From Actinobacteria bacterium IMCC26103 (GTDB taxonomy: Bacteria > Actinomycetota > Actinomycetes > Nanopelagicales > Nanopelagicaceae): a stretch of 64,000 nucleotides of DNA. The DNA is taken from positions 1,054,001 through 1,118,000 of the forward strand of contig CP015604.1 of NCBI GenBank assembly GCA_002284875.1. Reading direction: 5' to 3'. A program made the position numbers and the translations under genes. The notes beneath the pieces were generated by a model. The model worked only from the letters and a program-made list of their open reading frames with translations, did no database searches and was not told the DNA's origin. This document shows, one piece after another, positions 1 to 64,000 of the stretch; the stretch's first letter is position 1; every line of letters starts with the position of its first letter.

Positions 1-348
1 AGTGCCATTTACTAACTTACGTAGCGGCTCTGCAATTAAAGATTCACTCGTGCGCCCAGATAGCGCTACTGCATTAACGCCGGCTTTCTGCAGCGATCTA
101 GCAACTGCTGGCCCAACTTCTTCGGCCAGCACACGTTCTACAACTTCAAAGATCTCAGGTGTTGTAACGCGAAATCCACCGATAAATTCTGAAGTAATTT
201 CTTCGGCCTTTAGCGCGGCATCAATTTGCGGACCGCCACCGTGAACAATGACTAGTGCTACTCCCTGGGTTTGCGCAGCGGCTATCGCCTTGGCAAATGC
301 CCCATTCTCATCTTGCATCGCATGGCCACCAAATTTAACGACGATCAC
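1..348 (-). CDS. argB: Acetylglutamate kinase, N-terminal part (cut by window edge)
   Basis: This enzyme phosphorylates N-acetylglutamate, the second step of arginine synthesis, in the cytoplasm. The visible 116 residues hold the family landmarks: VKFGG (residues 4-8, phosphate-binding loop), HGGGPQ (36-41), FRVTTPE (59-65) and ALSG (95-98). The start is a GTG at 348-346 whose last two bases overlap the argJ TGA stop (GTGA, 4 bases). No ATG suits the frame, and VKFGG follows almost at once, so this N-terminus is shorter than usual for ArgB, where about 20 residues often precede the motif. It is the third gene of argC-argJ-argB and is probably translated by coupling to argJ. The C-terminal two thirds lie outside the window. 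Confidence 0.93.
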   Translation of the reverse strand, partial: MIVVKFGGHAMQDENGAFAKAIAAAQTQGVALVIVHGGGPQIDAALKAEEITSEFIGGFRVTTPEIFEVVERVLAEEVGPAVARSLQKAGVNAVALSGRTSESLIAEPLRKLVNGT

Positions 349-1487
349 GTTGCGTATGCCGAATTCTCGTGAACATAATCGTGCGATAGATCATTTGTAA
401 ATACCGTGGCGCTAGCGCTACCAACCTTGAGATCGATATCGATAGTAACTAAGCGATTGGCAAAGGAAACTAGATTGCGATCGGCAAAAGGGGCGCTGGA
501 TTTAGCTACCTGAACTCCGTTTAAAGTTACATCCATATCTAACGGGTTCAAGCGCACTTGTGCTGTGCCAACTGCGGCCAGAACACGTCCCCAATTGGGA
601 TCTCCTCCGAAGATGGCGCATTTCAATAGATTATTGCGGGCACAGGCGCGCGCTACTTCTACCGCATCAGATTCTGACGCTGCACCGCTAACTTTTATCG
701 CTACCGTCTTGGTCGATCCTTCAGCATCTGCAATCAATTGTTGTGAGAGCGAACCACAAACGCTCATTAGCGATTCTTCGAGTTCGGTCTCAGATGGCGC
801 AAAGCCGCTGGCACCGGAGCCCATTAACAGAACCGTGTCATTAGTTGATGTGCATCCGTCTGAATCAATTCGATTATAAGTACGGTCACAAACCCGTTGA
901 AAAATCTCTTGCGCCGTATCTGGCAAAATCGCATCTGTCATAACTACAGATAACATCGTTGCTAGCGCTGGCGCCAGCATGCCGGCGCCCTTAGCAACCC
1001 CAGAGACCTCGAACTTTTCTGATTTAAAGTTAGCGATTTTGGCCACGCTATCTGTTGTCATAATTGCTTTGGCAACTTCTTCGACAGCGTTCTGGTGAAG
1101 TCCTTTAGCGATGAGATCAATGCCGGAGATGATTTTCTGCATGGGCAATAGTTCGCCAATTAAGCCCGTTGAACAAACAACTACTTCACCAGATGAAATC
1201 CCAAGTACTTCGCCCACGTGTTCGGCAGTCTTATGGGTATCTGCAAATCCTTGCGGTCCAGTGCAGGCATTCGCTCCACCCGAATTTAATATTGCCGCAC
1301 GAACGATCTTCTCTTTTGTTACCTGCTTGCTCCATATGACGGGTGCGGCAATTACTTGATTTGTTGTGTAGACAGCGGCAGCAGCAAAGATCGGCCCGTT
1401 ATTTACAATTAGCGTCAAATCTAGCGCACCGGAACTCTTAAGGCCGGCGGCGCAAGATGCGGCGGTAAAGCCATTGGGTAACATCAT
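345..1487 (-). CDS. argJ: Glutamate N-acetyltransferase / amino-acid acetyltransferase
   Basis: ArgJ moves the acetyl group from N-acetylornithine to glutamate, recycling acetate in arginine synthesis; many members also use acetyl-CoA. The protein has 380 residues, a normal length. The self-cleavage site is visible as KGAGMLAPALATML, where Thr176 becomes the N-terminal nucleophile of the beta chain. The motif DGCTSTNDTVL follows further on. The ATG overlaps the argC TGA stop by 4 bases, which suggests translational coupling. A second ATG follows directly, so the exact start could be one codon later. Whether it is mono- or bifunctional cannot be read from the sequence. Confidence 0.96.
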   Translation of the reverse strand: MMLPNGFTAASCAAGLKSSGALDLTLIVNNGPIFAAAAVYTTNQVIAAPVIWSKQVTKEKIVRAAILNSGGANACTGPQGFADTHKTAEHVGEVLGISSGEVVVCSTGLIGELLPMQKIISGIDLIAKGLHQNAVEEVAKAIMTTDSVAKIANFKSEKFEVSGVAKGAGMLAPALATMLSVVMTDAILPDTAQEIFQRVCDRTYNRIDSDGCTSTNDTVLLMGSGASGFAPSETELEESLMSVCGSLSQQLIADAEGSTKTVAIKVSGAASESDAVEVARACARNNLLKCAIFGGDPNWGRVLAAVGTAQVRLNPLDMDVTLNGVQVAKSSAPFADRNLVSFANRLVTIDIDLKVGSASATVFTNDLSHDYVHENSAYAT

Positions 1488-2503
1488 GCGCCAATGCCTT
1501 GACTCGTGAGCCCTAAGTTCTCTTTCAAACCACAGATAATGTTCGCATTTTGGATTGCTTGCCCAGCAGCTCCTTTGACCAAGTTATCAATCGCAACGCT
1601 GACAATTAAACGATTGGTGTGCTGGTCAACGGCTACCTGCATCGCAACGTAATTACTTCCTAGAACTGACGCTGTCTTAGGCATCTGGCCTTCGGGAAGC
1701 AGATGAACAAATTCCTCTTTTGCGCAGGCCTTCTCATATGCGCTGCGAACTTTCTTTATATCAACACCCGGTTTCAACTTCATCGTTATAGTTGCCAAAA
1801 TTCCGCGCGGCATTGGAGCCAATATCGGTGTGAAGGAAACTTTCGTCTCTTCACCCGTGGAACGGATAATCGCTTCTTCAATTTCCGGGGTATGTTGATG
1901 CACTCCCCCGAATTTATAAGAAGTGAGATTTCCCATCACCTCACTTGCAATGAGATTTATCTTTGCGCTGCGGCCCGCCCCAGTTGTTCCAGATGCGGCA
2001 ACAACTACGACATCGCTGACATCGGCTATCTGCGCAGCAGGTGCCACACCAAGGGCAATTGCAGTTGCGTAACAACCTGGGTTTGCCACTTTGCTAGATT
2101 TTGCAATCAGATCACGTGCACCTGGCAGTTCAGGTGCGCCATATGTCCATGTACCTGCGTGATCGCCGCCGTAATATTTTTCCCACTTTGTGGAGTCTTC
2201 TAAACGGTAATCGGCACCTAAGTCAACGATCTTTGCCTTCGGGTTCAGGGAGGCAATAACTTTTGCGCTCTCGCCATGCGGTAGCGCTAGGAAGATAAGT
2301 TCGCAACAGTCAAAGTCACTTGCAGCGAAAGCGCTAAATTTCTGACCCGAATAGCTAACTAATTGCGGATGTACCGATGTAATCATCTCGCCTGCGTTGG
2401 AATGGGCGGTGACAGTGCAGACTTCAAATTCAGGATGGCCCGCTAATAAACGCAGCAGCTCTCCCCCGGCATAGCCGCTAGCTCCAATGACACCGATTTT
2501 CAT
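1484..2503 (-). CDS. argC: N-acetyl-gamma-glutamyl-phosphate reductase
   Basis: ArgC reduces N-acetylglutamyl phosphate with NADPH, the third step of arginine synthesis. It has 339 residues. The N-terminal Rossmann fold shows GASGYAGGELLRLL (residues 7-20), and the catalytic cysteine is Cys144 in NPGCYATA. It is the first gene of argC-argJ-argB. Six bases upstream of the ATG lies a TATAGT -10 element and there is no Shine-Dalgarno, so its mRNA is probably leaderless. Two ARG-box-like palindromes overlap and precede this promoter, which suggests repression by ArgR in the presence of arginine. Confidence 0.96.
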   Translation of the reverse strand: MKIGVIGASGYAGGELLRLLAGHPEFEVCTVTAHSNAGEMITSVHPQLVSYSGQKFSAFAASDFDCCELIFLALPHGESAKVIASLNPKAKIVDLGADYRLEDSTKWEKYYGGDHAGTWTYGAPELPGARDLIAKSSKVANPGCYATAIALGVAPAAQIADVSDVVVVAASGTTGAGRSAKINLIASEVMGNLTSYKFGGVHQHTPEIEEAIIRSTGEETKVSFTPILAPMPRGILATITMKLKPGVDIKKVRSAYEKACAKEEFVHLLPEGQMPKTASVLGSNYVAMQVAVDQHTNRLIVSVAIDNLVKGAAGQAIQNANIICGLKENLGLTSQGIGA

Positions 2504-2509
2504 GGGGTG

Positions 2510-2515
2510 ACTATA
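2510..2515 (-). promoter_or_regulatory. -10 element of argC, leaderless type
   Basis: TATAGT on the minus strand lies 6 bases (CACCCC) before the argC ATG. This places the transcription start at or next to the A of the start codon. No Shine-Dalgarno is present. It partly overlaps the nearer ARG-box-like site, as expected for a repressed promoter. Confidence 0.6.
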
Positions 2516-2548
2516 GCATAATTATGCGCCATCATGCATATTTATACA
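2515..2548. promoter_or_regulatory. Twin ARG boxes (candidate ArgR operator) upstream of argC
   Basis: Two palindromes lie in the 48-base gap between pheT and argC. GCATAATTATGC (2516-2527) is a perfect 12-base palindrome, and TGCATATTTATACA (2535-2548) fits the ArgR half-site pattern TGnATnnnnATnCA. Their centres are 20 bases apart, close to the two-turn spacing of paired ARG boxes known from ArgR/AhrC systems. They overlap or flank the argC -10 element. No argR gene is visible in the window, so the regulator is inferred from the site. Confidence 0.72.
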
Positions 2549-2551
2549 TAA

Positions 2552-5008
2552 TCAGTTAGTACGTAGGACCGCTCCGGTGGCCTTGGCAGCCGCCAAAACG
2601 GCCGATTCACGCATCGCAGAGACCTCAGCCCCTGTAAGAGTTCGATCAGAAGCGCGGAAAGTAAGGGTAAAGGCAAGTGAAATCTTGCCATCGCCAATCT
2701 TGTCGTAACGATCAAAGAGTGCGATTGATTCAAGTAGCTCGCCGGCGCCGGCGCGAAGTGCACTTTCTACATCTTGGGCAGATACCGAACTATCCACGAT
2801 GAGTGCAACATCCTGCACCGCCGCGGGCATTGTGCCGACGCGCAATGGGCGGACAATATCTGAATCAGGTAGAGCGCTTAATCCAACAGCAAAGGCAGCG
2901 CTACGTTCTGGCAGACCGTACTTCGCAATAATTCGTGGATGAATTTCTCCAGCATGTGCGACCGCTTTACCGTCTACAATTAATTCAGCGCATCGCCCGG
3001 GATGCCAAGGTGCAAAATCAGAACGCTTTATCGTCCATTGCAGATTGCACAACTGCAAAATATCTTGGGCATAAGCGATGGCATCTTGCCAGTTATAGCT
3101 ACGCGCCTTTCCTTGCCAATCTTCACTTTCAGTTTTGCCTACGAGTAGACCTGCGACGTGAAATGCTTGTGGTGGCACGCTGGCATAAATGGCGGCAATA
3201 GTTTTCGCATCAGGGCGAGAACCAATTTCTGGCGATACTGCAGGAGTTAACTTCTGAGAGCTTCTGAAAATAGAACCCATTTCAAAGATTGCAAAATCTT
3301 TGGCGCCGCGGCTGATATTACGAGCAGCCACCTCAATTAACCCTGGCACCAAATGCACGCGCATAAGTGGGGCTTCTTCAGACATTGGATTTGCGATGCG
3401 ATAGGTGGCAGCGCGATCGCCGACAAATCCCATCTGGTCAATCGTCTCTTGATTGGTAAATGGAAAAGTTTGAACTTCCGCTAAGCCACGGGCGGCTAGC
3501 ATCGCAGCAATTGCGCGGCGCCGCTTTTGGGTTGGCGTCAGGCTGGCGTGCTTAGGTCGTGGCGGCAAAATTGATGGGATCTTGTCATAACCGATCATGC
3601 GCGCAACTTCTTCGGCCAAATCTGTCTGTGTTAATAAATCCGAGCGCCATGCTGGCGGATCAACGGTGAAGCTCTTCTCATCCACATCGCAACCAATAAC
3701 CCGAAGGACGCGGGCGATCTCATCTTTAGATACCTCTAGCCCAAGTAACTTGGGGATAAATGCGGGATCTAACTTTATAACCGGCGCATATTTAGGCTCT
3801 CCAGCAACCACAGTTGCAACGTGAACGGCAGAACTGTGAGCAGTCAGCAGTTGAACAAATCGCGCCGATGCAAATTCAGCAAGGCTGGGATCAACGCTGC
3901 GTTCTAAGCGGCGGGATGCTTCAGAAGATAATTTGTGGCGGCGTGAATTTCTAGCTACACAAACTGGATCAAAGCGAACTGCTTCGAGTGCAATATCTGT
4001 CGTGCTCTCTGAAATCTCGGATGACTGCCCACCCATGGTTCCGGCTAGTGCAAGTGGTTGCTTATCGTCACAAACCATCAAATCGTCTGGATCTAGTTGT
4101 CGTACCTGACCATCGAGAGTTGTAAATGGCTGCCCTTTACCCGCACGTTTAATAGTTAAGCCACCAGAGATCTTCGCCTTATCAAATGCATGCAGCGGTT
4201 GACCGAGTTCGAGCATCACATAGTTGGTTACATCTACCACTAATGAGATGGAGCGCATCCCCATCTTTTCAATACGACGGCGCATCCACATCGGAGTCTT
4301 GGCCGATGGATCAAAGTTAGAGAGCGTTCGTAAATAAAAAACTGACGCGGAATTGGGATCTTCGATCTTTGCCGTAACGCCTTTACCAGAATCGGAAAAA
4401 GCAATCTTGCGCAGAGCATCCACTGGATCTGAATATTTAAGGTTTAGTGAGCCGGCAACTTCTCGCGCCACACCACGGATGCTAAGGGCATAACCGCGAT
4501 CAGGGTTTACTGCGATATCAAAGATGGTGTCGTTTATTTCCAAACCAGTTATTGCATCAGCACCAATTTCAACATCGCCTTCGGCAAAGACCATAATTCC
4601 GGAATGATCATCGCCGAGTCCGAGTTCACGCGAAGAACAGATCATTCCGTTGGAGGTCTTGCCGTACGTTTCACGAGCTGCGATATGGAAATCCCCCGGT
4701 AGAACCGCACCAGGAAGCGCTGCAACGATCAGATCGCCGACCGTAAAATTAGTTGCTCCACAAATTACATAGCGGGTTTCTTTCTCACCACAATCCAGGC
4801 CAACGTAGCGAATCGGCTTCTTAAACTCGGTAATCTCTTCAATCGATAAGACCTTGGCGAATTTAAGCGGCCCAGTTAGCCCAGCTCCAGCTTCGATTAT
4901 CTCTTCAACTTCGAAGCCAACCCGAATCAAACCATCTGAGATTTGTTCTGAAGTTATATTCGCTGGAATATCAACGAATTCACGGAGCCACGATAAAGGT
5001 GCGCGCAT
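2552..5008 (-). CDS. pheT: Phenylalanine--tRNA ligase beta subunit
   Basis: This is the large subunit of the alpha2-beta2 enzyme that charges tRNA-Phe. It has 818 residues, normal for the bacterial form. From the N-terminus there is an EMAP-type tRNA-binding domain (about residues 40-150, with CGATNFTVGD), then the B3/B4 editing region in the middle (around SSEASRRLERSVDP), the B5 region, the catalytic-like core, and a C-terminal FDX-ACB anticodon-binding domain (about 725-818, VQDVALIVDSSV). The pheS TAA is followed directly by the pheT ATG, so the two subunits are co-translated. Confidence 0.97.
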   Translation of the reverse strand: MRAPLSWLREFVDIPANITSEQISDGLIRVGFEVEEIIEAGAGLTGPLKFAKVLSIEEITEFKKPIRYVGLDCGEKETRYVICGATNFTVGDLIVAALPGAVLPGDFHIAARETYGKTSNGMICSSRELGLGDDHSGIMVFAEGDVEIGADAITGLEINDTIFDIAVNPDRGYALSIRGVAREVAGSLNLKYSDPVDALRKIAFSDSGKGVTAKIEDPNSASVFYLRTLSNFDPSAKTPMWMRRRIEKMGMRSISLVVDVTNYVMLELGQPLHAFDKAKISGGLTIKRAGKGQPFTTLDGQVRQLDPDDLMVCDDKQPLALAGTMGGQSSEISESTTDIALEAVRFDPVCVARNSRRHKLSSEASRRLERSVDPSLAEFASARFVQLLTAHSSAVHVATVVAGEPKYAPVIKLDPAFIPKLLGLEVSKDEIARVLRVIGCDVDEKSFTVDPPAWRSDLLTQTDLAEEVARMIGYDKIPSILPPRPKHASLTPTQKRRRAIAAMLAARGLAEVQTFPFTNQETIDQMGFVGDRAATYRIANPMSEEAPLMRVHLVPGLIEVAARNISRGAKDFAIFEMGSIFRSSQKLTPAVSPEIGSRPDAKTIAAIYASVPPQAFHVAGLLVGKTESEDWQGKARSYNWQDAIAYAQDILQLCNLQWTIKRSDFAPWHPGRCAELIVDGKAVAHAGEIHPRIIAKYGLPERSAAFAVGLSALPDSDIVRPLRVGTMPAAVQDVALIVDSSVSAQDVESALRAGAGELLESIALFDRYDKIGDGKISLAFTLTFRASDRTLTGAEVSAMRESAVLAAAKATGAVLRTN

Positions 5009-6016
5009 TTAAAGACCTACTCCGAATTGGCGAGTAAAGCGCAGATCGCCTTCAACGATGTCATGCATATCAGTTACGTTATGGCGGACCATCAGCGTAC
5101 GTTCCAGACCCATACCAAATGCAAAGCCGCTATAAACTTCAGTGTCTATGCCGCATGTTTGTAGAACTATGGGATTTACCATGCCGCAGCCGCCCCACTC
5201 AATCCAGCGACCGTTAAAGAAGATATCGACTTCCGCACTGGGTTCAGTAAAAGGAAAGAACGACGGGCGAAGTCGAGTTGTAACATCTGGGCCAAACATC
5301 GCTTGCGCAAAGTTATCGAGCGTTCCTTTGAGGTGGGCCATGGTGATGCCCTTATCTACTACTAACCCTTCCACCTGATGAAATACCGGGCTATGGGTTG
5401 CATCTAACTCATCGGCGCGAAAGGTGCGCCCCGGGCAGATCATGTAGATAGGTGGTTCGTGCTGGAGCATAGAACGAATTTGAACCGGTGAAGTTTGGGT
5501 ACGTAAAACCATTCCAGAGCCAACTGGTTCGATATAGAAAGTATCTTGCATTGTTCGAGCAGGATGATCTGCTGGGATGTTTAGCGCATCGAAGTTAAGC
5601 CAACCCGATTCAAGTTCTGGGCCTTCCTCAACGCTATAGCCCTGTTCGATAAAGAAATCACTAATCTCATTTTTAATTATAGAAATTGGGTGAAGACCAC
5701 CACGATGAGAACGATTGACTGGCAGAGTTATATCGACGATCTCTTCTAGTAAAACTTTGGCATCACGTTCTGCCTCTAACTTTGCTGTTGCCACCTGAAG
5801 TGCCGCGGTAATCGCAGCTTTGCCCTCGCCGATAATCTTGCCGGCGCTGGCTTTCTCATCTGCCGCCATTGAGCCAAGGGCACGATTAGCTAGCGAGATA
5901 TCTGATTTGTCGCCAAGATGTGCCAAGCGCGCGGCCTTTAACTCATCTAAATCTTTGGCTGATGCAAAGGCCGTTTCAGCAGCAGCGATCCAACGCTTTA
6001 TATCTGCCGGATTCAT
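5009..6016 (-). CDS. pheS: Phenylalanine--tRNA ligase alpha subunit
   Basis: This catalytic class II subunit attaches phenylalanine to tRNA-Phe. It has 335 residues, with an N-terminal coiled coil (about 1-90), motif 2 at FRADELDATHSP (199-210) and motif 3 at GMGLERTLM (301-309). The gene follows the rRNA methyltransferase by 45 bases. It appears to have its own promoter, because TAGAAT lies 6 bases before the ATG with no Shine-Dalgarno. pheT follows without a gap. Confidence 0.97.
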   Translation of the reverse strand: MNPADIKRWIAAAETAFASAKDLDELKAARLAHLGDKSDISLANRALGSMAADEKASAGKIIGEGKAAITAALQVATAKLEAERDAKVLLEEIVDITLPVNRSHRGGLHPISIIKNEISDFFIEQGYSVEEGPELESGWLNFDALNIPADHPARTMQDTFYIEPVGSGMVLRTQTSPVQIRSMLQHEPPIYMICPGRTFRADELDATHSPVFHQVEGLVVDKGITMAHLKGTLDNFAQAMFGPDVTTRLRPSFFPFTEPSAEVDIFFNGRWIEWGGCGMVNPIVLQTCGIDTEVYSGFAFGMGLERTLMVRHNVTDMHDIVEGDLRFTRQFGVGL

Positions 6017-6022
6017 GCGGGA

Positions 6023-6028
6023 ATTCTA
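6023..6028 (-). promoter_or_regulatory. -10 element of pheST, leaderless type
   Basis: TAGAAT on the minus strand is separated from the pheS ATG by TCCCGC (6 bases). No Shine-Dalgarno is present, so transcription probably starts at the ATG. Confidence 0.58.
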
Positions 6029-6061
6029 ACCTGCTGACCTTGCTCGGTGAGGGATATTTGC

Positions 6062-6841
6062 TTACTTATGCGAGAGGTGAAAGATCACAATCGCCGCTGA
6101 GGCTGCAAGATTAAGGCTTTCGGCATTGCCGGTCATAGGAATACTTACTTGCATTACATCAGAATTGATCAAGGCATCAATGCCACGTGCCTCATTACCA
6201 AAAATCGCTACGCAATCAGGTAAATCGCTAAGTTCTAAAAGTGAGGTACTTCCTTGTGCGCTAAGGGCGATCTTCTTGACGGTCGGAAGTTGCTCACTCA
6301 TTTGGTTAAGTGTGATCCCAGTAAATAGCGGCACATGCCATAACGAACCAGCGGTAGCCCGGACCACCTTCGGCGAATACATATCGACGCTGCCAGGTGA
6401 AACTATGACTGCGTCTACACCCATGGCATCTGCTGTGCGCAGAATAGTTCCGGCATTGCCCGGATCTTGGATCTCGTGTAGATATATGAAGCGCGAATTT
6501 CCATTTGCTTTTAACTTTGTAAAATCATTATCGGCAACAGCACAGATTGAAATAATTCCTTGCGGAGTCATTGTCGATGACATCGCCGCCATCACGGGTT
6601 CGCTGACCATTACGACTTCAGCGTTTGAGAGGTCAAGGCCCACTTGAGCAATGCGGTTATTACCGCTTTCAGTTAAGTAGACCGTTTTAACGATGGGGCC
6701 TTGCATTGCAGTAAATGCCTCCCGAGCACATTGCAAACCTTCGGCGATAAATTCGCCATGCGCTGCTCTTTCTTTGTTGCCGCGGGAAGAGATAAGAGCC
6801 TTCACTCGCGCGATATGCGGCGAGTGAAGGCTCTCGATCAT
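6062..6841 (-). CDS. TrmH/SpoU-family 23S rRNA 2'-O-methyltransferase (TsnR-like)
   Basis: This is a SPOUT-class RNA methyltransferase that uses S-adenosylmethionine, 259 residues long. An N-terminal substrate-binding region (FIAEGLQCAREA) precedes the trefoil-knot motifs HEIQDPGNAGTILRTADAMG, IFGNEARGID and IPMTGNAESLNLAASAAI, which are SpoU motifs 1, 2 and 3 in order. It follows rplT by 22 bases and is probably co-transcribed with infC-rpmI-rplT, a placement common in actinobacteria. The exact nucleotide modified cannot be told from the sequence. Confidence 0.9.
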   Translation of the reverse strand: MIESLHSPHIARVKALISSRGNKERAAHGEFIAEGLQCAREAFTAMQGPIVKTVYLTESGNNRIAQVGLDLSNAEVVMVSEPVMAAMSSTMTPQGIISICAVADNDFTKLKANGNSRFIYLHEIQDPGNAGTILRTADAMGVDAVIVSPGSVDMYSPKVVRATAGSLWHVPLFTGITLNQMSEQLPTVKKIALSAQGSTSLLELSDLPDCVAIFGNEARGIDALINSDVMQVSIPMTGNAESLNLAASAAIVIFHLSHK

Positions 6842-6863
6842 CTAATTTCTCAGCAGCGGCTAA

Positions 6864-7223
6864 TTACGCGCTGACGAGGTTCTTGCGCGCTAGATCAACT
6901 AGCACCTTAAATGTTGCAGGATCATTCGTAGCGATATCCGATAGAACGCGACGATCAACCTCAACACCAGCAGCCTTTAGCCCTTGGATAAAGCGGTTGT
7001 AGGTCATTCCGTTTTCGCGAGCAGCAGCGTTAATGCGCTGGATCCAAAGCTGACGGAAATCGCCTTTCTTATCTTTACGATCATTGAAGGCGTACACCAT
7101 TGAGTGAGTAACTTGTTCCTTCGCCTTTGTGAAAAGACGGGAACGTTGCCCACGGTATCCACTGGCACGTTCTAAGGTTGTGCGACGCTTCTTAGCAGCG
7201 TGAACTCCACGTTTTACTCTCAT
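6864..7223 (-). CDS. rplT: 50S ribosomal protein L20
   Basis: L20 binds 23S rRNA and is needed early in large-subunit assembly. The 119-residue protein is a normal length and strongly basic, with the characteristic start [14 protein letters not shown] and [21 protein letters not shown] in the middle. A Shine-Dalgarno (GGAG) precedes the ATG. It is the third gene of infC-rpmI-rplT. Confidence 0.98.
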
Positions 7224-7237
7224 TTAATTCACGCTCC

Positions 7238-7435
7238 TTACTTAAGACCAAGCATGCGCTTGGCTGTCATAGTTACGGTTGGCTTTGCTGATTGTTCAGT
7301 ACTCAGACGACGAGTAACGCGAGATGACTTACGCTCCAAAAGGTGGCGCTTGCCGGCACGCTCGTGCATGATCTTTCCTGATCCGGTAACGCGAAAAGTC
7401 TTCTTCGCGCCACTGTGGGTCTTCATCTTTGGCAT
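7238..7435 (-). CDS. rpmI: 50S ribosomal protein L35
   Basis: A 65-residue basic large-subunit protein beginning [22 protein letters not shown], the L35 signature. The Shine-Dalgarno AGGAGA lies before the ATG. It sits between infC and rplT, the near-universal bacterial order. Confidence 0.98.
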
Positions 7436-7469
7436 CTATCTTCTCCTGTACTTCGTCGTGTTATTAAAT

Positions 7470-8069
7470 CTATTTATCTTCAGCAGTTGCCGCTTGCGCT
7501 GCCACCGCTGCTTCTTTAGCAGCTCGCGCCGCTTTCTGTTCTGCAACTGCTTCGGTCTTCTTCTTTGTAGGACCGAGCACCATCGTCATATTTCGTCCCT
7601 CTTGCTTTGGGGCGAACTCGACAAAAGCGACTTCAGCAACATCTTCTGCAAGGCGTTGCAATAGTTTGTAACCAAGCTCGGGGCGAGTTTGTTCGCGTCC
7701 GCGGAACTTCATCGTGATCTTTACCTTGTCGCCACCTTTTAAGAATTTCACGATCGCGTTACGTTTTGTTTCGTAATCATGGTTCTCAATCTTTGGCGTC
7801 AAGCGCACTTCCTTCACCACAATGTGGGTCTGGTTCTGACGGGCTTCACGGGCTTTCTGGGCTACTTCATATTTATATTTGCCGAAGTCCATAATTTTGC
7901 ATACAGGTGGATTGGCATCAGGTGCGATCTCTACGAGATCTAATCCGACTTCATCTGCCATCTGTAGCGCCGTGTCGATATCTACAACTCCAACTTGGTC
8001 TCCGGTATGTCCGATAAGACGAATTTGAGGTGTGCGGATACGGTCATTAATGCGCGGTTCAGTTGTGAT
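7470..8069 (-). CDS. infC: Translation initiation factor IF-3, with an AUC start codon
   Basis: IF-3 binds the 30S subunit and checks start-codon pairing. An ATG-only reading would start at 7961 and lose the first 36 residues. The frame upstream reads [19 protein letters not shown], the conserved IF-3 N-terminus, and opens only four codons after an in-frame TAA (8081-8079). The only plausible start is ATC at 8069-8067, preceded by AAGGAG with a 5-base spacer. AUU/AUC starts are known for infC and let IF-3 limit its own translation. The product is 199 residues: N-terminal domain, linker [17 protein letters not shown], and C-terminal domain with [12 protein letters not shown]. Confidence 0.93.
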
Positions 8070-8279
8070 TTGTGCTCCTTAGTTGGTCTGCTACTTGTCT
8101 TTTGACTTAGGTAGCCAGGCTTATCGCAAAAATCGCGCACCGCTAAGGAAAATAAATAACGCCCGCAGGCGAATTACTTTCGACAAACCAGCCAGCTCTA
8201 CTTAAGTAGGCTGAGAAGGTGGGAGCGGTGAGCTCCTCTTGCAGTAGCCGAGGCCACTGGTCTGAGGGTTACTTTACCT
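8070..8279 (-). promoter_or_regulatory. infC leader region with a terminator-like hairpin
   Basis: This 210-base gap between fabI and infC is the longest in the window and should hold the infC promoter and leader. On the minus strand CGCCTGCGGGCG (8171-8160) can form a 4-bp stem and is followed by a T-rich run TTATTTATTTT, which resembles a weak terminator or attenuator. A 12-base palindrome CTACTTAAGTAG lies at 8198-8209. I see no convincing -35/-10 pair. Leader control of infC-rpmI-rplT is known in other bacteria, but this sequence does not let me assign a known leader family. Confidence 0.4.
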
Positions 8280-9047
8280 TTAGGCACCCATGGCGTGCAA
8301 ACCGCCGTCTACGTGGATGATCTCAGCGGTAGTTTTCGGGAACCAATCAGAAAGTAGAGCTACAGCCGCCTGGGCAGCTGGGACTGGATCGGTCACATCC
8401 CATTCCAGCGGTGATCTCTCATTCCAAACCTTTTCAAATTCATCAAAACCCGGAATCGACTTTGCAGCCATAGTACGTATTGGACCTGCAGCAACGAGAT
8501 TTACCCGAATATTTTCTGCCCCTAAATCACGGGCTAAATAGCGCGAAGTTGATTCCAGCGCTGCTTTGGCAACGCCCATCCAGTCATACTTTGGCCAAGC
8601 AACAGTTGCATCGAAATCTAAGCCGACGACTGAACCACCACCATTGAAAAGTGGGCGCGTAGCCATAGTTAGCGATTTAAGTGAATAGGCCGAGACGTGT
8701 ACTGCAGTTGCTACATCTTCCCAGGCGGTATTTAGGAAGTTTCCGCCGAGAGCTGCTTCAGGTGCAAAACCGATCGAATGAACAACGCCATCTAGATGTG
8801 CGACATGTTCTTTAACGCGATCAGCGAGTGCATCAAGATGCTCCTGATTTGTAACATCTAATTCAATTACGGGCGCAGGTTGTGGCAGGCGTCCTGAAAT
8901 TCGAGTAGTCAAACTCATTACTCGACCATAGGACGAGAGCAGAACTGTGGCGCCTTCTTCTTGGGCGATCTTTGCAATATGGAATGCGATAGAGCTATCG
9001 GTAAGCACTCCAGTTACTAGAATATTCTTGCCTTGTAAGATTCCCAT
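8280..9047 (-). CDS. fabI: Enoyl-[acyl-carrier-protein] reductase (NADH), InhA/FabI type
   Basis: It performs the last reduction of each fatty-acid elongation cycle. The 255-residue short-chain dehydrogenase fold starts with GKNILVTGVLTDSSIA (cofactor site). The FabI/InhA catalytic pair is Tyr154 and Lys161 in KYDWMGVAKAALES, matching the Tyr-x6-Lys spacing of InhA. It lies 2 bases after fabG and so forms a fabG-fabI pair, the same arrangement as mabA-inhA in mycobacteria. That fits the type II fatty-acid synthase of this lineage. Confidence 0.95.
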   Translation of the reverse strand: MGILQGKNILVTGVLTDSSIAFHIAKIAQEEGATVLLSSYGRVMSLTTRISGRLPQPAPVIELDVTNQEHLDALADRVKEHVAHLDGVVHSIGFAPEAALGGNFLNTAWEDVATAVHVSAYSLKSLTMATRPLFNGGGSVVGLDFDATVAWPKYDWMGVAKAALESTSRYLARDLGAENIRVNLVAAGPIRTMAAKSIPGFDEFEKVWNERSPLEWDVTDPVPAAQAAVALLSDWFPKTTAEIIHVDGGLHAMGA

Positions 9048-9049
9048 AA

Positions 9050-9766
9050 TTAATGTCCCATTCCTAATCCGCCATCGACTGGTATCAGCGCACCAGTTAT
9101 GTATCCAGCCTCTTGAGATGCAACAAATGTAACAACATTTGCAATCTCTTCTGCACTACAAAACCTGCCTAATGGAACTGACTTGGCGATCTCATCGCGT
9201 CGTTTCTGATCTAAATTCGCGGTCATATCTGTTTCTACAAATCCGGGAGCGATCACATTTGCGGTAATTCCACGAGAACCGAGCTCACGAGCAAATGAGC
9301 GAGCCATACCAAGTAAGCCTGCTTTGCTTGCTGAGTAATTGACTTGGCCAGCCGCTCCGACTCCCCCAACGACCGAACCAATAAATATCAGACGGCCACG
9401 CTTTAATTTAAGTAAACCTTTGCTGGCCCGACGAGCAACACGAAATGCGCCCGTTAAATTGGCGTCAACGACATCTTCAAAATCGGAATCACTCATTCGC
9501 AGTACCAAACCATCTTTGGTAATGCCAGCGTTGGCAACGATGATTTCGGGAGTTCCGTACTTCTCTTCGATTTCTGCAAATCCAGCTTCTACGCTTTCGG
9601 TGGAAGTGACATCCATTTTTACCGAGAGGAAACCAGCAGGTGCATTTGCGGAACGATGAGTGATGATTACGCGATGACCGGCAGCGGCAAGTGATTGTGC
9701 GATCGCCAATCCAATTCCACGATTTCCACCAGTGACCAGGGCAAGTGAAGTATTTTCATCTGTCAT
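9050..9766 (-). CDS. fabG: 3-oxoacyl-[acyl-carrier-protein] reductase
   Basis: This NADPH-dependent reductase of fatty-acid elongation has 238 residues. The Rossmann motif is TGGNRGIGLAIA (12-23), NAGIT follows at about 79-83, and the catalytic residues are Ser131, Tyr144 and Lys148 (YSASK). C-terminal VDGGLGMGH is typical of the MabA/FabG group. A TAAGTT -10 element sits 7 bases before the ATG without a Shine-Dalgarno, so this is probably a leaderless start of the fabG-fabI unit. It diverges from the DUF3099 gene. Confidence 0.95.
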   Translation of the reverse strand: MTDENTSLALVTGGNRGIGLAIAQSLAAAGHRVIITHRSANAPAGFLSVKMDVTSTESVEAGFAEIEEKYGTPEIIVANAGITKDGLVLRMSDSDFEDVVDANLTGAFRVARRASKGLLKLKRGRLIFIGSVVGGVGAAGQVNYSASKAGLLGMARSFARELGSRGITANVIAPGFVETDMTANLDQKRRDEIAKSVPLGRFCSAEEIANVVTFVASQEAGYITGALIPVDGGLGMGH

Positions 9767-9773
9767 AAGAGAA

Positions 9774-9779
9774 AACTTA
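9774..9779 (-). promoter_or_regulatory. -10 element of fabG-fabI, leaderless type
   Basis: TAAGTT on the minus strand is followed by TTCTCTT (7 bases) and the fabG ATG. No Shine-Dalgarno is present. Confidence 0.5.
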
Positions 9780-9835
9780 CCCTGCTACTTATGCGTAACC
9801 AGCATTTCCGCCTCGCGCCCTGCCTAATTGCCCAA

Positions 9836-9841
9836 TACTCT
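9836..9841 (+). promoter_or_regulatory. -10 element of the DUF3099 gene, leaderless type
   Basis: TACTCT is followed by TCTCTT (6 bases) and the ATG at 9848. It supports that ATG as the real start. An alternative TACCCT lies 7 bases before the upstream ATG at 9791. Confidence 0.45.
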
Positions 9842-9847
9842 TCTCTT

Positions 9848-10150
9848 ATGGCCAAGGCGTTCGGTATCGGTAGAAAAAAGAGCAAAGCCACCAACGTTTA
9901 TGACATTACTGCGGCTCCCGCTTCGCTAACCCGCGATCAAGCAGGTCGCCAACGCCGCTACTTCATCTCCATGATGATTCGCACAGCTTGTTTCTTGCTC
10001 ACCGTCGCTCTTCCTAGCCCATATCGCTGGTTCGCTTTACTTGGAGCAGTAACACTGCCTTACGTCGCAGTTGTAATCGCTAACGCCGGGCGTGAGAGTT
10101 TTGCACCCGGTGAGGCCTTGGTTACCGATAAAGCAAAGTCTTTAGAGTAA
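9848..10150 (+). CDS. DUF3099 family small membrane protein
   Basis: A 100-residue protein of unknown function found in actinobacteria. It has a basic N-terminus (MAKAFGIGRKKSK), the conserved stretch DQAGRQRRYFISMMIRTACF leading into the first membrane segment, and a second segment ending LPYVAVVIAN. The frame is open back to an ATG at 9791, but those 19 extra residues do not look like the family, and the -10 TACTCT sits 6 bases before 9848, so I chose 9848. It precedes the SURF1 gene by 24 bases. Confidence 0.8.
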   Translation: MAKAFGIGRKKSKATNVYDITAAPASLTRDQAGRQRRYFISMMIRTACFLLTVALPSPYRWFALLGAVTLPYVAVVIANAGRESFAPGEALVTDKAKSLE

Positions 10151-10161
10151 TTAGCCTTCGC

Positions 10162-10167
10162 TAGACT
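10162..10167 (+). promoter_or_regulatory. -10 element of the SURF1 gene, leaderless type
   Basis: TAGACT is followed by CACCCGC (7 bases) and the ATG at 10175. No Shine-Dalgarno is present. The same hexamer precedes the VIT-family gene and trpB. Confidence 0.58.
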
Positions 10168-10174
10168 CACCCGC

Positions 10175-10915
10175 ATGTCAGCCAAGCCAGAAAAAACACG
10201 TGAGCCGCTGGCCTTTCTAAAATCTATTATCGCGCTTTTGCTTATTGCACTTTGCATCTGGGCTGCACAATGGCAGTTTCAAAGAGGGATTGATCGACAC
10301 CAAAGAAACACCCTAATTGAATCGCAATTGACTCTGCCGGAAGAAGATATTTCTAAAATCACATCCACCAGCACGAGTGAAATCACTGCATTTGAATGGC
10401 GCACCGTAAAAGTAACTGGACACTTCAATTCGGCAGAACAAATTTTACTTAAAAATCGTTACTTCGAAGGTGTGTACGGCTACGAGGTATTAACCCGTTT
10501 TAAGTTAACTGATGGTCGTTACATCTGGGTGGATCGCGGATGGGTTAAAGCGGGCAGGGATGCTAAGACTGCCCCTGTAACAACGATGGTTCCCGCTGGT
10601 GAAGTCTCGCTAATCGCGCGTGTGCGTTTGGATAGGTCGCTACCGGTTGGTGCATTCTTCGCACTTCCATCTTCCGGAACAGGAATGATCTCCAAATTAA
10701 ATGCCCAGACTGGTTTTAAGAGCGAGGGCTTCTATTTAGATCTAATTAGTGGCTCAGATAGTTCACTGACTCCTGCAGTAGCAGCCCAAATTCCTGAACT
10801 AAGCGATGGGCCTCATTTAGCTTATTCGCTGCAGTGGATCTTCTTTGCTGGGCTAATTATTTATGGCCGAATCTTAATTAGGCGTGGTCAAATCTTGACG
10901 CGCAAAGAGCTCTGA
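10175..10915 (+). CDS. SURF1-family cytochrome oxidase biogenesis protein
   Basis: SURF1 proteins help assemble heme a / copper terminal oxidase in the membrane. The 246 residues show the family plan: an N-terminal membrane segment (about 15-35) running into WQFQRG, an outside domain with EWRTVKVTGHF, YGYEVLTRFKL and WVDRGWV, and a second membrane segment near the C-terminus (HLAYSLQWIFFAGLIIYGRIL). ctaA in the same window also serves heme a supply. The last 42 bases overlap the 3' end of the convergent ABC transporter gene. Confidence 0.88.
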   Translation: MSAKPEKTREPLAFLKSIIALLLIALCIWAAQWQFQRGIDRHQRNTLIESQLTLPEEDISKITSTSTSEITAFEWRTVKVTGHFNSAEQILLKNRYFEGVYGYEVLTRFKLTDGRYIWVDRGWVKAGRDAKTAPVTTMVPAGEVSLIARVRLDRSLPVGAFFALPSSGTGMISKLNAQTGFKSEGFYLDLISGSDSSLTPAVAAQIPELSDGPHLAYSLQWIFFAGLIIYGRILIRRGQILTRKEL

Positions 10916-12742
10916 GTAAAGACCACCGGCGCGAACTAACTCATCATGCTTACCGCGTTCGCGGATCAAACCATTCTCCAAAACAATTATCTGATCGGCG
11001 CTCATTACCGTACTCAAACGGTGTGCGATAACGATGCTGGTGCGTCCCTGTAGCGCGCTAGCCAGAGCGTTCTGCACTAACTCTTCATTCTCGGAATCTA
11101 AGTGAGCCGTTGCCTCATCTAAAATTACGATGCTTGGCGATTTCAAGAGCAAGCGAGCAATCGCAAGTCGTTGTTTCTCGCCTCCTGATAAGCGGTGGCC
11201 ACGTTCGCCGACCATCGTCTCTAAACCATTTGGAAGTGAGTCAATCAAATCCCAGATTTGCGCCGCCTGACAGGCTTGTTTCATCTCTTCAACAGTTGCA
11301 TCTGCCTTTGCGTATCTTAAATTAGAGGTGATGGTGTCGTGGAATAGATGTGAATCTTGCATGACCACGCCAATTGAATCGCGAAGCGAAGTCAGCGTTA
11401 AATCGCGCAGATCATGGCCATCAATTTTTATAGCACCAGATGTCACATCGTATAGACGTGGCAAGAGCGCACTGATAGTTGTCTTACCCGCACCTGATGG
11501 TCCAACTAGAGCTGTGACTGTTCCCGGAAGAGCGGAGAAAGTAATCCCTTTTAATATCTCTTCGCTATCTCGTACTTCAGGAATCGATGCCGCCTCAAGA
11601 GATGCAAGTGAAATCTGCTGTGCATTTGGATATGTGAAATGAACATCTTGGAATTCAATCGCCGGAGTTCTGCTAGCCAATCCCTGCGCGTTGGGCTTTT
11701 CTTGCACCATTGGTTCTAGATCAAGAACTTCAAAGACGCGCTCGAAGGACACAAGTGCGCCCATGACATCTACGCGCACGGTAGCTAACGCAACTAGTGG
11801 GCCATAAAGTCGAGCCAATAACGTAGTAATAGCAATCAAACTTCCAACAGTTATTGCCCCATCAATGGCTAAATGTCCACCGATGCCGTAGGCAATCGCG
11901 GTAGCAAGTGCTGCGATACTGATCAACGCGATAAAGAAGAAGGTGTTGAGCATCGCCATTGATATTCCGATATCGGCGACTTTGCGCGCCTTCTTCTTAA
12001 ATACTTGTGACTCTTGATCAAGGTCTCCATATAGCTTCACAAGGAGCGCTCCAGATACATTAAAACGCTCGGTCATAGTTGAAGACATTTCTGCGTTTAT
12101 CTGGAAGGAATCGCGGGTATAGCCCTGAAGCCTGGCCCCGATCCACTTAGTCGGTGCTAGAAATATCGGCAAAAGTAAAAGTGAGGCCAACGTGATCTGC
12201 CAACTAAGAGCAATCATTGTTCCCACAACCAAAATCAAAGTTAAAGCATTACTTATGATCCCTGAGAAAGTAGAAGTGAAGGCTCGCTGCGCTCCGATAA
12301 CATCGGAATTTATTCTGGAGATTAAAGAACCGGTTTGTGTGCGCGTAAAGAAGGCGATCGATTGTTCCTGTACGTGGCGAAAGACTTGGGCGCGCAGATC
12401 ATAAATAAGACCCTCCCCGATCTTGGCTGAGATCCACCGGATCACGATATTTACTACGGCAGTCAAAATTGCCAACACCGCAACTGCTATTGCCATCGTG
12501 GTTACAACTGCTCGATCTTTCGGTATTACTCCTTGATCGATTAACTCGCGCAGTAACAGCGGAGTCGCGACTGTCAAAACAGCGTCAACGATTAAGCAGA
12601 AGAGAAAGAGTACAAATGTAGATTTATAGGGAATAGCATAAGCAAAGATTCGCTTTAGGGTGCCAGGACGTAACTTGGCGTTTTTAACTGATTGATCTGA
12701 GCTTAGAGTTCTTAGTGCCATCCAACCAGCGTGCATGGACAT
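10874..12742 (-). CDS. ABC transporter, fused permease/ATPase (exporter type)
   Basis: A 622-residue half-transporter, probably acting as a dimer. An ABC transmembrane domain with about six helices (residues 35-325) precedes a nucleotide-binding domain. Walker A is GPSGAGKTT, the Q-loop is VMQDSHLFHD, the signature is LSGGEKQRLAIARLLL and Walker B is VILDEATAHLD. This is the MsbA/lipid- and multidrug-exporter-like class; the substrate is unknown. It lies 41 bases after sufT and may be read from the suf operon. Its 3' end overlaps SURF1 by 42 bases. The start is uncertain, with two ATGs (12742, 12736) close together. Confidence 0.9.
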   Translation of the reverse strand: MSMHAGWMALRTLSSDQSVKNAKLRPGTLKRIFAYAIPYKSTFVLFLFCLIVDAVLTVATPLLLRELIDQGVIPKDRAVVTTMAIAVAVLAILTAVVNIVIRWISAKIGEGLIYDLRAQVFRHVQEQSIAFFTRTQTGSLISRINSDVIGAQRAFTSTFSGIISNALTLILVVGTMIALSWQITLASLLLLPIFLAPTKWIGARLQGYTRDSFQINAEMSSTMTERFNVSGALLVKLYGDLDQESQVFKKKARKVADIGISMAMLNTFFFIALISIAALATAIAYGIGGHLAIDGAITVGSLIAITTLLARLYGPLVALATVRVDVMGALVSFERVFEVLDLEPMVQEKPNAQGLASRTPAIEFQDVHFTYPNAQQISLASLEAASIPEVRDSEEILKGITFSALPGTVTALVGPSGAGKTTISALLPRLYDVTSGAIKIDGHDLRDLTLTSLRDSIGVVMQDSHLFHDTITSNLRYAKADATVEEMKQACQAAQIWDLIDSLPNGLETMVGERGHRLSGGEKQRLAIARLLLKSPSIVILDEATAHLDSENEELVQNALASALQGRTSIVIAHRLSTVMSADQIIVLENGLIRERGKHDELVRAGGLYSELFARQDLTTPN

Positions 12743-12783
12743 TAGATACCCCGATCTAAAAAGCTAGAAACACTAAAGACGAA

Positions 12784-13095
12784 TTAAACAGTAAATCCCA
12801 AGGCGCGTAATTGTTCGCGACCGTCATCACTGATCTTATCTGGGCCCCAAGGTGGCATCCATACCCAGTTAATCTTTACATCAGAAGTCAGTGGAGCAAG
12901 TGCTTGGCGCGTTTGATCCTCAATTACATCCTGCAAAGGACAAGCCGCTGAGGTCAGAGTCATATTTAGGACAGCGATATTGTTGTCATCGACCATAACA
13001 TCGTAAATTAAACCGAGATCTACCACGTTGATACCAAGCTCCGGATCGACAACATCCTTCATCGCCTCTGTTACATCATCTACTGCAGCAACCAT
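12784..13095 (-). CDS. sufT: SufT-like MIP18/DUF59 Fe-S assembly factor
   Basis: A 103-residue single-domain DUF59 protein. It shows the family landmarks VVDPELGINVVDLGLIYDV and the conserved TSAACPLQD segment, whose Cys is the reactive residue of the family. It ends with WMPPWGPDKISDDGREQLRALGF, the usual C-terminus of actinobacterial SufT. It follows sufU by 22 bases with an AGAGAGG Shine-Dalgarno. SufT proteins help mature Fe-S proteins. The suf context makes the assignment firm, although its step is not known in detail. Confidence 0.9.
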   Translation of the reverse strand: MVAAVDDVTEAMKDVVDPELGINVVDLGLIYDVMVDDNNIAVLNMTLTSAACPLQDVIEDQTRQALAPLTSDVKINWVWMPPWGPDKISDDGREQLRALGFTV

Positions 13096-13117
13096 TATTG
13101 ACCTCTCTCGGTGATTT

Positions 13118-13567
13118 CTATTCTAGTTCAGATTTAGCTTGCGCTTGAACGCTGGCATCTTTAAATGCCATCCATCCTAAAAGTGCGCATTTAATACGCG
13201 CTGGATACTTGGAAACCCCCGCCAGAGCGATGGCATCTTCTAAGACTTCTTCGTCACCGGCTATTGCGCCCTTGCTCTGCATTAGAGCTACAAATTGATC
13301 AAAGATTGAATATGCCTGGGCTATGGGTTTGCCGATTAGTAGGTCACTGAGAATCGATACGCTCGCTTGCGAGATAGAGCAACCAACACCATCCCACGAG
13401 ATATTGGTAACTACGCCATCGGCAATACTTAAATTCAAATCAATCTCATCACCGCATGAAGGGTTTACGTGATGAACTTGCGCATCATAAGTTGGCGATA
13501 ACTTCTTATGCTGTGGCCGTTTGTAATGATCCAAAATCACTTCTTGATAAAGGTTATCGAGCTCCAT
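13118..13567 (-). CDS. sufU: Fe-S cluster assembly protein SufU
   Basis: A zinc-dependent sulfur acceptor that takes persulfide sulfur from SufS. The 149 residues carry the zinc ligands Cys38, Asp40, Cys63 and Cys127, spaced as in Bacillus SufU (SCGDE ... GVGCSIS ... RIKCALL). Its ATG overlaps the sufS TAA by one base (TAATG), so the two partners are translationally coupled. Confidence 0.95.
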   Translation of the reverse strand: MELDNLYQEVILDHYKRPQHKKLSPTYDAQVHHVNPSCGDEIDLNLSIADGVVTNISWDGVGCSISQASVSILSDLLIGKPIAQAYSIFDQFVALMQSKGAIAGDEEVLEDAIALAGVSKYPARIKCALLGWMAFKDASVQAQAKSELE

Positions 13568-14811
13568 TATCCGAAGTATTTCTGTGCATCTTTAATACCC
13601 GAAACTAGCGCATCGATATCTTCGGTTGTGTTGTAGAGATAGAAAGATGCTCTAGTTGTTGAGGCAACGCCCATCTTGCGAGTAAGTGGCCAAGCACAAT
13701 GATGACCAGTACGAACTGCGATTCCTGCGTTATCTAAGAACTGGCCAAGATCATGTGGGTGGATCTTACCCACGGTAAAGGAGACCGCTCCCCCGCGAAG
13801 AGACATATCGGTTGGCCCCACGATTCTTAACTCTGGAATTTCCTGTAACTTTGCAAGGGCATATTCTGTTAAATGAGTTTCATGCTCATGAATCTTCTCC
13901 ATGCCGATAGCGGTCAGATAATTTAAGGCAGCGCCCAATCCAACTATCTGCGCCATATTAGGAACTCCAGGTTCAAATTTTCGTGGCGCTGGTGCCCATG
14001 TTGCATCCGTCATCGTGACGCTTTCGATCATTGATCCACCAAAGAGAAATGGTGGCAACTCGGCCAGCAGATTGCTTCGACCCCACAGAACACCGACCCC
14101 AGTTGGACCGACAGATTTATGGCCAGAAAATGCTAGAAAATCGATATCTAACTCGGCGACGTTTACCGACATATGTGGAACTGATTGACAGGCATCAAGG
14201 ATGAAAATGGCACCGACTTCATGTGTGCGCTCAACTAATTCAGTCAGTGGATTGATTGTGCCTAGCACGTTTGATTGGTGTGTTAGCGCTACAACCTTTG
14301 TGCGGCTAGTTATTACCTCAGAGATATTAGAGAGATCTAAACGGCCATCTTTATCTACTTCAAACCATTTAAGAACGGCGCCGCTTCGCTTAGCCAGTTC
14401 TTGCCAAGGAATGAGATTGGCGTGATGCTCCATTTCAGAGACCACAATTTCATCGCCTGCCTTTAGATGGAAGCGATTTCCAACCGGTGCGCTGCCAATT
14501 GAGTAAGCCAAGAGGTTTAGCGCTTCCGTGGAGCTCTTGGTAAAGACAATCTCATCGGTGGCACCACCCAGGAAGTTGGCGACAATTGCGCGAGCTGACT
14601 CAATTGCTTCCGTTGCTTCCTCGGCCAATTGATGTGCACCGCGATGGGCGGCGGCATTATGTTGGCTATAGAAATCTGACTCCGCCTGCATTACAGCCCT
14701 TGGCTTTTGGCTAGTTGCCCCGCTATCTAGATAAACCAACCGTTTGCCATCGCGAATACTCCGATCAAAAATCGGAAAATCCTTACGAATAGTTAGCGGA
14801 TCAAAGGTCAT
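13567..14811 (-). CDS. sufS: Cysteine desulfurase SufS
   Basis: This PLP enzyme takes sulfur from cysteine for Fe-S cluster assembly. It has 414 residues. The PLP lysine is Lys232 in FSGHKSVGPTG, and the persulfide cysteine is Cys372 in RTGHHCAWPL, the short-loop SufS (group II) form that works with SufU. It follows sufC by 6 bases and overlaps sufU by one base. Confidence 0.97.
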   Translation of the reverse strand: MTFDPLTIRKDFPIFDRSIRDGKRLVYLDSGATSQKPRAVMQAESDFYSQHNAAAHRGAHQLAEEATEAIESARAIVANFLGGATDEIVFTKSSTEALNLLAYSIGSAPVGNRFHLKAGDEIVVSEMEHHANLIPWQELAKRSGAVLKWFEVDKDGRLDLSNISEVITSRTKVVALTHQSNVLGTINPLTELVERTHEVGAIFILDACQSVPHMSVNVAELDIDFLAFSGHKSVGPTGVGVLWGRSNLLAELPPFLFGGSMIESVTMTDATWAPAPRKFEPGVPNMAQIVGLGAALNYLTAIGMEKIHEHETHLTEYALAKLQEIPELRIVGPTDMSLRGGAVSFTVGKIHPHDLGQFLDNAGIAVRTGHHCAWPLTRKMGVASTTRASFYLYNTTEDIDALVSGIKDAQKYFG

Positions 14812-14817
14812 AGCAAA

Positions 14818-15570
14818 TTACGCGGTGACGTACTCCGCATAACCATTGGCTTCCAATTTATCGGCAAGCTCTGGTCCGCCTTCTTCGACGATCTTTCCAT
14901 TTGCGAAGACGTGTACGAAATCTGGCTTGATGTAACGCAGGATGCGGGTGTAGTGAGTAATCAATACAACGCCAATATTATTATTATCTTTAGCGCGGTT
15001 AACGCCTTCGGAGACAATGCGCAGCGCATCAACATCTAGACCTGAATCAGTTTCATCCAAGATCGCAATCTTTGGCTTAAGGAGTTCCAGTTGCATAATT
15101 TCGTGGCGCTTCTTTTCGCCGCCTGAGAAACCTTCATTGACATTGCGTTGGGCAAATGATGGATCCATACTTAAAGCTTCCATCGCACCCTTTACTTCGC
15201 CAACCCAAGTACGCAATTTAGGCGCTTCACCACGTAGCGCAGTTACTGCAGTGCGTAGAAAATTAGAGACAGATACGCCAGGTACTTCAACTGGGTACTG
15301 CATCGCTAAGAAGAGTCCGGCCTTGGCGCGCTCATCAACTGTCATCTCAAGAACATCCACGCCATCTAGCGTGACCGCTCCACCAGTGATGTTGTATTTA
15401 GGGTGACCTGCTATTGAGTAAGCCAGAGTCGATTTACCTGAACCATTTGGGCCCATGATCGCGTGGGTTTCACCAGATTTAATTGTGAGGTCGACGCCTT
15501 TAAGAATTTCTACTGCGCCATTTTCAGTATCTACCGATACTTTCAAACCGCGAATCTCTAATGTACTCAT
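14818..15570 (-). CDS. sufC: Fe-S assembly ATPase SufC
   Basis: SufC is the cytoplasmic ABC-type ATPase of the SufBCD scaffold. The 250-residue protein has Walker A GPNGSGKST (40-48), the SufC-specific signature NEGFSGGEKKRHEIMQ, and Walker B IAILDETDSGLDVDALR. It has no membrane domain. It lies 12 bases after the Rieske-type gene in the suf operon. Confidence 0.97.
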   Translation of the reverse strand: MSTLEIRGLKVSVDTENGAVEILKGVDLTIKSGETHAIMGPNGSGKSTLAYSIAGHPKYNITGGAVTLDGVDVLEMTVDERAKAGLFLAMQYPVEVPGVSVSNFLRTAVTALRGEAPKLRTWVGEVKGAMEALSMDPSFAQRNVNEGFSGGEKKRHEIMQLELLKPKIAILDETDSGLDVDALRIVSEGVNRAKDNNNIGVVLITHYTRILRYIKPDFVHVFANGKIVEEGGPELADKLEANGYAEYVTA

Positions 15571-15582
15571 CGAATAACCTCA

Positions 15583-15879
15583 CTACGCTTCTACCGTGAC
15601 GGAGTCTCCGTCAACGATTACTGGATAAATTTTTATCGGTGCAACTGCTGGTGGCGTTAACGCCTCCCCTGTGCGTAGATCAAATTCGGCGCCATGGAGC
15701 CAACATTCGATCTTGAAATCAGTAACTTCGCCTTCAGATAAGGAGGCGTCAGAGTGCGAACAAGTATCGTCAATGGCAAAGACTTCATCGCCAACGCGAG
15801 TGACGCAGATTGTGCGTCCAGCCTTCTCCAGCTTTACTGGCTTTCCGGCAACGAGAGTTGCAAGTGATAGATCAGCCAT
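15583..15879 (-). CDS. Rieske-type [2Fe-2S] ferredoxin of the suf operon
   Basis: A 98-residue soluble Rieske protein like NirD or biphenyl-dioxygenase ferredoxins. The cluster ligands are Cys40/His42 (TCSHSDA) and Cys59/His62 (CWLHGAEF). It is placed between sufD and sufC with almost no gaps, as in many actinobacterial suf operons. An electron-transfer role during cluster assembly is plausible but is inferred only from position. Confidence 0.9.
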   Translation of the reverse strand: MADLSLATLVAGKPVKLEKAGRTICVTRVGDEVFAIDDTCSHSDASLSEGEVTDFKIECWLHGAEFDLRTGEALTPPAVAPIKIYPVIVDGDSVTVEA

Positions 15880-16971
15880 TTACGCACCTGCCTTAGCAAG
15901 TTCGTCGTCAATGCGATCCATCAAACGAGTTTGAATAACTTCATCGCCGATTTCAGAGATGATCTCATTAAAGAATCCTCGGACAACTAAACGACGCGCA
16001 TCAGCCAAGTTAATGCCACGTGACATTAAGTAGAAGAGTTGCTCATCATCAAAGCGTCCGGTTGTGCTGGCATGTCCTGCGCCAATGATTTCGCCAGTTT
16101 CGATCTCTAAGTTAGGGACTGAATCTGCGCGGGCGCCATCAGAAAGTAACAAGTTACGGTTGAGTTCGTAAGTATCGGTACCTTCAGCTGCGGCGCGGAT
16201 GAATACATCACCGATCCATACAGTGTGGGCTTGATCTCCCGCTAAAGCGCCTTTGTAATTTACGCGTGATTTTGCATTGGGAACTTTATGATCTACAAAC
16301 ATACGGTGTTCGAAGAATTGTCCGGATGTTGCAAAGTAAACGCCGAAGAGTTCACAAGATGCTCCAGGGGCGGCAAACTCAACAGTTGGAAGTAAGCGCA
16401 CAAGTGATCCACCGATGGTGACCACAATTGATTTAAAGGTGGCATCACGATCGACGACTGCATGTTGGCGACCAGCGTGAACGCTCTTCGATCCCCACTC
16501 TTGCAGCGATACCAAGGTAAGGCTGGCACCCGGAGCAATTGAAATTTCCAGATCTTCCGCTAGATGAGTATCACCAGTGTTCTCGATGATCACAGTTGCT
16601 CGCGCATGGTTTTCTACGCGAATCAAGACGCGGGAAAATTCTGCAGTATCTAGAGCACCTGTTGAACGCTTGAGCAGAATTGGTTCTGCAACTTCAGTAT
16701 TGGCAGCAATGGTTAATACCGCAACATCTGGCGCAAAATCGCGGATTCGCGCAACGATTACATCATCGGTCTCTGAAATTGGAGCAGAGGCAGAAGCCGA
16801 GACCCGGTCAAAGCTGACTCCAGAAGCTGCAGCCGAACCAAGCGCTAACGAGTGGCGATCGGATGCGACCGCTGTTCCGTCATGGAGTCCACCTAAACGT
16901 TTTAACGGTGTAAAACGCCAAGCTTCTTCTCGCCCGGTAGGCGTCAAATAATTAGTAGTAAGCGTTGTCAT
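15880..16971 (-). CDS. sufD: Fe-S assembly protein SufD
   Basis: SufD pairs with SufB and SufC in the scaffold complex. The 363 residues form the usual beta-helix with a C-terminal helical region containing [16 protein letters not shown] and RRLVVRGFFNEII, which parallels the end of SufB. It begins within the sufB stop codon (TAATG, one-base overlap) and ends just before the Rieske-type gene. Confidence 0.95.
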   Translation of the reverse strand: MTTLTTNYLTPTGREEAWRFTPLKRLGGLHDGTAVASDRHSLALGSAAASGVSFDRVSASASAPISETDDVIVARIRDFAPDVAVLTIAANTEVAEPILLKRSTGALDTAEFSRVLIRVENHARATVIIENTGDTHLAEDLEISIAPGASLTLVSLQEWGSKSVHAGRQHAVVDRDATFKSIVVTIGGSLVRLLPTVEFAAPGASCELFGVYFATSGQFFEHRMFVDHKVPNAKSRVNYKGALAGDQAHTVWIGDVFIRAAAEGTDTYELNRNLLLSDGARADSVPNLEIETGEIIGAGHASTTGRFDDEQLFYLMSRGINLADARRLVVRGFFNEIISEIGDEVIQTRLMDRIDDELAKAGA

Positions 16972-18380
16972 TAACCAACAGCGCCTTCCATTTGCAGTTC
17001 AATCAGGCGGTTTAGCTCAAGTGCATATTCCATTGGAAGCTCACGCGCAATCGGTTCGATAAAGCCGCGAACAATCATCGCCATCGCTTCATCTTCAGTT
17101 AAGCCGCGTGACATCAGATAGAAGAGCTGGTCATCGCTGATCTTAGAAACTGTTGCTTCATGTCCCATCGAAACATCATCTTCGCGGATATCAACATATG
17201 GGTATGTGTCAGAGCGAGAGATCGTGTCAACTAGCAGAGCATCGCATTTGACTGTGCTCTTTGAGTGGTGTGCACCTTCCTGTACCTGGACAAGGCCGCG
17301 ATATGAAGTACGTCCGCCACCACGAGCAACTGATTTAGAGATCACAGATGAAGATGTGTAAGGAGCGGCGTGCACCATCTTGGCACCAGAATCTTGATGT
17401 TGACCAGGGCCGGCAAAGGCAAGTGACAAAGTTTCACCCTTTGCATGTGGACCCATCAACATAACTGCTGGGTACTTCATGGTGACCTTTGAGCCGATAT
17501 TGCCATCGACCCATTCCATAGTTGCGCCTTCGGCGCATGTGGCGCGCTTGGTAACTAAGTTGTAAACGTTGTTAGACCAGTTTTGGATTGTGGTGTAACG
17601 AACGCGGGCGCCCTTTTTAACAATGATTTCAACGACCGCTGAGTGAAGTGAATCTGATTTGTAAATTGGAGCAGTACAGCCTTCCACGTAATGGATATAC
17701 GAATCTTCATCGGCGATGATCAAGGTGCGTTCGAACTGGCCCATATTTTCAGTGTTGATGCGGAAATATGCCTGTAGTGGAATATCTACATGTACGCCCT
17801 TCGGGACATAGATAAATGAGCCACCTGACCAGGCAGCGGTATTTAGCGCAGCAAATTTATTATCGCCAACTGGGATAACCGAACCAAAATACTCTTTAAA
17901 TAACTCTGGGTGCTGTTTCAATCCGCTATCTGTATCAAGGAAGATAACGCCTTGTTTTTCCAAGTCTTCGCGAATTGAGTGATAAACAACTTCTGATTCG
18001 TATTGTGCGGCAACGCCTGAGACCAAGCGCTGCTTTTCAGCTTCTGGAATACCTAAGCGATCATAAGTATTTTTAATCTCATCTGGCAGATCATCCCAAG
18101 TCGCTGCCTGCTTCTCAGTTGAGCGAACGAAGTATTTGATGGTGTCGAAGAAGATTCCAGTCAGGTCAGAACCCCATGATGGCATCGGCTTCTTCTCAAA
18201 GAGTGATAAACCTTTTAGACGCAAATCTAACATCCACTGTGGTTCGCTCTTCTTCGATGAGATATCGCGTACTACTTCGTCGTTGATACCACGTCGTGAA
18301 TTTGCGCCCGCATCATTGCCGTCAGACCAGCCGTATTCGTAATTTCCAAGTCCGTCTAGTTCTGGGTGTGCAGTTGTCAT
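16971..18380 (-). CDS. sufB: Fe-S assembly scaffold SufB
   Basis: SufB is the main scaffold on which clusters are built. The 469-residue protein carries [25 protein letters not shown] and the C-terminal [13 protein letters not shown]. The start overlaps the sufR stop (ATGA). SufB genes can carry inteins in this phylum; none is present here, because the frame is continuous at the normal length. Confidence 0.97.
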
Positions 18381-19120
18381 GACCGCGCCTTTCCGGCTGT
18401 TAGTGGTTCTTTATTTTTGATTTTTGGGTTGAGATTGGGAATATAGGTAGTGCAGACTCCATCGCCGTGTGCGATGGTTGCCAAACGTTGAACATGTGTA
18501 CCGAGCAATTTAGAGAAAGCCTCTGTCTCTGCTTCGCAGAGTTGCGGAAATTCAGATGCAACGTGTGCGATTGGGCAATGGTGTTGGCATAACTCAACGC
18601 CTGCACCACGGGGTCCAGCACTTGCGGCATAACCTTGTTCAGTTAAGAAGGTAGCGAGCGCATCCAATTTTTGCGAACTCTTTGCTATAACGGGCGAGGC
18701 CTTACGTTCAATATCGTCAGCGCGCGATTGGGCGAAAGCCGTGACTAAATGTTCACCAGATTGCGCCGACATAAATTTAAGTGCTGCAACAGCCAAGTCA
18801 TCATATGAATGTTCAAACTTTTCGCGACCTTCATCGGTCATAACAAAAACCTTGGAAGGTCGACCGCGTCCGCGGGTAGATGAGATACGTGGCTCGCGCG
18901 CTTCTAATATTCCATCGGCTACGAGTAAATCTAGGTGGCGACGAATTCCTGCGGGAGTTAGCCCTAAACGCTTCCCCAGCGCGGCAGCTGTAGATGGACC
19001 ATTTTCGAGAACAGAGCGGCCGACGGCATCGCGAGTCCGCGGATCGTCACCGGTCTTTAGATCTGGCCCTCCATTTAATTTCACAACACTATTGTGTCGT
19101 AATTCGCTCCGCCTTTCCAC
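18377..19120 (-). CDS. sufR: SufR-like Fe-S-sensing repressor of the suf operon
   Basis: A DeoR/ArsR-type winged-helix regulator that heads the suf operon. The helix-turn-helix lies at about residues 35-70 ([24 protein letters not shown]), followed by a wing rich in Arg/Gly (RGRGRPSK). Cysteines at 178, 182, 195 and 223 in the C-terminal domain include the C-x12-C spacing (182/195) of known SufR cluster ligands. Loss of the cluster should relieve repression. The start is uncertain. GTG at 19120 is used here, while a GTG at 19084 is also possible because a palindrome likely to be the operator lies between them. Confidence 0.88.
19083..19100. promoter_or_regulatory. Candidate SufR operator palindrome
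   Basis: The centre ACACTATTGTGT (19086-19097) is ACAC-N4-GTGT, and the outer bases extend the symmetry to 14 of 18 positions. As I recall, mycobacterial SufR binds an ACACT/TGTGA inverted repeat in front of its own gene; the arms here are similar. The site lies just inside the longest sufR frame, suggesting that transcription or translation begins nearby. Confidence 0.45.
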
Positions 19121-19142
19121 TCAGGGGCTGGGTGATTGGTCA

Positions 19143-19148
19143 TAGTCT
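19143..19148 (+). promoter_or_regulatory. -10 element of ctaA-tkt-pgi, leaderless type
   Basis: TAGTCT is followed by TAGGCC (6 bases) and the ctaA ATG. No Shine-Dalgarno is present. It lies in the 34-base gap to the divergent sufR. Confidence 0.58.
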
Positions 19149-19154
19149 TAGGCC

Positions 19155-20039
19155 ATGAGATTGCGCCGTTTCCTGTACTCAGCCTTGCTGACGCTGCAGG
19201 CGGGGTTGGTCCTAACCGGAGGTGCCGTCCGGTTAACCGGTTCAGGTCTGGGCTGCCCAACTTGGCCAGAGTGCACCGATGGTTCTTACACCCCTGTGCC
19301 TCACCAAGCCGAAGGTCAATTACACGCCTGGATTGAATTTGGAAATCGCTTATTAACTTTTGCCTTATTCGCAGCCGCTATCGCAGTGATCGCCCACGTT
19401 TTGATTACACGTCGCAAAGATCTACGAATACTTGCCTTCGGACAACTTCTGGGAATCTTGGGACAAGGCGTGCTTGGCGGAATAACAGTATTAAGCAATT
19501 TGCATCCGCTACCGGTGGCCGGCCATTTACTTCTTTCAATTGTATTGATTGCAGGAGCGACCTCTCTCAATGATCGCCGCGAACACCCAATTGTTCGAAT
19601 CAAAGATAATGACAAGCTAATCGCTAATCTATCCTTACTACATATCGCGCTAACTTTCTTTGTAATCGCCTTAGGAACCTTAGTGACAGGCAGCGGCCCA
19701 CATGCCGGAGATCTAAAAGCTCGTCGCTTTGGCTTTGATATTCGAACCGTTGCTTGGCTCCATGCCGATGCAGTTATTGCTCTATTGGGCCTTACCCTGG
19801 CTCTCTATATCGCATCTCGCGCCAGCAGGCTACACAGCCGGCGAATAACCATATTTGCAGTAATCGCACTATCGCAGGGCGCGATTGGTTATATCCAATA
19901 TTTCACCGGTATTCCTGAAATAATCGTGGCTGCGCATTTGTTGGGCGCCACCTTAGTTTGGATCGCAGCGTGGCGTATCCGTATTTCAATCACCACCACC
20001 CCCATCGATTCAGCCAACTCAGGAGAAAATAGAGAATGA
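19155..20039 (+). CDS. ctaA: Heme A synthase (CtaA/COX15 family)
   Basis: CtaA oxidises the methyl group of heme o to make heme a for cytochrome oxidase. The 294-residue membrane protein has about eight helices in two similar halves. Conserved histidines are visible at QLHAWIEFGNRL, AGHLLL, WLHADAV and AAHLLGA. It begins with a leaderless-type start and ends by overlapping the tkt start (ATGA). The heme O synthase gene ctaB, often next door in actinobacteria, is not here. Confidence 0.9.
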   Translation: MRLRRFLYSALLTLQAGLVLTGGAVRLTGSGLGCPTWPECTDGSYTPVPHQAEGQLHAWIEFGNRLLTFALFAAAIAVIAHVLITRRKDLRILAFGQLLGILGQGVLGGITVLSNLHPLPVAGHLLLSIVLIAGATSLNDRREHPIVRIKDNDKLIANLSLLHIALTFFVIALGTLVTGSGPHAGDLKARRFGFDIRTVAWLHADAVIALLGLTLALYIASRASRLHSRRITIFAVIALSQGAIGYIQYFTGIPEIIVAAHLLGATLVWIAAWRIRISITTTPIDSANSGENRE

Positions 20040-22087
20040 GTAACTTAGAGAACTGGTCGGCTCTCGATGAGCGCGCTGTCAGCTACGCCCGGGCCCTTGC
20101 GATGGATGCAGTTCAAAAAGCCGGACACGGCCACCCGGGTACTGCGATGTCACTTGCACCCGTTGCTTACAACTTATTTCAACGCCATTTAATTCATGAT
20201 CCAGCAGATCCAAAATGGTTGGGACGCGATCGCTTCGTGCTCTCTTGCGGTCACTCATCGTTAACTCTCTACATCCAACTCTTCTTCAGCGGCTATGGCC
20301 TAGAGATGGATGATTTGAAAGCATTTCGTACTTGGAACTCATTAACTCCGGGCCATCCTGAATATGGTCATACCGCAGGTGTTGAAATGACGACTGGGCC
20401 GCTGGGCGCCGGTATTGCAACTGCAGTTGGTATGGCGATGGCATCTCGTTACGAACGAGGCTTATTAGATCCAGGTGCTGCTGCTAACACATCGCTCTTT
20501 GATCACAATATTTGGGTAATTTGTTCAGATGGTGATCTGCAAGAGGGCGTAAGCAGCGAGGCATCATCTCTAGCAGGCACCCAAGAACTCGGAAACTTAA
20601 AAGTTATTTACGATGACAATCGAATCTCTATTGAAGGCGATACCCATGTTGCCTTTACCGAAGATGTTTCAGCGCGATATCGCGCCTACGGCTGGAACGT
20701 TATCGATGTGCCATCTGCCAGCGAAGGCAGCGTTGATCTAATTAAGTTAGATGCGGCGATTGTCGCTGCCAAATTAGAAATTGCCAAACCAACTTTGATT
20801 CGTATGAAATCTGTTATCGCTTGGCCGGCACCTAAGGCGCGCAATACCGCTGAGTCTCATGGTTCAGCCCTAGGTGCAGATGAAATCGCTGCCACTAAAA
20901 CTTTGCTTGGCCTAAATCCCGAAGAGCACTTTGCAATGCCAACAGAGGTACTAGCTCACGTGCGCGGTGCAAAAGATCGCGGAATTTCTCTCCATCAAAA
21001 GTGGAATAGTAAATTTGAGAAATGGCAGAAGGAGAACCCAGATCGCGCAACGCTGTTAAAGCGTTTAGTTGCTGGTGAATTACCAAAGGGTTGGGATAAC
21101 GAGCTTCCGCAATATCCAGCCGGAAAAGATGTGGCAACCCGTAAAGCATCCGGTGAAGTCATCGCCGCGATTGCCAAAGTTCTACCTGAATTCTGGGGTG
21201 GCTCGGCAGATTTAGCGGGCAGTAACAACACCGCTATTTCTAGCGCAGGATCTTTCTTGCCGGCATCTAGCGCAATGAAGGGTGCAAATCCTTACGGTCG
21301 CATGATCCACTTTGGAATCCGCGAACATGCGATGGGATCAATACTTAACGGAATTGCACTGCATGGCCTATCGCGATCGTTCGGTGGCACCTTTGCAGTA
21401 TTTAGCGATTACATGCGCCCCGCTGTTCGCCTGGCTGCGATTATGGATCTGCCAAGTATCTTTATTTGGAGCCACGATTCAATTGGTCTTGGTGAAGATG
21501 GTCCAACCCATCAACCGGTTGAACATTTAGCAGCGCTGCGCGCGATTCCGAACTTTGATGTGGTGCGCCCCGGTGATGCCAATGAAGTCCGTGAAGCCTG
21601 GAAGGTAATTCTGCAACGTCGAAAGCCTGCTGGCCTATTGCTCTCTCGCCAGAATTTGCCTGTAGTTGATCGTTCTACTCATGGCGATCTTTCACTTGTT
21701 GCAAAGGGTGCGTATATTTTAAAGGAGGCATCAGGTGCGCCAGATATCGTATTAATTGCTACTGGCTCTGAAGTCAGCGTTGCCTTGGCAGCCCAAGATC
21801 TGCTGGAATCAAAAGGTTTATCTACGCGCGTAGTAAGTGCGCCATGTCTGGAATGGTTTAACGAGACCGATAGTAAATATCGCGCCAAAGTTATCCCAAC
21901 TACAGCGAAGTTGCGCGTAAGTATCGAAGCCGGCATTGCACAAGGTTGGCGCGACTACATCGGCGATTCGGGAATTGCTATCTCGCTAGAACACTTTGGC
22001 GCATCGGCATCTGCTAGCAAACTATTTGCCGAGTTTGGATTTAGCCCTGATGCCATCGTCACTAAAATTACTACGGCGCTTAAATAA
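20036..22087 (+). CDS. tkt: Transketolase
   Basis: This thiamine-diphosphate enzyme moves two-carbon units between sugar phosphates in the non-oxidative pentose phosphate pathway. It has 683 residues. Landmarks are GHGHPGTAMSLAP (about 30-42), the TPP motif GDLQEGVSSEASSLAG, and MTTGPLGAGIATAVG in the N-terminal half, and IHFGIREHAMG with the pyrimidine-binding region in the second half. AGGAG precedes the ATG, which overlaps ctaA by 4 bases. pgi follows with a one-base overlap, where tal would be expected. Confidence 0.97.
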   Translation: MSNLENWSALDERAVSYARALAMDAVQKAGHGHPGTAMSLAPVAYNLFQRHLIHDPADPKWLGRDRFVLSCGHSSLTLYIQLFFSGYGLEMDDLKAFRTWNSLTPGHPEYGHTAGVEMTTGPLGAGIATAVGMAMASRYERGLLDPGAAANTSLFDHNIWVICSDGDLQEGVSSEASSLAGTQELGNLKVIYDDNRISIEGDTHVAFTEDVSARYRAYGWNVIDVPSASEGSVDLIKLDAAIVAAKLEIAKPTLIRMKSVIAWPAPKARNTAESHGSALGADEIAATKTLLGLNPEEHFAMPTEVLAHVRGAKDRGISLHQKWNSKFEKWQKENPDRATLLKRLVAGELPKGWDNELPQYPAGKDVATRKASGEVIAAIAKVLPEFWGGSADLAGSNNTAISSAGSFLPASSAMKGANPYGRMIHFGIREHAMGSILNGIALHGLSRSFGGTFAVFSDYMRPAVRLAAIMDLPSIFIWSHDSIGLGEDGPTHQPVEHLAALRAIPNFDVVRPGDANEVREAWKVILQRRKPAGLLLSRQNLPVVDRSTHGDLSLVAKGAYILKEASGAPDIVLIATGSEVSVALAAQDLLESKGLSTRVVSAPCLEWFNETDSKYRAKVIPTTAKLRVSIEAGIAQGWRDYIGDSGIAISLEHFGASASASKLFAEFGFSPDAIVTKITTALK

Positions 22088-23622
22088 TGATTGAACTTTC
22101 CGGTCCTTCACTTAGCGACATCGATCGCAAAAATCCTACTTATTTAACGCTAGCGGCCGCACATCCCCGATTAGCGGCTAAAGATCCCAACACTTGGGGG
22201 CCGCAGGCTGCACCTGAGGCTGCAATCAGACTAAATTGGGTAGATCTTGATGAAACTTCGCGCGATCTCTTACCGATCCTAGATGCACTTGCTGCAAAAT
22301 TTAGAGAGCGCACCGATTTAGTTCTTTGTGGAATGGGTGGTTCTTCCCTTGCCCCTGAAGTTATCGCTCAGACTTATGGCAAGAAAGTATTTATCTTAGA
22401 TTCAACCGATCCTGATTATCTGGCGCACGCGCTAACTGGCTCCCCCGCAGATTTGTTGGTAATCGTTAGCTCTAAATCTGGATCAACGATCGAGACATCA
22501 TCGCAAAGCGCCTTCTTTGAAAGCTATTTAACCAGCGCAAAGTTGGAGCCAACCGCACACATGTTATTTGTGACCGATCCCGGCTCTCCTTTAGATCTCG
22601 ATGTTCGCGCCAAGGGATACACAGTTATCAATGCTGATCCCAAAGTTGGTGGCCGCTTTAGCGCACTAACCGCATTTGGATTAACTCCAGCAACGTTGAT
22701 GGGCGTTGATGCCTCAATCTTGTTAGATCAAGCAGGTGACTTACGTTCACAGCTAGCGCAAGACCCAGTAACGGCACTTGATGTGGCCTACCTACTGCTT
22801 ACACAGAACGACCAATTCTTAGGATTTACAGATCATGGCTCTAGCTTTCCAGGGCTATCCGATTGGATTGAACAATTAATCGCTGAATCAACTGGTAAAA
22901 ACCAGATGGGTCGCTTGCCGATTGCAACTGAAGGTTTTCTTGAAGCCAAAGGTGGTGGGGCCTTCTCAATTGGTTTCGCACCAGGTGCAGATTTAACTGT
23001 CAAGGGCGAACTTGGCGAGCATTTCTTGTTCTGGGAATGGGTAACTGCCTTGATGAGCGCAGCCCTTGCAATAGATCCCTTCAACCAACCCAATGTCACC
23101 GAAGCAAAAGAAGCTACTTCATCGGTATTGCAAGAGTGGGATAACAAGCTGCCGGTGCTGCAGCCATCTGCAACTGATGACTATGTTGAAATATTTGGTG
23201 ATGGAAATACTCTGACTGCAGCGTTAAAGAATTTAATTGCGACAACTGATGCCGAAGGATATATCGCAATTATGGCTTATCTTGATCGCCGCGATGATTC
23301 TGCGATTAGCCAATTGCGAAGTATCTTGTCCAATAAATCCGGTCGTCCCGTCAGCTTTGGTTGGGGTCCGAGATTTCTACATTCAACTGGGCAGTTCCAT
23401 AAAGGTGGGCAACAAAACGGATCTTTCCTACAAATAACCGGCACAACCAAGAACGATTACTCGATTCCCGGCCGTCACTTTGGATTTACAACTTTGCTGA
23501 TGGCCCAAGCCCTTGGTGATTCACGCGCGCTGGCGGCAAGAAAATACCCGCTACTACGTCTTCACTTACTAGAACGTAATGCGGGTATATCCCAACTGCT
23601 TTCGGCAGCTAAAGCCCTTTAA
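22087..23622 (+). CDS. pgi: Glucose-6-phosphate isomerase
   Basis: It interconverts glucose 6-phosphate and fructose 6-phosphate. The 511-residue protein has two SIS domains: GMGGSSLAPE and VSSKSGSTIETSSQ bind the sugar phosphate, and DPKVGGRFSALTAFGL is the central catalytic motif. It resembles the isomerase half of transaldolase-isomerase fusions more than the classical E. coli type, but no transaldolase domain is attached. Its TAA is directly followed by the stop codon of rbpA on the other strand (no bases between). Confidence 0.9.
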   Translation: MIELSGPSLSDIDRKNPTYLTLAAAHPRLAAKDPNTWGPQAAPEAAIRLNWVDLDETSRDLLPILDALAAKFRERTDLVLCGMGGSSLAPEVIAQTYGKKVFILDSTDPDYLAHALTGSPADLLVIVSSKSGSTIETSSQSAFFESYLTSAKLEPTAHMLFVTDPGSPLDLDVRAKGYTVINADPKVGGRFSALTAFGLTPATLMGVDASILLDQAGDLRSQLAQDPVTALDVAYLLLTQNDQFLGFTDHGSSFPGLSDWIEQLIAESTGKNQMGRLPIATEGFLEAKGGGAFSIGFAPGADLTVKGELGEHFLFWEWVTALMSAALAIDPFNQPNVTEAKEATSSVLQEWDNKLPVLQPSATDDYVEIFGDGNTLTAALKNLIATTDAEGYIAIMAYLDRRDDSAISQLRSILSNKSGRPVSFGWGPRFLHSTGQFHKGGQQNGSFLQITGTTKNDYSIPGRHFGFTTLLMAQALGDSRALAARKYPLLRLHLLERNAGISQLLSAAKAL

Positions 23623-23961
23623 TTACTCATCATCTCCACGTAGCTTGCGAAGTGCATCTTCTAGAATCTTTGCACCCTCAGTATCAGTGCGACGTTCCTT
23701 TACATAGGCTAAATGCGTCTTATAAGGAATATTTACAACAGCCTTTGGTGGATTGTTGCGATCGCGACCGGCAGGTAGTCCGCACTTTGGACAATCCCAT
23801 TCAGCCGGAATGATTACCGTCTCTTCAACTGCAAATGAGGGACGGACTTCATGTCCCTTGCCACACCAGTATGAAACGGTTGCGCGTTCAATCTGATCAC
23901 CGCGTTCTGCCTCGCCCATTGGGCCGGCGCCGACACGACTTCCGCGAATTGCACTTGCCAT
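23623..23961 (-). CDS. rbpA: RNA polymerase-binding protein RbpA
   Basis: An actinobacterial general transcription activator that binds the principal sigma factor and RNA polymerase. The 112 residues include MASAIRGSRVGAGPMGEAERG at the start (the N-terminal tail and core interface), a zinc-ribbon-like core with CPKCG, and the C-terminal sigma-interaction domain (KTHLAYVKERRTDTEGAKILEDAL). AAGGG lies before the ATG. It follows secG by 3 bases at the end of the gap-pgk-tpiA-secG unit. Confidence 0.96.
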   Translation of the reverse strand: MASAIRGSRVGAGPMGEAERGDQIERATVSYWCGKGHEVRPSFAVEETVIIPAEWDCPKCGLPAGRDRNNPPKAVVNIPYKTHLAYVKERRTDTEGAKILEDALRKLRGDDE

Positions 23962-23964
23962 TTA

Positions 23965-24195
23965 TCAACCCTTCAAAACAAGACTTAGCGCGACAACGCC
24001 GCCGAACCAAATGCCACCAACAACGATAGTGATGCGATCTAGATTTCTCTCAACGACAGATGAACCGCCGTAGTTAGATGAGATTCCGCCGCCAAATAGA
24101 TCCGAAAGGCCTGAACCTTTTCCCTTATGGAGCAGAACGAGCAGGATCATCAAGATACTGGTGATGATCAACAAGATTGAGAGAGCTAGCGCCAC
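23965..24195 (-). CDS. secG: Preprotein translocase subunit SecG
   Basis: A 76-residue membrane protein of the SecYEG channel with two membrane helices (about 3-21 and 53-74) and the conserved linker HKGKGSGLSDLFGGG. It starts with GTG, preceded by AGGAG 9 bases upstream. Its place after tpiA is common in actinobacteria. Confidence 0.93.
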   Translation of the reverse strand: MALALSILLIITSILMILLVLLHKGKGSGLSDLFGGGISSNYGGSSVVERNLDRITIVVGGIWFGGVVALSLVLKG

Positions 24196-24253
24196 GATGT
24201 ATGACTCCTAAATTTATGAATAGAGCGTAAGGATACTAGATTCGGGCTGCGCC

Positions 24254-25033
24254 TTAGGCGCTTTCTGCCGCGTGGAACTTGGCGATCTTAGCCAATTCCT
24301 CAGGATCAAGGCTGGCTCCCCCGATGAGTGCGCCATCGACATCGGTCTGCTTCATGATCTCGTTGATATTAGATGACTTTACTGAGCCACCGTAAAGAAT
24401 GCGCATATTGGATGAGATATCGGCAGACCCGATTGATCCGATCTCTTCGCGGATCGCAGCACAAACTTCTTGCGCATCTTCCGGAGTTGCCGTCTTGCCG
24501 GTGCCGATCGCCCAGACTGGTTCGTAGGCAATTACGATCTTCTTCAGTTCTGGCTTAGTGAATCCTTCAAGGCCTGCGCGAACTTGGCGAATGACATGTG
24601 AAACATGAGCGCCTGATTCGCGGATTGAAAGTTCTTCGCCGACGCAGAAAATTGGAGTTAGCTCATTGGCTAAGGCCGCTTTAATTTTGCGATTTATAAG
24701 AGCATCATCTTCGTGATGGATGGCGCGACGCTCTGAATGGCCGATGACGACAAAGGTACAGCCAAGCTTTGCCAACATATGTCCTGAGATATCTCCGGTA
24801 AATGCTCCGCTGCTTTCCGGTGAAATATCTTGTGCCCCGTATAGCAAGCGCAGACGATCACCGTCGATCAATGTTTGGATGGAGCGAATATCGGTAAATG
24901 GCGGGATGATGGCAACGTCTACTGCGTCATAATCTTTATCATCGAGTGAGTAGACAAGTTTCTGGGCAACTGCAATCGCTTCGAGATGATTTAGATTCAT
25001 CTTCCAGTTACCTGCCATCAGCGGCTTACGCAT
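24254..25033 (-). CDS. tpiA: Triosephosphate isomerase
   Basis: It interconverts dihydroxyacetone phosphate and glyceraldehyde 3-phosphate. The TIM-barrel of 259 residues shows [11 protein letters not shown] (Asn and Lys of the active site), IGHSERR (catalytic His), [14 protein letters not shown] (catalytic Glu) and YGGSVKSSN (phosphate loop). AAAGGAG precedes the ATG. It lies 51 bases after pgk. Confidence 0.97.
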
Positions 25034-25084
25034 GATCTACTCCTTTAATAGTTACTACAACAATACTAATGTGAAAATCTCTTG

Positions 25085-26287
25085 CTAAAGGCCTAAGGCG
25101 GTAAGCCCAGGTAGCTCTTTACCTTCTAGATACTCAAGGGATGCGCCACCACCTGTTGAGATATAACCGAAATCGCTATCGGCAAAACCCAGTGCGCGAA
25201 CCGCTGCTGCAGAATCACCGCCACCGACGACAGAAATACCAGAGACTTCAGTTAGCGCCTGTGCAACAACTTTGGTGCCATTTGCAAAAGCTGGAAATTC
25301 AAAGACTCCCATTGGCCCATTCCAGAAGACAGTCTTGCAACCACGAATTGCAGTAGCAAAAGCCTGCGCAGAATCCGGACCGATATCTAGCCCCATCTGA
25401 TCTGCTGGTATTGCATCTGCGCTAACTAAGGTTGCAGGTGAATCTGCGGCAAACTTTGGAGCCACGACAATATCGGTGGGCAGAACTAAGTTAACGCCTA
25501 AATCAGCTGCTTGCTTTATAAGACCTTTGACGGTGTTAATCAAATCAGTTTCTACTAATGAAGAACCAATCTCTTTGCCCTGTGCTGCCAAAAAGGTAAA
25601 GACCATGCCGCCACCAATGGCCATTACATCTACCTTGCTAAGCAAGTTTGAGATAACGCCGATCTTGTCAGAGACCTTGGCTCCCCCAAGAACAACTCCG
25701 TATGGACGTTCTGGGTTTTGAGTTAACTTCTTTAGTACTTCTACTTCAGCCGCAACCAATGTGCCGGCCACGTGTGGCAGAAGCTTTGGTAGATCAAATA
25801 CCGAAGCATGCTTACGGTGAACTGCGCCGAAACCATCACCAACGTAAAGATCTGCCAACTGAGCCAGTTCTTGCGCAAAGGCGCTGCGCTCTGACTCTTC
25901 CTTGGAAGTCTCCGCCGCTGAAAAACGAATGTTTTCAAGTAAGAGAACTTCGCCAGGTTTTAGCGCTTGCGCCTTGGCAGTTACATCTGTACCTGTTACA
26001 GCACCTGCAAATTTAACTTCGCTCCCAAGTAACTCTGCTAAACGCACCGCAACTGGGGCCAGCGATAACTCTGGCTTTGCTTCACCTTTTGGTCGACCAA
26101 GGTGTGCTGCGATAACGAGGCTTGCCCCATTTGCAATTAAAGTTTTGATAGTCGGCAGCGAGGCGCGGATGCGTCCATCATCTGTGATCTTTCCATCCTT
26201 TAACGGAACGTTTAGATCGCAGCGAAGAAAAACTCGCTGGCCGGCTACATCAAAACTTTGCAGCGTATTTGTTGGAGAATTTCCCAT
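25085..26287 (-). CDS. pgk: Phosphoglycerate kinase
   Basis: It makes ATP from 1,3-bisphosphoglycerate. The 400 residues carry [16 protein letters not shown] (substrate-binding), HLGRPKGE, and the C-terminal [13 protein letters not shown] nucleotide region. It lies 5 bases after gap and is co-transcribed with it. Confidence 0.97.
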
Positions 26288-26292
26288 CTAAA

Positions 26293-27447
<1,155 letters not shown>

Positions 27448-28425
27448 CTAATTGAGAAGATCTGGTGAAAGACCGGCTTCAGTATCTGGAATTCCCAGCT
27501 CTCCCGCGCGTTTATCGGCCATCGCTAATAGGCGACGAATGCGTCCGGCGATTGCATCTTTGGTCATCGGAGGCGATGCAAGGGATCCTAACTCTTCCAA
27601 ACTCGCTTGGCCATGGCTGATACGTAACTCGCCCGCCTCTTTTAAGTGGTCAGGAATGGTTGGTCCCAAGATCTCCATTGCGCGTTGTACGCGTGCCGCA
27701 GCAGCAACTGCCGCGCGCGCCGAACGACGTAGATTTGCATCATCAAAGTTAGCTAAACGATTTGCGGTGGCGCGAACTTCGCGACGCATCCGACGTTCTT
27801 CCCAAGCCAGAACACTTTCATGCGCACCTAAGCGAGTAAGTAGAACGCCAATGGCATCGCCATCACGAATCACAACGCGATCAACGCCGCGCACCTCGCG
27901 CGCTTTGGCGGTAATTCCTAAACGACGTGCTGCGCCAACTAAAGCCAAGGCAGCTTCCGGTCCTGGGCAAGTTATCTCGAGTGAAGATGAGCGACCTGGT
28001 TCGGTTAGCGAACCATGTGCGACAAATGCGCCACGCCAGGCAGCTTCGGCATCACAAATATTTGCCGCAACAACTTGTGGTGGAAGGCCGCGGATTGGGC
28101 GACCGTTACTGTCGATTAAACCTGTCTGACGCGCTAGCGCATCTCCTGCTTCGATAACGCGGACTACATAGCGGCTTCCTTTACGAAGTCCGCTTGATGA
28201 GAGAACTGCTAAATCACTGTCGTGGCCGTAGATATCTGCGATATCTTTCTTTAAACGGCGCGCGCTCTGTGAAGTATCGAGTTCGACTTCAATCACAACT
28301 TTGCCGGCTGCGATATGAAGACCACCTGCAAAACGTAAGAGTGAAGATACTTCGGCTTTACGGCAGCATGGCTTAGTTACTGAGAGACGACTGAGTTCGT
28401 CCTTTACCGCTGCGGTCATTGCCAT
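27448..28425 (-). CDS. whiA: DNA-binding regulator WhiA
   Basis: WhiA is a Gram-positive regulator of division, with a LAGLIDADG-like fold plus a C-terminal helix-turn-helix. The 325 residues begin [14 protein letters not shown] and contain [19 protein letters not shown] and [30 protein letters not shown]. The HTH near the end includes [30 protein letters not shown] longer frame starts with TTG at 28437, overlapping yvcK, but the ATG at 28425 matches the family start. It closes the rapZ-yvcK-whiA trio. Confidence 0.95.
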
Positions 28426-28429
28426 GGGC

Positions 28430-29398
28430 TTATCCAAGCAGGGTTTGGCTGGCGATGTGTGCGAAAAGCGAGGTCAATTTTTTAGGGCTGTGATGAATTA
28501 ATTCAGTTCTGTCGCGTAAATCGGCGACCACTAACTCTCCACCTGTACTTGAAAGATGATCTGCGATCTCATCTCCATTTGAGACTAACGTCTCATCTGC
28601 AATGACGTAATCGAAGTTCAGACCAGGGGCGTACTCCTGCAAAATCGCAATATGTTCTAGCGGGGTATATCCGGCGAATTCACCTGAAGTAAAGATTTGG
28701 CCGCTGGCGCTTGCCGAATCAAGATTTAGTATTAAGAGTTTCTTCGCCTTAGATTTGATTAGAGCTTGGCGTTGTTCCGGAACTAATACATGCGGCAGGA
28801 CGCTAGAGAACCAAGATCCTGGACCCATAACGATCCAATCACAATCTGCAATTGCAGAAAGTGACTCTGGGCGGGCCTGCGGATTTTCGGGATGCAAACG
28901 CAGTGATTCTAATCGCCCCTTTGCGGTAGCAACTTCAACTTGTCCCTTAACGATAACTCTGCCGGTGGAGTTTACAAAGGTTGCTTCGATATCTAACGGT
29001 TCCGCTGACATCGGCAGAACGCGACCAATAACTTTTAAAAGAGAACCAACACGATCTAGGCCTGCAACTGGATCTTCACCTTTATTCCAGAGCGCAGCTA
29101 ATAGTAAGTTCCCAACCGCATGGCCATCTAACGGACCGCTACTTGCAAAGCGATATTGCATGATCTCGGCCCAACTACGGCCCCATTCATCATCGCCACA
29201 TAAGGCGGCAAGTGCCATACGTAAATCGCCGGGAGGAAAGATCGGAAATTCTTCGCGTAAACGTCCGCTAGATCCACCATTATCGGCAACTGTAACTATG
29301 GCAGTGATATCTGAAGTAATTCCTCGCAAGGCAGATAGCGTTGCTGCTAAACCGTGACCTCCACCTAAAGCAACTACGCGGGGATTATTGCCACTCAT
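28430..29398 (-). CDS. yvcK: YvcK/CofD-like gluconeogenesis and morphology factor
   Basis: A nucleotide-sugar-binding protein related to CofD, needed for growth on gluconeogenic carbon sources and for cell shape in Bacillus and mycobacteria. The 322-residue protein has [19 protein letters not shown] at its N-terminus, [17 protein letters not shown], and [16 protein letters not shown]. It overlaps rapZ by 4 bases (ATGA) and is followed by whiA after 4 bases. Confidence 0.93.
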
Positions 29399-30264
29399 TC
29401 ACGACCAACATCACGATGGGTGGCATGCGCTGAAATTTCGATATCGGAAGCACCGTTCGTTAATTGCTTAGCAATTTCCACAGCAATAGCAACGCTGCGG
29501 TGTTTACCACCGGTACAGCCGATCGCGATCGTGACGTACTTCTTACCCTCTCGTAGATATCCCGGCATCATCTGGCGAATTACTCCAACATAACTCTTTA
29601 CGAATTCAGTAACGCCTTCGCTGGTGAGAACTTTCGTTGATACTTCTGGCGTGAGTCCTGTCAGTGGACGAAGCTCTGGGACCCAATGCGGATTTGGAAT
29701 AAAGCGGCAATCTAAAACAAGATCGGCATCAACGGGGATGCCATATTTATAGCCAAATGAAAGGACATTGATACGAATGGCATCGAGCATGCCGGCGGAG
29801 AATATTTCACCTACACGTTTTTCCAATTGGTGAACATTTAGATTTGAAGTATCAATTACCACATCAGCTCCAGAACGGAGTTCCTCCAATTTGGCACGTT
29901 CGCGTTCAATTCCATCGACGATTCGATCTTTCGCCTGTAGCGGATGGGGACGGCGCGTTGATTCGAAACGTTGCACTAACGATTGATCTGTCGCATCTAG
30001 AAAAAGTAAACGGTAAGCAATACCGCTAGTTTTAAGAGTTTGCAGGGCGCTATTTAACGCGTCAAAGAACTTTCCGCCACGAACATCGACGACTACTGCA
30101 AGTGATGAAATTTCAGATGCGTTTGTTTGGATAGCCAGCTCGGGTAATAAAGCAGGTGGCAAGTTATCTACTACATACCAACCCAAATCTTCTAAGGCAT
30201 TGGCCACAGTAGATCGTCCCGCACCTGACATGCCGGTGACGATCAATAACTCTTTATTGGCCAT
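29395..30264 (-). CDS. rapZ: RapZ-family nucleotide-binding protein
   Basis: A P-loop protein of 289 residues with Walker A GMSGAGRSTVANALEDLGW and the C-terminal stretch VTIAIGCTGGKHRSVAIAV typical of the RapZ/YvcJ family. In E. coli RapZ controls glucosamine-6-phosphate synthase through small RNAs. That pathway is not expected here, so its role in actinobacteria remains open. It is the first of three tightly packed genes with yvcK and whiA, 37 bases after uvrC. Confidence 0.92.
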   Translation of the reverse strand: MANKELLIVTGMSGAGRSTVANALEDLGWYVVDNLPPALLPELAIQTNASEISSLAVVVDVRGGKFFDALNSALQTLKTSGIAYRLLFLDATDQSLVQRFESTRRPHPLQAKDRIVDGIERERAKLEELRSGADVVIDTSNLNVHQLEKRVGEIFSAGMLDAIRINVLSFGYKYGIPVDADLVLDCRFIPNPHWVPELRPLTGLTPEVSTKVLTSEGVTEFVKSYVGVIRQMMPGYLREGKKYVTIAIGCTGGKHRSVAIAVEIAKQLTNGASDIEISAHATHRDVGRE

Positions 30265-30301
30265 GTCTATATTCTGCCTGCCCTGTCAAGGATCGCTAAA
30301 T

Positions 30302-32227
30302 TCATAGGATCTCCCCCGTTTGCATATCAACGCCGGCGATATCTGCTCCATCTGCCTGGCGTTGCAAATGTTGGAAGATAATTTCTGCGATCTTTTCACC
30401 GATACCTGGTGTTTGGGCTAGGTCGACCAGCGTGGCCTTGCGCAGCGCAGCAACAGATCCAAAGCGTTCCAGCAAAGCTGCGCGACGAGATCGTCCCATC
30501 TGCGGAATATCATCTAATACAGATTCCAGCATCACCTTAGAGCGGCGTGATCTATGGAAGGTGATCGCAAAGCGATGTGCTTCATCGCGAATGCGTTGCA
30601 GCAAATACATTCCTTCGCTAGTTCGCGGCAGGATAAGTGGATCAGAAATTCCCGGACGCCAGACTTCTTCTAGACGTTTAGCCAAACCACAAAGGGCAAC
30701 ATCGGTAATTCCAAGTTCATCCAGTGCGCGTTGAGCCGCGGCAACTTGTGGCGCTCCCCCATCAACAACTATTAATTGTGGAGGGTATGAGAATTTACTT
30801 AATCGTCCTCCAATTTCAGCAACATCAGATTCATCGGCGGCCCGATCATTTAACAAACGCTTCATGCGCCTGGTTATCACCTGATGCATTGCACGTGTGT
30901 CATCGGAGGCGGTAGTTGTATCGATAATAAAGCGGCGGTATTCGCTCTTCTTTGCCAGGCCATCTTCAAAGACCACCATTGAAGCAACCACAGATGTCCC
31001 TGAAATATTGGAGATATCGAAGCACTCAATCCGCAGCGGAGTCCTAGAAAGTTCCAACTGTTCTTCAATTTCAAGTAACGCCTTGCCGCTGACGGCGGCA
31101 TCGGTGGCGCGCTTACTCAAGAACTGGATCAACGCGTAATGAGCATTGCGGTCCACTGTTTGTAAAAGTTCAACTTTCTCACCACGTTGCGGCACCTTGA
31201 TCGCTACCTTGGCTCCGCGCAAATTGCTTAACCAGGCTTCAAGGGCTAGTTGATCGCTCGGTTCGCGGTTCAAATAGATTTCACTTGGGATATCGGCTGC
31301 AGCTGCCCCGTTATAGATTGAGAAGAAGAGCGATGCGACTTGGTCATCGCCTTCCAACGCTCGTTCTTGATCGACGATCCAAGAACGTGATCCTTTGATG
31401 GAACCACGACGAACCATAAAGATAGATCCAGCAGCATGCAGGCCTTCTTCGTGAATCGAGATGAAATCGCCATCTAGATCATCAGAGAGATTTCCTTGGG
31501 TAGATCGCTGGGCTTTTTCAAATGATTCGATCTGATCGCGAATACGTGCGGCGCGTTCGAATTCTTCGCGGCTAGCTGCCAGATCCATCTCTTCGCGTAG
31601 TTTCGGCAAGATATCTTCCATACCTGCCTCCATAAAGGCATCTAGCTTTACCGCGATCTCACGATGTTCAGCAGGAGTTACCCAACCAACACATGGAGCC
31701 GCGCATTTGCCAATATCGCCCAATAAACATTGGCGCTTGCTGCGCTGAGCTCGTTTGAAGTTTCCTTCGCTGCAGGAGCGAACTGGAAAGACTTTAAGTA
31801 AGACTTCGTAGGTATTGCGTAGCGCCCAGGCATTTGTGTATGGCCCAAAGTATTTAAGTCCGGGACGCTTCTCTTTGCGAGTAATAAAGATACGTGGAAA
31901 TTCATCCTGCATCGAGATTGCCAAATATGGATAGGACTTGTCATCTTTAAATTGGACGTTATAGGTCGGCTGATACTGCTTGATCCACGAGAATTCCAGA
32001 GCCAACGCTTCTAACTCGGTACCTACAATCGTCCAATCGACCCTAACTGCTTCATGGACCATGCGATGAGTTTTACGAGCGAGGTTTGAACCGAAGTAAG
32101 TCGTTAAGCGATTCTTTAAATTCTTAGCTTTGCCAACATAGATAACTTTATCTTTACCGTTATAGAAGCGATAAACCCCGGGGAGTTCAGGGATCTCCTT
32201 TGGACGATAACTTGCGGGATCAGACAT
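30302..32227 (-). CDS. uvrC: Excinuclease ABC subunit C
   Basis: UvrC makes both incisions around a DNA lesion after UvrA/UvrB recognition. The 641 residues show a GIY-YIG nuclease domain (GVYRFYNGKDKVIYVGKAKNLKNRL, about 18-42), a UVR motif (REEFERAARIRDQIESFEKAQ), the RNase H-like endonuclease domain (ECFDISNISGTSVVASMVVF) and a C-terminal helix-hairpin-helix pair (TPGIGEKIAEIIFQHL). It begins directly after the uvrA stop. Confidence 0.97.
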   Translation of the reverse strand: MSDPASYRPKEIPELPGVYRFYNGKDKVIYVGKAKNLKNRLTTYFGSNLARKTHRMVHEAVRVDWTIVGTELEALALEFSWIKQYQPTYNVQFKDDKSYPYLAISMQDEFPRIFITRKEKRPGLKYFGPYTNAWALRNTYEVLLKVFPVRSCSEGNFKRAQRSKRQCLLGDIGKCAAPCVGWVTPAEHREIAVKLDAFMEAGMEDILPKLREEMDLAASREEFERAARIRDQIESFEKAQRSTQGNLSDDLDGDFISIHEEGLHAAGSIFMVRRGSIKGSRSWIVDQERALEGDDQVASLFFSIYNGAAAADIPSEIYLNREPSDQLALEAWLSNLRGAKVAIKVPQRGEKVELLQTVDRNAHYALIQFLSKRATDAAVSGKALLEIEEQLELSRTPLRIECFDISNISGTSVVASMVVFEDGLAKKSEYRRFIIDTTTASDDTRAMHQVITRRMKRLLNDRAADESDVAEIGGRLSKFSYPPQLIVVDGGAPQVAAAQRALDELGITDVALCGLAKRLEEVWRPGISDPLILPRTSEGMYLLQRIRDEAHRFAITFHRSRRSKVMLESVLDDIPQMGRSRRAALLERFGSVAALRKATLVDLAQTPGIGEKIAEIIFQHLQRQADGADIAGVDMQTGEIL

Positions 32228-35098
32228 TTACTTAACGGCAGCTTTTTTCTTTACCGGGGCGCGATTGCTCGCCAAAATTTCTGCCAGATAATGACCGGTA
32301 TAGCTTTCTTTCACCTTTGCCACATCCTCTGGCGTTCCTTCAGCAACAACTAACCCGCCGCGGAATCCACCTTCTGGTCCCATATCGATCACCCAGTCAG
32401 AAGATTTAATTACATCAAGGTTATGTTCGATAACTACAACGGTATTTCCAGTATCGACTAAACGGCTGAGAACAGTTAATAACTTATTGACATCTTCAAA
32501 GTGCAAGCCAGTAGTTGGCTCATCTAATACATAAATAGTGCGGCCAGTAGATCTACGTTGTAGTTCAGTTGCCAGCTTTACGCGCTGTGCTTCACCACCT
32601 GACAAGGTTGGTGCTGATTGACCTAGGCGAACATAACCCAAGCCGACATCGTTGAGAGTCTTCAGGTAACGAGCGATGGCCGGCACTGATTCAAAGAATC
32701 CACTGGCTTCTTCGATCGGCATATTTAAAACTTCGGCGATCGTCTTATGCTTGTAATGAACTTCCAAAGTTTCACGGTTATAGCGCGCGCCATGGCAGAC
32801 CTCGCAGGGAACATAAACATCAGGCAAGAAGTTCATCTCGATCGTGATAGTTCCATCTCCAGAACAGTTCTCGCAGCGGCCGCCTTTTACGTTAAAGGAG
32901 AAGCGCCCTTGTTGATACCCGCGGATTTTCGCTTCGCTGGTTTCAGCAAAGAGGGCGCGGATCTTGTCGAATACCCCGGTGTAGGTTGCTGGGTTGGAAC
33001 GAGGCGTACGACCAATCGGTGATTGATCAACGTGGACGACTTTATCCAGTAGCTCGATACCGCTAACAGATCGGTGGCGACCAGGTACTAAACGAGCACC
33101 GTTTAGTTTATTGGCAAGAACAGTGTAGAGAATGTCATTTACTAACGTTGACTTACCTGAACCGCTTACGCCAGTTACTGCAACAAATACACCCAAGGGA
33201 ACTTCAACTTCAATATCTTTCAGGTTATTCTCTTTCGCACCCTTAACAACTAGCTTGCGTTTTGGATCTACTGGGCGGCGCTTCTTGGGAATCTCAATTG
33301 ATTTACGTCCCGATAGATAAGCGCCCGTGATTGATTCTTTCGAAGCGATTAGATCTTCACAACTTCCCGAGACTACGACCTTGCCACCATGTTCGCCAGC
33401 ACCCGGTCCGATATCAACGATCCAGTCGGCAGTACGAATAGTCTCTTCATCGTGTTCTACAACAATTAGAGTGTTTCCTAAATCGCGAAGTCGAGTTAGC
33501 GTTTCAATCAAGCGCTTGTTATCGCGCTGATGTAGACCAATCGATGGCTCATCGAGTACATATAGAACGCCAACTAAGCCTGAGCCGATCTGAGTCGCAA
33601 GGCGAATGCGTTGGGCTTCACCACCAGATAGCGAACCGGCCGGACGCGCCAGCGATAGGTAATCGAGTCCAACATCTAGCAAGAAGCCCAGTCGAGCATT
33701 GACCTCTTTCATCACGCGTTCGGCGATTTGTGCCTCACGTTTATTGAGTTTGATCTGCTTTAAGAAGATTGCGCAATCTGCGATGGAGAGTTCGCATATT
33801 TGGGAAATATTCTTATCGCCGATAGTTACGGCAAGGACTTCTGGTTTTAAACGAGCACCATTACATTTTTCACAAGAAATCTCACGCATATAGGCCTCGT
33901 ATTTATCGCGGCTGTAATCGCTATCGGTCTCCTCATGGCGGCGGTGGATAAAGGGAATAACGCCCTCAAAGCCGGTGGTGTAATTTCGGGCGCCATATCG
34001 GCCTTTGTACTTCATCTTAATTTCATATTCGTAGCCATTAAGAATCGCTTCGCGCGCCTTAACCGAGATCTTCTTCCACGGGATATCTAGTGAAAACGGC
34101 AGGTCCTTAGCTAGCGCCTCTAGCAAACGAAGGAAGTAATCTGAAGATTGCCCACCCGACCATGGAGCAATCGCACCTTCATTTATTGAGATTGAATCAT
34201 CAGGAATGATGAGATCTAAATCGACCTCTTTCTTTGTGCCGATACCTGAGCATTCAACGCATGCGCCGAATGGTGAGTTGAAGGAGAAGGAACGTGGCTC
34301 TAACTCTTCGAAGGAGAGTTCACAATCGTGGCAAGCCAGATGCTCGCTATAGGTACGCTCTTTATCTGCGCCCTTGGCGTCAACAAAGTCCAATACAACG
34401 ATTCCAGAAGACAGACGCAGCGCAGTTTCAATTGAATCTGTAAGGCGAGTTTTGCTTTCAGCCTTTGCAGTCAGTCGATCAATGACAACTTCGATGGTGT
34501 GCTTCTCCTGCTTTTTAAGCTTTGGCGCATCAGAGAGTGCAACTACTTCACCATCGATACGGGCCCGTGAATAGCCTTGAGTGATCAGATCGGTAAAGAG
34601 TTCAACAAATTCACCTTTACGCGCGCGAATAACCGGGGCTAATACCTGGAACTTGGTAGTTGGTGGGAGTTCCATGATTTGATCAACAATTTGTTGTGGT
34701 GATTGGCGAGTAACTGCTTTGCCACACTTAGGACAATGTGGGCGTCCGACACGGGCGAATAGGAGACGCAGGTAGTCATAAACTTCAGTAATTGTTCCGA
34801 CAGTGGATCGTGGGTTTCGGTTGGTAGATTTCTGATCGATTGAAACTGCCGGTGATAAACCTTCGATGAAATCGACATCTGGCTTATCCATCTGGCCCAG
34901 GAATTGGCGGGCATATGCCGACAGTGATTCAACGTAACGACGTTGACCTTCGGCGAAGATTGTGTCGAAGGCTAAGGAAGATTTGCCAGAGCCGGAAAGG
35001 CCAGTGAATACGACTAACGCATCACGCGGAAGTTCGATCGAAACATTCTTTAGATTGTGCTCGCGTGCTCCGCGTACAACCAACTTATCGATACTCAA
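32228..35098 (-). CDS. uvrA: Excinuclease ABC subunit A
   Basis: UvrA is the dimeric ABC-class ATPase that finds DNA damage. The protein has 956 residues. Two nucleotide-binding units are seen ([22 protein letters not shown] and [16 protein letters not shown]), with signatures [16 protein letters not shown] and [16 protein letters not shown]. Zinc-binding cysteine groups are [36 protein letters not shown]-type and CENCSGDG. It overlaps uvrB by 4 bases (ATGA). Confidence 0.98.
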
Positions 35099-37176
35099 AC
35101 CCCGGCCTCTTCCATCATTCGTAACTCTTTCTTCAATAACTTGATCTCATCACGCAAGCGCGCTGCGACCTCAAATTGAAGTTCAGCTGCGGCGTTGCGC
35201 ATCTGATCGGTGAGCGAGCCTATCAACGCAATCAGATCTTGGCGCGGCAGAGAAGTCGAAGATTTGTCATATAGGCCACTAGATGAAGCGATCTTCTTCG
35301 CTCCGCCCTTCTCGTGGGCTAAGAGTTCTTCGGTATCTTCGCTCTCGCGATTGATCTGATCTGTAATATCGGCGATCTTCTTCCGCAACGGTTGTGGATC
35401 AACGCCACGTTCTAAGTTATAGGCAACTTGCTTGGCGCGACGACGGTTGGTTTCATCGATGGCCTGCGCCATTGATTTAGTTATGTTGTCGGCATACATA
35501 TGCACTTCACCCGAAACATTTCGCGCCGCTCGTCCAATAGTTTGAATTAAGGAAGTAGCCGATCTTAAGAAGCCCTCTTTATCGGCATCTAAAATTGCAA
35601 CGAGTGAGACTTCCGGAAGATCCAAGCCTTCACGCAGCAGGTTAATTCCGATCAAGACATCGTATTCGCCGGTACGCAGCTCGCGAAGTAATTCCACTCG
35701 GCGTAAGGTATCGACCTCTGAGTGCAGATACCGCACTCGAACCCCACGCTCTTGTAAATAATCAGTTAAATCTTCCGACATCTTCTTGGTCAGCGTTGTT
35801 ACCAGTACCCGCTCATTCTTCGCAGCCCGAATATTTATCTCATTGAGTAGATCATCAATCTGGCCCTTTATCGGCTTGATAACGATTCCGGGATCAACCA
35901 AACCGGTTGGACGAATTACTTGTTCGACTACATCACCTTCAACCTTGGCCATCTCATACTTGCCTGGCGTTGCTGAGAGATAAACCTTCTGGCCAACGCG
36001 TTCTAAGAATTCGGGCCATTTCAGCGGGCGATTATCCATAGCACTTGGCAAACGGAATCCATGTTCAACCAAGGTGCGCTTACGGGATGCATCGCCTTCA
36101 AACATGGCGCCGATTTGTGGCACAGTCACGTGGCTCTCATCGATGACAAGTAAGAAATCTTCCGGAAAATAATCCAATAGACAGTTAGGTGCAGAACCTG
36201 GCGCACGTCCATCTAGATGCCGTGAGTAATTCTCGATTCCAGAACAGAAACCGAGTTGCTCCATCATTTCCAGATCAAATGTTGTGCGCATCTTTAGGCG
36301 TTGGGCTTCCAGTAGTTTGCCTTGCTTTTCAAAGAGATTGAGTTGAATTTGCAGTTCATCTTGGATTTCGCCCATGGCGCGCTTCATCGTTTCTGGCCCT
36401 GCTGCGTAATGAGTTGCCGGGAAGATATAGATCTCGGTCTCATCGCGCAGGATCTCACCGGTTAGCGGATGGAGCGTCATAATCTTTTCGATCTCATCGC
36501 CAAACATCTCGATCCGGATCGCAAGTTCCTCATACATCGGAATGATTTCAATGGTGTCACCGCGCACGCGGAAAGTCCCACGTTCAAAGGCCATATCGTT
36601 TCGCTGATACTGCACATCGACAAATTTGCGCAGTAACTTATTGCGCTCAATCTCATCGCCTACCTTTAGGCGAATCATGCGATCGATATATTCCTGAGGC
36701 GTACCAAGTCCATAAATGCAAGAAACAGTTGCCACCACGATTACATCGCGCCGGGTTAAAAGCGAGTTAGTTGCAGAGTGGCGCAACCTCTCAACTTCAT
36801 CATTGACGCTGGAATCCTTCTCGATAAAGGTATCAGTTTGCGGAACATAGGCCTCTGGTTGGTAATAGTCGTAATAAGAAACGAAGTATTCGACTGCGTT
36901 ATTTGGCAACAGCTCACGGAATTCATTGGCTAACTGCGCGGCCAACGTTTTATTTGGCGCCAGCACCAAAGTTGGGCGCTGCAAGCGCTCGATCAACCAG
37001 GCAGTTGTCGCAGATTTTCCAGTACCTGTTGCGCCAAGTAGAACCACATCTTCGATACCGGCATCTATTCTGCGAGCTATCTCTTCAATGGCTTGCGGTT
37101 GATCACCTGCTGGCACGTAGTCGCTAATGACCTGAAAAGGCTCTACCCTTCGCTGCAGGTCAGATATCGGGCGCAT
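35095..37176 (-). CDS. uvrB: Excinuclease ABC subunit B
   Basis: UvrB is the helicase-like damage-verification subunit. The 693 residues show Walker [14 protein letters not shown], the beta-hairpin region [30 protein letters not shown] as the DEAD-like box, and helicase motif [11 protein letters not shown]. The C-terminal UVR domain (about 655-690) binds UvrC. uvrB, uvrA and uvrC form one contiguous operon downstream of coaE (9-base gap). Confidence 0.98.
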
Positions 37177-37185
37177 CTTCGTAGC

Positions 37186-37776
37186 CTACTTTGCTCGCCC
37201 AGGTAATTCCTCCCAGAGGTTTTCTACCGCGCGAAGCAGCTGATCTTCATCGCCATCATTGATCAGGATGAAATCGGCGATCGCCTCGCGATCTTCACGG
37301 CTGGCTTGCTGCGCGATTCGTTTCTCAATTTCGGAAGAAAACATTCCTCGCTTGCGCAACCGCTCTTTGCGAATTTCCAGATCCGCCTCGATCGTAATGA
37401 TTAAATCAAAATTTTCAGCCGCTCCCGTTTCAACTAATAGTGGGATCTCATAGATTAGAACTTCATCAGGTTTTAAATCTGCAACAACTTCTGCAAAGAG
37501 CTCGCGAACTCTGGGGTGGATAATCTCTTCCAAATCGCTCTTAGCTTTTAGGTCAGCGAAGATAATTTCAGCTAGAGCTTTACGGTCAATATCCCCATCG
37601 CGCATGATCTGCTCGCCAAAGCGAAGTGCGACTTCATCAAATCCATCGCTTCCGCGCTCGATAGCAACGCGCGCTAATTGATCTGCATCGACCACGCGGG
37701 CTCCAAGTTCGGAGAAATATTGTGCGGCTAGGGATTTACCGGATCCGATGCCACCGGTTAGAGCCACTATCAACAT
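37186..37776 (-). CDS. coaE: Dephospho-CoA kinase
   Basis: This enzyme makes CoA by phosphorylating dephospho-CoA. The protein has 196 residues from the chosen start: MLIVALTGGIGSGKSLAAQYF with the P-loop at the very N-terminus, then VVDADQLAR and the lid region RKERLRKRG. A longer frame opens at 37827, but it would run into the rpsA terminator, and TAGAGT lies 7 bases before the ATG at 37776 as a leaderless-type promoter. uvrB follows by 9 bases. Confidence 0.93.
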   Translation of the reverse strand: MLIVALTGGIGSGKSLAAQYFSELGARVVDADQLARVAIERGSDGFDEVALRFGEQIMRDGDIDRKALAEIIFADLKAKSDLEEIIHPRVRELFAEVVADLKPDEVLIYEIPLLVETGAAENFDLIITIEADLEIRKERLRKRGMFSSEIEKRIAQQASREDREAIADFILINDGDEDQLLRAVENLWEELPGRAK

Positions 37777-37783
37777 GTAACTA

Positions 37784-37789
37784 ACTCTA
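37784..37789 (-). promoter_or_regulatory. -10 element of coaE-uvrB-uvrA-uvrC, leaderless type
   Basis: TAGAGT on the minus strand is followed by TAGTTAC (7 bases) and the coaE ATG at 37776. It lies just beyond the rpsA terminator, so coaE starts a separate unit. Confidence 0.6.
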
Positions 37790-37810
37790 CCCCGCAGGCG
37801 ATAACTGGAG

Positions 37811-37850
37811 AATAAGAAAGGGCCCACCCGAAGGTGAGCCCTTTCTTATT
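37811..37850 (-). terminator. Rho-independent terminator of rpsA
   Basis: An 18-bp stem closed by a TTCG tetraloop: the arms are AATAAGAAAGGGCTCACC and its complement, with one G-T wobble. The A-rich and T-rich ends of the stem give a T-rich tail on both strands, so it could work in either direction. It starts 10 bases after the rpsA stop and is one of only two strong hairpins I found in the window. Confidence 0.92.
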
Positions 37851-37859
37851 TGAGATTAA

Positions 37860-39224
37860 TTATTCAGCAGCGACTTCAGCAACTACTTCAGCAGCAGGAG
37901 CGGCGGCATCAGCAGCTTTGGCTTCTGCCTTCTGCTTCTTATGTGCAAGGAAGCGAGTCTGTGCTTCTTGATACTGACGTTCCCATTCTTCGCGTTGTGA
38001 ATCAAAGCCGGGCTTCCATTCCTGAGTATCAGGATCGAAACCTTCTGGGTAGATGAAGTTTCCTGAAGCATCGTAACGAGCAGCCATTCCGTATTGAGTT
38101 GGATCAAATGCTTCGATCTCAACTTCATGTCCTTCATTGGCTTGCTTTAGAGAAAGTGAGATGCGACGTCGTTCTAGATCAATATCGATGATCTTTACAA
38201 ATAGCTCGTCATCTACAGCTACAACCTGCTCTGGAATTTCAACGTGGCGTTCTGCCAACTCTGAGATGTGAACAAGTCCTTCAATGCCTTCGTGTACACG
38301 TATAAATGCACCGAATGGAACGAGCTTTGTCACAACACCTGGAACAACCTGATTGATTGTGTGGGTACGAGCAAATGCTTGCCAAGGATCTTCTTGTGTC
38401 GCCTTGAGAGAGAGTGAAACACGCTCACGTTCGAAATCAACTTCGAGAACTTCTACGGTTACTTCATCGCCAACTTCAACAACTTCGCCTGGATGATCGA
38501 TGTGCTTCCAAGAAAGCTCTGAAACGTGGACAAGACCATCTACGCCACCAAGGTCAACGAATGCACCAAAGTTTACGATTGATGAAATTACGCCAGTGCG
38601 AACCTGACCCTTTTGGAGCTGATTTAAGAATGTAGTACGTGACTCTGATTGTGTCTGCTCAAGGAAGGCACGACGAGAAAGAACAACGTTATTGCGGTTC
38701 TTGTCGAGTTCGATAATACGAGCTTCAACTTCCTTGCCAATGTAAGGAGTTAGGTCACGGACGCGACGCATTTCAACGAGAGATGCTGGCAAGAAGCCAC
38801 GAAGACCGATATCAACGATCAGGCCGCCCTTAACAACTTCAATAACTGTTCCGACGACGACTTCGTCGCGCTCTTTCTTGCCTTCAATATCTCCCCAGGC
38901 GCGTTCGTATTGTGCGCGCTTCTTAGAAAGGATTGTGCGGCCTTCTTTATCTTCCTTCTGTAGGACGAGCGCTTCAATGCGATCGCCTACCTTAACAATG
39001 TCATTTGGATCTGCATCGTGGCGGATTGAAAGTTCGCGAGAAGGAATTACGCCTTCTGTCTTGTACCCGATATCAAGAAGTACTTCTTCGCGATCTACTT
39101 GTACAACGGTTCCTTCGACGAGGTCTCCGTCATTGAAATTTCTGATTGTGCCTTCGATTGCTGCAAGAAAATCTGCGGCTGATCCAATGTCGTTTACTGC
39201 TACGACTGGTGATGATGTGCTCAA
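37860..39224 (-). CDS. rpsA: 30S ribosomal protein S1, probable UUG start
   Basis: S1 binds mRNA during initiation. Four S1 RNA-binding repeats are visible (about residues 35-110, 120-185, 205-275 and 290-360 from the chosen start; for example VDLGGVDGLVHVSELSWKHI and VHEGIEGLVHISELAERHV), followed by an acidic/alanine-rich tail. Actinobacterial S1 usually begins a few residues before VAVNDIG. TTG at 39224 gives LSTSSPVVAVNDIG and has GGAG 4 bases upstream. An upstream ATG at 39266 would add 14 unlike residues and would lie across the likely -10 (39243-39248), so I prefer TTG. Confidence 0.9.
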   Translation of the reverse strand: MSTSSPVVAVNDIGSAADFLAAIEGTIRNFNDGDLVEGTVVQVDREEVLLDIGYKTEGVIPSRELSIRHDADPNDIVKVGDRIEALVLQKEDKEGRTILSKKRAQYERAWGDIEGKKERDEVVVGTVIEVVKGGLIVDIGLRGFLPASLVEMRRVRDLTPYIGKEVEARIIELDKNRNNVVLSRRAFLEQTQSESRTTFLNQLQKGQVRTGVISSIVNFGAFVDLGGVDGLVHVSELSWKHIDHPGEVVEVGDEVTVEVLEVDFERERVSLSLKATQEDPWQAFARTHTINQVVPGVVTKLVPFGAFIRVHEGIEGLVHISELAERHVEIPEQVVAVDDELFVKIIDIDLERRRISLSLKQANEGHEVEIEAFDPTQYGMAARYDASGNFIYPEGFDPDTQEWKPGFDSQREEWERQYQEAQTRFLAHKKQKAEAKAADAAAPAAEVVAEVAAE

Positions 39225-39242
39225 GTTGCTCCGTAGGGATAG

Positions 39243-39271
39243 AAAGTAATAGGACTCCAGAACCATTCTGG
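39243..39271 (-). promoter_or_regulatory. rpsA promoter with an inverted repeat at the -35 region
   Basis: TACTTT (39248-39243, minus strand) is a -10 candidate that would give a short leader containing the GGAG before the TTG start. Seventeen bases further upstream is not a -35 consensus but one arm of the inverted repeat CCAGAA-TGG-TTCTGG (39257-39271). The repeat may bind a regulator. Confidence 0.4.
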
Positions 39272-39333
39272 TGAACGGGCGTAAGCGTACGGTTTCGGCG
39301 CGTAATAGGGCAAATCCGTCTCTTACTCAGGCG

Positions 39334-39339
39334 TAAACT
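39334..39339 (+). promoter_or_regulatory. -10 element of the MFS gene, near-leaderless
   Basis: TAAACT is followed by AACTGCAA (8 bases) and the ATG at 39348. No Shine-Dalgarno is visible. Confidence 0.4.
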
Positions 39340-39347
39340 AACTGCAA

Positions 39348-40574
39348 ATGAAGCGATATAGAGAACTCTTTGCGATCCCAAATGTTTGGGTACTAGTTCT
39401 CGCTGCATTTCCAGCGCGGGTTGCCTATGGAATGGTCGCGCTCTCCATTTTTTTTAAGACCCAACAGACAACTGGATCTGTCGCCCTTGCCGGACTTGCC
39501 ATCGGAATTAACTCGGTAGCTGGTGCTGCAACTGCCGGATTGCGCGGCACATTGATGGATCGATTTGGTCAGAAGTGGCCGCTACGTATCTTTGTTCCAG
39601 GTTATGCCGGAATGATGTTGGTGCTAAACACTATGGAGAATAAGAATGCAATTCTCTTGGCCGCCTTCATTATGGGAATAAGCGCTCCCCCAATTAACTT
39701 ATCGGTTCGCCCGTTATGGAAGATGATTGTTCCAAAAGATTACCTACGTACTGCTTACGCCGTTGATACATCGGTCATGAGCACAGCTGGCGTAATCGGA
39801 CCAGTTGTTGCTACATCGCTCGCACTTTCATCGCACCCCGGTAGCGCGCTAGTTGTGGCTTCAATATTTATGGCCGTCGGTGGTGGCTCACTTGCACTTA
39901 CACGCGTTTCACGTGACTGGATACCCGAGAAGAAAGATGCTGATCACACATCTATTTGGCGCAATAAGGCGATTCAACTTTTGATGATTGAGGGATGTTT
40001 TATCGGTTTTGGTTGGGGAGTCTTTGATGTAGCAGTCCCAGCCTTTGCTACTTTAGAAGGAGTTCCCCATCGCACTGCTTGGGTCTTTACCGCCATGGGC
40101 GTTGCCAATATTGTGGGTGGCTTACTCGGTGGGCTAGTTTCTAAAAAAGTTTCTGCACTAAAGGCGATGCGCCTGACCTACTTTGTTTGGATCTTTATCT
40201 CGATTCCAATTGTCTTTACCTATCCCGGTTGGTCGATGGCGGTAGCGGGTGCCTTCCTTGGTTTAATCGGTGGAACTATCCAAGTCTTTTATTGGGAAGT
40301 TATGGAGGCGGTTCGTCCGAAAGGATCTGCGGTTGGCATGATGGGTTGGATCTGGACAGTCGAAGGAACGCTAATGTCGATTGGTTCAGCTGCCGGTGGC
40401 TGGATCGCCGAAACTTATTCGCCGCGCTTTGCTATGTCGATTACATCTTTCACAATTATCACCGGATTTATAATCTTAACTTTAGGACGCAAACGCTTGG
40501 CTGCCGCAGATCGAATACCAACTGAGGAAGAAGTTCTTGCTGCTATGTCTGATAATTCGCCAACTACTTCCTAA
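39348..40574 (+). CDS. Major facilitator superfamily transporter
   Basis: A 408-residue membrane protein with about eleven or twelve hydrophobic segments. The loop between helices 2 and 3 carries RGTLMDRFGQKWPLRI, a version of the MFS signature G-x3-D-R-x-G-x2. A second half begins after the charged loop at about 195-210 (DWIPEKKDADHTSIWRNKAI). The substrate cannot be predicted; the layout resembles drug or metabolite exporters. It diverges from rpsA and converges on polA, with 16 bases between the stops. Confidence 0.85.
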   Translation: MKRYRELFAIPNVWVLVLAAFPARVAYGMVALSIFFKTQQTTGSVALAGLAIGINSVAGAATAGLRGTLMDRFGQKWPLRIFVPGYAGMMLVLNTMENKNAILLAAFIMGISAPPINLSVRPLWKMIVPKDYLRTAYAVDTSVMSTAGVIGPVVATSLALSSHPGSALVVASIFMAVGGGSLALTRVSRDWIPEKKDADHTSIWRNKAIQLLMIEGCFIGFGWGVFDVAVPAFATLEGVPHRTAWVFTAMGVANIVGGLLGGLVSKKVSALKAMRLTYFVWIFISIPIVFTYPGWSMAVAGAFLGLIGGTIQVFYWEVMEAVRPKGSAVGMMGWIWTVEGTLMSIGSAAGGWIAETYSPRFAMSITSFTIITGFIILTLGRKRLAAADRIPTEEEVLAAMSDNSPTTS

Positions 40575-40590
40575 CTAGCGCTATCTATCT

Positions 40591-43188
40591 TTAATGTGCT
40601 GCTTCATTCCAACTCTTACCAATTCCAACGCTCACATCTAACGGCGCCTTTAGCGGATAGGCCGCAGCCATTTCACGGCGAACTAAGGCTGCTAACTTCT
40701 CTTCTTCGCCAGCGACAACTTCCAAGATCAATTCATCATGGACCTGTAATAACAAGCGAGATCCTAGTTTTTCGTTAACCAGGGCTGACTGAACATTTAA
40801 CATTGCTTGTTTAATGATGTCGGCGGCAGATCCTTGGATCGGTGCGTTCAGGGCCATCCGTTCTGCAATCTCACGGCGCTGGCGATTGTCATGCAGCAGA
40901 TCAGGCAGGTAGCGACGCCGCCCCATAACTGTTTCGGTGTAACCAACTTTGCGCGCTTCCACAACAACGCTACTTAGGTAATCACGAATTCCACCGAAGC
41001 GAAGAAAGTACTTATCCATTAACTCTTGGGCCGCAGGTGGAGATAGATCTAATTGGACCGCTAAACCATATGCGCTAAGTCCGTATGCCAATCCATATGA
41101 CATCGCTTTAATTTGGCGGCGCATCTCCGGATCAACATCGGTTGCTGCAACTCCAAAGACCAGCGCTGCAACAGTAGCGTGAAGATCTTCACCAGTTTCA
41201 AAAGCGGCAAGCAGGCCCGCATCATTTGATAAGTGGGCCATGATGCGCATTTCGATCTGACTGTAATCTGCGGTGAGCAACGATGTGTATCCAGCGCCGG
41301 CTATAAAAGCGTTGCGAATGCTTCGCCCTTCTTCAGTGCGAACTGGAATGTTTTGCAAGTTCGGTCCAACCGAAGATAAACGTCCCGTGGCGGCAACAGT
41401 CTGCGCAAAATGGGTGCGGATGCGACCATCCGAACCAATTTCGGCAATTAAACCTTCAACGGTAGTGCCGAGTTTTTTGGTCTCGCGGATACGTAGCAGT
41501 GATTCCAGTAATGGGTGTTTGGTTTTCTCAAATAGCCAATTAAGCGCTTCGGCATCGGTGGTAAATCCAGTCTTTATCTTCTTAGTCTTAGGAAGGTTTA
41601 ACTCTTCAAAGAGAACAACTTGAAGTTGCTTAGGTGATGCCACATTAAATTCGTGGCCGGCTGCAAGATGTGCAGCCTTTGTCTCCCGCGCTACTTCACC
41701 TTCAAAGAAAGTAGCCAGCTTTTCTAGCTCTTTGCGATCCACCGCGATGCCACGATTTTCCATAATCGCCAATAGCTGCGCGATAGGAAGCTCCAGATCG
41801 GTAAATAGTTTTAAGACGCCGCGATCTTGCATTTCAGTTCCCAGAGATTTACGCAAAGTGAAAAGTGCGGCTGCGCTAGTTAAGAGTGATTGCTCAGGTG
41901 ATGAAGTATCAATAACTGCGCCATCTCCCCAACGCTCCAGCAGATCACTTAGCTCTTGTGCGCGAACACCTGGATTTACTAGATAAGCAGCAAGTGCGGT
42001 ATCAAATACAACACCGGCAAAGAGATTTTCACGGGCCAGGGATTTGGCATCGTGGGCAATCTTGGCAATTTTTATATCTTGAGCCCACGTACCCATCTGA
42101 GATGAATGGACTAGATGTACATCAGTTGGTGAAAAGGCAACTGCGTAACGATGCAACTTCTCATCTTGTAATTCAAATGCCAAGGCAATCTCACCGGTAT
42201 GTCCTGAGATCATGACATCAACTTCGGCAGGAGTTAGCACTCCCCCTTCCAGCGCTGGTGCAAAAAGGGTTAACTCATCAAGTGCTTCCACTTTCTTCGT
42301 AACCGTTGCAGCTTTAAGTATTGGTTTGAGGCGATCCTTTAGGGTACGAAATTCCAACTGTTCAAATAACTTGGTGAGGTCTGCCTCATCAACGCCCGGC
42401 CACATAAGCGCATCGACCTCGTAATCAATCGGCGCATCATGAATCAATTGCGTTAACTCGCGATTGCGAATTACATCATTTATATTATCGCGCAGTGATT
42501 GTCCGACTTTGCCGCCGACCTTATCTACATTGGCAATTAGCTCCTGCAAAGACCCATATTCCACAATCCACTTAGCCGCCGTCTTTTCACCAACGCCGGG
42601 AATAGATGGCAAGTTATCGCTGGGGTCTCCGCGCAATGCCGCAAAATCTGGATATTGACCTGGCGACATTCCATATTTCTCAAGGACTGCCTCAGGTGTC
42701 ATCCGTACCATTTCAGATACACCACGTTTGGGATATAAAACTGTGGTCTTATCAGTAACAAGTTGGAAGCTATCGCGATCGCCGGTACAAATCAGGACTT
42801 GCGCACCTTCACGTTCTGCCTGTTTGGTAATGGTTGCGATGAGGTCATCTGCTTCATAACCTTCCAGAGCAAATTGGGTAATTCCAAAGCCAGTTACTAG
42901 CTCATTGAGAAATGACATCTGCGAGCGAAATTCATCAGGAGTCTTGGCGCGATTGGCTTTGTATTCGGGAAAAATATCGGTGCGAAAAGTCTTTCGCGAT
43001 ACATCAAAGGCCACCGCGACGTGAGTTGGCTTCTCATCTTTTAAGAGTGAGATCAACATCGTGGCAAAGCCATAGATAGCGTTGGTATGTTGCCCTTGCG
43101 CTGTTGTGAAATTTTCTGCAGGTAAGGCAAAGAAGGCGCGATATGCCATCGAATGGCCATCAATTAGGAGTAATCGTTTCTGAGCCAT
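40591..43188 (-). CDS. polA: DNA polymerase I
   Basis: It fills gaps in repair and Okazaki-fragment processing. The 865 residues consist of a 5' nuclease domain (LLLIDGHSMAYRAFFALP, GYEADDLIAT, CTGDRDSFQLV), a middle 3'-5' exonuclease-like domain, and the family A polymerase. Polymerase motif A is DYSQIEMRIMAHLS, motif B RRQIKAMSYGLAYGLSAYG and motif C LQVHDELILEV. The middle domain lacks the acidic DxE of exo I (it reads FELQDEK), so proofreading is probably absent, as in other actinobacterial Pol I. TAGGAT lies 6 bases before the ATG. Confidence 0.96.
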   Translation of the reverse strand: MAQKRLLLIDGHSMAYRAFFALPAENFTTAQGQHTNAIYGFATMLISLLKDEKPTHVAVAFDVSRKTFRTDIFPEYKANRAKTPDEFRSQMSFLNELVTGFGITQFALEGYEADDLIATITKQAEREGAQVLICTGDRDSFQLVTDKTTVLYPKRGVSEMVRMTPEAVLEKYGMSPGQYPDFAALRGDPSDNLPSIPGVGEKTAAKWIVEYGSLQELIANVDKVGGKVGQSLRDNINDVIRNRELTQLIHDAPIDYEVDALMWPGVDEADLTKLFEQLEFRTLKDRLKPILKAATVTKKVEALDELTLFAPALEGGVLTPAEVDVMISGHTGEIALAFELQDEKLHRYAVAFSPTDVHLVHSSQMGTWAQDIKIAKIAHDAKSLARENLFAGVVFDTALAAYLVNPGVRAQELSDLLERWGDGAVIDTSSPEQSLLTSAAALFTLRKSLGTEMQDRGVLKLFTDLELPIAQLLAIMENRGIAVDRKELEKLATFFEGEVARETKAAHLAAGHEFNVASPKQLQVVLFEELNLPKTKKIKTGFTTDAEALNWLFEKTKHPLLESLLRIRETKKLGTTVEGLIAEIGSDGRIRTHFAQTVAATGRLSSVGPNLQNIPVRTEEGRSIRNAFIAGAGYTSLLTADYSQIEMRIMAHLSNDAGLLAAFETGEDLHATVAALVFGVAATDVDPEMRRQIKAMSYGLAYGLSAYGLAVQLDLSPPAAQELMDKYFLRFGGIRDYLSSVVVEARKVGYTETVMGRRRYLPDLLHDNRQRREIAERMALNAPIQGSAADIIKQAMLNVQSALVNEKLGSRLLLQVHDELILEVVAGEEEKLAALVRREMAAAYPLKAPLDVSVGIGKSWNEAAH

Positions 43189-43194
43189 GGCGCC

Positions 43195-43200
43195 ATCCTA
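43195..43200 (-). promoter_or_regulatory. -10 element of polA, leaderless type
   Basis: TAGGAT on the minus strand is followed by GGCGCC (6 bases) and the polA ATG. No Shine-Dalgarno is present. Confidence 0.58.
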
Positions 43201-43222
43201 GAGAAGTAGCGGTTAAATAAGT

Positions 43223-43228
43223 TACTAT
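43223..43228 (+). promoter_or_regulatory. -10 element of the thioesterase gene, near-leaderless
   Basis: TACTAT is followed by TTCGAACT (8 bases) and the ATG at 43237. It lies in the 48-base gap shared with the divergent polA promoter. Confidence 0.4.
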
Positions 43229-43236
43229 TTCGAACT

Positions 43237-43659
43237 ATGACGCAGCCCGAAAATACCCCAAACTTTTTAGAGATTATTCATGAACGTGGCAGCGGCGCAC
43301 TGGATAAGAAGATGGGTATTGAAATCCTGGAAGCATCCCCGGAGCGTTTAGTCGCTCGCATGCCGGTTGAAGGAAATACTCAGCCAATAGGGCTTTTGCA
43401 CGGCGGAGCCAATGTTGTATTAGCTGAATCACTCGGTTCGATCGGCACCCAATTACATGCCGGTCCTAATCGCAGAATTGTCGGTGTAGATATAAATGCA
43501 ACGCATCACAAATCTGCAACGTCCGGATTTGTGACAGGTGTGGCAACTGCAGTTTCACTTGGTAAAACGCTATGCGTTTACGAGATCGTGATTACCAACG
43601 AACAAGGTCAACGTACTTGTTCAGCACGAATTACTTGTTTGATTCTCGCTGAGAAATAA
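43237..43659 (+). CDS. Hotdog-fold acyl-CoA thioesterase (PaaI / DHNA-CoA hydrolase-like)
   Basis: A 140-residue single hotdog domain. The motif PIGLLHGGANVVLAESLGS, with its His-Gly-Gly and the following catalytic Glu, and GVDINATHHKSATSG are typical of the PaaI/MenI group. Members release CoA from aryl- or acyl-thioesters; the substrate here is not evident. The stop lies 6 bases from the convergent livF stop. Confidence 0.85.
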   Translation: MTQPENTPNFLEIIHERGSGALDKKMGIEILEASPERLVARMPVEGNTQPIGLLHGGANVVLAESLGSIGTQLHAGPNRRIVGVDINATHHKSATSGFVTGVATAVSLGKTLCVYEIVITNEQGQRTCSARITCLILAEK

Positions 43660-43665
43660 ACTGAG

Positions 43666-44385
43666 TTAGTGAGCGCCAGTACCGAGGTATGCCTCGCGTA
43701 CTGCTGGATCGTTAAGTAGATCAGAAGCCTTAGCTTCCTTAACGACATTTCCGGTCTCGAGAATATAAGCACGGTGGGCGCGTTGTAACGCTTGCTGTGC
43801 ATTCTGTTCAACGAGAAGGATTGTTACGCCAGTCTTATTGATCTCGGTAATGATGCGGAAGATATTGGCGATCATTTGTGGGGCAAGTCCCATAGATGGT
43901 TCATCGAGAAGCAAGACTTTGGGACGCGCCATAAGTGCGCGACCGATCGCAAGCATCTGTTGTTCTCCGCCAGATAACGTTCCGCCAGCTTGCGAGATGC
44001 GCTCTTTCAAACGTGGGAAGAGCGTGTAGACCTTATCTAAATCTTCGGCCATCTCCTTTTTGCGATCATGGCGATGGAACTTTCCCATCTCCAAATTCTC
44101 TAGAACTGTCATACCCGGAAAAATTCCGCGACCTTCGGGGGCTTGTGATAGACCAAGGTCAACGCGCTTGTGGGCTGGAACGCCAGTTATATCTTCACCA
44201 TTGAAGATGATCTGACCGCTAGTTGCGGGGCGAAGACCGGAAATAGTCTTAAGCATCGTGGTCTTACCGGCACCGTTAGCACCGATTAAGGTAACAATTT
44301 CACCTTCGTTTACAACGATTGAGATGCCCTTAATAGCTTCAATCTTGCCGTAGTGAACGTGGAGATCTTTAATTTCAAGACGCAT
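43666..44385 (-). CDS. livF: Branched-chain amino-acid ABC transporter ATPase LivF
   Basis: One of two cytoplasmic ATPases of the Liv importer, 239 residues long. Walker A is GANGAGKTT, the signature LSGGEQQMLAIGRALM and Walker B VLLLDEPSMGLAP. It overlaps livG by 11 bases and has AGGAG upstream. It is the last gene of livK-livH-livM-livG-livF. Confidence 0.95.
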   Translation of the reverse strand: MRLEIKDLHVHYGKIEAIKGISIVVNEGEIVTLIGANGAGKTTMLKTISGLRPATSGQIIFNGEDITGVPAHKRVDLGLSQAPEGRGIFPGMTVLENLEMGKFHRHDRKKEMAEDLDKVYTLFPRLKERISQAGGTLSGGEQQMLAIGRALMARPKVLLLDEPSMGLAPQMIANIFRIITEINKTGVTILLVEQNAQQALQRAHRAYILETGNVVKEAKASDLLNDPAVREAYLGTGAH

Positions 44386-45151
44386 CTGCAGGCACTCCTA
44401 GGTAAGCCTCGATTACGCGAGGGTCGTTTTGTACTACAGCTGGAGAATCATCAGCGATCTTGGTTCCGAAATCTAGAACGGCAACCCGATCTGAAATTCC
44501 CATAATCAACGACATATCGTGCTCGATGAGAAGAACTGTGTATCCAGCATCGCGAACCTTCTTAATAGTTGCGCCAAGTTCAACTTTCTCTTGTGGGTTA
44601 AAGCCGGCTGCTGGTTCATCAAGGAGCAAGAGTTTTGGAGATGTGCCCATTGCGCGCGCAATTTCTAAGCGACGCTGTACTCCATATGGAAGATTCTTTG
44701 CCAGGCGATCTGCGTATTCATCGATTCCGATAAATTGCAGGATCTCATGTGCCTTAGCGCGGTTCTCTTTCTCTTCCCGACGTGCACGAGGTGTACCAAA
44801 AAGTGCACCGACTAGGCCGCTCTTCTTATGTACATCAGTTGCGGTAATAACATTTTCCAGGGTTGTCATATCGCCAAATAAACGAATGTTCTGGAAGGTA
44901 CGAGCAACGCCAAGGCCAGTGATCTGGAAGCGCTTGCGACCTGCCAAGTTGTGGCCATCGAAAGTAACTGAACCAGATGTTGCTTGATAAACACCAGTGA
45001 TCACGTTAAAGACGGTTGTCTTACCGGCGCCGTTAGGGCCGATCAAGGCCAGAATTTCGCCTTCGCGAACTTCTAGGTTCACTTCATTTAGAGCGGTCAC
45101 GCCACCGAATTTCATGGTGAGGTTTTCAAGTTTTAATAGGACCTTTGACAT
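44375..45151 (-). CDS. livG: Branched-chain amino-acid ABC transporter ATPase LivG
   Basis: The second ATPase of the importer, 258 residues. Walker A is GPNGAGKTT. The LivG-type insert VARTFQNIRLFGDMTTLENV follows, and Walker B is LLLLDEPAAGFNP. Instead of LSGGQ the signature region reads NLPYGVQRRLEIARAM, as usual for LivG. One-base overlap with livM (TAATG). Confidence 0.95.
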   Translation of the reverse strand: MSKVLLKLENLTMKFGGVTALNEVNLEVREGEILALIGPNGAGKTTVFNVITGVYQATSGSVTFDGHNLAGRKRFQITGLGVARTFQNIRLFGDMTTLENVITATDVHKKSGLVGALFGTPRARREEKENRAKAHEILQFIGIDEYADRLAKNLPYGVQRRLEIARAMGTSPKLLLLDEPAAGFNPQEKVELGATIKKVRDAGYTVLLIEHDMSLIMGISDRVAVLDFGTKIADDSPAVVQNDPRVIEAYLGVPADAS

Positions 45152-46188
45152 TAGGCGCTTGCTCCTTTCTTAACCAAAGCTTTTTCTCGTTTCTTACGAG
45201 GTAACAAGCCATCTGGACGGAAGTTCATAACTACAACCAATACGAGACCAAAGACCAATAGACGCGCATCAGAGATAAAGCGGATTCGATCTGGTAGATA
45301 ACCCAAGATCGCACCACCAAGAATTACACCCCAGATATTTCCAATTCCACCAAAGACCACACAGGCCAAGATCAGAATCGAAACGTTAAGGGTAAACATC
45401 TCTGGTGAGATAAAGAGGTTCTTAGCTGCATAGAGAACGCCGGCTGCTCCACCAATTGCTGCGCCTAATGTAAATGACCAGATCTTATATTTAAGAGTTG
45501 GAACGCCCATGAGTTCTGCAGCATCTTCATCTTGGCGAATTGCCTCCCAAGCGCGACCTGGGCGGCGCACAGTTAAGCGGCGAATCATCCAGATAGTTAA
45601 CAAGATCATTACTAAAACAACCCAGAAGAAGAGCTTCTGGTCATCTAGTGCAAACTCTTTGCCAAGAATTGGAGGTGGCATCTGAATGCCTGAGATTCCA
45701 TTAGGACCATTTGTCCAAGAAACGTTAAGAGCAACGATACGAATGATTTCACCAAAGCCTAAGGTGACGATCGCTAGATAATCGCCACGCAGACGCAACG
45801 TTGGGATACCGAGTAAGACACCTGCAAACATCGCAGCGCCAATACCAATTGGCATGATCTCCCAGGTATTAAGCCCGGTATGCATGCTTAATAAACCATT
45901 TGTGTAGGCACCGATTGCAAAGAAAGCAACGTAACCTAAGTCGAGCATTCCTGATTTACCGACCACGATATTTAAGCCAAGCGACATCAAAACGAAAATG
46001 GCTACTGGATAAACCAAGACTGCGTCATATGCTGCAACTGGCGTAGCTAAAAATGACGCACCAGCAAATGGCAGCAGCGCTGCGAGAGTAATAGTTACTA
46101 AAACAATTGCCACACGTTGGTAGCGGTTAGAGCGCTCCCAAATACCAGCACCGAAATCGCGAAGGTTAAAGTTCTTCATAATATTCAC
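45151..46188 (-). CDS. livM: Branched-chain amino-acid ABC transporter permease LivM
   Basis: A 345-residue membrane permease with about eight to nine helices and the family stretches LGLNIVVGKSGMLDLGYVAFFAIGAY and GRAWEAIRQDEDAAELMGV (the ATPase-coupling loop). It lies 1 base after livH, with AGGTG before the ATG. Confidence 0.95.
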   Translation of the reverse strand: MNIMKNFNLRDFGAGIWERSNRYQRVAIVLVTITLAALLPFAGASFLATPVAAYDAVLVYPVAIFVLMSLGLNIVVGKSGMLDLGYVAFFAIGAYTNGLLSMHTGLNTWEIMPIGIGAAMFAGVLLGIPTLRLRGDYLAIVTLGFGEIIRIVALNVSWTNGPNGISGIQMPPPILGKEFALDDQKLFFWVVLVMILLTIWMIRRLTVRRPGRAWEAIRQDEDAAELMGVPTLKYKIWSFTLGAAIGGAAGVLYAAKNLFISPEMFTLNVSILILACVVFGGIGNIWGVILGGAILGYLPDRIRFISDARLLVFGLVLVVVMNFRPDGLLPRKKREKALVKKGASA

Positions 46189-46189
46189 C

Positions 46190-47140
46190 TTAAGCCCTTG
46201 TCTGGGTGACGGCTTCTCCGAATAAGCCAGAAGGCTTAAAGAGAAGGACTAATACGAGCACAATAAAGATCGTTACTGATTTCCATTGGGTACCGAGGAT
46301 TGCAGAGGCGTAAACCTCGGCCAAACCCAGGGAGACTCCCCCGAAGAAAGCGCCTCGGATATTGCCGATTCCGCCGATAACGGCTGCAGTAAAGGCGGCA
46401 AGGCCCATAGTGAAACCGATATTAAATTTGGTGTACTCGTAAACAGTTATATAGAAGAATCCGGCCGCACCTGTTGCTAGTCCTCCGACTAAAAAAGTTG
46501 TAGTAATTACGCGGTTTAAGTTAATACCCATCAATTTGGCGGCATCTTCATTCATAGATACTGCGCGAATGGCTTTGCCCATGCGAGATAGCTTTACGAA
46601 GCGCTCGAGAATGATAAAAATCGCGCCTGCTGCCATGATGGTAATTAAAGTATCTAGGCGAATTTGTGCGCCCCAGACTTCAACCAAGATTACCTTTTCA
46701 AGGATTCGGGGTGAACCAACTGGACGTGATGCAGTTAGCAGACGCATGACTTCGGAAAGCACCATTGACATTCCAATTGCAGAGATCAGAGTTGCTAAGC
46801 GGTTTGTACCTTTAGCACGTAAGCGGCGATAGGCGACAAATTCAACGGTGACTGCTGTTAGTCCGGCAAATGCCATTGAGGCAAAGAGTTGAATAAAGAG
46901 AACCAGCGCGAGTTTGGCACCGTGCGCCGGTTCTGAGGTCTGGTTATATCCAAAAAGATCACGGCTGGCGACGATCGCGCCGAATGTTCCCCACATAAAG
47001 ATTTCAGAGTTAGCAAAGTTGATCATACGAAGAACGCCATAAACCATGGTGTACCCCAGTGCGATCAAGACATAGATAAATCCGAGTGCGATACCCGAAA
47101 TCGTCAGTTGCCAGAACTGATCAATAAAGACTGTAAACAT
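46190..47140 (-). CDS. livH: Branched-chain amino-acid ABC transporter permease LivH
   Basis: A 316-residue permease with GFIYVLIALGYTMVYGVLRMINFANSE at the N-terminus and the coupling loop GKAIRAVSMNEDAAKLMGIN. AAAGGGGCGAG lies before the ATG. A 152-base gap with a strong hairpin separates it from livK. Confidence 0.95.
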   Translation of the reverse strand: MFTVFIDQFWQLTISGIALGFIYVLIALGYTMVYGVLRMINFANSEIFMWGTFGAIVASRDLFGYNQTSEPAHGAKLALVLFIQLFASMAFAGLTAVTVEFVAYRRLRAKGTNRLATLISAIGMSMVLSEVMRLLTASRPVGSPRILEKVILVEVWGAQIRLDTLITIMAAGAIFIILERFVKLSRMGKAIRAVSMNEDAAKLMGINLNRVITTTFLVGGLATGAAGFFYITVYEYTKFNIGFTMGLAAFTAAVIGGIGNIRGAFFGGVSLGLAEVYASAILGTQWKSVTIFIVLVLVLLFKPSGLFGEAVTQTRA

Positions 47141-47230
47141 CTCGCCCCTTTAATATGTCGCTGCGGTCACTGCACGGTTTGAATAGATCAAGTCGGTGAA
47201 ATCTACTTTAATTTTGAGTTAATTAAAAGC

Positions 47231-47270
47231 CAACGGGCGAGTTGATTCTTGCGAATCAACTCGCCCGTTG
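47231..47270 (-). terminator. Strong hairpin between livK and livH (partial terminator / mRNA processing signal)
   Basis: A perfect 18-bp stem with a 4-base loop; one arm is CAACGGGCGAGTTGATTC and the other its exact complement. On the minus strand it is followed by GCTTTTAATTAA. It lies 23 bases after the livK stop and about 90 bases before livH. Such intergenic hairpins often let the binding-protein mRNA accumulate above the permease mRNA. The rest of the 152-base gap shows no clear promoter. Confidence 0.85.
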
Positions 47271-47292
47271 GGGTCAAGCAATTACTTCAGAG

Positions 47293-48453
47293 TTAGGCTA
47301 CTGGGCCCTTGTTAACAAGCGTTCCGCCTGTTACTAGGAAGCCAGCAAAGCCACCTTCTGAGATATCGCCATGTTGGTTGAACTTGATGTTCGCACCAGC
47401 AATACCCTTGAAGTTGTAGCTCTTTACCCACTTGTTCATCGCTGCGCGAGTTGTCTTTCCATTCTTGATACCAGAAAGGAAGATATTTGCAGCATCGATC
47501 GATTCAACAGCGTAAACGCCAGATGAAACACCGATCTTTGCCTTGAAGTCAGCTTCGATCTTTGGATCAACATCAGCAAGACCGGCTACGCCAGTTAGCT
47601 TTGCACCTTCGCCAGCCTTACCGGCGAGAACTGCGAACTGCTGGTTGAATACTCCGTCGCCACCAGCGAATGTCGCTGTTGAACCTGAGTCACGAAGTTG
47701 CTTTACGAATACTGCAGCTTGGCTGTAGTAACCGGTGTAGATAACAACGTTTGCGCCAGCTGACTTGATCTTGGCGATTGTTGGGCTGAAGTCTGTTGTT
47801 GTGTTAGGAACTGAATCTCCACCAACAAGAGTTGCACCCTTGACGTTCTTGAGTGCAGCTTCAACATATCCACGTAGTGGAACAGCGTATGAAGACTGGT
47901 CATCGAATACGAAGACCTTTGCAGCAGTGTTTCCTGCTGTTGCAAACTTCGCAAGAGCTGGACCCTGCTTGTCATCAGTTGCTACGACGCGGTGGAAAAT
48001 TGGGCGGCCGTAATCTGACTTAGCTGTTGGGCTCTTTGGATCTGTTAGTGATACGCGAGTTGCAGATGGTGAGATAACTGTGAGGTTACCTGCCTTGTAG
48101 TAAGGAAGTGATGCGATTGTTGCACCTGAGTAAGCAGGACCAATAAGACCGATGATCTTTGTGTTGGTTCCAACTCCTGGAGCTACCTTTGAAGCTACAG
48201 CTGGATCTCCTTCGTCATCTACTGAAACGAGGTTGATCTTGTAACCTGGGTTAGCTGCCTCAAATACCTTGATTGCATACTTAACACCGTTTTGCTCGTC
48301 GATACCTGTTGAGGCTTCTCCACCTGAAAGTGGGCCTTGGTATGCCAGAGTGAATGTCTTTGTTGCAGCTGATGCAGATGTTGTTGCAAATGCGCCAAAT
48401 GAAAGCGCGATTGCGGCAACGATTGCAGCAGAAGCTTTGATCTTCTTGTTCAT
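47293..48453 (-). CDS. livK: Branched-chain amino-acid ABC transporter substrate-binding protein
   Basis: The extracellular binding protein of the importer: 386 residues from MNKKIKASAAIVAAIALSF. The signal peptide ends near TSASA-ATK, followed by a Leu/Ile/Val-binding fold (LAYQGPLSGGEASTG, GPAYSGATIASLPYY, IYTGYYSQAAVFVKQL). The whole protein has no cysteine, so there is no lipobox and no lipid anchor. AGGAAGG precedes the ATG. A longer frame to 48534 would span the promoter and is rejected. Ligand choice within amino acids or amides cannot be fixed by sequence alone. Confidence 0.92.
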   Translation of the reverse strand: MNKKIKASAAIVAAIALSFGAFATTSASAATKTFTLAYQGPLSGGEASTGIDEQNGVKYAIKVFEAANPGYKINLVSVDDEGDPAVASKVAPGVGTNTKIIGLIGPAYSGATIASLPYYKAGNLTVISPSATRVSLTDPKSPTAKSDYGRPIFHRVVATDDKQGPALAKFATAGNTAAKVFVFDDQSSYAVPLRGYVEAALKNVKGATLVGGDSVPNTTTDFSPTIAKIKSAGANVVIYTGYYSQAAVFVKQLRDSGSTATFAGGDGVFNQQFAVLAGKAGEGAKLTGVAGLADVDPKIEADFKAKIGVSSGVYAVESIDAANIFLSGIKNGKTTRAAMNKWVKSYNFKGIAGANIKFNQHGDISEGGFAGFLVTGGTLVNKGPVA

Positions 48454-48481
48454 GTATTGCCTTCCTGTTTTTTCTTGCATG

Positions 48482-48493
48482 TGTCCCGGGACA
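48482..48493. promoter_or_regulatory. Perfect palindrome in the livK leader
   Basis: TGTCCCGGGACA is a perfect 12-base palindrome about 30 bases upstream of the livK ATG and just downstream of the predicted transcription start, a position suited to a repressor or a small RNA hairpin. No regulator is identified. Confidence 0.35.
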
Positions 48494-48504
48494 GGGAGGC
48501 TGAA

Positions 48505-48534
48505 AGTGTAAAGGCAGGCGTAAGGATCTATCAA
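48505..48534 (-). promoter_or_regulatory. livK promoter
   Basis: On the minus strand TTGATA (48534-48529), an 18-base spacer and TACACT (48510-48505) form a good housekeeping-type promoter. The leader would be about 45 bases and carries an AGGAAGG ribosome-binding site. This contrasts with the leaderless starts common elsewhere in the window. Confidence 0.6.
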
Positions 48535-48603
48535 CCTGAGGTTGAGCGTGGAGATATAAAGGTTTGGTTACGTTATTGCCGCTTTTGAACCCTTTTTCAG
48601 AGG

Positions 48604-49206
48604 TTACCTACCAGGAACGGCATCTGGGGAGATAACGGCTTGGGCGACCTCTTTCATAGTTAAACGACGATCCATAGCCGCCCTTTGAATCCAAGAAAAT
48701 GCTTCGGGTTCGGCCAAATTTAAGGCCTGCATCAAAATACCTTTGGCACGATCAATTAACTTTCGAGTTTCTAGCCTTTCATGTAAATCTGCGACTTCGT
48801 CTGCAAGGGTTCGCATCTGTAAATGTCGGCTGATTGCGATTTCAATTGCCGGAACAAGATCACCAATGGAAAAAGGTTTAACGACATATGCCATAACGCC
48901 GGCATCACGAGCACGTTCAACGAGTTCGCGCTGTGAAAAAGCGGTCAGCATTAAAACTGGCGCGATAGAGATTATTTTCTCGGCGGCAGATATGCCATCT
49001 AGTACCGGCATCTTCACATCAAGAATTGCTAAATCAGGTTTATGTAGCTGTGCTAGCTCAATTGCTTGTGCGCCATCGGCTGCTTCAGCCACAACTTCGT
49101 AGCCCGCTTCTACCAACATCTCGACTAGATCCATACGGATTAGCGCTTCATCTTCGGCAACTAGAATTTTGATACGTGTTTCAGCGCCATCGCTATTTGT
49201 ATTCAT
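48604..49206 (-). CDS. pdtaR: ANTAR-domain RNA-binding response regulator (PdtaR-like)
   Basis: A two-domain regulator of 200 residues. The receiver domain has the acidic pocket VAEDEALIRMD, the phosphorylation site in AILDVKMPVLDG, and the conserved lysine in VVKPF. The C-terminal ANTAR domain (LIDRAKGILMQALNLAEPEAFSWIQRAAMDRRLTMKEVAQAV) binds RNA hairpin pairs to prevent transcription termination. Mycobacterial PdtaR works with the kinase PdtaS, not seen here. Its ATG begins one base after the 3' end of the upstream tRNA, leaving no room for a normal leader. Confidence 0.92.
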   Translation of the reverse strand: MNTNSDGAETRIKILVAEDEALIRMDLVEMLVEAGYEVVAEAADGAQAIELAQLHKPDLAILDVKMPVLDGISAAEKIISIAPVLMLTAFSQRELVERARDAGVMAYVVKPFSIGDLVPAIEIAISRHLQMRTLADEVADLHERLETRKLIDRAKGILMQALNLAEPEAFSWIQRAAMDRRLTMKEVAQAVISPDAVPGR

Positions 49207-49207
49207 G

Positions 49208-49280
49208 TGCCTCGAGTCGGATTCGAACCGACACTATGCAGTGTTTGAGACTGCCCTCTCTACCGTTGGAGTACCGAGGC
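49208..49280 (-). tRNA. tRNA with Leu-type anticodon CAA but a short (class I) variable loop
   Basis: A full cloverleaf of 73 bases. The acceptor arms are GCCTCGG and TCGAGGC (one G-T pair) with discriminator A. U8, A14, GG in the D-loop and a TTCGAAT T-loop are all present. The anticodon stem GCAGT/ACTGC encloses the loop CTCAAAC, so the anticodon is CAA and it should read UUG (Leu). The variable region is only ATAGT, whereas bacterial tRNA-Leu normally has a long variable arm. CCA is not encoded. It lies 14 bases after pyk and 1 base before pdtaR, on the same strand. Confidence 0.88.
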
Positions 49281-49294
49281 TTAGAAGGCAAATC

Positions 49295-50734
49295 TTAACG
49301 GTATGCAGGGGCTGCGCCACCCACGGCATCGCCCACACGGTGTACGCGCATCGCATTGGTTGAGCCTGGAATTCCGGGTGGAGATCCTGCGACGATTACA
49401 ACTAATTCGCCTTCTTTGCAACGCCCAGATTTAAGTAACAAGGTATCTGCTTGCATCACCATCTCATCAGTGTGCTTAACCATTGGAGTTAATTCTGGTT
49501 CTACTCCCCAATCCAGCGCCATTCTGTTGTAGGTGCCAACTTCTGGAGTAAATGCCAAGATCGGAATCGGCGAACGCAAACGCGCAGTACGTCGCGCAGA
49601 ATCACCAGATTGAGTAAAGGTAACTAAATACTTAGCCCCAACAATTGCACCAACCTCAGTAGCAGCCTTTGTGATCGCCCCACCTTTTGTCTTGGGCGAT
49701 GATTTCATGGGGCGGATCATTTCCATTCCGCCTTGTTCGGTATGAGAAATGATGCGCGCCATAGTTTGAACTGCTTCAATGGCAAATTCACCTACGGATG
49801 TCTCGCCAGATAACATCAGAGCATCTGCGCCATCTAGTACCGCATTTGCACAATCTGTTGCTTCAGCGCGAGTTGGACGAGAATTAGTAATCATTGAATC
49901 GAGCATCTGGGTTGCAACGATCACCGGTTTAGCAGCTTCACGGGCTAGTTCGATGCAATGCTTTTGAACTAGCGGAACTTCTTCAATCGGAAGCTCTACT
50001 CCGAGGTCACCGCGCGCCACCATAATGCCATCGAAGGCGTTAACGATTCCTTGCAAATTTTCAACTGCTTGTGGCTTTTCAATCTTGGCAATTACTGGGA
50101 TGCGAATTCCAACTTCATCCATAATGCGGTGGACATCGACGATGTCATCGGCGCTCCGGACGAATGAGAGCGCAATGAAATCTGCGCCGGCCTTTAGCCC
50201 CCAACGAAGATCATCCATATCTTTCTCAGATAAAGCCGGAACTGAGACGGCAACGCCCGGCAAGTTAATGCCTTTATTGTTACTGACCGCGCCAGGTTCA
50301 ATTACCTTTGTGACGACATCGTTACCTTTTACTTCCACAACCTCAACGGTGACCTTGCCATCATCGATCAAGATGCGATCGCCGGGCTTGCAATCTCCTG
50401 GTAGACCTTTATATGTAGTGCCGACGCGTTCTTTAGTTCCTTCAACATCATCAGTAGTAATAGTAAAGATATCTCCACGAGATAAATCATGAGGACCGGC
50501 TTTAAAGCGAGCTAAACGAATCTTTGGACCTTGAAGATCGACCAAGATCGCAACTGGAACGCCAGCTTCTTTCGCTGCCTCACGCACGCGATCTAAACGT
50601 GTCTGATGTTCTGGATAGCCTCCATGTGACAAGTTAAGGCGCGCCATATTCATACCAGCTGCGATTAGCTCACGAACTTTCTCGGGAGATTCAACGGCTG
50701 GACCCATTGTGCAAACAATCTTGGCGCGACGCAT
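49295..50734 (-). CDS. pyk: Pyruvate kinase
   Basis: It converts phosphoenolpyruvate and ADP to pyruvate and ATP. The 479 residues show AKIVCTMGPAVESPEKVRELIAAGMNMARLNLSHG at the N-terminus, the catalytic region VIAKIEKPQAVENLQGI and MVARGDLGVELPIEEVPLVQK, ATQMLDSMI, and the C-terminal regulatory domain. TAAGGT lies 6 bases before the ATG, which may also act as a weak Shine-Dalgarno. The tRNA and pdtaR follow on the same strand and are probably in the same transcript. Confidence 0.97.
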   Translation of the reverse strand: MRRAKIVCTMGPAVESPEKVRELIAAGMNMARLNLSHGGYPEHQTRLDRVREAAKEAGVPVAILVDLQGPKIRLARFKAGPHDLSRGDIFTITTDDVEGTKERVGTTYKGLPGDCKPGDRILIDDGKVTVEVVEVKGNDVVTKVIEPGAVSNNKGINLPGVAVSVPALSEKDMDDLRWGLKAGADFIALSFVRSADDIVDVHRIMDEVGIRIPVIAKIEKPQAVENLQGIVNAFDGIMVARGDLGVELPIEEVPLVQKHCIELAREAAKPVIVATQMLDSMITNSRPTRAEATDCANAVLDGADALMLSGETSVGEFAIEAVQTMARIISHTEQGGMEMIRPMKSSPKTKGGAITKAATEVGAIVGAKYLVTFTQSGDSARRTARLRSPIPILAFTPEVGTYNRMALDWGVEPELTPMVKHTDEMVMQADTLLLKSGRCKEGELVVIVAGSPPGIPGSTNAMRVHRVGDAVGGAAPAYR

Positions 50735-50740
50735 GTATAT

Positions 50741-50746
50741 ACCTTA
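50741..50746 (-). promoter_or_regulatory. -10 element of pyk-tRNA-pdtaR, leaderless type
   Basis: TAAGGT on the minus strand is followed by ATATAC (6 bases) and the pyk ATG. The same AAGG could serve as a weak ribosome-binding site, so the case is less clear than at other genes. Confidence 0.42.
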
Positions 50747-50794
50747 TCTAATCGTTTTCGCTACTGGTTAGTTGCAAGATGAAATGACCATGAA

Positions 50795-50818
50795 TTTAAG
50801 TGGGATTGGCCACTTAAA
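50795..50818 (-). terminator. Hairpin downstream of gltD
   Basis: TTTAAGTGG and CCACTTAAA form a perfect 9-bp stem with a 6-base loop, starting 7 bases after the gltD stop. On the minus strand the stem ends in AAA followed by TTCATGG, so the T-run is poor. It may be a weak terminator or protect the 3' end of the gltBD mRNA. Confidence 0.5.
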
Positions 50819-50824
50819 CCATGG

Positions 50825-52279
50825 CTAAACCATCATGGATCGAGCTGTCGGTGCAATTGGTGCTGGTAATTGAGTTTCGCCTTCGAGATATTTATCTACG
50901 CCGGCTGCTGCACTGCGACCTTCGGCGATCGCCCAAACAATTAGTGACTGACCGCGACCGGCATCTCCGGCAACGAAAATTCCTTCTACGCTGCTCTGAT
51001 AATTCTCATCCCGTTTAATATTTCCCCGCTCATCAAATTCAACTTCTAGCTGAGTAAGAATCTCTGATTTTTCTGGACCTGTAAATCCCATCGCTAAGAA
51101 GACAAAATCTGCAGGAATCTCTTTCTCTGTCCCTGGCACCGGTTCAAACTTACCGTTGGCAAATTTCGTTTCCACAAGTTTTAGCGCCTTTAGATTTCCA
51201 TTTCCATCACCGATAAATTCCTCAGTACTAACTGCAAAGACACGGTTATCGAGCTCTTCATGGGCAGATGAGACGCGATAGATCATTGGGTATGTCGGCC
51301 AAGGTTGTCCGCTCGGACGTTCTTCAGTCGGACGCGGCATAATTTCCAATTGCGTAACGCTTGCCGCGCCTTGGCGAATAGAAGTACCAAGGCAATCTGC
51401 ACCGGTATCTCCTCCACCCAAAATCACAACGTGCCTACCGGCGACGTTAATATCGGGGTTGGTGACTTCACCAAGGGCTTGTTTATTTCCCCAAGGAAGA
51501 AATTCCATCGCTTGGTAAATACCTTTAGTCTCGCGCCCCTTAATTGGCAGATCGCGCCATTGAGTGGCGCCAACTGCAAGCACGATCGCATCATATTTCT
51601 TGCGAAGATCAGCGCCGGTTATCTCAACGCCAACATCTACACCCGGACGAAAACGAGTTCCCTCTTTCTCCATCTGATTTAGTCGACGGTCAAGGACGCT
51701 TTTCTCCATTTTAAATTCTGGTATTCCATAACGAAGCAAGCCACCGATTTTATCGGCGCGCTCGTAGACAGCCACGGTATGCCCGGCGCGAGTTAACTGT
51801 TGGGCTGCGGCAAGACCGGCCGGCCCTGAACCAATAACTGCAACTGTTTTGCCGGTTAGGCGGTCGGGAGGTGTTGGCTTTACATTGCCGGCACCGAAAG
51901 CTTCTTCAATGGTGCGCAGTTCTACTTGTTTGATAGTTACCGCATCAGCGTTGATACCTATTACACATGCAGTCTCACATGGTGCCGGGCATAAGCGGCC
52001 AGTAAATTCTGGGAAGTTATTGGTGGCGTGCAATCGCGCAATAGCCTCCTCTTTATCGCCGCGCCACATCAGATCATTCCATTCTGGAATTAAATTTCCG
52101 AGCGGACAACCTTCGTGACAAAACGGAATGCCGCAATCCATGCAACGACCTGCTTGTTTCTGCAGGTGCTCCATGCTTTGTGGTTCATAGACTTCATGCC
52201 AATCTTTAATTCGGATATCGATCGGGCGGCGCTTTGGCATTTCACGCGGTGTAGTTAGAAATCCCTTTGGATCAGCCAT
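50825..52279 (-). CDS. gltD: Glutamate synthase small subunit
   Basis: This subunit supplies electrons from NADPH to GltB. The 484 residues carry cysteine clusters for [4Fe-4S] centres ([22 protein letters not shown], then CPAPCETAC), the FAD-binding [17 protein letters not shown] and the NADPH-binding [17 protein letters not shown]. It overlaps the end of gltB by 8 bases. Confidence 0.97.
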
Positions 52280-55200
52280 TTGCTGCCACCTCCATTACAT
52301 ATTGGTCGATTGGAAGTCCATCTTTAGTTGCTCGCTCGATTGCGCCAAGTACACGCGCATAATCACGGGGCATTATCAGTGAGATGCGATTTACTGAAGC
52401 GGTCCAGTCCTTGAGAAGATCTGCTGCAACAGTTGATCCGGTCTCAGTATGGAAATTAGAAATTATCGATTTCAGTATTTCTTTCTGATCTTCTGGAACT
52501 GTCAAAATATCTACCATCTCGGTATTTACCTGCGCTGGATTTAAATCTAGAGCAAAGGCGCGACCACCTGACATTCCAGCCGCAAAGTTACGGCCAGTGC
52601 GACCCAAGATAACAACTGTTCCGCCAGTCATATATTCACAACCGTGATCGCCGACGCCTTCAACGACAGCGGTTGCACCAGAGTTACGAACACAGAAACG
52701 TTCGCCCACTAGTCCGCGAATAAAGATCTCACCAGAAGTTGCCCCATAACCTATGACGTTTCCGGCGATGACATTCTCTTGCGATTGGAAGGTAGCGCGT
52801 TCATCTGGACGAACTATGACGCGACCGCCTGATATTCCTTTACCTACATAGTCATTGCTATCACCATAAAGGCGGATTGCAATACCGCGCGGTAGGAAAG
52901 CGCCGAGTGATTGACCGGCAGAACCATGTAGCGTGACATCAATCGTTCCGACCGGAAGACCTTCTGCGCCAAAGCGGCGTGTAACTTCTGCGCCCAACAT
53001 TGTGCCAACGGTGCGGTTAACGTTACGAACTGGCAGGTCGATACGAACCGCTTCTTTCTTATCGAGAGCATCTGCCGCAAGTGAAATTAATTGATTATCC
53101 AGGGCCGCAGCAAGGCCATGATCTTGCACTGTTGTGCGGTGCAGGGGTGAAGCAACATCTGGGCGAACCAATAGCGGTGCTAGATCTAGTCCGCTTGCTT
53201 TCCAATGATTGACTGCATCCCGAGTATCTAGATACTCAACGTGACCGATCGCCTCTTGTAGCGTGCGGAAACCAAGTTTGGCCAAGATTTCTCGAACTTC
53301 TTCGGCGATATATTCAAAGAAAGTTTCGACAAACTCTGGCTTGCCGGTAAAGCGTTTACGTAGTTCTGGGTTCTGGGTTGCAACGCCGACCGGACAGGTA
53401 TCTAAGTGACAGACACGCATCATCACGCAACCAGATACAACGAGTGGCGCTGTTGCAAATCCATATTCTTCTGCGCCAAGTAGCGCTGCAATAACCACAT
53501 CGCGTCCAGTCTTTAACTGACCATCTGCTTGTACAACGATGCGATCGCGTAGTCCGTTAAGAAGCAGCGTCTGTTGTGTTTCGGCAAGACCAAGTTCCCA
53601 AGGAGCTCCCGCGTGCTTTAGCGATGTCAGCGGTGATGCACCAGTTCCACCATCATGGCCGGAAATCAAAACTACATCCGCGTGCGCTTTAGAGACACCT
53701 GCCGCAACTGTGCCAACGCCGACTTCAGCAACTAATTTGACGTGGATGCGTGCGTTTTTGTTGGCGTTCTTAAGATCGTGAATTAGCTGGGCTAAATCTT
53801 CAATTGAGTAAATATCATGATGCGGTGGTGGTGAGATAAGTCCGACGCCCGGAGTTGAGTAACGCACCTTGGCAATCCACGGATAGACCTTATTTCCCGG
53901 AAGCTGTCCACCCTCACCAGGTTTTGCACCTTGGGCAATTTTGATCTGAATATCATCTGCGTTAACCAGGTAATCACTTGTTACCCCAAAGCGACCGCTA
54001 GCAACCTGCTTAATTGAACTGCGCTTAGAATCACCATTTGCCATTGGGATCGCACGAGATGGATCTTCGCCACCTTCACCGGTATTGGATTTAGCGCCAA
54101 GTCGGTTCATGGCAATCGCTAAAGTTTCATGTGCTTCTTGTGAAATAGAGCCGTAGGACATTGCGCCGGTTGAGAAGCGCTTGACGATCTCTGAGATCGG
54201 TTCGACTTCATCAATTGAGATCGCAGGGCGCTCTCCTTCTTTAAAAGCAAAGAGTCCACGCAGAGTCATTAGCTCTTTGCTCTGTGTATCTACCTTGCTG
54301 GTGTAACGCTTAAAGATGTCGTACCGCTTGGAGCGAGTTGAATGCTGCAAGGTAAAGACGGTCTCTGGATTAAATAAATGCGGCTCGCCATCGCGGCGCC
54401 ATTGGTATTCACCGCCGATCGGCAAGCGCTTAGTGCCCGGAATCTCTCCCCCGACTGGGTAAGCAATGTGATGGCGTGCGATTGTCTCTTCTGCAATAAC
54501 ATCCAAACTGATGCCGCCAAGACGTGAAGTCGTGCCGACGAAGTATTCATCAACAACTTCTTGTGAAAGTCCGATAGCTTCAAATACTTGTGCGCCGGTA
54601 TATGAGGCGATGGTTGAAATACCCATCTTTGACATAACTTTTAAGACACCTTTACCGAGGCTCTTAATAACATTGCGAACCGCTTTTTCAGGGGTAATGC
54701 CGGTGATCACTCCTTGCAGAACTAGATCCTCGGCAGATTCCATAGCAAGGTATGGGTTAACTGCGGCTGCGCCATAACCAATTAAAAGCGCAACATGATG
54801 AACTTCGCGGACATCGCCGGCTTCAACAACTAGTCCAACTTTGGTACGAGTCTTCTCACGAATTAAATGATGATGCACAGCAGCCGTTAGTAGCAGAGAT
54901 GGAATCGGCGTATCTTCGGCATCACCGTTGCGATCAGAGAGAACGATGATGTGCGCACCAGCTGCAATCGCATCAGATACTTCACGTTTGATCTCTTCTA
55001 ACCGCGTCTGCAGAGTATTGCCATCACCGGATACCGGGAACAAACCACGAACTACATAACTCTCTAGACCTGGGTATTCACCATCGGCGTTGACGTGAAT
55101 GATCTTGGCTAGTTCATCGTTATCAATTACTGGGAAAGCTAAAGATATTTGGCGACATGATGCCGGCCCTGGATCTAGCAGATTATGTTCTGGTCCGATA

Positions 55201-56789
55201 GATCCGCCGAGGCTGGTTACTAGTTCTTCACGAATGGCATCAAGTGGTGGATTAGTTACTTGCGCAAAGAGTTGCGAGAAGTAATCAAAGAGCAGGCGTG
55301 GTTTTTCTGAAAGCGCTGCAATTGGCGTATCTGTTCCCATAGAGCCAAGCGCTTCCATGCCGTTCTTAGCCATAGGGGTAAGCAAGATCCGGATCTCTTC
55401 TTCGGTATAACCAAAGGCGCGTTGGCGGCGAACGACTGATGAGTGCGGATAAACAATATGTTCACGTGAAGGTAGATCACTTAACTTCATCATTCCCGAG
55501 CGCAACCATTCGCCATAAGGCGCAGCATCTGCGAGGGTATCTTTTATCTCATCGTCTTCAATGATGCGTCCTGCTTCAATATCAACTAAGAACATCTTGC
55601 CTGGTTGCAGGCGACCTTTGCGAACAATCTTTTCTGCAGGGAAATCCAAGACACCGACTTCAGATGCCAGAACAACCAAGCCATCATCGGTTACCCAGAA
55701 ACGTGATGGACGAAGTCCATTGCGATCAAGGACTGCGCCAACTTGATGGCCATCAGTAAATGTCACACATGCTGGTCCATCCCATGGCTCCATCAACGAT
55801 GCATGGAAGGCGTAGAAATCACGGCGCTTCTGCGACATGGTTGAGTGGTTCTCCCATGCTTCCGGGATCATCATCAAGACTGAATGTGGAAGTGAACGTC
55901 CGCCTAAATAGAGAAGTTCAAGTACTTCATCAAATGATGCGGAATCGCTGCCGGACATTTCAACTATTGGAAAGAGTCGGCTGAGATCTCCCGGAATTAA
56001 CTCACTGGCCAAAAGCGATTCGCGCGCGCGCATCCAGTTACGATTGCCCTTAACGGTATTGATTTCGCCGTTGTGTGCGATAAAGCGATAAGGGTGGGCC
56101 AGTGGCCAAGATGGAAATGTATTGGTGGAAAAACGTGAGTGCACCAAAGCCATCGGCGAGGCAACGCGTTCATCGCTCAAATCTGGGAAGAACTCTTCGA
56201 GCTGGCCAGTAGTAAGCATTCCTTTGTAAACAATTGTCTGCGAAGAAAGAGATGGGAAGTAAAGGTCTAATGAATGTTCAGCGCGTTTTCGTAAGCAGAA
56301 AGCTAAACGATCTAGCGCTATCCCGGATTCATTTCCTTTACCTGAAATAAATAGCTGTTCAAATTTAGGCATTACAGATACGGCAGTCTTGCCGAGCGAG
56401 GCAGAATTAATAGGTAGCTCGCGCCAACCCAAAATAGTTAAGCCTTCTTCGTCCGCAATCTTGGCGATTGCGGCACGGACTTCAGCGCCTTGTGCGACAA
56501 ATGCGATTCCGGTTGCATATGAGCCATCTTTAGGAAGTTCGAATTCAACAACGGCGCGATAGAAAGCATCTGGAACGCGAATTAAAATTCCTGCACCATC
56601 ACCGCTATCGGGTTCGGCGCCAGATGCACCGCGATGTTCTAAATTGCGAAGCGCGGTTAGCGCTTTCGCAACGATTTCATGTGTTGCAACTTTATTTAGG
56701 GTAGCCACCATTGCAACGCCGCATGCATCATGCTCGTTGGAAGGATCATAAAGACCAAGACGTGCTGGGTAGTTAGATGAAAGGGCCAT
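52272..56789 (-). CDS. gltB: Glutamate synthase large subunit
   Basis: GltB makes two glutamates from glutamine and 2-oxoglutarate. The 1505 residues comprise a class II glutamine amidotransferase domain whose catalytic Cys22 (HDACGVAMV) would be exposed by removal of a short propeptide, a central domain, an FMN/synthase barrel with the 3Fe-4S ligands [12 protein letters not shown], and a C-terminal beta-helix ([10 protein letters not shown]-type repeats). An in-frame TAG just before the ATG fixes the start. AGGAG lies 11 bases upstream, an unusually long spacing. Confidence 0.97.
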
Positions 56790-56933
56790 CTATTTTCACA
56801 CTCCTGTTGTCCACACTTGAAAAATCGTGAGGGACAACGTTGGCCCGTAGAAACCATCGACCAGAAAGGTGCGATGGGGCAAAAGGGTAGCAAGAACTAG
56901 GGTAGTTAGGCATACCCAGAAGATGGGAAAGGT
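56790..56933 (-). promoter_or_regulatory. gltBD leader with two stem-loops
   Basis: This 144-base gap separates the VIT-family gene from gltB. On the minus strand two stem-loops can form. The first (56877-56854) pairs CCATCG with CGATGG and continues ACC/GGT after a single bulge. The second (56838-56806) pairs GTTGTCC with GGACAAC and has an inner CAC/GTG stem; its foot touches the AGGAG ribosome-binding site (56805-56801). The first may end the upstream transcript, but only a TTT follows it. I do not recognise a known riboswitch class. Confidence 0.4.
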
Positions 56934-57656
56934 TTAGATCCCGCTCACATGAAGAAGTTGTCCAATGCCAGCGGTTATTGCCATGCCGAAGCAACCACCG
57001 AGGATTACTCGCAGAGTCGGAGCCAGAACCTTTGATCCGGCAGTCTTAGCGCTAACGATTCCAGTGAAGATCAGGCCTACTACCGTAAACCCGACGATAC
57101 TAACCGCGATTTTGCCGGTCGTCGGTGCAAAGGCGCCTAGGAATGGAATCAAACCACCTGATGTAAAGGCTGCAGCAGATGCGACCGCAGCTTGCACCGG
57201 GCGCGCCTTGGTGTGTGGATGTTGCCCGAGTTCATCACGAAGGTGCGCCTCCAGCGGATCACGAGCATGCATCGCGCTAGCAACTTCCAACGCGAGTTCT
57301 GGAGTTAGGCCGCGATTGATATAGATCTGCTGCAATTCCAATAACTCAGATTCGGGATCGATCGCTAGATGTTCCATCTCCAATAGCCGATCCGAGGCTT
57401 CAATATCATTTTGTGAACGAACGGATACATATTCACCAACGGCCATAGACATCGCGCCGGCAACAATTCCAGCAGCGCCTGCAGTAATTAAAAAAGTTTG
57501 GGCATCTGCACCACCAGTTTTGGCAGCTGTAACACCGATCATTAGTGATGCCGTTGAAACCAGACCATCATTTGCGCCAAGAACGGCTGCACGCAACCAA
57601 CCTGCACGATGGGTGCGATGATGGAGATTGCGCTGATAGACATCTTCTAAAGCCAT
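56934..57656 (-). CDS. VIT1/CCC1-family transporter
   Basis: A 240-residue membrane protein of the family of vacuolar iron/manganese transporters. Conserved parts are GWLRAAVLGANDGLVSTASLMIGV (helix 1), AGAMSMAVGEYVSVRSQNDIE (helix 2 and the start of the acidic cytoplasmic domain), and three C-terminal helices from about residue 150. Iron or manganese transport is likely but unproven. TAGACT lies 6 bases before the ATG. It ends 144 bases before gltB. Confidence 0.88.
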   Translation of the reverse strand: MALEDVYQRNLHHRTHRAGWLRAAVLGANDGLVSTASLMIGVTAAKTGGADAQTFLITAGAAGIVAGAMSMAVGEYVSVRSQNDIEASDRLLEMEHLAIDPESELLELQQIYINRGLTPELALEVASAMHARDPLEAHLRDELGQHPHTKARPVQAAVASAAAFTSGGLIPFLGAFAPTTGKIAVSIVGFTVVGLIFTGIVSAKTAGSKVLAPTLRVILGGCFGMAITAGIGQLLHVSGI

Positions 57657-57662
57657 GGCCCG

Positions 57663-57668
57663 AGTCTA
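57663..57668 (-). promoter_or_regulatory. -10 element of the VIT-family gene, leaderless type
   Basis: TAGACT on the minus strand is followed by CGGGCC (6 bases) and the ATG at 57656. No Shine-Dalgarno is present. Confidence 0.58.
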
Positions 57669-57679
57669 CCTGATCCCAA

Positions 57680-58519
57680 TTAAGTTTCGCGTGTGATGTG
57701 ATCGCGCTTGCCTCGTTGATTGTGCACAAATAGAGCCAACCCCATGGCAAAGATCAAAATACTCATCCATTGATTTACTCGCAATCCGTTTAGCGTATGT
57801 GCCGGATCAATACGCATCCCCTCAATAAAGAATCTGACAAGCGAATAACCAGCGATATAAAAATAGAAAATGGATCCGGCTGTCCATCGGCTTCCAAATT
57901 TAAGCAAAATAGCGGCTAAGAGCGTGCTCCAAATCGCTTCATAAAGAAAAGTTGGATGGAAGGTTTCGATAAGGCCATACCCGCTGGGGCGAAACTTGTA
58001 TGGGATTTCTAGCGCCCACCATGCATTTAGCGGTCTGCCAAATAATTCAGCATTGAACCAATTTCCAAAACGTCCGATTGCCTGCGCAAATAAAATTCCG
58101 GGGGCTAGGGCATCTAAGAAAATTTTAAATGATGGAAGTTGCATCTGCCTGCCCAAGCGCTGGTAGGAAAAATAGGCGCCCAATACTCCAAGGGCGATCG
58201 CACCCCAAATCCCTAACCCACCTTTCCAGATTTTAAAGATCGCAAGTAAATTTCCATCGCTACCAAAGTAGGCATCCGGTGAAGTAATTACGTGATAGAT
58301 ACGGCCGCCAATAATTCCAGCAGGAATGGCGATAACCGAAACTTCCGAAACAACACCTTTTAAATCTATTCCAGCGCTTTCACCGTAAAGGCTCAAGCGT
58401 TTATCACCGAGCCAGATAGCAATGGCTATTCCGGCAATTATGCACAGAGCATAGAAGTGAACAGTGAGAGGGCCGATAGCGATCTGCGACAGAGTCGGGG
58501 TCGGTATCGCCGCGTGCAT
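57680..58519 (-). CDS. lgt: Prolipoprotein diacylglyceryl transferase
   Basis: Lgt attaches diacylglycerol to the lipobox cysteine of prolipoproteins. The 279-residue membrane protein shows the Lgt signature GRFGNWFNAELFG, GGRIYHV, and HPTFLYEAIWS. It ends the trp-mauE-dsbA-lgt cluster, 2 bases after the thioredoxin-fold gene. Its presence shows that the cell makes lipoproteins, which bears on the missing lipobox of LivK. Confidence 0.95.
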   Translation of the reverse strand: MHAAIPTPTLSQIAIGPLTVHFYALCIIAGIAIAIWLGDKRLSLYGESAGIDLKGVVSEVSVIAIPAGIIGGRIYHVITSPDAYFGSDGNLLAIFKIWKGGLGIWGAIALGVLGAYFSYQRLGRQMQLPSFKIFLDALAPGILFAQAIGRFGNWFNAELFGRPLNAWWALEIPYKFRPSGYGLIETFHPTFLYEAIWSTLLAAILLKFGSRWTAGSIFYFYIAGYSLVRFFIEGMRIDPAHTLNGLRVNQWMSILIFAMGLALFVHNQRGKRDHITRET

Positions 58520-58521
58520 CG

Positions 58522-59202
58522 TTACCCGTTTTTAACAGCGAGCATAAATTCTGCCAAGCTGTTGTAGGCCTTATTGCGATCGATCTCTTTACCGTTTATG
58601 AAGACGGTAGGAGTCGAATTGATATTTCGCTTAGCGCCTTCATTTGCCACATTTACAACCCAGTCTTTGTATTCGTTCTTGGCAATACATTGGTCGTATT
58701 TCTTATCCGAGATGCCTAAGCCAAGGCTCAGGGTTGTGAAGTAAGAAGGCGTCCAAGCGCCGGAGTTCTCTGGTGGCTGGTTGGCGTAAAGCAACTTGTG
58801 AAATTGCAAGAACTTGCCTTGATCTGCCGAACAGCCAGCAGCGTTTGCTGCTAACTGGGATTCGCCACCAAGGAAGGAGAGCATGTGGAATGCAACTTTT
58901 GCTTGCTTAGTATTGATGAGATCTGCGATGTATTCACCGCTAATTGCTTCAAAGCGCTGACATGCTGGACACTGAAAATCCTCGTAAATTTCGATGAAAG
59001 GAACATCTTTCACGTCTTTGTTAAAGACCATTCCATAACCATCTTCGACTGAAACGCTAGAGGGTATGGCTGCGCTGGTATTGGTCTTCTTAGAGAGCAC
59101 AGTTGGAACCAGCATGATTAGCACAACGCCGACGACTACTGCGATTACTAAGTTGCGGGTGAAGTTATCTTTACCGCCTGCTGGGTTCTTCGCTTGCGCC
59201 AT
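58522..59202 (-). CDS. Membrane-anchored DsbA-like thioredoxin-fold protein
   Basis: A 226-residue protein with a basic N-terminus, one membrane anchor (about 17-36) and an outside DsbA/DSBA-type thioredoxin domain. The active site is Cys78-Pro-Ala-Cys81 in YEDFQCPACQRFE, and the cis-proline loop is NSTPTVFING. It should form or rearrange disulfides in exported proteins. The preceding MauE-like gene, 2 bases away, is a plausible redox partner. Its place between trpA and lgt is typical of actinobacteria. Confidence 0.9.
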   Translation of the reverse strand: MAQAKNPAGGKDNFTRNLVIAVVVGVVLIMLVPTVLSKKTNTSAAIPSSVSVEDGYGMVFNKDVKDVPFIEIYEDFQCPACQRFEAISGEYIADLINTKQAKVAFHMLSFLGGESQLAANAAGCSADQGKFLQFHKLLYANQPPENSGAWTPSYFTTLSLGLGISDKKYDQCIAKNEYKDWVVNVANEGAKRNINSTPTVFINGKEIDRNKAYNSLAEFMLAVKNG

Positions 59203-59204
59203 TC

Positions 59205-59699
59205 TTATGCCACATCTTTCTGTGAAGTATTTTCTATCGGTTTCTTATCCACTGAAAACTTGGTTACAGGGTAGCGAATTAAATAGGCGGCGAGAAATGC
59301 CAGCCCCGCATCTCTGAGAATTTCCTGTAAATACTTGGTCTGACCAGGTTCCACTGCGCCGCCACCACCAAAGCAACCACAGTCGATATTTAGCCCGCGC
59401 GCCCAAGCCTGTGAGATGGCGATAATAAATATGACCATTGTGAAACCACCGAGGGCTGCCACAACTCTCGTTAGTGAACCCAGAATCAGCAGCGCACCCA
59501 TGGCAACTTCCGCAAAGGGAAGTACTAGGCCTAAGACATTGGCAAAAGAGATCGGTAACATCTCATAGGCGCGCACCGCCATTTGTGATTTATCTGGCGC
59601 GCTAACTTTTAAATAGCCAGCAACAAATAAGACTCCCCCAAGGATTAGACGAGCAAAGAGTCCGATCCAAGGTTGTGCGATTACAAATTTTTCTTTCAT
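59205..59699 (-). CDS. MauE/DoxX-family membrane redox protein
   Basis: A 164-residue protein with four membrane helices. A Cys-x-Cys pair (Cys107, Cys109 in IDCGCFGGGG) lies in the loop after helix 3, as in MauE, which takes part in disulfide formation in methylamine dehydrogenase maturation. It overlaps trpA by 4 bases (ATGA) and is followed by the DsbA-like gene. The pair may replace a DsbB/VKOR partner; this is inference. Confidence 0.85.
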   Translation of the reverse strand: MKEKFVIAQPWIGLFARLILGGVLFVAGYLKVSAPDKSQMAVRAYEMLPISFANVLGLVLPFAEVAMGALLILGSLTRVVAALGGFTMVIFIIAISQAWARGLNIDCGCFGGGGAVEPGQTKYLQEILRDAGLAFLAAYLIRYPVTKFSVDKKPIENTSQKDVA

Positions 59700-60493
59700 C
59701 GCCCCTCACGCACTCCCTTGGCTAGCTCACGTGCTAATTCGGTAACTGCTGCCAAGCCAGCTTCTTCACTTGGCGCATCTTGCATCGCCTTGATAAAAGC
59801 CGAGCCAACAATCACGCCGTCGGCATAAGCCGCCACACCCTTGGCTTGTTCACGAGTTGATACGCCAAGACCAACCGCAATTGGTAGATCTGTGACTTTG
59901 CGAACGCGGGCGACTAGGTCTGCCGCACCTGTTGAAACAGTTGCGCGCGCACCAGTTACTCCCATCAAACTTGCGGCATAGACAAAACCGCCACATTTAG
60001 AAGTTACCTGAGCCAAGCGCGCATCTTTCGTACTTGGCGCTACGACATATATTGGATTAATCGCAGAGTCATCGGTTGCATCGATCCAACCAGTTGATTC
60101 TTCAATAGTTAGATCTGGAGTAATAACACCTGAGCCACCATTTTCGGCGATCGCTGCAGCAAATCCCGTAACTCCAAAGCGTTCAATTGGATTCCAGTAA
60201 GTCATGACAACTGCCGGCACCGATGCGCTGGCCACTTTTAAGGCAGCGAGAACTTCCTGTGCGCCTGTGCCATTTTCGAGTGATGTGACTGCGGCTGCTT
60301 GAATAGTTGGTCCATCCATAACTGGGTCGCTATATGGATACCCAATTTCAATGGCATCTACTCCCCCAGCGATAAAGGCGGCAATTACGCGATGGCAGCC
60401 AGCCTGCGAAGGAAATCCAGCAGGTATGTAAGCAATTAAAGCAGCGCGATTTTCAGCACGAACTTTTACAAAGAGTTGATCTAGCGCGGTCAT
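59696..60493 (-). CDS. trpA: Tryptophan synthase alpha subunit
   Basis: It cleaves indole-3-glycerol phosphate to indole. The 265-residue TIM barrel has AYIPAGFPS, the catalytic Glu in DAIEIGYPYSDPVMDGPTIQAA, the Asp in ITPDLTIEES, and phosphate-binding GVSTREQA and VGSAFI. One-base overlap with trpB (TAATG). Confidence 0.97.
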   Translation of the reverse strand: MTALDQLFVKVRAENRAALIAYIPAGFPSQAGCHRVIAAFIAGGVDAIEIGYPYSDPVMDGPTIQAAAVTSLENGTGAQEVLAALKVASASVPAVVMTYWNPIERFGVTGFAAAIAENGGSGVITPDLTIEESTGWIDATDDSAINPIYVVAPSTKDARLAQVTSKCGGFVYAASLMGVTGARATVSTGAADLVARVRKVTDLPIAVGLGVSTREQAKGVAAYADGVIVGSAFIKAMQDAPSEEAGLAAVTELARELAKGVREGR

Positions 60494-61704
60494 TAATCGA
60501 GGGGAATTCCAAAGTAACTAGCGGCCGTTTGTACATCTTTATCGCCGCGCCCCGAAAGATTTATCACGATGATGGCATCTTTACCGAGTTCGTTACCAAC
60601 CTGCATCGCACCAGCTAAGGCGTGCGCAGTTTCAATCGCTGGAATGATTCCTTCAGTCTTTGATAACAAAGCAAAGGCATGCATCGCCTGCGCATCTGTG
60701 ATTGCTCGATATTCGGCGCGGCCTATGTCATGTAAGTAGGCATGTTCTGGTCCAACGCCAGGATAATCAAGGCCAGCAGAAATCGAATGTGATTCAACTG
60801 TCTGGCCGTTCTCATCTTGCAAAACATAAGAGCGAGTTCCGTGCAATACACCGGGAGTTCCACCAGTAATTGTTGCGGCATGGCGACCGGTTTCTACGCC
60901 ATCGCCACCTGCTTCAAGTCCGATTAAGCGAACGCTGGGATCAGAGATAAAGCGATGAAAAATCCCGATGGCATTTGATCCGCCGCCAACACATGCCAGA
61001 ACTGCATCTGGCAGACGACCGGTTAATGCAAGAACTTGTTCGCGAGTTTCTTCACCAATTATCTTATGGAAATCGCGGACCATCGTTGGGAATGGATGCG
61101 GGCCGGCAACAGTTCCTAACATGTAATGAGTAGTCTCAACATTTGTAACCCAGTCACGCATCGCTTCGTTGATGGCATCTTTTAGTGTGCGCGATCCTGA
61201 GGTCACTGGAATAACTTCGGCGCCAAGTAACTTCATACGCGCTACATTTAAAGATTGGCGCTTGGTATCTTCCTCGCCCATATAGACAACACATTCCAAG
61301 CCCATTAGCGCTGCAGCCGTTGCCGAGGCAACGCCATGTTGGCCGGCGCCAGTTTCGGCGATAATGCGCTTCTTGCCCATGCGTTTGGTTAGTAGCGCTT
61401 GGCCAAGAACGTTATTTATCTTATGGCTTCCAGTGTGATTCAAATCTTCGCGCTTTAAAATAATTCTTGCGCCACCTGCATGTTCAGCAAAGCGCTTTGC
61501 TTCAGTAATGATGCTAGGGCGACCTGTGTAAGTCCGATGTAGTTCAGCGAGTTCGGCTAAGAAAGTTGGATCTGATTGCGAGATGCGATGGGCTTCTTCT
61601 AGCTCTTCAAGTGCACCAATTAGCGCCTCAGGTACAAAGCGCCCACCGTATGGACCGAAGTGGCCCAAGATTGCAGAAAGGTCTTCGCGCGAGGAAGTCG
61701 ACAT
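60493..61704 (-). CDS. trpB: Tryptophan synthase beta subunit
   Basis: It joins indole and serine to tryptophan with PLP. The 403 residues include [18 protein letters not shown], the PLP lysine in [15 protein letters not shown], the phosphate-binding GGGSNAIG and the catalytic Glu in IGLEAGGDG. An internal promoter is likely: TAGACT sits 6 bases before the ATG and its first three bases are the trpC stop codon. Confidence 0.97.
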
Positions 61705-61710
61705 AGTAAA

Positions 61711-61716
61711 AGTCTA
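61711..61716 (-). promoter_or_regulatory. Internal -10 element before trpB, leaderless type
   Basis: TAGACT on the minus strand is followed by TTTACT (6 bases) and the trpB ATG. The TAG of the element is the stop codon of trpC (61716-61714). No Shine-Dalgarno is placed properly before trpB, which supports a separate leaderless transcript for trpBA and the genes after it. Confidence 0.55.
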
Positions 61717-62487
61717 CCCTTGCCCCAATAAGGTGCGCATCGCCAAATTTGGGTCAGCGGAAGTGACAAGGGCTTCCCCAACCAAGATCGCATCGGCGCC
61801 TTGGCGCTGGGCAAATTCCACATCACTTCGTTGTGAGATTCCGGACTCAGCGACGCGTATCACATCCTGCGGAATCCGAGGGATTAGATCTGCGAATGCA
61901 GCCGTATTCACATCTAAAGTTTTTAAGTTTCGGGAATTAACACCAACAATTCGTGGTGATATCTCCATCGCTCGTTCTAATTCATCTGCAGTGTGAACTT
62001 CAATTAAAGCTGACATACCTAGTTCAGTTGCTAGATCATAGAAATCACGTAATTGGCTCTTGGCTAGCGCCGCCACAATTAGCAGCACCATATCTGCACC
62101 GTGCGCACGTGCTTCAAAAAATTGATATTCATCGACCATAAAATCTTTACGTAAGACTGGAATTGTCACCTTTGCGCGCACTGCAGTTAAGTCGGCGAGA
62201 GTTCCTTTAAATCTACGCTCTTCTGTCAACACGCTAATCACACTGGCGCCAGCCAACTGATATTGCTCTGCAAGCGCTGCTGGATCGCTAATGGTTGAAA
62301 GTGCGCCTTTGCTTGGAGATGAACGTTTTACTTCTGCAATTACTGACATGTCACTATTTTTGAAGGCGGCATGGGCATCTAAAGCAGGTGCCGCTTGTGC
62401 CATCTCTTCATGTAACTCGTTTAGAGATTTACGGCGTTTAGCTAAATCTTCGCGAACTCCAGAGATGATCGAATCAAGAACGCTCAT
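61714..62487 (-). CDS. trpC: Indole-3-glycerol phosphate synthase
   Basis: It closes the indole ring in tryptophan synthesis. The 257-residue TIM barrel shows VIAEVKRSSPSKG (substrate-binding Lys), VLTEERRFKGTLADL, VLRKDFMVDEYQ, LIEVHTADELERA, GVNSRNLKT and AESGIS. The ATG overlaps the stop of the preceding small membrane-protein gene (ATGA). Confidence 0.97.
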   Translation of the reverse strand: MSVLDSIISGVREDLAKRRKSLNELHEEMAQAAPALDAHAAFKNSDMSVIAEVKRSSPSKGALSTISDPAALAEQYQLAGASVISVLTEERRFKGTLADLTAVRAKVTIPVLRKDFMVDEYQFFEARAHGADMVLLIVAALAKSQLRDFYDLATELGMSALIEVHTADELERAMEISPRIVGVNSRNLKTLDVNTAAFADLIPRIPQDVIRVAESGISQRSDVEFAQRQGADAILVGEALVTSADPNLAMRTLLGQG

Positions 62488-62657
62488 TTGTCGCTACCTT
62501 CTTGCGTTGGATCGATTCCCTCATCCAGGGCGCTCCAAGGCGTATGAACCTTTGGCTTGCGCTCATAGCGCGATGAGATATTAAAGCGTCGTGAAATTAG
62601 AAAGACGAGAAAGACGATAACGATTAGCGAAAATAGCACTGGCGCAAAGTCTGACAT
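62484..62657 (-). CDS. Small membrane protein between trpE and trpC
   Basis: A 57-residue frame starting ATG directly after the trpE TAG and ending in a 4-base overlap with trpC (ATGA), so its translation is tied to both neighbours. It has one membrane helix (LFSLIVIVFLVFLI, residues 8-21), a basic stretch after it, and the C-terminus TPWSALDEGIDPT. This W-x2-LD-x-G-x-DPT ending resembles small conserved proteins I recall next to trp genes in actinobacteria. The function is unknown. Confidence 0.8.
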   Translation of the reverse strand: MSDFAPVLFSLIVIVFLVFLISRRFNISSRYERKPKVHTPWSALDEGIDPTQEGSDK

Positions 62658-64000
62658 CTAAGAAACTTTCCCATGGTTTGCCAACTTGTTCGCGGCGCTG
62701 ATCGCACCTAGTACAGCTGCTGCTTTATTTAGGCACTCTTGATTTTCGGATTCGGGATCTGAATCCGCGACCACCCCAGCACCTGCCTGCACATAAGCGG
62801 TACCGTTATGAATTAGCGCGGTGCGAATTGCAATACAAGTATCGATATTGCCAGTGAAATCTAAGTAACCAATTGCACCACCATATAGACCACGCCGAGT
62901 TGACTCTAATTCTTCAATTATCTCCATCGCTCTTGGTTTTGGTGCACCCGAAAGAGTTCCGGCCGGAAAGACGGCAAATAAAGCATCAACTGGTGATGAG
63001 TCTGCGGCTAGTTCGCCAATAACTGTCGAAACAATATGCATAACATGTGAATAGCGCTCGATATGCATGAAATCAATTACTTCAACTGTCCCTGGTGCAC
63101 AGATGCGCCCGAGATCATTTCGCCCAAGATCTACCAACATTAAATGCTCAGCGCGCTCTTTCGGATCAGCAAGTAACTCCTCGCCGAAGCGATGATCTTC
63201 TTCGGCAGAGTTAGAACGTTTGCGGGTACCTGCAATTGGATGAACCATAACTTCTTTGCCAGTGACCTTAACAAGTGCTTCTGGGCTAGAACCTACAACT
63301 TCAACTCCATCGGTAAAGCGGAATAAATACATATAGGGACTTGGGTTGTGTAAGCGCAACATGCGATAGACATCTAAAGCATCTGCAGTGCATTCCATCG
63401 CAAATCGTTGCGAGAGAACTATCTGAAAAGCCTCACCCGCAACAATCTCTTCTTTGGCCTTAAGTATCTTCGCTTTGTAGTCATCTCCTGAGATATTTCG
63501 CGAAAAATCAGGTGAATCCTTATCAGCGAGTTCTGCAATAAATCCTGGAAGAGAACCTTGTAAATCACTCTGCATGCAATCCAAGCGAACTTGTGCATCG
63601 TCGTATGCTTGATCGACGCGATCGCCGGACCCGTCCCAGTTAATAGCATTTGCAATTAAGGTGATTGTTCCTTCTGCGTGATCCATAACCGCCAGATCGC
63701 TAGTTAACATAAATGCTAATTCTGGTAGATCAATATCTTTCTTGCTAAGCGTTGGCAATTTCTCTAACCGTCGCACGCTGTCATAACCCATATATCCAAC
63801 TAAGCCACCCGTAAGCGGTGGAAGTCCAGTAATCTTTGGTGAGCGCAGGTGTGCTGCGGAAAGTCGCAGCGCTGCAAGTGGATCGATACCAACCGGTGCG
63901 CCAGCTGGAGTTGTGCCGACCCAGATCGCTTTGCCGTCTTTCTCACTTAAAGTTGCTTGGCTATTGGCTCCGATAAACGAGTAACGCGACCAGACGCCCC
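62658..64000 (-). CDS. trpE: Anthranilate synthase component I (N-terminus cut by window edge)
   Basis: It converts chorismate to anthranilate, using ammonia from a glutaminase partner (TrpG, not seen here). The frame runs to the window edge: above MGYD (63791) it continues with WSRYSFIG and PPLTGGLVGYMGYD, so the first ATG inside is not the start. The chorismate-binding domain shows HPIAGTRKRS, ELLADPKERAEHLMLVDLGRNDLGR, GTLSGAPKPRAMEIIEELE and GGAIGYLDFTG. SRYSFIG near the N-terminus belongs to the tryptophan-sensing region. Confidence 0.95.
   Translation of the reverse strand, partial: GVWSRYSFIGANSQATLSEKDGKAIWVGTTPAGAPVGIDPLAALRLSAAHLRSPKITGLPPLTGGLVGYMGYDSVRRLEKLPTLSKKDIDLPELAFMLTSDLAVMDHAEGTITLIANAINWDGSGDRVDQAYDDAQVRLDCMQSDLQGSLPGFIAELADKDSPDFSRNISGDDYKAKILKAKEEIVAGEAFQIVLSQRFAMECTADALDVYRMLRLHNPSPYMYLFRFTDGVEVVGSSPEALVKVTGKEVMVHPIAGTRKRSNSAEEDHRFGEELLADPKERAEHLMLVDLGRNDLGRICAPGTVEVIDFMHIERYSHVMHIVSTVIGELAADSSPVDALFAVFPAGTLSGAPKPRAMEIIEELESTRRGLYGGAIGYLDFTGNIDTCIAIRTALIHNGTAYVQAGAGVVADSDPESENQECLNKAAAVLGAISAANKLANHGKVS

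Follow-up and report, generated by a model that had tools for sequence, protein, structure and literature searches.

Introduction

Which amino acid is carried by a tRNA that joins a leucine anticodon to a body lacking the long variable arm? The question is posed by a gene at 49208-49280 in a stretch of 64,000 nucleotides (hereafter the window) from the freshwater Actinobacteria bacterium IMCC26103. An earlier sequence-only reading, which left the gene's minus-strand orientation unstated, took bacterial tRNA-Leu to be always type II and offered three options: that a type I tRNA-Leu for UUG is acceptable to LeuRS here, that the tRNA carries an amino acid other than leucine, or that its role is non-decoding. 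A 2023 review describes the long arm of tRNA-Leu as present everywhere except in animal mitochondria (PMC9976931). An older survey includes some tRNA-Leu with short arms in its set (PMC2474678), M. tuberculosis tRNA-Leu-2, -3 and -5 have been named in passing as long-loop (PMC11541572), and a short-loop tRNA-Leu(UAG), also mentioned in passing, belongs to a mycobacterial tRNA cluster (PMC6582537). The last is a short-loop bacterial tRNA-Leu in print, but unlike the present gene it supplements a normal type II isoacceptor as an accessory copy and is not a sole UUR reader (PMC6582537). A search for a paper presenting type I tRNA-Leu as what ordinarily reads UUR in any group of bacteria, with most subscription journals outside its range, found none. 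Even if the data on short-armed tRNA-Leu are already public, the pattern that they form has possibly gone undiscussed.

A leucine tRNA with a short variable loop

The gene is 73 nucleotides long, without an encoded CCA, and lies between pyk (pyruvate kinase; 49295-50734, minus strand, Pfam PF00224/PF02887), whose stop codon ends 14 nucleotides upstream of it, and an open reading frame for a pdtaR-like ANTAR response regulator (48604-49206, minus strand, Pfam PF00072 and PF03861), whose ATG begins one base after A73. ARAGORN reports a minus-strand tRNA-Leu(caa) at 49207-49280, and the covariance-model check that the sequence-only reading had proposed is likewise positive, with Rfam RF00005 accepting the gene over its full length (49280-49208; 54.2 bits against a gathering score of 29, E 7e-9). 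The RNA folds into a cloverleaf at -24.9 kcal/mol (z -1.95), in which the D arm is part of the minimum free energy fold and missing from the centroid.

Parsing bears out the parts that had been read by eye. The anticodon CAA (49245-49247), which reads UUG, sits in the loop CTCAAAC, and U8, A14, G18G19 and the A15-U48 pair are all in place. The variable loop, AUAGU (49233-49237), ends in U48 and occupies the place of the long arm; at just five nucleotides it falls within the 4-5 nucleotides of a type I tRNA and short of the arm of at least 10 nucleotides that defines type II. The discriminator A73 (49208), previously noted as fitting leucine, is indeed the main LeuRS determinant and part of the leucine identity set (PMC9976931). 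The D arm region (positions 10-26; 49255-49271) has the 3-bp stem of the leucine type, A14-A15, G18G19, A20a and a C13·A22 mismatch, and the bacterial leucine identity elements A73, A15-U48, G18G19 and A20a are thus all present. Judged from its bases, the gene at 49280-49208 combines the core of a leucine tRNA with the variable loop of type I. A sequencing or assembly error that deleted an arm, a circumstance anticipated in the sequence-only reading, is excluded because the identical gene (74/74) occurs in independent genomes, namely the Planktophila versatilis isolate (L075) and MAGs including L074, the nearest one; this identity also places the lineage in Nanopelagicales.

Distribution and origin of the two forms in Actinomycetota

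A comparison of the locus across actinobacteria, also recommended beforehand, was made by collecting 80 named loci through homologues of the response regulator. A tRNA-Leu(CAA) stands beside the regulator in 79 of them, as type I in 50 and type II in 29. The assumption that tRNA-Leu is type II in every bacterium breaks down in Actinomycetota. Type I occupies the site in Nanopelagicales, Mycobacterium, Rhodococcus, Amycolatopsis, Micromonospora, Cellulomonas and many Streptomyces, and type II in Arthrobacter relatives, Microbacteriaceae, Propionibacteriaceae and other Streptomyces, both forms thus occurring at the same site within the genus Streptomyces. On a quick pdtaR+pyk tree built with no bootstraps, at least 11 switches between the forms are required, eight of them forced by well-supported branches alone.

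Beyond this site, a strict signature pattern identified type I UUR tRNAs in at least 56 of 297 sampled Actinomycetota genomes, including 20 of 35 from the class to which the present genome belongs, a lower bound given that variant T loops, such as those of this genome's own UAA genes, escape the pattern. The reversed control pattern matched none of the 297, and ARAGORN reads 28 of 30 fetched matches as tRNA-Leu. With CUN anticodons the pattern is found in 2/297 genomes. Type I tRNA-Leu(UAG) is present in two of these 297 actinobacterial genomes (L344, L345); all its other occurrences in this analysis were in phages or a plasmid array.

The 60 distinct bacterial type I tRNA-Leu, all from Actinomycetota, share without exception U8, A14, A73, the C13·A22 mismatch, a variable loop of five nucleotides and a D stem with all 3 bp paired. 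Their Levitt pair 15-48 is A-U in 52 and G-C in eight, a compensatory covariation; with eight of 60 type I tRNAs carrying G15-C48, A15-U48 is not an absolute element. The G15-C48 genes include the tRNA-Leu(CAA) of L082, L083, L092, L093 and other Streptomyces loci; in them, both bases of a pair that belongs to the E. coli leucine identity set have changed naturally. Among 39 type II tRNA-Leu(CAA) the core is common with type I except for G13·A22. Those at the same pdtaR locus (Arthrobacter, Microbacteriaceae, some Streptomyces) share anticodon, A73, A14, A15-U48 and the 3-bp D stem with N13·A22, but differ from the present gene in a variable arm of 12-16 nucleotides and in G13·A22 in place of C13·A22.

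How two forms came to share one site admits of more than one explanation. Each lineage might simply have lost the arm of a type II tRNA-Leu by deletion, as the presence of both forms with the same anticodon at the same locus would allow, but the stems fit this less well. Sister genomes with differing forms share 41-65% of 34 stem bases, whereas the average among type I tRNAs of all families is 71%, which makes replacement by an existing type I gene likelier than arm deletion; the D arm differs as well (C13·A22 versus G13·A22). We regard arm deletion as improbable and gene replacement as the likelier origin.

LeuRS subtype was considered as a cause of tRNA form and is unsupported, as one LeuRS family serves both forms; in genus g16, for example, G009 and G051 have type I and G073 type II with the same LeuRS family. 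Actinobacterial LeuRS sequences (L310-L336) do come in two forms, a shorter one including that of the present genome (826 aa frame) and a longer one in Streptomyces and mycobacteria that matches only in pieces, and this split does not track tRNA form.

Phages, plasmids and other replicons

Type I tRNA-Leu is common among phages too, and phages of several hosts encode it. The signature pattern finds at least 80 loci on viral contigs, and all among the matches listed hold type I tRNA-Leu. Named examples are Streptomyces phage Alone3, Prochlorococcus phage P-SSM7 and Felixounavirus RPN213, and the phage records annotate these genes as tRNA-Leu. Across Streptomyces phages, the cyanophages P-SSM7 and S-CREM1, and Felixounavirus, the genes resemble the bacterial ones in the five-nucleotide loop, A73 and, in nearly all, C13·A22; they differ in that UAG, GAG and AAG anticodons also occur and that they are accessory copies, not the host's sole reader. 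Felixounavirus RPN213 (L073), an enterobacterial phage, has three tRNA-Leu genes of type I (UAG, CAA and UAA), although the tRNA-Leu of its enterobacterial host are type II. A Felix-type CAA query of E. coli chromosomes gave no match. One type I tRNA-Leu lies in a Calothrix plasmid tRNA array, and a candidate on a Thermomicrobium plasmid was rejected as a tRNA-Lys.

Leucine decoding in this genome

The genome is a single contig of 1,456,516 bp, whose tRNA set was established by an Rfam search of the whole genome, which yielded 38 tRNAs, by ARAGORN on the matches and by two pattern searches. At the places found by Rfam, ARAGORN identifies one CAA and two UAA genes as UUR readers, all type I (both tRNA-Leu(UAA) with the variable loop CCAGU), and one GAG and one UAG gene as CUN readers, both type II. 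No normal class II tRNA-Leu(CAA) emerged from any of these searches, and the gene at 49208-49280 is the only CAA gene found in the contig. The two pattern searches, for a CAA or UAA anticodon followed by a long variable region such as a hidden type II UUR gene would have, returned four places, none of them a tRNA by ARAGORN. UUA and UUG thus appear to be decoded by type I tRNAs only. The genome encodes one LeuRS, of the bacterial family; weaker matches to the LeuRS search in other long frames are presumably related class I synthetases.

These codons are in regular use, TTA and TTG making up 128 of 391 leucine codons in nine genes of the window. Their meaning was read from three genes (pdtaR, pyk and LeuRS) aligned with homologues of other actinobacteria, by recording the residue at each conserved column. 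TTA codons on such columns coincide with leucine in 22 of 24 cases and TTG codons in 15 of 16, and CTN codons behave in the same way; the codons read by tRNA-Leu(CAA) evidently mean leucine here. Given that TTA and TTG fall on conserved leucine columns, UUR reassignment is rejected on the alignments, and the type I UUR tRNAs must, by the same evidence, carry leucine.

Could the gene nevertheless be a pseudogene or a non-decoding RNA, for instance a regulatory RNA or a donor for non-ribosomal aminoacyl transfer? The UAA tRNAs could wobble-read UUG, which in principle makes the CAA gene a spare, but the cloverleaf, the T loop and the 15-48 covariation are kept across the phylum, a tRNA-Leu(CAA) is retained at this site in 79 of 80 named loci, and no second CAA gene was found in the one-contig genome; a purely non-decoding role is accordingly very unlikely. 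Least probable of all is that the tRNA bears an amino acid other than leucine, UUG being reassigned or mistranslated, for although absence of the long arm is normally read as a sign of the wrong isotype (PMC8450103) and identity to the genome's own Leu(UAA) (70%) is only slightly higher than to Phe (68%), this is contradicted by TTG and TTA on conserved leucine columns, by the combination of A15-U48, N13·A22 and A73, which occurs in no non-leucine tRNA of the genome, and by the UAA genes, which share the type I form and are the sole possible readers of UUA.

The remaining option, acceptance of a type I tRNA-Leu for UUG by LeuRS, is strongly supported by the failure to find a type II UUR gene, by the single LeuRS, by UUR codons on conserved leucine columns and by retention of the LeuRS identity core. 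We conclude that tRNA-Leu(CAA) is very probably a working UUG leucine tRNA without a long arm, charged by the sole LeuRS through A73 and the core.

Proposed recognition by LeuRS

Charging by LeuRS is strongly indicated because the genome yielded no other reader of UUA; transcription, processing and charging of the tRNA, together with its rejection by SerRS, are what we infer from sequence comparison. In the proposed mechanism, the sole LeuRS would charge the CAA tRNA, the two type I tRNA-Leu(UAA) and the two type II CUN-reading tRNA-Leu by reading A73 and the elbow or core, not the variable arm. The features read would be the A15-U48 Levitt pair, A14, G18G19, A20a and the 3-bp D stem with N13·A22, of which position 13-22 is paired in nearly all other tRNAs of the genome. 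Loss of the arm should also remove a feature required by SerRS, and the tRNA would thereby stay leucine-specific. The E. coli enzyme provides a precedent: its LeuRS needs A73, A15-U48, G18G19 and A20a but not the long arm, whose sequence and fold are uncorrelated with leucylation, and armless tRNA-Leu variants remain active (PMC9976931). The identity rules applied here are those of E. coli, and actinobacterial LeuRS may differ. Animal mitochondrial tRNA-Leu(UUR) is likewise a UUR leucine tRNA without a long arm, leucylated through A73 and A14 (PMC9976931), but it is organellar, has its own mitochondrial LeuRS and a weakened cloverleaf, whereas the bacterial type I tRNA has a full canonical cloverleaf.

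Implications

On balance, we somewhat favor the broader view that in Actinomycetota the two tRNA structural classes behave as interchangeable alleles of one leucine isoacceptor, with an old type I lineage that comprises largely UUR readers in cells, is shared with phages, has been exchanged with type II at least eight times at one site and in some genomes is the sole UUR reader. The generalization that the long arm is universal outside animal mitochondria (PMC9976931) needs correcting. A phylum-scale exception that includes sole UUR readers offers a natural parallel to the E. coli tRNA-Leu mutants suggesting that LeuRS needs no arm, and natural pairs of type I and type II tRNAs provide material for experiments on how type II tRNAs are apportioned between LeuRS and SerRS. 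More broadly, the findings are relevant to annotation, to the design of leucine tRNAs and to the enzymology of actinobacterial LeuRS.

Genomic neighborhood

A promoter and terminator scan around the tRNA locus remained at chance level. The junction between tRNA and regulator at 49204-49215 reads GGCAC followed directly by ATG, and six of eight Nanopelagicales loci likewise have an in-frame start after a single intervening base. Processing of the tRNA 3' end would, on this arrangement, release a leaderless mRNA for the ANTAR regulator. The tRNA and regulator genes are divergently oriented in Streptomyces and mycobacteria. Finally, the tRNA-Leu and regulator genes are followed on the same strand by five genes (43666-48534) for two ATPases, two permeases and a binding protein, read as a predicted branched-chain amino acid ABC transporter.
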